From the NCBI GenBank assembly GCA_031286265.1, contig JAITUP010000186.1:1-32827 (forward strand): DNA of 32,827 nucleotides. Direction: 5' to 3'. A model generated the notes under the pieces. The model saw only the letters and a list, made by a program, of their open reading frames with translations, searched no databases and was not told where the DNA came from. Source of the stretch: Chitinispirillales bacterium. GTDB lineage: Bacteria; Fibrobacterota; Chitinivibrionia; Chitinivibrionales; Chitinispirillaceae. The number at the start of each line of letters is the position of its first letter. Position 1 is the stretch's first letter. The position numbers and the translations under genes are program-made. Positions 1 through 32,827 of the stretch are shown here, one piece after another.

Positions 1-289
1 GATTGTAGACACTCAGTCCCTTTTCACCGAACAATATCTTGAGCATAAGAGCTCGTATAGCAGGTTGTTGGAAAACTCTTTTTTTATGAAAAAAATGGAC
101 ATATAAAATGGAGGGTAAACTACAAAACAACAGTAATAAAAAAACAAGCCAACAGCGTTGGCAAACGTCATAACAGGCAGGTCACTGACCTGTATGGGGG
201 TAATTATACCCAAAAAACAAAGAAAAAAGAAAGAAAAAAGCTTTTTTTGAACTTTTTGAAAAAAAAACTTGCGCGGGCATCATAGCAGG
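1..289. repeat. Dispersed repeat A, copy 1 (direct repeat of 988-1275; may extend left of the window)
   Basis: Begins gattgtagacactcagtcccttttcaccgaacaatatcttgagcataagagctcg and ends ...aaaaaaaacttgcgcgggcatcatagcagg. The same sequence with scattered differences recurs at 988-1275. The first ~95 bp and last ~90 bp are almost identical. Confidence 0.95.
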
Positions 290-835
290 CAATATTTGTA
301 CGTTAAGAGCCTTCTGCCTAACTTAGAGGCGGGACTCAGGCTCTCGTTGGAGGTGTATTTTGAGGAGCTTGAACTTTATTGGAAGCAGGAGAAGAGGCTG
401 TTGGCTACACTGAAAAACTTGATGCGCAAAGAGCGTTACGCTACAGCTTATAAGCTCGCTCAATCGCTTCCAGGCATTGCAGAACTGACGGCTTTGAGGT
501 TAGTTTTGGAACTCGGCGAGGACTTCAGCCGTTTTAGTTCCGGCGCCAAGATCGCCGCGTTTCTTGGGTTAGGCGGTACAGAGTACTCATCGGGAGATAC
601 TCAAAAGCGTGGCGGAATCACTAAACAGGGAAGCCGCATGATACGATCGTGGCTAATAGAAAGCGCTTGGATTGCAGTCGCTAAAGACCCAGCAATGCGG
701 GAATTTTATACAAGGATACGCTATAACACCGGATGCCGTAAAAAGGCGGTCGTAGCAGTAGCTAGAAAATTGGTAACACGATTGCGAAGTTGCATCGTAA
801 ATAACGTCGAATATACGTTTGGAGTGATAGAATAG
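290..835 (+). pseudogene. IS110-family transposase remnant (C-terminal Transposase_20-type region only)
   Basis: ORF 269-835 contains LAQSLPGIAELTALRLVLELGEDFSRFSSGAKIAAFLGLGGTEYSSGDTQKRGGITKQGSRMIRSWLIESAW, typical of the IS110 C-terminal half. The N-terminal DEDD/RuvC-like domain is absent. The TTG start at 269 lies in repeat A, so the first residues are chimeric. Confidence 0.85.
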
Positions 836-987
836 TCTAAAAATTAAGAATAAAAAGCTGATTTTATACTATAAAACTTAACAAAAGTAAGGAAATAACA
901 TAAAAATAGACTTTTTCAACCTGAGTTCGGGAATCGAGTGTACTACGTTGCCCCCCTTGTGGCTTATAAAAACGCCACGCCCCTGCA

Positions 988-1275
988 GATTGTAGACACT
1001 CAGTCCCTTTTCACCGAACAATATCTTGAGCATAAGAGCTCGTATAGCAGGTTGTTGGAAAACTCTTTTTTTATGAAAAAACTTAACCTATAAAACGGAG
1101 GATATAAACTACAAAACAACAAAAAAAAAATCAATCCAACGGCGTGGGCAAACGCCATAGTAAGCGGGTCACCGACCTGTATGGGGGTATTATACCCAAA
1201 AAACAAAGAAAAAAGAAAGAAAAAAGCTTTTTTTGAACTTTTTGAAAAAAAAACTTGCGCGGGCATCATAGCAGG
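988..1275. repeat. Dispersed repeat A, copy 2
   Basis: Direct repeat of 1-289, 987 bp apart. Here it is followed directly by module B. Confidence 0.95.
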
Positions 1276-1322
1276 GGGGCTATCGTATCGGGGCGTTACG
1301 GGGCAGAGCCCCGTCACCAAAA
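1271..1322. repeat. Dispersed repeat module B, left copy (inverted relative to 32741-32792)
   Basis: gcaggggggctatcgtatcggggcgttacggggcagagccccgtcaccaaaa is the exact reverse complement of 32741-32792. Contains the hairpin ACGGGGC-AGA-GCCCCGT (1298-1314). Confidence 0.95.
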
Positions 1323-1478
1323 GATTTTTAAGATTTTGACTTTGATTTTGTGCTTAATGGAAAATTTGGGTTTAATTTTATGTTACCCGGCTACGGTGAA
1401 TTTATTATATTACCGCTATTGATGTGTTTTTGTACACTATAATCATTTTTTACCGATTTTTGAAGGGAGGGCGGAAAA

Positions 1479-2234
1479 ATGCGCCTCAAGTCTTTTATTG
1501 CGGTTTGCGGTGTTTTGGCGGTGTTTGCCGGTTGCGGCGGCAGTGGCGAGCCTGTGGAGGTTATCGAACAGACACACGATAACGGCGCGAAGCGGGAGGT
1601 TATCACTTACGTCGGCAAGCGGGACAACGTGATACGCAGGGTGTTCTACTCGCCGGAAGGCAACATGATGTCTGAGCAGACCTTCAAGGACGGCAGGCCC
1701 GACGGCAAGCGGATTACCTACTTTCCCGACGGCACGGTCAGGCAGGAAGTCAACTTCAGAGACAGCCTCCTGCACGGGCCCAGCAAATCGTGGTATTCAA
1801 ACCGCCAGCTCGAAAGCGAAGCCGAATACGTTGACGGTCAGTTGGTGGGACGGGTTGTCGCGTACTTTGAAGACGGCCAAATCGCAAGCGAGGTCACGTA
1901 TCAGGACGGAAGGAAGCATGGTGAAGAAATTGAATACCATCCTAACGGAAACAGAAAATTGGTCAAAACTTTCAATGCCGGTATTCAGGAAGGGGTAGAA
2001 ATCGAATATTTTGAAAACGGCAACGTCAGGGCGGAATTTCTCTACTCCAACAACGCGCGGAATGGACGATTCAGGATGTTGCACCAAAACGGGAGGGTGG
2101 CCAAGGCGGGAACGTATGTAAACGGACGGTTTCAGGATACGTTAGTGCAATTTAACTCGGCCGGCAGGAGAGAAGCGCTGGCGATTTATGATCGTGGGCA
2201 GAAAACTTTCGGGCAGTCTTTTGTGAACAGATAA
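1479..2234 (+). CDS. MORN-variant (YwqK-like) repeat lipoprotein
   Basis: Signal peptide with lipobox-like VFAGC, then repeated G-x-x-x-Y-F-x-x-G-x-x-x-x-E units (YFPDGTVRQEVNF, YFEDGQIASEVTY, YHPNGNRKLVKTF, YFENGNVRAEFLY). An AGGGAGG-type RBS (gaagggagggcgg) lies upstream. Confidence 0.85.
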   Translation: MRLKSFIAVCGVLAVFAGCGGSGEPVEVIEQTHDNGAKREVITYVGKRDNVIRRVFYSPEGNMMSEQTFKDGRPDGKRITYFPDGTVRQEVNFRDSLLHGPSKSWYSNRQLESEAEYVDGQLVGRVVAYFEDGQIASEVTYQDGRKHGEEIEYHPNGNRKLVKTFNAGIQEGVEIEYFENGNVRAEFLYSNNARNGRFRMLHQNGRVAKAGTYVNGRFQDTLVQFNSAGRREALAIYDRGQKTFGQSFVNR

Positions 2235-2246
2235 AAAAATTATATC

Positions 2247-2286
2247 CAAAAGATTAAAGTCAAATTTCTTTGGCTTTAATCTTTTG
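2247..2286. terminator. Bidirectional hairpin terminator between convergent genes
   Basis: CAAAAGATTAAAG...CTTTAATCTTTTG: 13 bp perfect arms, extendable by T-G and C-G. The right arm overlaps the last codons and stop of the flippase gene. Confidence 0.7.
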
Positions 2287-3676
2287 ACTTCAATCCCTTT
2301 AGTATTTCAATGATGATTGACCTATGCAGTATCATTGTTGCCAAAATCGGAATGGCGTTGTACCACCATTGGATATCGTGGAATGTATTTAAGCCTAAAA
2401 ATGCTACCAGCACCAAAAACGCGGGCATGAATCTCATTATCGGGTATTTTACCGGGAACAGTCTACCTGAGATGACGGTTCTTAAATAGAAATAGACTAA
2501 AAATGCCGCACCGGTGGAAATAGCCGCGCCGCGCGCACCGAGGAGCGGGACAAGATAAAAATTCCCGACCAAGTTAACTAACGCGCCGGCTAACGCCACA
2601 ATCAAATAAAGATGCGTCCGTTTCTTCAATCCCATGCCGATGCCGGTGATATCGCCTACAATGTGTATGATTGGCGCGATGATTAAAAACGGCATTATGT
2701 AGACCGCGTCTCTGTAGGACGGCGCGAGAATCAGTATGATAATATCTTTGAAAAGCAGTAATGCCCCACCGGCGGCCAATGTCGCTACCGCCGCGTATTT
2801 AAACATGTTTTCAAAAAAGCGATAGTCCCGGCGATCCGCCTCATACCTTTCAAACGCCGCGGGAGCCCAATATATGTTGAAACCTGTTTGTAGCAGCGTC
2901 AACAAAAACACATATTTGCTTGCGACGGCATAAAGGCCGATTTCTTCAAACGGTGAATAAACGCGCAGCGCGATTTTGTCCATGCCCTGAAATATAAACA
3001 TCACCGCAAGAACGGGAACCATGGGCAGCCCATAGCTGAGGATCCGCTTCAGTTCGGCGCGGTTAAAAATCGCCGTTTCTATTTTTCGCGTCCAGAATCG
3101 CCGTTCCGCAAAAATGTATATAAGTATGGAAACGGAAGAATGAGCAATAATCCCCCAAATAATAGCATGAAATGTAGACGCGATGAATTTTGCATAAAAC
3201 ACCACGGTAACAAGATAGGCGATCGCGCCGGCAATCTGCCCTGCCGACAGCACGTGTCCGCGCTTGCTCAGGCGAATGAGGCCAAGCGCATAATTATTAA
3301 TCGCAAATAATACGATGCTACACGCAAGCAAAAGCATCGCCGTGAAATCCGGCTCATTGAAAAGCGCCGCCGATACGGGCTGCCAAAAAAACAAGGTGCA
3401 AGACGATATGGCAATCGTCGCGGTAATCGAAATAAAAAAGCATAACCACACGAATGAAGCCTTCTCGCTCTCACCCTTTTCATGATACATCCGCAAAAAA
3501 CTTTGATCCGCACCCAAAAGCCCGAGCTGAAACACAGACATCAACACCAAACGAAACATCGCGGACTTCCCAAATTCCTCCGGAATAATCAGGAGCGTTA
3601 TTATCGGAGCGGAAAGAAACGAGATGGCAGCCGTTACCCAGCTACCGTAGGAAAATGTTATAAATCGTTTTATCAT
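2276..3676 (-). CDS. Polysaccharide/oligosaccharide flippase (Wzx/MOP superfamily)
   Basis: 466 aa polytopic protein; N-terminus MIKRFITFSYGSWVTAAISFLSAPIITLLIIPEEFGKSAMFRLVL is typical of Wzx-like exporters. Confidence 0.85.
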   Translation of the reverse strand: MIKRFITFSYGSWVTAAISFLSAPIITLLIIPEEFGKSAMFRLVLMSVFQLGLLGADQSFLRMYHEKGESEKASFVWLCFFISITATIAISSCTLFFWQPVSAALFNEPDFTAMLLLACSIVLFAINNYALGLIRLSKRGHVLSAGQIAGAIAYLVTVVFYAKFIASTFHAIIWGIIAHSSVSILIYIFAERRFWTRKIETAIFNRAELKRILSYGLPMVPVLAVMFIFQGMDKIALRVYSPFEEIGLYAVASKYVFLLTLLQTGFNIYWAPAAFERYEADRRDYRFFENMFKYAAVATLAAGGALLLFKDIIILILAPSYRDAVYIMPFLIIAPIIHIVGDITGIGMGLKKRTHLYLIVALAGALVNLVGNFYLVPLLGARGAAISTGAAFLVYFYLRTVISGRLFPVKYPIMRFMPAFLVLVAFLGLNTFHDIQWWYNAIPILATMILHRSIIIEILKGLKSKD

Positions 3677-3929
3677 TTTATTTTGGGCAATCTTTCACAA
3701 TTTCCTGCCCTAATCCATCCCTAAGTAATTTTCTTCTAATCATAGAAGCAATATAACTTATGGACGGAGAGACAAAATTGAAATTTTGAGAAAATTTTTT
3801 CACAAATTTCTTGCGTTTCGTGGATGTCATCACGTATATTATGTGCGGAAAGGGCGATGTTGAAAATACTATCTCTTGTCGCGTGATGACAGTAAAACAA
3901 GTCAACTGTTTCGAAAAAACTTACAAAAA

Positions 3930-5249
3930 ATGCAAAACGTCAGTACCAACAACAACATCCTGATATCAATAGTAATAGTGAACTACAAGGTCCCGTATTG
4001 TCTCATCGAGGCTCTTGACTCGCTCCGTCTCGCTAAACTCTACGACCGCGCCGAGGTAATAATTGTCGATAACGCCTCGGGAGATGGATCGCGGGAAATT
4101 ATCGCCTCGAAATTTCAAGAGGCGCGGTGGATACAACTCAAAAAAAATATCGGTTTCGGCAGCGCCTGCAACATCGGCGCGGAGGCCGCGAGCGGCAAAT
4201 ATCTTCTTTTACTCAATCCAGACGCCGTAGTTTCCGCGGATACGCTTGCAAACGCGGTAGAGTTTATGGAAAAGCACCCGTCGGCGGGGCTTATGGGGCC
4301 AAAGATTTTGAACCCCGACGGTACGCTGCAGCTCAGTTGCCGCCGTTCTATCCCCACGCCCTCGGTGGCGTTTTACTATTTTGCCGGGTTGAGCAGTCTG
4401 TTCCCGAATAGCCGCCGTTTCGGGCGTTATCACCTTACCTATATGGACGAGAACGAAACCGCGCAGGTGGAAGTCATTTCCGGATCGTTCATGTTTATGC
4501 GTCTCGAGCTTTTCAACGAGATCGGCGGGTTCGACAGGCGTTTTTTCATGTATGGGGAAGATATCGATCTTTGCTACAGGATCGCCTTGGCGGGGTATGA
4601 GGTGTGGTATTATCCGGAAACTCAGATCGTCCACCAAAAAGGCAGGAGTTCGGCGAAGCGCCGCATCAGGTCGCGTATCAATTTTTATGGGGCAATGATT
4701 ATTTTCCTGCAAAAATATCACGATTCGCAGGGCACACGTACTCCGCGGTGGCTCACGTGGGCGGGAATCGTGTTTTTAGCTATGCTGAACATCGGCGCAA
4801 TAACGCTCCGCGCTATTGCCGCGCCGCTCGTCGACATAGCTATATTAAACTACATCCTATGGAACATACTAAAATCGTGCGCATGCAGCAATATAATTAG
4901 CCGCACATTCGGCCCATATATCCTCGAATGCGGGCCCGAACCCCTCTACACGGCGGCGCCGTTGATGCCGCTTATCGGCAACGCGTCAATCAGCTTTGCT
5001 TTTGTGTTTTTATTCGCATATAATAACGTATATTCCGTTAAACGGCACAGGTTGAAAAATTTGTTTTTTTCAGGTATTATGAGTTCGGCGCTGGTCATGT
5101 CCGGTGTGCATTTTTTGACGGATTATCCCAAGTTTGAGTTTGGTCTTACGCTCGTGTTTTCCATATTCTTCTTTATTTTCTGGCGGGTCGCCCTGTCGGG
5201 TCTTGGAGCGTTTTGGAGACTTGTGAAAAAAAATGAAAAAAGGTATTGA
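3930..5249 (+). CDS. GT2 glycosyltransferase (WbbL/rhamnosyltransferase-like) with C-terminal membrane segments
   Basis: ISIVIVNYKVPYCLIEALDSL, VIIVDNASGDGS, NIGFGSACNIGAEAASGKYLLLLNPD, GGFDRRFFMYGEDIDLCYRI. The longest ORF starts at 3876; ATG 3930 is the more likely start. Confidence 0.9.
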   Translation: MQNVSTNNNILISIVIVNYKVPYCLIEALDSLRLAKLYDRAEVIIVDNASGDGSREIIASKFQEARWIQLKKNIGFGSACNIGAEAASGKYLLLLNPDAVVSADTLANAVEFMEKHPSAGLMGPKILNPDGTLQLSCRRSIPTPSVAFYYFAGLSSLFPNSRRFGRYHLTYMDENETAQVEVISGSFMFMRLELFNEIGGFDRRFFMYGEDIDLCYRIALAGYEVWYYPETQIVHQKGRSSAKRRIRSRINFYGAMIIFLQKYHDSQGTRTPRWLTWAGIVFLAMLNIGAITLRAIAAPLVDIAILNYILWNILKSCACSNIISRTFGPYILECGPEPLYTAAPLMPLIGNASISFAFVFLFAYNNVYSVKRHRLKNLFFSGIMSSALVMSGVHFLTDYPKFEFGLTLVFSIFFFIFWRVALSGLGAFWRLVKKNEKRY

Positions 5250-5274
5250 CACGCGCGGTTCCATATATTATCTT
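5246..5274 (+). promoter_or_regulatory. Sigma70-type promoter upstream of tRNA-Gly
   Basis: TTGACA (5246-5251), 17 bp spacer, TATCTT (5269-5274). The tRNA 5' end follows ~14 nt later. Confidence 0.6.
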
Positions 5275-5287
5275 ACCATATTGTAGC

Positions 5288-5362
5288 GCGAGAGTAGCTC
5301 AGTGGTAGAGCTCTACCTTGCCAAGGTAGCTGTCGCGGGTTCAAGTCCCGTCTCTCGCTCCA
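5288..5362 (+). tRNA. tRNA-Gly (anticodon GCC), CCA encoded
   Basis: gcgagag...ctctcgc acceptor stem, D arm agctcagtggtagagct, anticodon arm ctacctt-GCC-aaggtag region, T arm gcgggttcaagtcccg, then tCCA. Confidence 0.95.
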
Positions 5363-5387
5363 ATTTTTAGAAGAACCCCTTTTTTCC

Positions 5388-5458
<71 letters not shown>

Positions 5459-5459
<1 letters not shown>

Positions 5460-5998
5460 TAGTACAGTATCGACGTACCGATCTTTTCCGCGATCTCCTT
5501 GCCTACCATTTCCTCGATAATCTTGAGTGTAAACGGGATTGCTGTGCCTACCGCGCGGCTTGTGATTATGGTGCCGTCCGTTGCTACATCCTCCTCAACT
5601 ATCTTTGCACCCTGCATTTGACCCTCGCAACTGGGATAGCAGGTCGCTATTTTGCCTTCGAGTATTCCCGCTTTCGCGAGGACCGTCGGCGCGGCACAGA
5701 TTGCGGCGCAGATTTTGCCGGCGGAATGGGCGGAGCGGATGAGCGCGAGCAGTTTTTCGGAAGTGGCAAGATTACCGCCGACCCCAGGACCACCGGGGAG
5801 AATGAGGGCATCAAACGGGCCGGCAAAATCATCAAAGAGCATATCGGCTTTGACGCGAATATCACGGCCGCCGCGCACTTCTAAAGAGTTGAGACCCAAT
5901 ACGGTCACCTTGATCTCGGCACGGCGTAGAAGATCGATGATTGTGACAGCTTCGATTTCCTCAAAACCGTCGAAAAGTATGGTAATTGCGTGTAGCAT
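5459..5998 (-). CDS. DJ-1/PfpI family protein (YajL/ThiJ-like)
   Basis: MLHAITILFDGFEEIEAVTIIDLLRRAEIKVTVLGL...DALILPGGPGVGGNLATSEKLLALI...GKICAAICAAPTVLAKAGILEGKIATCYPS, with the nucleophile-elbow Cys in AAICAAP. ORF extends to 6067, but M at 5998 fits the family start. Confidence 0.9.
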
Positions 5999-6025
5999 AT
6001 TTGCGCTCCTTGCTAAGGTATAGTT

Positions 6026-6098
6026 ATTCCACTTTAAGATGGCATTTGCGTTATCTGGCGACATCACGGGCGATGCAGGCGCTATTTTAAAGTGGAAT
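6026..6098. repeat. Imperfect inverted repeat (18 bp arms, ~37 nt loop)
   Basis: ATTCCACTTTAAgATgGC (6026-6043) and GCtATtTTAAAGTGGAAT (6081-6098). Lies between the stop of the 6101-7384 gene and the PfpI gene. Confidence 0.8.
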
Positions 6099-6100
6099 CA

Positions 6101-7384
6101 TTATAATAATATCAGCCTGCCCACATTGTCGCGTTCAAATTGCACAAGATTACTTTCAATAACCCTCCCCCGTTCACCGTGCAATACGAGCCTGACGTTT
6201 ACAACATTATCGTTCACCGCCTCTCCGACCGAATTCAAACCGTCCCATAGGACCGACGACGGGATGATGTTGCCGCCGGAAAAGGTTTTTATGCTGGAAC
6301 CTCTTTCGTTGTCTATCCTCAAAACCCATGATCTCAAATTTATATTGCCGTCGACTTGCAGGCTGAACAAAAATTGACCGCTGCCAACGTCCTGCGCTTC
6401 GAGGCCGACGCGGAGACCGTCGTCGCCTATGGTGGTTCGTCTGAAGGCGCTATGGAAAATAGTTCCGTATTTTTCATTTCCCTCGCCGTAGCCGCCTATC
6501 ACGGCGGTTGATGATGACCGGTTTATGAATACCACCCCAAGGCTTGCGAAAAATTTGTGTTTTATGGATTCGTTTCTTGGTCTGATGAAACTTACACCCG
6601 CCGATCCCGTTATCGTTTGACCCAAATTTTCGTTTGATGTGTGAATGTGGGACAGGTCGAAGTTGAGACGTGCCGTTCCCTCCGTGTTACTGATGGCGCC
6701 GTCATCGCGAATGTTAAAGCGGAGCATAAAATCATACGGTAAATAGTGCATGCGCGGACTGGAGGATAGTGTCCCGCCGGCGCCTACGGAAATACCAAAA
6801 AAATCGGCAGTGCCTTTGTCGTCAACAACGGTTTTATGAAACGCAAGCCTGAGTGCGCTATTTTTCATCATGCGGGGAATATCGGCGCTAAACGCGACGT
6901 TAGCGGAGATAGTCTGATCGCCATCGGAATCCAATACGTCGACCGATACGCCTGTGTGTATGGAATTGACCGGCGTAACAAGCCCTAAACTTAGAAAAAT
7001 ATCTTCATTGCTCGTATACATCCCACCAACAGAAAACGCGGATTTGCTTGATCTGTATGAAGCGTTCGGATATTTGAAATTTGTGCTGTGTTGTTGATTA
7101 AGATGTTCTTCGTATGTCATTATTTTACTGACAGGGACGACAAACACGCCTCTTACGTCAAAATTTTCATCATCAAGGTATTTGAAATCAACACCAAGGG
7201 TATATCCGGGATTGTTACCGATAAGCGCCGGATTGTAGAAAACCGCAAACGGTGTGCCAAAACGGCTATACTGCCAATCGAAAGGGCGGGAAAATAATGG
7301 GGTTGATAATGACAACACACATGTTAACACAACCGACATAATAAAAGAAACGGGGCGGGATGACGATGATCTTAGCATTTTCAC
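6101..7384 (-). CDS. Secreted/outer-membrane beta-rich protein with C-terminal FlgD-Ig-like segment, function unknown
   Basis: N-terminal signal segment SFIMSVVLTCVLSLSTPLFSR, repetitive beta-rich body, C-terminal SSVLWDGLNSVGEAVNDNVVNVRLVL resembling FlgD-like/T9SS-type Ig motifs. Confidence 0.6.
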   Translation of the reverse strand: MKMLRSSSSRPVSFIMSVVLTCVLSLSTPLFSRPFDWQYSRFGTPFAVFYNPALIGNNPGYTLGVDFKYLDDENFDVRGVFVVPVSKIMTYEEHLNQQHSTNFKYPNASYRSSKSAFSVGGMYTSNEDIFLSLGLVTPVNSIHTGVSVDVLDSDGDQTISANVAFSADIPRMMKNSALRLAFHKTVVDDKGTADFFGISVGAGGTLSSSPRMHYLPYDFMLRFNIRDDGAISNTEGTARLNFDLSHIHTSNENLGQTITGSAGVSFIRPRNESIKHKFFASLGVVFINRSSSTAVIGGYGEGNEKYGTIFHSAFRRTTIGDDGLRVGLEAQDVGSGQFLFSLQVDGNINLRSWVLRIDNERGSSIKTFSGGNIIPSSVLWDGLNSVGEAVNDNVVNVRLVLHGERGRVIESNLVQFERDNVGRLILL

Positions 7385-7421
7385 AGTCCCCTCCCCATTG
7401 CCTCGTTACGGTTAGCGTCGA

Positions 7422-8555
7422 TTATCCTATCCTGAGCGGCATAAGAAGGAACAAATCTTCACTATTTTTGTCTTTCTCGTCCGCGTATTCCGGAAATATC
7501 AGGCATGCGCTTATCTGCGTATTGACCTCAAATCGCACTTTTTCTGTTTTTATCGTGTCGAGAATTTCCATAAAAAATTGACCGTTAAAACCCATAATGT
7601 GCTCTTCACCGGAATATTCTACCGGCATGTTCCATTTTGTTTCGCCTCCGGTTTCTATATTTTTAACCGTGGCCTCCATATCGCCGGTTCTGAATATTAG
7701 CTTAACGAGACGGTCTTTTTGACTTGATAAAATCGCGGCGCGGCCAATCGTTTCAAGCATGGCAACTCTATCGGCAACGATTTTTTTAGGATTATTTTTG
7801 GGAATCACCCTGTCATATTCCGGATATTGTCCCTCAATAAGTTTTGACACCATTGCAAACGACGGTGTCGAAAAAGAAATATATCTTTCACCAATCACAA
7901 CTTTTAGCGATTCGTCCTTATCTTTGGAATCGGTTATGCGCATCAGCGTTTCTACACTTTTTCGCGAAACAATTTTGCTAAGACTTTCTTCAACGGGCAA
8001 ATTAATATCAACAAATGAGTGCCCGAGGCGACTTCCATCGGTAGCGACCATTCCGGTTTTATCCGATGATAATTCCCACAAAATGCCACACAAAACGGGG
8101 CGCGTTTCATCTTTTGAAGCCGCAAAAGATGTTTTTTGTATGATTTCACGAAGAACAAAACCGTTTATGCTCAACTCCACTCCGTCTTTTATTTCAGGAA
8201 CACCTGGAAAATCGCTTGAATCGGCCCCCGCTTCCTTATGGAAACCTTTTTGAGACGCAGATTCCATAAGCATTACCATTCCATCAAGCGACAGTGTAAT
8301 AGCGCCCTCGGGGAATACCCTGACAGCATCAAAAAATCTTCGAGCGTTAACAGTAATATCAAACGGACCCTCGCCCGACGCGCCTACGGTGACGCGCAAC
8401 GAGTGATCGGCATCCGTAGCCACAATTTCAAGAATTGAATCCGAATACGAGAGCTTGAAATTGGACAATATCAAAAGGGAACCTTTCGACGGAACAACCG
8501 GAAAAGCTTTTTGCACCGCGTCAAGCAAATCTTTTTTTTGAATTACAACCGACAT
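7422..8555 (-). CDS. dnaN: DNA polymerase III subunit beta (sliding clamp)
   Basis: 377 aa; ILSNFKLSYSDSILEIVATDADHSLRVTV, TRPVLCGILWELSSDKTGMVATDGSRLGHSF, EGQYPEYDRVIPKN; C-terminus LFLLMPLRIG. Confidence 0.95.
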   Translation of the reverse strand: MSVVIQKKDLLDAVQKAFPVVPSKGSLLILSNFKLSYSDSILEIVATDADHSLRVTVGASGEGPFDITVNARRFFDAVRVFPEGAITLSLDGMVMLMESASQKGFHKEAGADSSDFPGVPEIKDGVELSINGFVLREIIQKTSFAASKDETRPVLCGILWELSSDKTGMVATDGSRLGHSFVDINLPVEESLSKIVSRKSVETLMRITDSKDKDESLKVVIGERYISFSTPSFAMVSKLIEGQYPEYDRVIPKNNPKKIVADRVAMLETIGRAAILSSQKDRLVKLIFRTGDMEATVKNIETGGETKWNMPVEYSGEEHIMGFNGQFFMEILDTIKTEKVRFEVNTQISACLIFPEYADEKDKNSEDLFLLMPLRIG

Positions 8556-8917
8556 GTTTCACCATCCTATTACGTTAATTTATCTAAAAATTCAGTTATT
8601 TTCCCAAAACTCACACATATCAACATTGCGCATATATAACCACTATAACTACTATTCTATTAAACAATAAAGAAACAGTAATTAGATATGTTGATACACG
8701 TTAATAAAGCTGTAACCCATTGATATTTATACAGATAGGTATGTTGATACCATACGGGTTAACTGTCTGTTGATATGTGCATAACGTGTTTATTAATGAA
8801 AAATCGTCAATTACCAACACGTATCTACACGTTATCAACACAAAACATGTTAAAAGATCAACGTCCGACATAAAATAATATTTTTCAGACGAAATATCCA
8901 CATTATTATAAAAAAAA
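8556..8917. other. Candidate oriC (dnaA-dnaN intergenic region)
   Basis: AT-rich 362 bp between dnaA and dnaN. Boxes: ATATCAACA 8617-8625; TGTTGATAC 8689-8697 and 8742-8750; TGTTGATAT 8768-8776; TGTGCATAA 8776-8784 (reverse complement TTATGCACA fits TTATNCACA); TTATCAACA 8832-8840; ATATCCACA 8894-8902. AT-rich stretch adjacent to the dnaA stop. Confidence 0.7.
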
Positions 8918-9958
8918 TTATTTATTTAAAATTGATATTATATATTCTACGTCCTGTGCCACCGATTTATCGGCATTCATCAATTTTTCAACTAACTGTA
9001 TGGCATGGATGACTGTGCTGTGATCTCTGCCGCCGAAGTTCAAGCCTATGGATTTCAGGCTGTGATTCGTAACGTTCTTCGAAATATACATTGCGACCTG
9101 CCTGCAAAACGCGACTTCTTTTCTTTTATTTTTTTCACGAATATTGTTTACCGGAACTTTATAAAAATCGGCTGTTTTTTCAATTATTGCGTCTATGGAT
9201 ATTTTTGATTTTACGGTTTTAATATTGTCCTTAAGCGCGTCTTTGGCTAGATCAAGCGTTATGTCGCTTTTATGTATGGACGCAAAGGCAAGGAGCCGTC
9301 TTACAGCGCCTTCCAATTCTCTTATATTGGATGAAATATTTTCGGCTATGTAGTACAAAATTTCGTTAGGAAGGCTTAAATTTCCTTCTTCTGCCTTTTT
9401 TTCAAGAATTGCGACACGGGTTTCAAGATCAGGCGGTTGAATATCTACGGAAAGCCCCGATTGAAATCTGGAAATTAACCGGTCTTGCAAACCTTTTAAC
9501 GACGACGGAGGAAGATCGGACGTTAGTACAATCTGTTTTCCATTTTGATAAAGCGTATTAAAAATATGAAAAAATTCTTCTTGCGTACTTTCTTTTCCGG
9601 CAAAAAATTGAATGTCGTCCATAAGTAATACATCACTCTCTCTGAACCGTGTTGTAAATTTTTTAGTATTGCCGTCTTTTATTGATTCTATAAAACTTAT
9701 ATAGAATTCTTCGGATGAAATATACGTTACCACACGCTGTGAATCGATATTAGCAACATAATTTCCGATTGATTGCAATAGATGTGTTTTTCCAAGTCCT
9801 ACGCCGCCATATATAAGTAGTGGATTAAATTTAGTTTTTCCCGGCGCTTCAGCCACGGCCATAGCCGCGCTCTGGGCAAATTTGTTGCTAGGCCCGACCA
9901 CAAATTTTTCGAGCGTATAATGTTTATTCAAGTGTGGATACAGTATATCGATTTGCAT
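8918..9958 (-). CDS. dnaA: Replication initiator DnaA lacking domains I and II
   Basis: Starts MQIDILYPHLNKHYTLEKFVVGPSNKFAQSAAMAVAEAPGKTKFNPLLIYGGVGLGKTHLLQSIG (start of domain III). Walker A GGVGLGKTH, LLMDDIQFFAGKESTQEEFFHIFN, C-terminal DNA-binding signature GLNFGGRDHSTVIHA. 346 aa. Confidence 0.95.
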   Translation of the reverse strand: MQIDILYPHLNKHYTLEKFVVGPSNKFAQSAAMAVAEAPGKTKFNPLLIYGGVGLGKTHLLQSIGNYVANIDSQRVVTYISSEEFYISFIESIKDGNTKKFTTRFRESDVLLMDDIQFFAGKESTQEEFFHIFNTLYQNGKQIVLTSDLPPSSLKGLQDRLISRFQSGLSVDIQPPDLETRVAILEKKAEEGNLSLPNEILYYIAENISSNIRELEGAVRRLLAFASIHKSDITLDLAKDALKDNIKTVKSKISIDAIIEKTADFYKVPVNNIREKNKRKEVAFCRQVAMYISKNVTNHSLKSIGLNFGGRDHSTVIHAIQLVEKLMNADKSVAQDVEYIISILNK

Positions 9959-10153
9959 ATTATTTTAATTTGTATAACAACATAAAAATACTGGAACATA
10001 GAAATATAAATAATGGCATGAATCAAAATCATTTTTTTGTAGTTTTTATAGAATCTAAGTTTTTTAATTTTTATCCATTCACTGGCTTTAGCCATGGCCT
10101 GACCGTAAAATCAGGGGTAGGTTTTAGATATTGAGGTTATTATCAATCCACCG

Positions 10154-10588
10154 TTATTTTTCCAATGCTGTCAATATTCCCACAAGTTCGTTACGAATTT
10201 CCGAAATAAAATTTTCGGGCGGTTGCAAAAACGGTGCAGACGGTGTATCAAATAAATCAACTTTTTCACATGATTTTTTCTCGTTGTGGCGTTTTGTACC
10301 GAGACGTTCTTCACGGCGTTCTTCCGTTATTTTCTTTTGAGCTCCTGAGACTGTATATTTTTCTTCCTGCAACAAGTGTTTTATTCGGAGAATAAGTTCG
10401 ATATCTCTGTCTTTGTATGCACGGTTGCCGGAACGGTTTTTCTTGGGGCGTAATTGGGTAAAATCTTTTTCCCAACCGCGCAAGGCATGAGGTTCAAGGT
10501 TTGTCATTTGGCATACTTCGCTGATTGTATAATAGAGCTTTTTGCCGACGACGGGTTTGGACGAGTGGTTGTTTTTTGTTTGCAACAT
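10154..10588 (-). CDS. MerR-family HTH regulator
   Basis: LYYTISEVCQMTNLEPHALRGWEKDFTQLRPKKNRSGNRAYKDRDIELILRIKHLLQEEKYTVSGAQKKI: MerR-type winged HTH and W1/R-Y-x-x-x-D pattern. Confidence 0.85.
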   Translation of the reverse strand: MLQTKNNHSSKPVVGKKLYYTISEVCQMTNLEPHALRGWEKDFTQLRPKKNRSGNRAYKDRDIELILRIKHLLQEEKYTVSGAQKKITEERREERLGTKRHNEKKSCEKVDLFDTPSAPFLQPPENFISEIRNELVGILTALEK

Positions 10589-10652
10589 ATTTTACTTGTA
10601 TCTCCCATAAGAAACAAAAATCAGAATATCAAAATAAAAACATAAAACATTA

Positions 10653-11669
10653 TCACCAGAACTCCGGTTTTGAATCTCTCATCATCAAATCGCGAACAGC
10701 TTCCTTTGCCGATTTATTCTCAAATAACGTTTTGTAAATCTGTGTTGTGATGGGCATTTCTATTCCTATTTTTTGAGAAAGGGCATAAGCGGAACGAGCG
10801 GTTTCTACACCCTCTGCTACCATTGTCATTTGACCAAGCGCCTGTTCGAGTGTTAGCCCGCTTGCGATTAGCTCCCCCATTCGACGGTTGCGGCTGTGTT
10901 TGCTTATACAGGTGGTAATTAGATCTCCTATTCCCGCGAGCCCGGAGAACGTTGACTCCTTCGCGCCCATCTTACGGCCGAGGCGCATCATTTCCGCAAT
11001 GCCGCGCGTCATTAACGCGCCTTTTGTGTTGTCGCCGAATCCCATTCCGTCAATTATTCCCGCCGCGACCGCAATCACGTTTTTAATGCTTGCCGCAAGT
11101 TCTACCCCACGCATATCGTCGTTTGTGTAAACTCTAAATGTTTCGGTTGAAAAATTTTCCTGAATAAGCTGCGCGAGTTCCTGATTTTCGGACGCGGCCA
11201 CAACAGTGGTCGGTATCCCTCGCAATACCTCTTCGGCGTGCGAAGGACCGCTCAGCGCGACGATTCTATTTGCCTTGAGGTCGGGAATCTCGTTCATCAA
11301 TACATCCGTCATCAGTTCAAGCGTGCTGATCTCAATTCCCTTTGATGCCATTACCCAGCCTTTGATTTTGTCGAATACGGATTGATTTGTTTCTGCGACG
11401 GCGGCTTTGAGCGTTTGGCGCATCGTTTGCGACGGCACTACGCAAAGAATGATTTCTGCGTCATCAAATATTTCACCGATGTTGTTGGTGATTTTTATTT
11501 CCCGGGGTATAACGATTCCGGGGAGTTTCGTAGGCAGCTCCCGCGTGTCATTTAGCTGGCGTGTGGTTTCTGGGCAAAACTCCCACATTGTCAAACGATG
11601 CCCCTTCCTATGGAGCAGCATGGCAAGAGCGATACCCCAGGAACCGGCGCCTAAAATTCCTATGTTCAT
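10653..11669 (-). CDS. gpsA: Glycerol-3-phosphate dehydrogenase [NAD(P)+]
   Basis: MNIGILGAGSWGIALAMLLHRKGHRLTMWEF; SKGIEISTLELMTDVL; VALSGPSHAEEVLRGIPTTVV; ELAASIKNVIAVAAGIIDGMGFGDNTKGALMTRG. ORF extends to 11702. Confidence 0.95.
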   Translation of the reverse strand: MNIGILGAGSWGIALAMLLHRKGHRLTMWEFCPETTRQLNDTRELPTKLPGIVIPREIKITNNIGEIFDDAEIILCVVPSQTMRQTLKAAVAETNQSVFDKIKGWVMASKGIEISTLELMTDVLMNEIPDLKANRIVALSGPSHAEEVLRGIPTTVVAASENQELAQLIQENFSTETFRVYTNDDMRGVELAASIKNVIAVAAGIIDGMGFGDNTKGALMTRGIAEMMRLGRKMGAKESTFSGLAGIGDLITTCISKHSRNRRMGELIASGLTLEQALGQMTMVAEGVETARSAYALSQKIGIEMPITTQIYKTLFENKSAKEAVRDLMMRDSKPEFW

Positions 11670-11722
11670 AATAATAGTACCTCCAAAATTAAAATTTTCC
11701 ATGGAGCGGCTTGTGTTCGCCC

Positions 11723-13156
11723 CTACATATCGACATTGTCGTTATCCACATCATCAATCTTATTACCACCACGTTTTCGAGCAATTGGCCTGAATTCCAA
11801 AACCAATGGACACCCGCAGAAATTGTATTTTTCGTAAATTTTGTTTGCTAAAAACCGCTCATATCCCGGATTAATCATGTCGGGATGCGTTACGAAAAAA
11901 CGGAAACATGGAAACGTCGCGTTGACCTGTTTTGCGCCGAGGAAACGTACTTCGCTGCCCGGAGTTACGGGATGCGGATGCGCTCGCACCCAATCAAAGA
12001 CCAGATTTTCAAACTCCGCGCCGCCCACGTTCACACCCATCCGCTCTTCAACTTCAAAAACTTTGTCCATGAGCGACGATACGCGTTGCCCCGTTAGCGC
12101 GGACAATGAAATCATCGGCACATTTTTTAGCTCTTGATATTCTTCGCGCGCTTCGGCTACCAAATTATCAAACGTTTTGTGATCCTTTTCCAAAATGTCC
12201 CATTTGTTCCATACAACCACGACACCTTTACGCTCCTCGAAAATCTTGCGCAATATCCGCATGTCCTGCACGCCCATTCCCACATTCACATCAATCACTA
12301 AAACGCAAATATCGCATCGTCCGATACTGTCAATAGCACGCATGTTAGAATAGTATTCCAGATCATTTTTTTTGACACGCGCTTTCTTGCGCAGCCCGGC
12401 GGTATCTATCAATATAATTTTTTTGTCGCCAAAATCAAGCAAAGAATCTATGGCATCGCGTGTTGTGCCGGGTTTTGAATCAACAATCATTCGGTTTTGC
12501 TTGAGCAATTTGTTGACAAGCGACGATTTTCCGGCGTTGGGTCTGCCGACAATCGCGACTTTCAGCCCGTCAATCTCGGGCATCGGTTCCTGTTCGTCGT
12601 CGGTGCCTGATGAATTGATGTCGTCGTTTATACGCGCAACTATTTCATCTAACAAATCTCCGACGCCCTTACCGTGCAGCGCGGAGGTTGCATACGGCTT
12701 GCCGAGGCCGAGCTGCATGTAGGACGGCACCTCATAAACCGCCTTTGCCGATTCCGCCTTGTTAACAACCAAAATAGTCCGTGAAGCAAATGACCGTCTA
12801 AGCTGCCTTGCGATAATCTGGTCAAAATCTGTAATTCCCGTCCCGAGTTCCACCATAAACAAAATCACCGCGCTTTCCCGCATCGCGATATCTACCTGCT
12901 CGTGTATCGCCTCCGGAATCGCCTCGCGCAAATTCGGGATCAGCCCGCCGGTGTCGACCAGCGTGAATTCCACACCGTTCCACACCGTTTTCATGTAATT
13001 ACGGTCGCGCGTAACCCCGGCTACGTCATCCACTACGGCTATCCGTTTGCGCAAAATCCGATTAAACAGGCTGCTCTTACCCACATTGGGCCGACCGACA
13101 ATAGATATTACTGGGAGCGGCGGTAATGCATTCGTATCCATAGGGTTAAAATACAT
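11723..13156 (-). CDS. der: Ribosome-associated GTPase Der (EngA)
   Basis: Two tandem GTPase domains (GRPNVGKSSLFNRI, DTGGL; GRPNAGKSSLVNKL, DTAGLRKKARV) and a KH-like C-terminus. Confidence 0.96.
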   Translation of the reverse strand: MYFNPMDTNALPPLPVISIVGRPNVGKSSLFNRILRKRIAVVDDVAGVTRDRNYMKTVWNGVEFTLVDTGGLIPNLREAIPEAIHEQVDIAMRESAVILFMVELGTGITDFDQIIARQLRRSFASRTILVVNKAESAKAVYEVPSYMQLGLGKPYATSALHGKGVGDLLDEIVARINDDINSSGTDDEQEPMPEIDGLKVAIVGRPNAGKSSLVNKLLKQNRMIVDSKPGTTRDAIDSLLDFGDKKIILIDTAGLRKKARVKKNDLEYYSNMRAIDSIGRCDICVLVIDVNVGMGVQDMRILRKIFEERKGVVVVWNKWDILEKDHKTFDNLVAEAREEYQELKNVPMISLSALTGQRVSSLMDKVFEVEERMGVNVGGAEFENLVFDWVRAHPHPVTPGSEVRFLGAKQVNATFPCFRFFVTHPDMINPGYERFLANKIYEKYNFCGCPLVLEFRPIARKRGGNKIDDVDNDNVDM

Positions 13157-13292
13157 TAGTTAAGATAAAAAATCAAGTATTAATATTAAGATCGCCGCAA
13201 AGCGCGCGTTGAACAGATTTAGTTCGCGGGCAATTCAGAGAGTTTTACGGTTTACCAACAATTTATCGTCAACTCATCAACAATTTTTTTGG

Positions 13293-13652
13293 CTACAAAC
13301 TGCTCAAATCGACGCTTGGAAAATGTTCTTGCGCCAACTCAAGACTATCGTGTAGCGCAAGATTCGGTATTCTGTGTATGTTCATTGTTTTCAGCATTTC
13401 ACACACGTAGCTTGATGCGACCAAACGCAACGTATTTTTTGTGCCGATAACGGTTTTTAGAAATTGCACCAGTACGCCTATTTCCGAGGAGTATATCACC
13501 GTGGAGTTGACAAGCTCAATCACGGTGTCCCGGTTATTTTTGGCCGCGGTTTCCGCCTGTAGCACTTTTTTCAGATCCTCCGGGTCGGAGGCGCTTTCAC
13601 CGTTATACTTGATGAATAGCACTTCCTCCCGTTCAATCTTTATCAACGACAT
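13293..13652 (-). CDS. STAS-domain (anti-sigma-factor-antagonist-like) protein
   Basis: MSLIKIEREEVLFIKYNGESASDPEDLKKVLQAE...VIELVNSTVIYSSEIGVLVQFLKTVIGTKNTLRLVASSYVCEMLKTMNIHRI. Strong RBS (aggaggaatat) before ATG 13652. Confidence 0.75.
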   Translation of the reverse strand: MSLIKIEREEVLFIKYNGESASDPEDLKKVLQAETAAKNNRDTVIELVNSTVIYSSEIGVLVQFLKTVIGTKNTLRLVASSYVCEMLKTMNIHRIPNLALHDSLELAQEHFPSVDLSSL

Positions 13653-14019
13653 ATATTCCTCCTTTTTTTCCGGTGTTTTTTTCGTCGCCATTCTGCATGG
13701 AGCAGTTGCCGTTATAGATGACACCCTCTTTTATGACCAATTCCTTGGCACGGATGTCGCCTTTGACAATCGCCGACGTGTGAAGTTCGATTCTGTCCTC
13801 AATATACATATTTCCAAGGACTTTTCCAAAAACTAACGCGTTTTGGGCTTTTATTTCCGCCTCCACCGAGCCGGTTTCGCCAATCGTAACCGTCCCAAAG
13901 GATTGGATTTTCCCTTTGAACGTTCCATCGATGCGTATGCTGTGCTTAGCGTTGATGACGCCATCAAACGCGCATCCCGTACCGATAATGTTGAGAAGAC
14001 TGTTGCCACTTTTCGACAT
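13633..14019 (-). CDS. Bactofilin (polymer-forming cytoskeletal protein)
   Basis: GTGCAFDGVINAKHSIRIDGTFKGKIQSFGTVTIGETGSVEAEIKAQNALVFGKVLGNMYIEDRIELHTSAIVKGDIRAKELVIKEGVIYNGNCSM: classic bactofilin beta-helix repeats. RBS aaggaggggaagg. Overlaps the STAS ORF by ~20 bp. Confidence 0.95.
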   Translation of the reverse strand: MSKSGNSLLNIIGTGCAFDGVINAKHSIRIDGTFKGKIQSFGTVTIGETGSVEAEIKAQNALVFGKVLGNMYIEDRIELHTSAIVKGDIRAKELVIKEGVIYNGNCSMQNGDEKNTGKKGGIYVVDKD

Positions 14020-14113
14020 TTTTCCTTCCCCTCCTTTCATATATTTTATGCGTACCGATGAACTAATCTATCGGACCATTGTTTCCGTTTGCCGAGGTCG
14101 CGTCCGCGGCAGC

Positions 14114-14935
14114 CTATCTTTCATTTGCCGTCCCGATGAAATTCATAGGGTCGACGTGTCTTTCATCCTTGAATATTTCGTAATGCACATGCGGTGCCGT
14201 TGAACGGCCGGTATTGCCCACTAGCGCTATCGTTTGCCCTCTATTAACCCTGTCTCCCGGCGACACAAGCACCTGCGAGCAGTGGCTATAGCGCGTTTGG
14301 AAACCGTTGTCGTGCCGGACTTCCACCGTAAGGCCGAGATATTTGTCGAAGCGAACTTCCTCTACCATACCCATCGCTGTGACTCTGATTGGTGTGCCGT
14401 GTGCAGCCGCTATATCTATGCCTTTGTGCGTATCTTCGGAAAAATGTTTTGTAATCCATCCATCAACCGGCATGATGTTGGGGACCGAAGCCGCGAACCC
14501 CGCGGCATCGGCCGCCGCTCGCTCGGTATCGACATGGGTAATGGTTGAAATCTCCTGGTTGCTCCTGTCGGTAACGGCTCTCGCAATGGCGCCGCCGGAC
14601 GATGCCGACCCCCACATATCAGTGATATTCGCAAGTCGATGCAGATAGGCCGTCATGCTGTCTATGTTTGCCATCTTTTGGGAAGATATTTCCAAATTGT
14701 TGTTGTGCTCCCTGAGACGAATATTTTCTTGCACCAAATTGTCGAATAGTTGCAATTTCATAGCGATTTCGCTGTTTTTGTAGATTAGAATTATCAGGCT
14801 GGTAATGATAAACAGGGCGGAAATCACCGTCAAATAAATGGTATAGCGATGTATGCGCAGGGTAAAAGGGCTACCACGGCCCTCCGGGCAGAACATAAAC
14901 GTGTAGTGATTGTTTTGTTTATTGCGCTTTTTCAT
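14114..14935 (-). CDS. Membrane-anchored M23 (LytM) peptidase
   Basis: N-terminal TM (YLTVISALFIITSLIILIY), coiled segment, then HKGIDIAAAHGTPI, RYSHCSQVLVSPGDRVNRGQTIALVGNTGRSTAPHVHYEIF with zinc ligands HxxxD and HxH retained. Confidence 0.95.
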   Translation of the reverse strand: MKKRNKQNNHYTFMFCPEGRGSPFTLRIHRYTIYLTVISALFIITSLIILIYKNSEIAMKLQLFDNLVQENIRLREHNNNLEISSQKMANIDSMTAYLHRLANITDMWGSASSGGAIARAVTDRSNQEISTITHVDTERAAADAAGFAASVPNIMPVDGWITKHFSEDTHKGIDIAAAHGTPIRVTAMGMVEEVRFDKYLGLTVEVRHDNGFQTRYSHCSQVLVSPGDRVNRGQTIALVGNTGRSTAPHVHYEIFKDERHVDPMNFIGTANER

Positions 14936-14952
14936 TTAATATCCTGCTGTCC

Positions 14953-15852
14953 TCATGTTAATAATATATCAAAAACCCTGGCCAGATCGTCTTCACTAAA
15001 ATAATCTATTTCCACCCGGCCTTTCCCGCTCCCCGCCGTTTTTAATCTTATCGGTGTCCCGAACTTATATTGCAGTTGTTCCAGCGCGTTTGTGATATCC
15101 GGAGCTTCCGGTGTTTTGACGATAGATTTTGGTTTTGACGGCATCGGTTCCTTTTCCGAAAACGCGGATGGTTTGGCCAGCTGCTCCACATCCCTCACCG
15201 TTAGCTTGTCCTCTATAATTCTGCGCGCCGCTTCTAACTGTTTTTCTTCGGTATCCAACGCCAAAACAGCTCGCGCGTGCCCGGAGCTGATTTCGTTTTT
15301 CCGTACCATTTCTTGAATTTTTCCGGGAAGATTCAGCAGGCGCAGGGCATTTGTTATGACGGATCTGCTCCTGCCTACCTGACTTGCGAGTTCTTCGTGC
15401 GTATAGCTGAATTCCAGTATTAACTTTTGGTACGCCAACGCTTTTTCGATTTCGTTCAACTGTTCGCGTTGAATGTTTTCCACAAGAGCAAGCTCGAGCA
15501 TTTCCTTGTCGGTAACGTTTGTTCTAACGATACACTGGATACAGTCGCGCTTCAGATATCTGAACGCCCGGAATCTACGCTCACCGGAAATTATTTGGTA
15601 TCGATCCCCATTTTTGCGCAGGACTATCGGTTGCAACAACCCCTGAACTTTGATGCTCTCAGCCAACCCCGCGATTTCGCCATCATCAAAATCAATACGC
15701 GGCTGATATGGGTTCGTATCTATCGCGTTTATGTCGACATCTTGTATTTCGCCGCTCTTGTCCTCTGATTCCGAATGGGTCGGAATCAGATTGGCAATAC
15801 CTCTACCCAAAGCCTTGCGCTTATTGCTTTTGCTATTTTGTGTTTTGTTCAT
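14953..15852 (-). CDS. parB: Chromosome partitioning protein ParB
   Basis: KALGRGIANLIP, NPYQPRIDFDDGEIAGLAESIKVQGLLQPIVLR, ISGERRFRAFRYL, LALVENIQREQLNEIEKALAYQKLI, HTH SQVGRSRSVITNALRLLNLP. Confidence 0.96.
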   Translation of the reverse strand: MNKTQNSKSNKRKALGRGIANLIPTHSESEDKSGEIQDVDINAIDTNPYQPRIDFDDGEIAGLAESIKVQGLLQPIVLRKNGDRYQIISGERRFRAFRYLKRDCIQCIVRTNVTDKEMLELALVENIQREQLNEIEKALAYQKLILEFSYTHEELASQVGRSRSVITNALRLLNLPGKIQEMVRKNEISSGHARAVLALDTEEKQLEAARRIIEDKLTVRDVEQLAKPSAFSEKEPMPSKPKSIVKTPEAPDITNALEQLQYKFGTPIRLKTAGSGKGRVEIDYFSEDDLARVFDILLT

Positions 15853-16648
15853 TGTCCATCACTTCCTTGGCCAGCGTTAAATAGTTTTCGGCGCCTGCCG
15901 ACATAATATTGTACAAAATAATCGGTTTACCAAACGACGGCGCTTCACTCAGCCTGACGTTCCGCGAAATCACGACATTGAATACCCTGCCGGAAAAACA
16001 AGAGCGCACATCTTCCGCTACCTCTCGCGACAAGCTAAGCCTACCGTCATACATTGTCAATAACGCGCCCTCTATGACTAGTTTGGGGTTGAGGTTTTTT
16101 TGAACTTGCCGTACAGTGTTCAACAGCTCTGCCAGTCCCTCCAGGGCGTAATACTCACATTGAATCGGTATTAATACCGATGTTGCTGCAGTTAACACGT
16201 TTACGGTAACAAGCCCGAGCGATGGCGGCGAGTCTATGATAATATAGTCATATTCATCCGAAATAGCCTGTAGTGCCGAACGGAGCCGATACTCTCGTGC
16301 CATGGTGTTGACCAGCTCAATCTCTGCCCCTGCCAGATCGGGCGTCGCGGGCGCGACATCGAGAAATTTCATGTAATCCACAGTCTGACGGATATCGCGA
16401 ATCTCGACCGGATGGCCATCAACCTCCCTTTCGGTGATAACGTCATACATCGATAGTTCCACACTGCCTTTGTCTATGCCAAGCCCCGTAGTGGCGTTTG
16501 ACTGCGCGTCCATATCGACGATTAGCGTTTTTCGTTCCGCAGCGGCGAGACACGCAGCAAGATTGATGGAGGTCGTAGTTTTTCCTACGCCGCCTTTTTG
16601 GTTACAAACCGCAATAATTTTTGCCACAAAACCCTCTTTGTTTTTCAA
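15833..16648 (-). CDS. parA: Chromosome partitioning ATPase ParA (Soj)
   Basis: AKIIAVCNQKGGVGKTTTSINLAACLAA (deviant Walker A), TLIVDMDAQSNATTGLG, DYIIIDSPPSLGLVTVN. Overlaps parB by ~20 bp. The ORF start at 16648 is TTG. Confidence 0.96.
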   Translation of the reverse strand: MKNKEGFVAKIIAVCNQKGGVGKTTTSINLAACLAAAERKTLIVDMDAQSNATTGLGIDKGSVELSMYDVITEREVDGHPVEIRDIRQTVDYMKFLDVAPATPDLAGAEIELVNTMAREYRLRSALQAISDEYDYIIIDSPPSLGLVTVNVLTAATSVLIPIQCEYYALEGLAELLNTVRQVQKNLNPKLVIEGALLTMYDGRLSLSREVAEDVRSCFSGRVFNVVISRNVRLSEAPSFGKPIILYNIMSAGAENYLTLAKEVMDNEQNTK

Positions 16649-16854
16649 ACATTTTTATTCTATCAAACATGACCGCCCACAGAATCAACATTCTATCAAC
16701 ATTTGCGTCAATCTACACGAACATCAGCATGTTTTCGTAAAACAGGTTGATTTTTAACGTTTTGTATTATCTCAACACGTTTTTATTTTTGACACGATAC
16801 ACTACAATATACAGTTTTCCACAATCAAAATCAATACCCTTATCACGTTTTTTT

Positions 16855-17541
16855 CTACAGGATAATCATCGATACCAAACTCAGCCCGTGTATAACGTTT
16901 CCTAGATCGTATTGTGCGATTTCGTTGACTTTCACGCCATCTCTGCTAGGTGTCATAGCTTCTAACTCTGCCGCGAATTGTTTTGTTTTGTACATGTACA
17001 TGTGTCCGTCTTTTGCCAAAAGTGGTTTTGCCTGCTGCGCAAATTTGTGTAATGTTCCCGTCCCGCGGGTAATCACGTAGTCTGCCTTGTGCCCCAGATC
17101 AATGTTTTCCGCTTTGCCGTGGACGATATTCAGATTATCAAACCCTAGCTCCGCTTTTGCCCGTTCCAAAAACGCAAATTTTTTTTGGTTTGGCTCTACC
17201 AACACAAACGAAATATCCGGACGAAATATCCTGACAGGGAAAACCGGAAATCCGCCGCTTGATCCGATATCAAACGTCACTGCCCCTCTCTTGAACCCAA
17301 ACAACAACAGCGGTTGTAGCGAGTCGCAAAAGTGACGCAAAAACAATTGGTCTTCATCCGCCTCCGGCACAAGTCTCGCGCCTTTGTTTTCCTCAAGCAC
17401 GAGGCCGAGGAATGTCAAAATCATATCTCTCTGCTCCGGTTCCGGCGACAGCCCAAGGCGCTCTAGCTCTTTTGACTCGTAGCTCGTTTTTGCACGCTCC
17501 ACAAACAATTTTTTTGGCCTACCTTTTTTACCTTTACCCAT
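16855..17541 (-). CDS. rsmG: 16S rRNA (guanine-N7)-methyltransferase RsmG
   Basis: FDIGSSGGFPVFPVRIFRPDISFVLVEPNQKKFAFLERAKAELGFDNLNIVHGKAENI, with position downstream of mnmG. Motif I is somewhat divergent from the usual GSGAGFPG. Confidence 0.85.
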   Translation of the reverse strand: MGKGKKGRPKKLFVERAKTSYESKELERLGLSPEPEQRDMILTFLGLVLEENKGARLVPEADEDQLFLRHFCDSLQPLLLFGFKRGAVTFDIGSSGGFPVFPVRIFRPDISFVLVEPNQKKFAFLERAKAELGFDNLNIVHGKAENIDLGHKADYVITRGTGTLHKFAQQAKPLLAKDGHMYMYKTKQFAAELEAMTPSRDGVKVNEIAQYDLGNVIHGLSLVSMIIL

Positions 17542-17569
17542 TTTTTCTCCCGCCCTACGCTGTTTTGAT

Positions 17570-17599
17570 TGATTGATGTTTCACGTGAAACATCAATCA
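17570..17599. promoter_or_regulatory. parS: parS site 1 (core 17577-17592) within a 30 bp perfect palindrome
   Basis: TGATTGATGTTTCACGTGAAACATCAATCA; core TGTTTCACGTGAAACA is the exact consensus ParB binding site. Confidence 0.97.
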
Positions 17600-19551
17600 T
17601 TTTTTACCTGTTTGTTTTTGGCCTTCAACAAAAACATCGCCAAAACTGAAATATCCGCCGGCGTAATGCCGCCAATCCGTGATGCCTGGCCCAGAGTATT
17701 AGGACAAATTCTCCGTAGCTTCTCCTGTGATTCCGTGAGAAGACCAGGCACATTGTAACAAAAATCATCCGGTATCTGCGTTTCCTCAAGCCGGTGTAGC
17801 TTCTCAATTTCTTTGAGTTGCTTTTTTACAAATCCTTTGTATTTGATTTCCGACTCAACACCTAGCGCCAAAAACCTGTCGAACTGTGTGACCAGACACG
17901 AACAGACCGCTGATGTTTGTTGTGCCGATTGTTCGGGAATCAATGTGTCGGTGTTATCGTTATTACCAACACATTGTTCACAACCAACGTTTAGCTCACA
18001 CGCTATCAACAATTCTTTAATCTCAACCTCTGGCCGTCTGAGCAGTTCTCCGGCGATCCCGGGCTGGGAAATCGTCCCAATTCCCATTTTACCATATTGT
18101 TCCGGTGTAACCCTAATCCCGCCGAGCCACTCCTCAGTCCTCTTTTTCTTATCCCAAAATCGTTGCCGTTTATCGTATTGTGTTTGTGTTATTGTCCCCA
18201 AACTACGCGCAATCGGCATCAGCCGTTCGTCGCAGTTGTCTTGCCGCAACAGCAACCGGTGCTCTGCTCGCGACGTAAACATCCTGTATGGCTCGTCCGT
18301 CCCCTTCGTCACCAAATCATCAATCAACACTCCAACGTAAGAGGTGTCCCGCCCCAACACCACCGGTTTCTCCCCGCGTAACGCCAAAACCGCGTTAATC
18401 CCGGCCATGAGTCCCTGGCAGGCGGCTTCTTCGTAACCAGATGTCCCGTTTACCTGTCCGGCGAAAAACAGGCCCGGCACAATCCTAGACTCGAGAGACG
18501 GTTTCAGCTGCAACGGCTGAAAGTAATCGTATTCGATTCCGTATCCGGGCCGTACAATCCGTGCACGCTCAAGCCCCTCCATGCTCGCAACCATTTTTTC
18601 CTGCACGTCGCAGGGAAGACCCGTTGAAAATCCATTCAGATACAACTCGCAGCCGCTACGGGTCTCTGGTTCTAAATATAATACATGTCCGCCACGTTCT
18701 CCAAATCTTACAACTTTATCTTCGATCGATGGACAGTAGCGCGGCCCGGCCGACTGTATTTTTCCGGTGTACTGTAACGATCGATCCATGTTCTGCAATA
18801 TGTGTTGATGTGTTGTAGTATTGGTTTTTACCACCCAACAGACTATTTTATTGTGTAGTTTTCTCCGGGTAAAAAATGAAAACGGCCAAGGGTCGGCATC
18901 CCCGCGCTGCACCGTGAGCCGGGAGTAGTCCACCGATCGTCCGTCGATCCGCGGCGGTGAACTGGTTCTGAGCCGCCCCGAGGTGATACCAAGCGCACAG
19001 ATGCTTTTCGTTAACCCCGATGCTGATGGTTCCCCCATTCGCCCACCCGCAAAAGTATTCAGCCCGATGTGAATAGTGCCGTTGAGAAACGTTCCAGCAG
19101 TCAAAATGACTGCTTTTGTAGCGATTATTTCTCCGCTATCCATAGTAACGGCCAAGATTTTCTCTGTAGAAACGTCTAATTTTGCTGCCATGGCCTGAAA
19201 GATAGTGATATTTTGATGTTTTTTCAGCGCACGACGTGCCAAATCTCGGTAGAGAAGCCGATCAGCCTGTGCTCTTGGTCCCCAAACCGCACTTCCTTTG
19301 CTGGAATTGAGCATCCGAAAATGTATCCCTGCTTGGTCAATCAAATCAGCCATCAACCCGCCCAGCGCCCCAATCTCCCGAACAATGTTGCCCTTTGCCA
19401 CTCCCCCAATGGCCGGATTGCAGGACATCTGGCCGATGAGATCAACATGGCTTGTAACCAGTAACACCTTGGCGCCCATTTTGGCGGCAATGTGAGCGGC
19501 TTCAATTCCGGCATGTCCGGCGCCGATGACTATTATGTCGAATTTTGGCAT
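17593..19551 (-). CDS. mnmG: tRNA uridine-5-carboxymethylaminomethyl modification enzyme MnmG (GidA)
   Basis: MPKFDIIVIGAGHAGIEAAHIAAKMGAKVLLVTSHVDLIGQMSCNPAIGGVAKGNIVREIGALGGLM; PGLFFAGQVNGTSGYEEAACQGLMAGINAVL; RMFTSRAEHRLLLRQDNCDERL. Confidence 0.97.
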   Translation of the reverse strand: MPKFDIIVIGAGHAGIEAAHIAAKMGAKVLLVTSHVDLIGQMSCNPAIGGVAKGNIVREIGALGGLMADLIDQAGIHFRMLNSSKGSAVWGPRAQADRLLYRDLARRALKKHQNITIFQAMAAKLDVSTEKILAVTMDSGEIIATKAVILTAGTFLNGTIHIGLNTFAGGRMGEPSASGLTKSICALGITSGRLRTSSPPRIDGRSVDYSRLTVQRGDADPWPFSFFTRRKLHNKIVCWVVKTNTTTHQHILQNMDRSLQYTGKIQSAGPRYCPSIEDKVVRFGERGGHVLYLEPETRSGCELYLNGFSTGLPCDVQEKMVASMEGLERARIVRPGYGIEYDYFQPLQLKPSLESRIVPGLFFAGQVNGTSGYEEAACQGLMAGINAVLALRGEKPVVLGRDTSYVGVLIDDLVTKGTDEPYRMFTSRAEHRLLLRQDNCDERLMPIARSLGTITQTQYDKRQRFWDKKKRTEEWLGGIRVTPEQYGKMGIGTISQPGIAGELLRRPEVEIKELLIACELNVGCEQCVGNNDNTDTLIPEQSAQQTSAVCSCLVTQFDRFLALGVESEIKYKGFVKKQLKEIEKLHRLEETQIPDDFCYNVPGLLTESQEKLRRICPNTLGQASRIGGITPADISVLAMFLLKAKNKQVKND

Positions 19552-19658
19552 CCTACGAAATATAGTTGATGCGCCGGGCCGGGTTTGAGGGATTTATTTT
19601 GATATGGCAAAAACAATGAATGGCGTGATGCCAACGCTGGACAACAGCAACTCTGTTT

Positions 19659-20291
19659 TTAGCCACCTACCCCCAATGTTTCACGTGAAACACAAGCGCC
19701 GCGGTAGATACGTTTGTTGTACCATGCCACAGGATTTTTTTCGATATATTCGGCAATTTCCTGATAATCATTTTCGCTTCGAACAATGCGATTGTGGAAT
19801 GAGCTTCCCCAAACAGGAAACGCATATTGCATGGAAACGGTTTGTTTTAAGCTACTAACAACAGCGCTAACAGTAGGAACGGCAAGCGCTTGCCCATTGT
19901 CGGCAATCTGCCGACAATCATCGATAACTAATATCATATGCAAATGATCTGGCATGATGACGTGTACGTCAATGTATACGTTTGGGTAAATTTGCGAAAT
20001 ATTAATTATCGCGCCTTCAATCTTTCGCCCGACATCAAACAACACTACCTGCGGTAGCCCGGCGTTGCTCGGTGGACGATAGGTCAAACCGCCGTGCTGT
20101 TGTAGAAGCGGCGATCTGTTGTCTGTGGCCGTTGCCGCTTGAGTCGCGGTTGGCCGGTCGATTGCCGGTCCTACGACAGCGCTGAAAATTTCATTGCGAT
20201 TTTTTGCGCATATTGTCACAAAATTCACGCTGTATCGGCCATACCCATGACCCATCAAACGATTAGATCTACGGAACGATAAATTATTCAT
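19659..20291 (-). CDS. Y1-type (REP-associated tyrosine transposase-like, IS200-related) protein
   Basis: YGRYSVNFVTICAKNRNEIFS, VYIDVHVIMPDHLHMILVI (HxH), FPVWGSSFHNRIVRSENDYQEIAEYIEKNPVAWY: RAYT signature including the candidate catalytic Tyr. Confidence 0.9.
   Translation of the reverse strand: MNNLSFRRSNRLMGHGYGRYSVNFVTICAKNRNEIFSAVVGPAIDRPTATQAATATDNRSPLLQQHGGLTYRPPSNAGLPQVVLFDVGRKIEGAIINISQIYPNVYIDVHVIMPDHLHMILVIDDCRQIADNGQALAVPTVSAVVSSLKQTVSMQYAFPVWGSSFHNRIVRSENDYQEIAEYIEKNPVAWYNKRIYRGACVSRETLGVGG
19677..19692. promoter_or_regulatory. parS: parS site 2
   Basis: Exact TGTTTCACGTGAAACA inside the 3' end of the RAYT-like ORF (encodes ...CVSRET...). Confidence 0.95.
19881..19918. repeat. 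Two adjacent palindromes inside the RAYT-like ORF
   Basis: GGCAAGCGCTTGCC (19881-19894, perfect 14 bp) followed at once by ATTGTCGGCA-ATC-TGCCGACAAT (19896-19918, 10 bp arms). Confidence 0.85.
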
Positions 20292-20335
20292 AACTTTTTA
20301 CTCCTTGTGACTTTGTAATTAATTAATATTACTAA

Positions 20336-20563
20336 TCAGCGGGTTGCCTTTAGAATGAAAAAACAGCCGCTGACACAGATTAACAAAAGCAAAATTAGCA
20401 CAACGCGAAATGGCACAACGAAATTAGGTACAACGCGAATGATAAAACGCAAGCAAAAAACTAAAATCAAGATCAAGGCAACAAATAACGCGACTAACAT
20501 GAATATAATCAATGCGCCAATATCATGGAACATTTTTTTATTTTTTTCATGAATCGATCCCAA
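20336..20563 (-). CDS. Small hydrophobic membrane protein (hypothetical)
   Basis: 75 aa with two strongly hydrophobic stretches (ALIIFMLVALFVALILILVFCLRFII; FRVVLILLLLICVSGCFFIL). Only ORF length and hydrophobicity support it. Confidence 0.4.
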   Translation of the reverse strand: MGSIHEKNKKMFHDIGALIIFMLVALFVALILILVFCLRFIIRVVPNFVVPFRVVLILLLLICVSGCFFILKATR

Positions 20564-20820
20564 AAATTGTCACACTGTTTCATTTCGTTTATAGGTTTGT
20601 GGATTTGCTCGCAAAATGTAACAGGTATGTTTACGGAATAAAAAAAAGTTTATTTGACATCCAAAATACCCATTAATTATTTTTTCTGTGGCTATAGTAT
20701 TAGGTTGGTTTTCCGCAGATTCGGTTTTCATAGATATGCGGAACAAGGTTGTCGCTTTGTATCGCCAATGTTCGTATTAGCAACCATAACAATAATTATA
20801 ACGACAAAAAAGGAAAATTC

Positions 20821-21876
20821 ATGAAAAAAAGCATTGTAAAAAAATTACTCTTGCTCTTGTTTGTAACCACTATTGCATGGGGCAAGGACACTCTTACATT
20901 CGTTGCGGTTGGCGATATTATGCTCGGGCTCAACTGGCCTGAGGACGCTCAGGCACTCCCGCCTCAGGACGGTGCGCTTACGTTTGAGAGCGTGAAGGAA
21001 GTTTTGCGGAGCGCAGACATTACCTTTGGAAATTTGGAAGGTGTGTTCCTCGATTCCGGCGGGGTGCCGAAACAGTGTTCGAACCCGCGCATGTGTTTCA
21101 ACTTCAGAATGCCGGAGAGATATGTCAAGCATCTAGTCGACGCGGGGTTTAATCTTATGTCTGTCGCCAACAACCATACCGGCGACTTCGGCGAACCGGG
21201 GCGTGTAGCCACGGTGAGAGTTTTGAGAGAAGCTGGGTTAGGGTTCGCGGGGCTCTTGAACACGGCCGAATACTATGTCTATGAAAAGGATGGCATCCGT
21301 TATGGATTTGTGGCGTTTGCGCCCAATCGGGGAACAGTGAATTTTCACGACGTACCGAAAGCAAGACAATTGATCTCCGATGTAAAAGCGAAATCGGATA
21401 TAGTGATTGTGAGCATGCATATAGGCACGGAAAGAGGCGACAACGTTTCCCGCATAACCCGCCAAACAGAGATGTTCCTGAGCGAGAACCGCGGTAACCC
21501 CTACGAATTCGCCCGCGTTGCCATTGATGCCGGTGCCGACATGGTGTTCGGTCACGGTCCGCACGTGGCTCGGGCGATTGACCTGTACAAAGGAAAATTC
21601 ATTGCCTACAGCCTCGGAAATTTTGCCACCAATGCCGGCATTAGCATCACCGGTAAACAAGGCTACGCTCCGATTGTGAGGATAAGGACAGACAGACAGG
21701 GCAACTTCATTGACGGCGAAATCATCTCGGCTATCCAGCGTGGTAACAGAGGTGAACGACGGCCGTTTTTGGACCCGACCGGAGTTTGTATAAGGGAAAT
21801 AAAAATGCTGACAGAGTTGGATATTCCCGAAGCGGGGTTCGTTATCGGTAACGATGGAAAAATAACATTGAAATAA
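20821..21876 (+). CDS. CapA/PgsA-family metallophosphoesterase-like secreted protein
   Basis: Signal peptide MKKSIVKKLLLLLFVTTIAWG; TLTFVAVGDIMLGLNW, ADITFGNLEGVFLD, FNLMSVANNHTGDFGEPG, GADMVFGHGPHVARAIDLYKGKFIAYSLGNFA. Confidence 0.9.
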   Translation: MKKSIVKKLLLLLFVTTIAWGKDTLTFVAVGDIMLGLNWPEDAQALPPQDGALTFESVKEVLRSADITFGNLEGVFLDSGGVPKQCSNPRMCFNFRMPERYVKHLVDAGFNLMSVANNHTGDFGEPGRVATVRVLREAGLGFAGLLNTAEYYVYEKDGIRYGFVAFAPNRGTVNFHDVPKARQLISDVKAKSDIVIVSMHIGTERGDNVSRITRQTEMFLSENRGNPYEFARVAIDAGADMVFGHGPHVARAIDLYKGKFIAYSLGNFATNAGISITGKQGYAPIVRIRTDRQGNFIDGEIISAIQRGNRGERRPFLDPTGVCIREIKMLTELDIPEAGFVIGNDGKITLK

Positions 21877-21900
21877 ATGCTTAATCGATAACATTTTTGT

Positions 21901-21930
21901 TTTGACATTCGGCGCGCCAAATGTTATCTT
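21901..21930 (+). promoter_or_regulatory. Sigma70-type promoter for the S1-domain gene
   Basis: TTGACA, 17 bp (ttcggcgcgccaaatgt), TATCTT: same -35/spacer length/-10 as the tRNA-Gly promoter. Coordinates approximate. Confidence 0.55.
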
Positions 21931-21996
21931 TTCATATATTCCGATGTTTTTGTAGGTTACAGGGTTCACTTTTTTGAAGTTGGGAGTGTGCGGGTT

Positions 21997-23712
21997 ATGC
22001 TTGACAAGAAACATGACGGCTTCTTTGACGAAGATACTTCCGAAAACCGTAAGTCCGACGAGCTCATGAAAATGATCGAACTCGGCGGTCACGACAAACA
22101 AATGAAATCTTTCTCGGTAGGAGACAAGGTCTCAGGCACGGTCTCGCGGATTAGCGCAGACAGCTTGTTTGTGGATATCGGTGCGAAGAACGAGGCGGTA
22201 ATGAAAATGTCCGATACCGACGCCGATGTGAAAGCCGGCGACACGGTCAGCGGATTTATTGTGTCGAAATCCGGCGGCGAGACGGTGATCAGCAAGAGTA
22301 TGGCCGCTGCTGTAGGCGGTGTCGATATGCTCAGGGACGCGCTCAATGCGCGCCTGCCGGTGCAGGGTAAGGTCACGGGGGTCAGCAAATCGGGGCTCAC
22401 GGTGAAGATCATGGGACATAGGGCGTTTTGCCCCGTCAGCCAAATAGATGTCAAGTTCACATCGGATGTCAACGAGTATCTCGGAAAGACGCTTGATTTT
22501 GTGATAACCCGCATAACGGAAGGTGGGAAGAATATCGTTGTAAGCCGTGTGCCGCTGTTTGAGGCGAGCCTTGAGGAACAATTCAAAAAATTCGCGGACG
22601 CTGCCGGAAGCGACAAGGTCTTTACCGGAACGATCTCAAAAATTCTCGAATTCGGCCTTTTCGTGGAATTAGGCGGACTTGAGGGGCTTGTCCACATATC
22701 CGAGGTTTCATGGGAACGCGCACAGAATCTGAACGACTCATTTTCGATGGGGCAGACGGTAGAGTTTGTGGTATTAAAGGCGGAGCGCAAAGATTCGTTG
22801 CGCAACTCAAAAATATCCATGTCTATCAAACAAGCGCTTGAAGATCCGTGGAAACGAGTCACGGAACAGGTGAATGTTGGGCAATCAATAGAAGGCAGGG
22901 TCACGCGTCTCGCCGACTTCGGCGCGTTTGTCGAGGTAATGCCGGGCGTTGAGGGGCTCGTCCACATCTCGGAAATGGCTTGGGGACGGCGTGTCTACCA
23001 TCCGTCTGAAATTGTGAAACCCGGACAGACCATCAAGGTAACGGTGCTTGGCATAGATCTCAACAAGCGGTCGATTTCCCTCACCCTGAAAGATGTAGCC
23101 AACGATCCGTGGAGCGGAATTGAGGAAAAACTATCGGTAGGCGCCGATGTAGAGGGTACGGTGGCGAGGAAAGCCAAGTTCGGCTATTTCGTCGACCTCT
23201 TTGAGGGCGTTACGGGTCTGCTCGTATTCTCAAGAATGGCGCCGGATAAAAAAGACTCGCTCAAACCGGGCGACACGGTTACCGTTCAAGTGGAATCCAT
23301 AGATACCGATAGCCGCCGTGTCTCGTTGTCTATGGGGGGGGTGTCAGATTCCGGCAAAGAAACCAGTGACACCAGGGAATATCTGAAAAAGCAGAACGCC
23401 AAATCGGATAAAAAACAATCCTCCGCACCAACCGACACAGAATTCGGCACCGCGCTCATGGCCGCGCTAAAAATGACAAAACCGGAAGATGAAAAACCGT
23501 CCGCCCAGACATCTGCGGCAAAATCGTTGAAACCAGAGCCGGAGGATGAGGAACCGGCGGTAGAAACAAAATCGCCAAAACCGGCAAAAAAGAAATCGAC
23601 CGCCAAAACAGCGGCGTCGGAATCGCCGATGCAACCGGTGGTGTCGGAACTGTCCCCCGCGCCTGTGGCAGCCGACGATGCAAGCGCTGAAACAGCGGCG
23701 CAGGCAGACTAA
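21997..23712 (+). CDS. rpsA: Ribosomal protein S1-like protein with five S1 domains and a low-complexity K/A/P/E-rich C-terminal tail
   Basis: Repeats include VFTGTISKILEFGLFVELGGLEGLVHISEVSW, IEGRVTRLADFGAFVEVMPGVEGLVHISEMAW, VEGTVARKAKFGYFVDLFEGVTGLLVFSRM, plus two more divergent N-terminal S1 units. Confidence 0.85.
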   Translation: MLDKKHDGFFDEDTSENRKSDELMKMIELGGHDKQMKSFSVGDKVSGTVSRISADSLFVDIGAKNEAVMKMSDTDADVKAGDTVSGFIVSKSGGETVISKSMAAAVGGVDMLRDALNARLPVQGKVTGVSKSGLTVKIMGHRAFCPVSQIDVKFTSDVNEYLGKTLDFVITRITEGGKNIVVSRVPLFEASLEEQFKKFADAAGSDKVFTGTISKILEFGLFVELGGLEGLVHISEVSWERAQNLNDSFSMGQTVEFVVLKAERKDSLRNSKISMSIKQALEDPWKRVTEQVNVGQSIEGRVTRLADFGAFVEVMPGVEGLVHISEMAWGRRVYHPSEIVKPGQTIKVTVLGIDLNKRSISLTLKDVANDPWSGIEEKLSVGADVEGTVARKAKFGYFVDLFEGVTGLLVFSRMAPDKKDSLKPGDTVTVQVESIDTDSRRVSLSMGGVSDSGKETSDTREYLKKQNAKSDKKQSSAPTDTEFGTALMAALKMTKPEDEKPSAQTSAAKSLKPEPEDEEPAVETKSPKPAKKKSTAKTAASESPMQPVVSELSPAPVAADDASAETAAQAD

Positions 23713-23729
23713 TAAAAAAGAGGATATCA

Positions 23730-24713
23730 ATGAAAACGCTTGTTATAGGCGGCGCGGGATACATAGGAAGCCATGTAACCCGTGCTCTGCTCGACAGAGG
23801 GCATGAAGCCGCGGTGTTTGATAACCTCTCAAGCGGCTGCAAGGAGAATTTATTCGATGACGCCACATTCATTCATGGTGATATTCTTGATGCCGACGCG
23901 CTCAAAAAGACAATGGACGAGGGTAGCTTCGACGCGCTAATCCACCTCGCCGCTTTCAAGGCAGCCAATGAATCGATGACGCACCCGGAAAAGTATTCCG
24001 TCAACAATATTACCGGAACAATAAACATCCTGAATTGCGCCACGGCCGCTAATATCAATAACTTAGTGTTTTCATCAACCGCCGCGGTCTACGGCGATCC
24101 GCAGTATATACCGCTCGACGAAGATCATCAGCTCAATCCTGAAAATTATTACGGTTTCACAAAACTCGAAATCGAACGTATCCTCAACTGGTACAACAGG
24201 TTAAAGGGTATTCGCTACGCTGCCTTGCGTTACTTTAATGCTGCCGGATATGATGACGCGGGAAGAATCCGCGGTCTCGAACGTAATCCTGCTAACCTGT
24301 TGCCAATTATAATGGAAGTGGCGGACGGGACCAGAGAAAAACTTGAAATTTTCGGCGACGATTGGGATACGCCGGACGGAACCTGTATCAGAGATTACAT
24401 CCATGTAACCGATTTAGCCGAGGCCCATGTTCTTGCACTTGAATATTTGATTGATAATGATCAAAGCCTCACAATAAACCTGGGGAGCGAAACGGGAATT
24501 AGCGTAAAATCCATGCTTGAAACGGCAAGAAAAGTGACAGGCCGCCCCATCCCAAGCGTCATGGCCGGAAGGCGCGCCGGAGACCCCGCCCGTGTTGTCG
24601 CGTCGTCGTCCAAAGCCAAAGAAATCCTAAACTGGCAAATCACTCGGCACAGTAGCGTCGAAACGCTGATCGAAAGTACGTGGAGAGTATATTCCGAAAA
24701 AGGAAAACCATAG
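23730..24713 (+). CDS. galE: UDP-glucose 4-epimerase
   Basis: MKTLVIGGAGYIGSHVTRALLDRGHEAAVFDNLSSG, FSSTAAVYGDP, YGFTKLEIERIL, ALRYFNAAGYD, GTCIRDYIHVTDLAEAHVLAL. Confidence 0.95.
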   Translation: MKTLVIGGAGYIGSHVTRALLDRGHEAAVFDNLSSGCKENLFDDATFIHGDILDADALKKTMDEGSFDALIHLAAFKAANESMTHPEKYSVNNITGTINILNCATAANINNLVFSSTAAVYGDPQYIPLDEDHQLNPENYYGFTKLEIERILNWYNRLKGIRYAALRYFNAAGYDDAGRIRGLERNPANLLPIIMEVADGTREKLEIFGDDWDTPDGTCIRDYIHVTDLAEAHVLALEYLIDNDQSLTINLGSETGISVKSMLETARKVTGRPIPSVMAGRRAGDPARVVASSSKAKEILNWQITRHSSVETLIESTWRVYSEKGKP

Positions 24714-24715
24714 TT

Positions 24716-25477
24716 ATGGACAACTCAAAAATATTAATAGTCATCCCGACCTATAACGAGCATGAAAACATAACGTTGCTCATTCCTGTAGTCAAGCAGA
24801 CTCTCCCGGGGGTTCACATTCTCGTAGTTGACGATTCATCTCCCGATGGCACAAGCGCTGCCGTTAAGGAGATGGTTTCAACTGGGATTGAGGGGCTGTT
24901 TGTGCTCGACCGCGCCAAAAAAGAAGGGCTCGGCCGCGCTTATATCGCCGGTTTCAAGTGGGCGCTTGAGCGGGATTACGAATTCATTTTCGAAATGGAC
25001 GCCGATTTTTCGCACAATCCGTCTTACCTGCCCAAATTCATAGAGGCGGCGCAGGAAAACGACCTCGTGATCGGCTCGCGCTACATTTGCGGCGTAAATG
25101 TCGTAGATTGGCCGATGTCACGGCTGCTTCTCAGCTATTTCGCCAACAAATTTGCGCGTTTCGTTACCGGATTGCGCGTTAAGGATTGTACAGGCGGCTA
25201 CAAATGCTTCCGCCGCGCCGTCCTCGAGTCGTTCAATTTTGACGGAATCGCGTCGTCGGGGTATTCATTTCAGATCGAGTTGAATTTTTATACCTGGAAA
25301 AACGGGTTCAAAATCAAAGAAATTCCCATAGTTTTTACGGACAGGCAGCGCGGAGTGTCAAAGATGTCTACGAAAATCATCAAGGAGGCCACGCTATTGG
25401 TTTGGAAATTGCGGGTGAAATCTCTTTTCAGCAATCCGCATAAAAGTAAAAAATGTGGGAGGTCGAAATCAAAATAA
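24716..25477 (+). CDS. Polyprenol monophosphomannose synthase-like GT2 glycosyltransferase
   Basis: MDNSKILIVIPTYNEHENITLLIPVV, ILVVDDSSPDGTSAAV, RAKKEGLGRAYIAGFKWALERDYEFIFEMDADFSHNPSYLP, DCTGGYKCFRR. Starts 2 bp after the galE stop. Confidence 0.9.
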   Translation: MDNSKILIVIPTYNEHENITLLIPVVKQTLPGVHILVVDDSSPDGTSAAVKEMVSTGIEGLFVLDRAKKEGLGRAYIAGFKWALERDYEFIFEMDADFSHNPSYLPKFIEAAQENDLVIGSRYICGVNVVDWPMSRLLLSYFANKFARFVTGLRVKDCTGGYKCFRRAVLESFNFDGIASSGYSFQIELNFYTWKNGFKIKEIPIVFTDRQRGVSKMSTKIIKEATLLVWKLRVKSLFSNPHKSKKCGRSKSK

Positions 25478-25514
25478 AAGGATCAAGCATCTGATTCTCC
25501 TGCGTTTTTGTGTT

Positions 25515-26675
25515 TCACATGCCGCCAATTCTTACGCCTTCTTTCCTCTGGAAGGTCATTGTTAACTCTGTTAACTCTTCTCCTCCTACAACTGCAGTAA
25601 GTGTAAGTGTATTATTGTTAGGACCGGATATAGTGTAGACGGTGTAGAAATCGTCGTCGCCATCCGTCATTGTTTCGTCACTGTACGTCATTATTTTGCC
25701 TCCGTTTGTAGACCATATTGCCTTAATCCAACGGACCCAGACACCCTTGCCCATTTTCAAGAGTGTATATATCTCACCATTTGCTCGGAAAATAATGCCG
25801 TCGCATTCCTCTGTGTTATTATCAATCTCACAAGATACCCATGCTTCCCCCTCGGCAGTCACGAGTCTGCTGTCTCTTTCGGCGCTCGCAGCCAATCCAG
25901 ATGTAAAAAAAACAGCCGCCGCCATCACGCTGAAAAATAAGCGCGTTCCACCACCAATCCATCCATTATTGCAGACGAGTTTGCCCCTCTTTTTCTTTTT
26001 TGCCTTGTAAAGCCCCTTCGTCGCTTTTGTCCAATTCGGTTTGATTTGAAGAACGCGTTCATAGTCCGCTATAGCGTTGTCGTAGTTGTGGTTATGATAA
26101 TACGCGAGGCCGCGGCAATACAAGGTTTTAGCGTCGTCGGGATTGATTTCCAGAACTGCGCTGAAATCCGCTATGGCGCTGTTATAATTTTTTTTGTTCA
26201 AATACGCCACGCCGCGGAAAAAATACAAAACATGATCGTAAGTAATTTCCAGAGCCGCGCTATAGTTCGCTATGGCATTATCGTAGTCATTCATTATAGC
26301 ATAAACAATACCACGGCAGCCTAAAATAGCTTCATTGTTTGGAGAATATTCCAAAGCGGCGTCGTAGCAGGCAAGCGCGCTTTTGTAGTCGCCTTTCATG
26401 GCATACGTGCGGCCGCGCAGGTTTTGGGTTTCGGTGTTGACAGGATCTATTTCCAAAACAGCGTTATAATCCGCTATGGCGTTATCATAGTCGCCTTTTT
26501 CCGCATACGCTACGCCGCGGCAAGACAAAATAGTTGTATTTATCGGATCGATATCGAGCGCGGCGTTGTAGCAATCAATAGCGCTGTCATAGTCGCCGCC
26601 GCTCATAAACACGTTGCCACGGTCAATCAGGGGCTCAAAAGCGGGGACGCCATAAATATCTGAGTCCATTTGCAT
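25515..26675 (-). CDS. TPR-repeat protein with internal TM/signal-like segment and C-terminal extracytoplasmic domain
   Basis: About six TPR units (e.g. GDYDSAIDCYNAALDIDPINTTILSCRGVAYAEKGDYDNAIADYNAVLEIDP), basic stretch KAKKKKRGK, hydrophobic RLFFSVMAAAVFFTSGLAASAE, then a beta-rich domain. Confidence 0.8.
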   Translation of the reverse strand: MQMDSDIYGVPAFEPLIDRGNVFMSGGDYDSAIDCYNAALDIDPINTTILSCRGVAYAEKGDYDNAIADYNAVLEIDPVNTETQNLRGRTYAMKGDYKSALACYDAALEYSPNNEAILGCRGIVYAIMNDYDNAIANYSAALEITYDHVLYFFRGVAYLNKKNYNSAIADFSAVLEINPDDAKTLYCRGLAYYHNHNYDNAIADYERVLQIKPNWTKATKGLYKAKKKKRGKLVCNNGWIGGGTRLFFSVMAAAVFFTSGLAASAERDSRLVTAEGEAWVSCEIDNNTEECDGIIFRANGEIYTLLKMGKGVWVRWIKAIWSTNGGKIMTYSDETMTDGDDDFYTVYTISGPNNNTLTLTAVVGGEELTELTMTFQRKEGVRIGGM

Positions 26676-26895
26676 TTGTTTCTCCTTGCCCTATGTTTAT
26701 TGAAATATCAACATGTTTTTCTCGGCGTTTCCTGCGCATGCTTCCCACATCCTGTAAGCCCTAAAATAACCGCTAATATCAACACCGCTATAATATTTGT
26801 TTTTCTGTTATCATCATGTGTTTGAATCTGTTGTTATAAAATATTTGTTGTCGAGGTGTGAATGCAAAAGATTTTTTATTATATTCTTTATTAAT

Positions 26896-27993
26896 ATGAA
26901 ATTCTCCGACTTAGACAATCATCACATGCAGCGAGCTTTAGCGCTTGCGCGAAAGGCTAAGGGAACGACGTTTCCCAATCCCGCTGTTGGCGCAGTTGTT
27001 GTTGATGCGGGCGGCAAGGTTGTCGGTGAGGGGGCTACGAGTGTTTGCGGCGGCCCTCATGCTGAAAAGCTGGCGATTAAAAAAGCCGGGGCGGCGGCGC
27101 GTGGAGCTACAATGTTTGTTACGCTTGAACCGTGTGTGCATTTTGGGCGGACGCCGTCTTGTGTCGACGAAATTATCGAGGCCGGGGTGAAGAAAGTTAT
27201 TACGGCGGTCAAGGATCCGAATCCTCTTGTGAACGGTAAAGGTTTGCGTAAACTCAAAGCTCATGGTATTGATGTACAAACGGGGCTTCTTGCGCGGTCG
27301 GCAGTGCTTGTTAATGAAGATTATTGCTGGTCGATCGTCAACAAGCGTCCCTGGGTGTCCATAAAATTGGCGATGACGCTCGATGGGCGGATTGCCGATT
27401 GTGACGACAAGTCCAAATGGATTACATCGGAAGCGTCGCGCCGGGAGGTGCAGGAGATACGGCGTTATCATAGCGCGATTGCGGTGGGCAGACATACGCT
27501 ATTATCCGATGATCCGAAACTGACCGCGCGTTGCGGCAGAAAAACGTATTATCCGGCGCGGATAGTTTTTTCGTCGACGGGGAATATACCGGCGGATAAA
27601 TATTTTTTGACTCATGCCGATGAAGCGCGGACAATTGTTGTTATCGGAAACAGTAAAAAATGTGTGATTGAGCGTATCGATAATGTCGAATATTGGTATT
27701 TAGGAAAAAAGGACGTTGCGGAAAGTATAAACACATTTCTCGAAATGGCTTATGCGGAAGGATTGACGAGCGTTTTAATTGAAGGTGGGCAAAAACTCGC
27801 AAGCAATTTTCTCGAACACGATTTTGTTAACAAGGCGTATCTATTTTACGGCAATAAAATTTTTGGCAACGGTAAAAACGGGTTAATGTTTTCAAAAGGT
27901 TTACCCATCGAAAACAGTGTATATCTCGACAGGGTCGAGCATCGCTCGTTTGGTGATGATTTTTTTGTTTCCGGATATGTGAACAGAATATGA
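26896..27993 (+). CDS. ribD: Bifunctional riboflavin biosynthesis deaminase/reductase RibD
   Basis: MQRALALARKAKGTTFPNPAVGAVVVD, GGPHAEKLAI, MFVTLEPCVHFGRTPSCVDEIIEAG; reductase domain PWVSIKLAMTLDGRIAD, SVLIEGGQKLASNFL. ORF extends to 26797. Confidence 0.93.
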   Translation: MKFSDLDNHHMQRALALARKAKGTTFPNPAVGAVVVDAGGKVVGEGATSVCGGPHAEKLAIKKAGAAARGATMFVTLEPCVHFGRTPSCVDEIIEAGVKKVITAVKDPNPLVNGKGLRKLKAHGIDVQTGLLARSAVLVNEDYCWSIVNKRPWVSIKLAMTLDGRIADCDDKSKWITSEASRREVQEIRRYHSAIAVGRHTLLSDDPKLTARCGRKTYYPARIVFSSTGNIPADKYFLTHADEARTIVVIGNSKKCVIERIDNVEYWYLGKKDVAESINTFLEMAYAEGLTSVLIEGGQKLASNFLEHDFVNKAYLFYGNKIFGNGKNGLMFSKGLPIENSVYLDRVEHRSFGDDFFVSGYVNRI

Positions 27994-28041
27994 TATAGCA
28001 GTTTCATTTCAAAATAGCACTTGCATCGCCCGATGATTGCA

Positions 28042-29985
28042 CTACAAATTATCGGCCGTTTCCTCAACAACCTGAACAACCTGACGCGGCGCTCTTGTTA
28101 TTTGCCTTGTTGGGGTGGCGCCGGGGGGGTTGTATCTTCTGTGAACGGCTCTTCCTTCTTCTGTTTCCGCGAAGAAATATCTCAAAAGCTCTCCCGCGAT
28201 TGGCGCTGCTATCGCGCCGCCGCCGCCGGCGTTTTCTACTACTACGGCCACGGATATTACAGGATTGCTTACTGGTGCGCAGGCTATGAACAAGGCATGA
28301 GATTGGTCGCCGTGGGGATTTTGAGCGCTGCCGGTTTTGCCGCCTACCTGTATTCCCGGTACCGCCGAACGCCAGCCTGTACCGCCCGGTCTTATCACTG
28401 CCGCAAGAGCCTCGTGCGTTACGTCGAGCGTATATTGGGTGATGTCTATTTTGCTTCTTACTATCGGCGTATTTTGTCTTACGAGTATGCCGTCCTTGTT
28501 GCGTTCTTCGTTGAGTAGACGGGGTTGGAAAATTTCCTTGCCGTTACCCATCCCACCGACCATCAGCGCTAATTGCAACGGGGTTAACACCTGTTGCTGG
28601 CCGATTGCCATGTCCATAACGAGTCCCTGCGTCCAGCGCCAGCCGCGTGACGCGAAGCGCTGGTTATATGCCCGTTCGCCGGACAAATATCCGGCGCGTT
28701 CGCCCGGCAGGTCTACTCCGGTAATCTCTCCCAAGCTGAACATCCGCGCGTATTTATTGATGTTTTCATCGCCGAGCCTTAGACCGAGTTGATAGAAAAA
28801 CACGTTGCATGAAAATTTATTCGCGACGCTGTAAGATAGTGAACCGTGGCCTCTTGGGTTATGACATCTCGCTATGCGGCTACCGAATCTGAAACTGCCG
28901 CCGCAGCCGACGGACATTCTTGTTGTACTGTTGATATTTCCTATGTTGAGCCCCGCCAGCCCGGTCAGCGGTTTGAACGTCGAACCCGGCGGGTATAGCC
29001 CCGCGATGGCGCGGTTGTTGAGCGGCAAGCTTCGGTCTGATGTTACCGCCGACCACGCGGTGTTTCTAACGGTCGTGCCGGCCGAAAAAATGTTTGGGTC
29101 TACGGACGGATTACTGAACATCACAAGCACATCGCCGTTGCGCGGATCGAGCGCGATTACCGCGCCCCTTAGTGAATCGGGAAACGCTTCCGCCGCTACT
29201 GTTTGCATTTTTATATCGAGCGACAGGTAGAGATCGTTTCCATATATCGGCTCGATTCCTCGTATGTGCGATACCGCGCCGAGGCTTTTGCCATATGCGT
29301 TGACTTCGAGAAATTCTCTGCCGCACCTGCCTCTCATTACGCTTTCGTATTGACGTTCGAGCCCGGCTCTGCCCATCAAATCGCCCCAGTAGTAATCCTG
29401 ATGGCGCAGGGTGTCGAATTCTCTTTCCGGGATTTCGCCCATGTACCCGATCACGTGAAACGCCGTCGCGCCGAACGGATATTCGCGCCTCGATTCCGTT
29501 TCTACCACTATCCCCGGCAAGTCCATATAACGTTCTTCGATGATGCTGACGAGTTCGATAGATACGTCTTCCTTGATGCGTGTCAAATCGAATCGCCGTG
29601 AGTTTGCGCGGCGCATTTGTTGTGCCAATGTCAAGCTGTCGAATACCGGCTCGCCGTTTGCGTCACGGATTTTGCACAAAGCCTGAATGACGGGCTCTCG
29701 GTTGCGCGGCAGCCTGTATGGCAGCACGCAGATGGAATATGACGGCCGGTTGCGCGCGAGTTCAAGTCCGTTTCTGTCGAAGATTATTCCGCGCGGCGGC
29801 ACTATCACGCGTTCACGCATACTGTTCTCGCTCGCGAGACGTATGTTCGTCTCGGCATTGAGAATTTGAATTCGGTACAAACTTATCAATAGCACGATAA
29901 AAAACGGAGCGTAGGCGACGCCGATGGCGAGGCTCATGGCCCGTCTTTTGTGCGGTTCGTCTTGCAGTCTTTTCCCGGTAGCCAT
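28042..29985 (-). CDS. mrdA: Penicillin-binding protein 2 (peptidoglycan transpeptidase)
   Basis: Catalytic motifs LYPPGSTFKPLTGLAGL (SxxK), FSCNVFFYQLG (SxN), VGGKTGSAQNP (KTG). Single N-terminal TM. Follows mreCD. Confidence 0.95.
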   Translation of the reverse strand: MATGKRLQDEPHKRRAMSLAIGVAYAPFFIVLLISLYRIQILNAETNIRLASENSMRERVIVPPRGIIFDRNGLELARNRPSYSICVLPYRLPRNREPVIQALCKIRDANGEPVFDSLTLAQQMRRANSRRFDLTRIKEDVSIELVSIIEERYMDLPGIVVETESRREYPFGATAFHVIGYMGEIPEREFDTLRHQDYYWGDLMGRAGLERQYESVMRGRCGREFLEVNAYGKSLGAVSHIRGIEPIYGNDLYLSLDIKMQTVAAEAFPDSLRGAVIALDPRNGDVLVMFSNPSVDPNIFSAGTTVRNTAWSAVTSDRSLPLNNRAIAGLYPPGSTFKPLTGLAGLNIGNINSTTRMSVGCGGSFRFGSRIARCHNPRGHGSLSYSVANKFSCNVFFYQLGLRLGDENINKYARMFSLGEITGVDLPGERAGYLSGERAYNQRFASRGWRWTQGLVMDMAIGQQQVLTPLQLALMVGGMGNGKEIFQPRLLNEERNKDGILVRQNTPIVRSKIDITQYTLDVTHEALAAVIRPGGTGWRSAVPGIQVGGKTGSAQNPHGDQSHALFIACAPVSNPVISVAVVVENAGGGGAIAAPIAGELLRYFFAETEEGRAVHRRYNPPGATPTRQITRAPRQVVQVVEETADNL

Positions 29986-29991
29986 TTTCGA

Positions 29992-30498
29992 TCAATCCAC
30001 AAGCCGCGGCGGTCTGACAACGTTTACCCAGATAAACGGTATCGCGGCAAAGATAAGTGTGTAGAGGGCCCTTGGCAGCGTAACGACGAGCAACTCTATA
30101 AAGAGCGTACTTATCGTACCTTCGGTTTTCGTTATGTGTACCAGCATTATAATGGTGTCGTTTATAACAAACGCCGCGATTAAAAGCAACGCCTTCAAGA
30201 TAGGGTCAAGACGCAGTATCCGTTCGTTGAAGTGGCCGCAGATGTATCCCATCACGCTCATTGATAGGGCGTTTTGACCGAGGAGGCTCGGCGAAAAGAG
30301 GTCATGCGCGACCCCGATGAAGAAACCCACGTATACGCCCGGCATGACGCCGTACTTGATTACCAAGTGAAAAAGGACAAGCATTATAAGATCGGGCTTT
30401 ATCGAAAATACGGCGGCATGAGGGATAAGCGTGCTCTGAAGTACAGCGCACAATACAAACCATCCGGCCCATTTTAAATAACTGTTTGTCTTTGTCAT
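29992..30498 (-). CDS. mreD: Rod shape-determining protein MreD
   Basis: 168 aa polytopic protein immediately after mreC (4 bp overlap) and before mrdA. GVYVGFFIGVAHDLFSPSLLGQNALSMSVMGYICG is MreD-like. Confidence 0.85.
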   Translation of the reverse strand: MTKTNSYLKWAGWFVLCAVLQSTLIPHAAVFSIKPDLIMLVLFHLVIKYGVMPGVYVGFFIGVAHDLFSPSLLGQNALSMSVMGYICGHFNERILRLDPILKALLLIAAFVINDTIIMLVHITKTEGTISTLFIELLVVTLPRALYTLIFAAIPFIWVNVVRPPRLVD

Positions 30499-31328
30499 CG
30501 TTCAAACTTTATCGAATCAAGTTCACTGCGCTGCGCCGACCACTGTGGGGGCAGGTGCATCACAAAAAGTTCTTCCAGTCTATCAAAATTTACAGCAAAT
30601 TCAATGTAGGCGCGTTTGAAGAGCGGATTGGTCCTACCGTCTACATTTTCGACAACCCCCACGTTAAGCCCTTTGGGATATATCCCGCCGAGTCCAGATG
30701 TGAGGACGGTGTCGCCCGGCAGCGCGTCTTCATGGTTGCGCAGGCGCACAAAAAAGTCGCGTCCGTTTTCCGTTTGTAAAATACCGACTGCCCGCGATCT
30801 GCTGATCATCACGCTCGTACGATCGGACGGATCGCGCAGAAGCTGGGCTAAAGACGTATTTTGGGCAACTTGCACAATTTTTCCGACCGCGCCGTATTCG
30901 CCCACGAGCGGCATATACATTTCTATGCCCTGAGTTCTACCGCCGCTAACCACCACGCTACGGCCCTGATGAGACGGATCGCGGGCCACAACCTTGACCG
31001 GTATCAGCGTGTGGAGCATGTTTTCAGCAAATCCAAGCAGCCCTCTGAGACGTGTGTTTTCGGTGGACTGCTCGCGGATTATCTGCAACTGCGTACTCGC
31101 CTCCACAAGTTCCTGCCGGAGGCGCTTGTTTTCGGAATAGACGTTGGTAAAACCCGTTACCTGTGAAATTGTCGCGTATATCGGGTAGAAGACGGTCATG
31201 GTGAGATAGCGCGTGACCGTAAGCTGTGTGCCGGGTTGCGCCGTAATCATGAGGATGCTCAGCACCGTCGTTAAAAGCAGCGAAAAAAACCTGCGGCGTC
31301 GGATGATTAAATCGATAATCCAGCGCAT
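30495..31328 (-). CDS. mreC: Rod shape-determining protein MreC
   Basis: N-terminal TM, coiled coil (NKRLRQELVEASTQLQIIREQSTENTRLRGLLGF), then VKVVARDPSHQGRSVVVSGGRTQGIEMYMPLVGEYGAVGKIVQV. Confidence 0.93.
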   Translation of the reverse strand: MRWIIDLIIRRRRFFSLLLTTVLSILMITAQPGTQLTVTRYLTMTVFYPIYATISQVTGFTNVYSENKRLRQELVEASTQLQIIREQSTENTRLRGLLGFAENMLHTLIPVKVVARDPSHQGRSVVVSGGRTQGIEMYMPLVGEYGAVGKIVQVAQNTSLAQLLRDPSDRTSVMISRSRAVGILQTENGRDFFVRLRNHEDALPGDTVLTSGLGGIYPKGLNVGVVENVDGRTNPLFKRAYIEFAVNFDRLEELFVMHLPPQWSAQRSELDSIKFER

Positions 31329-31372
31329 TTAGAAAACTCTTGTCGGATGATGGTTTCTATCCAAAACTTCCT

Positions 31373-32428
31373 TTATTTCCCATGCTTGCCAGACGACATC
31401 AACACCGGATGATACTTGTCGTATTCTTCGATAATCTTGAGCGCCCCTCGCGCTACGCAGGTCATCGCGTCATCAATCACGTTTATCGGCAGATTTGTTT
31501 CCTGCCTGATGCGTTCATCAAGCCCGCGTAGGAGCGAACTGCCGCCGGTCATGATAATCCCCTTGTCGAGAATGTCGGCCGAGAGTTCGGGCGGCGTCTG
31601 TTCAAGCGCCTGTTTAACCGCGTCAACGATCATTGAAATAGGCTCATTCAGCGCGTCGCGGATTTCGGTAGAGGTGATGCGCAGCGTTTTGGGTATGCCG
31701 GCCACGAGGTCGCGCCCCTTAACCTCCATCTCAAGTTCATCCTCAAGCGGGAACGCCGAACCGACCTGTATTTTGATTTGCTCCGCCATACTCTCGCCGA
31801 CGAGCAGGTTGTATGTCTTTTTCAGATAGGAGACGATAGTCTCGTCCATTTCGTCGCCGCCTATGCGCACGGATGTGTTGCGCACCGTGCCGTTGAGCGC
31901 CAAAACCGCAATCTCCGCGGTGCCGCCGCCGATGTCTATCACCATGTTGCCGGACGGTTCTTCAACGGGGATACCCATGCCTATCGCGGATGCCATTGTT
32001 TCCGTCACGAGGTAGACATCACGCACGCCCGCGCTCTCCGCCGAGTCGATCACCGCGCGCCTCTCGACCTCGGTTATGCCGGAGGGTACGCTGATCACCG
32101 CCCGCGGCCTGAACCAGAAGCGATATTTCTGCACCCTGCGGATGAAGTATTTGAGCATCTGCTCCACAAGGTCAAAATCGGCGATAACCCCGTCTTTCAT
32201 AGGCCGAATCGCCTCAATCTCCCCCGGTGTGCGTCCGAGCATCTTCTTGGCCTCAAGCCCGATGGCCACGACGGCCTTGGAACTCCTGTTAACCGCGACG
32301 ACTGACGGCTCGTCGATAAGAAGCCCTCGCCCGCGCGCGTACACGAGCGTGTTCGCTGTCCCGAGGTCTATCCCCAAATCATTCGAAAAAAATGGCATCA
32401 TACCCATAAATCGGCCTGTAAATCTCAC
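31373..32428 (-). CDS. mreB: Rod shape-determining protein MreB (actin homologue)
   Basis: FFSNDLGIDLGTANTLVYARGRGLLIDEPSVVAVN, MVIDIGGGTAEIAVLALNG, RIGGDEMDETIVSYLKK, IIMTGGSSLLRGLDERI. GTG at 32428; ATG at 32407 is an alternative start. Confidence 0.96.
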   Translation of the reverse strand: MRFTGRFMGMMPFFSNDLGIDLGTANTLVYARGRGLLIDEPSVVAVNRSSKAVVAIGLEAKKMLGRTPGEIEAIRPMKDGVIADFDLVEQMLKYFIRRVQKYRFWFRPRAVISVPSGITEVERRAVIDSAESAGVRDVYLVTETMASAIGMGIPVEEPSGNMVIDIGGGTAEIAVLALNGTVRNTSVRIGGDEMDETIVSYLKKTYNLLVGESMAEQIKIQVGSAFPLEDELEMEVKGRDLVAGIPKTLRITSTEIRDALNEPISMIVDAVKQALEQTPPELSADILDKGIIMTGGSSLLRGLDERIRQETNLPINVIDDAMTCVARGALKIIEEYDKYHPVLMSSGKHGK

Positions 32429-32740
32429 TTTCTCGAAAAAAATGTGTTAGCGCAGACGTTTTTTTACGTTGGTACGGATAAAAAACGGCACCACCAAACG
32501 TATAATATACATCGGGCACGATAACAGCGTGCTATTTTATTTAAAATTATAGTTGTCGCAAAAAATGTTGATGCTCTTGATAGCTTGTTCCTGTTTTAGC
32601 ATTTCAAGTAAGAGTAATTTCACAATCCCCTTTTCTTTCAAACACAATCGCGATCGCGGCGGTACAATGTAGTATATTATGTGCTACGCTATTAACCCGG
32701 CGGCAATTAACCTCAACTATCTATTGAGTTTTGCTTTGTT

Positions 32741-32792
32741 TTTTGGTGACGGGGCTCTGCCCCGTAACGCCCCGATACGATAGCCCCCCTGC
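32741..32792. repeat. Dispersed repeat module B, right copy
   Basis: Exact reverse complement of 1271-1322. Internal hairpin ACGGGGC-TCT-GCCCCGT (32749-32765). Confidence 0.95.
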
Positions 32793-32793
32793 G

Positions 32794-32826
32794 GTCCCCC
32801 ATAAGCGGCGACCGCTTACGGGGGAC
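32794..32826. repeat. GC-rich palindrome at the right contig edge
   Basis: GTCCCCCaTAAGCGG-CGA-CCGCTTAcGGGGGAC: 15-position arms with one mismatch. Confidence 0.85.
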
Positions 32827-32827
32827 A

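Follow-up and report, generated by a model that had tools for sequence, protein, structure and literature searches.

An origin-linked DnaA lacking domains I and II, and a full-length second DnaA encoded elsewhere, in a genus of Chitinispirillales

Domain I is normally regarded as an integral part of the bacterial initiator DnaA, a hub for both oligomerisation and helicase recruitment. The dnaA gene described here lies beside dnaN and encodes a protein that begins at the AAA+ domain, which raises the question of how the functions of domain I are provided in such a cell. The window analysed, a stretch of 32,827 nucleotides, is contig C85 of a draft genome (2.64 Mb, 278 contigs, 92% complete).

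The dnaA1 locus

The gene, here dnaA1, occupies positions 8918–9958 of the reverse strand, with its ATG at 9958–9956, an in-frame TAA upstream at 9967–9965 and its stop at 8918, and the ORF, Pfam and a table of motifs describe a product of 346 aa consisting of AAA+ domain III and DNA-binding domain IV. Bac_DnaA is matched from residue 10 over profile positions 1–162 of 162 (E = 8e-66) and Bac_DnaA_C at E = 1.7e-25, and Pfam detects no DnaA_N in the product, whose actual N-terminus is MQIDILYPHLNKHYTLEKF and not the LNKHYTLEK given in the initial annotation. That annotation's description of a DnaA without domains I and II, starting at the AAA+ domain and with domains III and IV intact, is borne out by these bounds and matches, by the same architecture in the congeners G002, G004, G005 and G006, which speaks against chance or a sequencing error, and by the catalytic and recognition motifs: Walker A and B, the arginine finger R285 and sensor II R334 are in place, as are the helix-turn-helix of domain IV and its box-recognition motif GGRDHSTV. 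Judged by the tree, DnaA1 is a DnaA by descent, though a variant one. Canonical bacterial DnaA proteins (E. coli, B. subtilis; PDB 8btg, 2hcb, 1l8q) share with it the AAA+ motifs of domain III, the RDHS of domain IV, the linkage to dnaN and a box cluster adjoining the gene; unlike them, DnaA1 is without domains I–II and has a second DnaA in the same cell.

Downstream, dnaN (beta sliding clamp; 7422–8555, reverse strand; gene call and Pfam) is separated from dnaA1 by a spacer (8556–8917) in which DnaA-box-like 8-mers cluster. Five TATCAACA 8-mers lie there (8618, 8689, 8742, 8768 and 8833), that is, 5 of the 11 in the window (whole-window expectation, 0.98), together with TTATGCACA at 8776 and ATATCCACA at 8894. 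The adjacency of dnaA1 to dnaN and to this cluster is as expected of an initiator gene at its origin, and the clustered 8-mers and TTATGCACA make the spacer the probable oriC. Two more TATCAACA 8-mers are found 71 bp apart at 26706 and 26777, between TPR-repeat and ribD-like genes.

Upstream, an AT-rich leader (9959–10153, reverse strand) holds a promoter-like element common to relatives. This putative element, ATTATTTATATT (10003–10014, reverse strand), also occurs 5' of the short dnaA1 of G005 and, as CTTTTATTTATATT, 5' of the full-length dnaA1 of G010. The next gene is MerR-like (10154–10588, reverse strand); relatives have rpmH-rnpA-yidC in this place, which shows the window to be rearranged from about 10.15 kb onwards. 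Over 10154–11702, the MerR-like gene and gpsA stand instead of the block seen in L036, L038, L040, L042 and L047. Elsewhere in the window, positions 1–1253 contain two 266-bp direct repeats, 81% identical and 987 bp apart, and the ORF between them (269–835) resembles the C-terminal part of an IS110-type transposase.

Loss of domain I across the genus

Five genomes of the genus, g1, yielded the dnaN-linked DnaA1 (G000, G002, G004, G005 and G006), and in all five it is without domains I–II, each N-terminus reading MQ(T/I), a few further residues and LN(K/E) before domain III. Sister genera of the same family have a full DnaA1 at the rpmH-dnaA-dnaN locus, with equivalents of W6 and W25 and, mostly, of F46. 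Full-length DnaA at this locus in close relatives, which the initial annotation had regarded as evidence against a real loss, is therefore present in the sister genera and absent from every congener examined, and it is this distribution that makes the loss real and a property of the genus. The short proteins form a single clade in the tree (UFboot 100), with the full-length protein of G010 as its sister (UFboot 99).

The distance from rpmH to the start of the short dnaA1 is 113–291 bp in G002, G005 and G006 and 730 bp in G004, the interval being rearranged in the window, and the distance to full-length starts in relatives is 171–317 bp; such similar spacing indicates that the DNA of domain I was deleted, not merely left untranslated. 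A profile of domain I from sister-genus DnaA1, which gave E = 2e-39 on a positive control, had no match in any of the five congeners when all six frames of 2 kb of upstream DNA were searched, and Pfam gave no DnaA match in three frames of 9959–10153. The upstream DNA thus holds no remnant of domain I, and no simple frameshift accounts for the short gene, in line with the earlier remark that none was obvious. Because the full-length DnaA1 of G010 begins MQTNNHNLKIW, the start appears to have been kept: probably, an in-frame deletion of about 110–125 codons took domains I–II and spared the MQT start. By comparison with relatives, the spacing 5' of the gene and its promoter-like sequence are mostly preserved, and domains I–II were most likely lost in the ancestor of the genus, with start codon, leader and locus preserved.

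The shortened gene shows low pN/pS (0.06 for G004/G005 and 0.14 for G002/G006), which marks it as functional and under strong purifying selection. Walker A K178, Walker B D235/D236, R285, R334 and RDHS are retained in 5/5 congeners, R399 is replaced by K in all five, and all five keep a hydrophobic residue at position 211, which is required for ssDNA in other DnaAs (PMC8287927).

All genomes compared are drafts, and several further ones were considered and set aside. True loss of dnaA1 in G001, G003, G007, G008, G019, G023 and G027 is unproven, as dnaN is missing there too and the origin region is thus probably unassembled. The short DnaA of G137 lies at a contig end, and in G117 domain I is partly present in a shortened frame; neither was accepted as a comparable case. 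Within the genus, dnaN was not found by protein search, PF02767 or PF02768 in G001, G002, G003, G006 and G007, which for G001 and G002, at 89–91% completeness, is odd though probably a matter of missing assembly; G006 has a DnaN-like sequence only as a long ORF (L082), and dnaN is not next after dnaA1 in G002 and G006.

A second DnaA with domain I

Contig C238 of the same genome encodes a full-length second protein, DnaA2 (469 aa), which adjoins pdxJ and carries the only strong DnaA_N match genome-wide (E = 4e-16). The initial annotation had proposed a split or relocated N-domain and a genome-wide search for DnaA_N; that search located domain I inside DnaA2, the sole match, and revealed no free-standing domain I in the genome with either PF11638 or a lineage-specific domain I profile, weak PF11638 matches on C32 (E = 0.2) and C98 (E = 0.7) being judged chance. 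The proposal of a split or relocated N-domain is thus not supported. That C238 is a stray contaminant was rejected, as DnaA2 has orthologues in congeners, adjoining pdxJ in G002 and G004–G007, and the DnaA2 copies of the genus form a clade (UFboot 98). With a second, full-length DnaA in the genome, the loss of domain I from DnaA1 does not amount to a cell without domain I. Exactly two dnaA genes are present in most of the 134 phylum genomes with a DnaA, and a Fibrobacteria record, L179, groups in the tree among the DnaA1 sequences of the phylum, which makes Fibrobacterota its probable identity.

Domain I of DnaA2 has the equivalents of W6, W25 and F46 in all seven congeners that have this protein. 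In five of these seven, position 211 is T, H or K and positions 422/433 are altered, changes that, at the level of sequence, appear complementary to the loss of domain I from DnaA1; the DnaA2 of the window's own genome is unaltered at 211, 422 and 433, with canonical AAA+ and a family-typical recognition helix. Between G004 and G005, pN/pS is 0.29 for DnaA2 against the 0.06 of DnaA1, whereas the two do not differ between G002 and G006 (0.14 each). Most DnaA2 proteins of the family and order (e.g., L048 and L063) read GGRDYSTV for GGRDHSTV (H434Y), and the two paralogues may accordingly prefer different boxes.

Upstream of dnaA2 (−350 to +20), 13 perfect TTATCCACA boxes were counted against 0.33 expected; they occur in 11 of the 12 family genomes examined, typically near −190. 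Boxes so placed tie dnaA2 to DnaA control, through DnaA1 or DnaA2 itself. Six perfect TTATCCACA boxes, five of them within 310 bp, also lie in the mnmE coding sequence of G004 (L038:4301–4992).

A comparable arrangement is seen in g33, a genus of another family. All five genomes examined encode a 344-aa DnaA starting at domain III (MDISPQYRFDSFAEG...), which scores best against DnaA1 of its own family, has lost sensor II in four of the five and lies in a different context, with folP and an M16 peptidase. A second, diverged g33 DnaA (L197–L201) keeps the N-domain (DnaA_N E = 1.6e-4, below Pfam's cut-off) and has lost R285 and R334 in 5/5 genomes and Walker B D236 in 4/5. The trees do not place g33 reliably, with long branches and deep support of 62–83. 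Most simply, the g33 loss would be a second, independent event, and its recurrence makes coincidence less likely.

How initiation may be divided between DnaA1 and DnaA2

We favour, with moderate confidence, a reading in which DnaA1 binds oriC and opens it, DnaA2 contributes the functions of domain I in trans, and DciA probably serves as loader. DnaA1, with ATP-binding, arginine finger, sensor II, ssDNA position and recognition helix intact, would bind the spacer boxes and open the duplex; DnaA2 would join DnaA1 in one ATP-dependent filament by way of domain III, and its domain I would recruit DnaB and regulators, the helicase then being loaded by DciA. Loss of domain I from DnaA1 would be tolerable because the phylum-wide DnaA2 keeps it. 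E. coli DnaA without domain I still unwinds DNA in vitro (PMC5448010), domain I is necessary for normal DnaB recruitment in E. coli (PMC12122000), and DciA, present in this genome and in 7/8 genomes of the genus, is the ancestral helicase operator (PMC5109545). What we infer beyond the observed architecture, age, selection, DnaA2, DciA and boxes is that mixed DnaA1/DnaA2 oligomers form and recruit the helicase in trans; we found no documentation in the literature of mixed DnaA oligomers of natural paralogues. Further points count against this reading: the window's DnaA2, canonical in AAA+ domain and recognition helix, could initiate alone, complementary decay being confined to other congeners; the boxes before dnaA2 may mean autoregulation only; and the parallel in g33 is weakened by the loss of sensor II from most of its short copies and by its uncertain position in the trees.

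It is also conceivable, if unlikely, that DnaA2, being full length and phylum-wide, is the working initiator and that the short DnaA1 is a regulator, whether by promoting ATP hydrolysis as an Hda-like partner, by titrating boxes or by controlling transcription. A DnaA without domain I would be missing the helicase-recruiting part (PMC5448010), and Hda is likewise an AAA+ relative of DnaA that has no domain I and whose N-terminal tail is short; the window's N-terminus, MQIDIL (9958–9941), is even loosely like the clamp-binding QLxLF peptide of Hda. However, MQIDIL is found only in the window (the congeners read MQTSKSLP, MQTPRPLP, MQTDRPHS and MQTPERPL), leaving no conserved clamp-binding motif, and DnaA1 has the full domain IV that Hda lacks. 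Moreover, DnaA1 keeps the origin locus, the recognition helix and the ssDNA residue and is the more constrained protein in G004/G005, the only close pair in which the two clearly differ, and it is DnaA2 that bears altered recognition residues in most congeners.

Somewhat less probable still, in our estimation, is initiation by DnaA1 alone with no use of domain I, the helicase being loaded through DciA, through domain III contacts (as with E. coli H136) or by a PriA/PriC-like route. The presence of DciA would suit such a scheme, but were domain I dispensable, one would not expect it to persist, as it does, in the second DnaA of both lineages whose first has lost it. An assembly artefact, frameshift or decaying pseudogene, which a fragmented draft of 278 contigs and a window rearranged upstream of dnaA1 might bring to mind, is refuted by conservation across the genus, since five species with uncorrelated assemblies share the architecture, with no upstream remnant, intact motifs and strong purifying selection.

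Returning to the favoured reading, DnaA1 matches in domain content the DnaA proteins without domain I engineered in E. coli and Streptomyces, but it occurs naturally, dates from the ancestor of the genus and seems to have its loss compensated by a paralogue. Searches of the open-access literature gave no account of a naturally occurring DnaA devoid of domain I, or of two DnaAs in Fibrobacterota. Chlamydiae are among the bacteria with two dnaA genes per genome, and we know of no loss of domain I from one copy in such bacteria. More tentatively, a two-protein initiator, with one DnaA to recognise the origin and open it and the other to provide domain I and bring in the helicase within a mixed filament, could have arisen twice in the phylum.

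Results here suggest that a task usually left to a single protein is divided between two DnaAs. An origin-linked DnaA without domain I, under strong selection beside a paralogue that has it, constitutes a natural separation-of-function experiment, and makes it testable whether the molecule opening the origin must itself carry domain I and whether initiators of bacteria may act as hetero-oligomers, like eukaryotic ORC/Cdc6.
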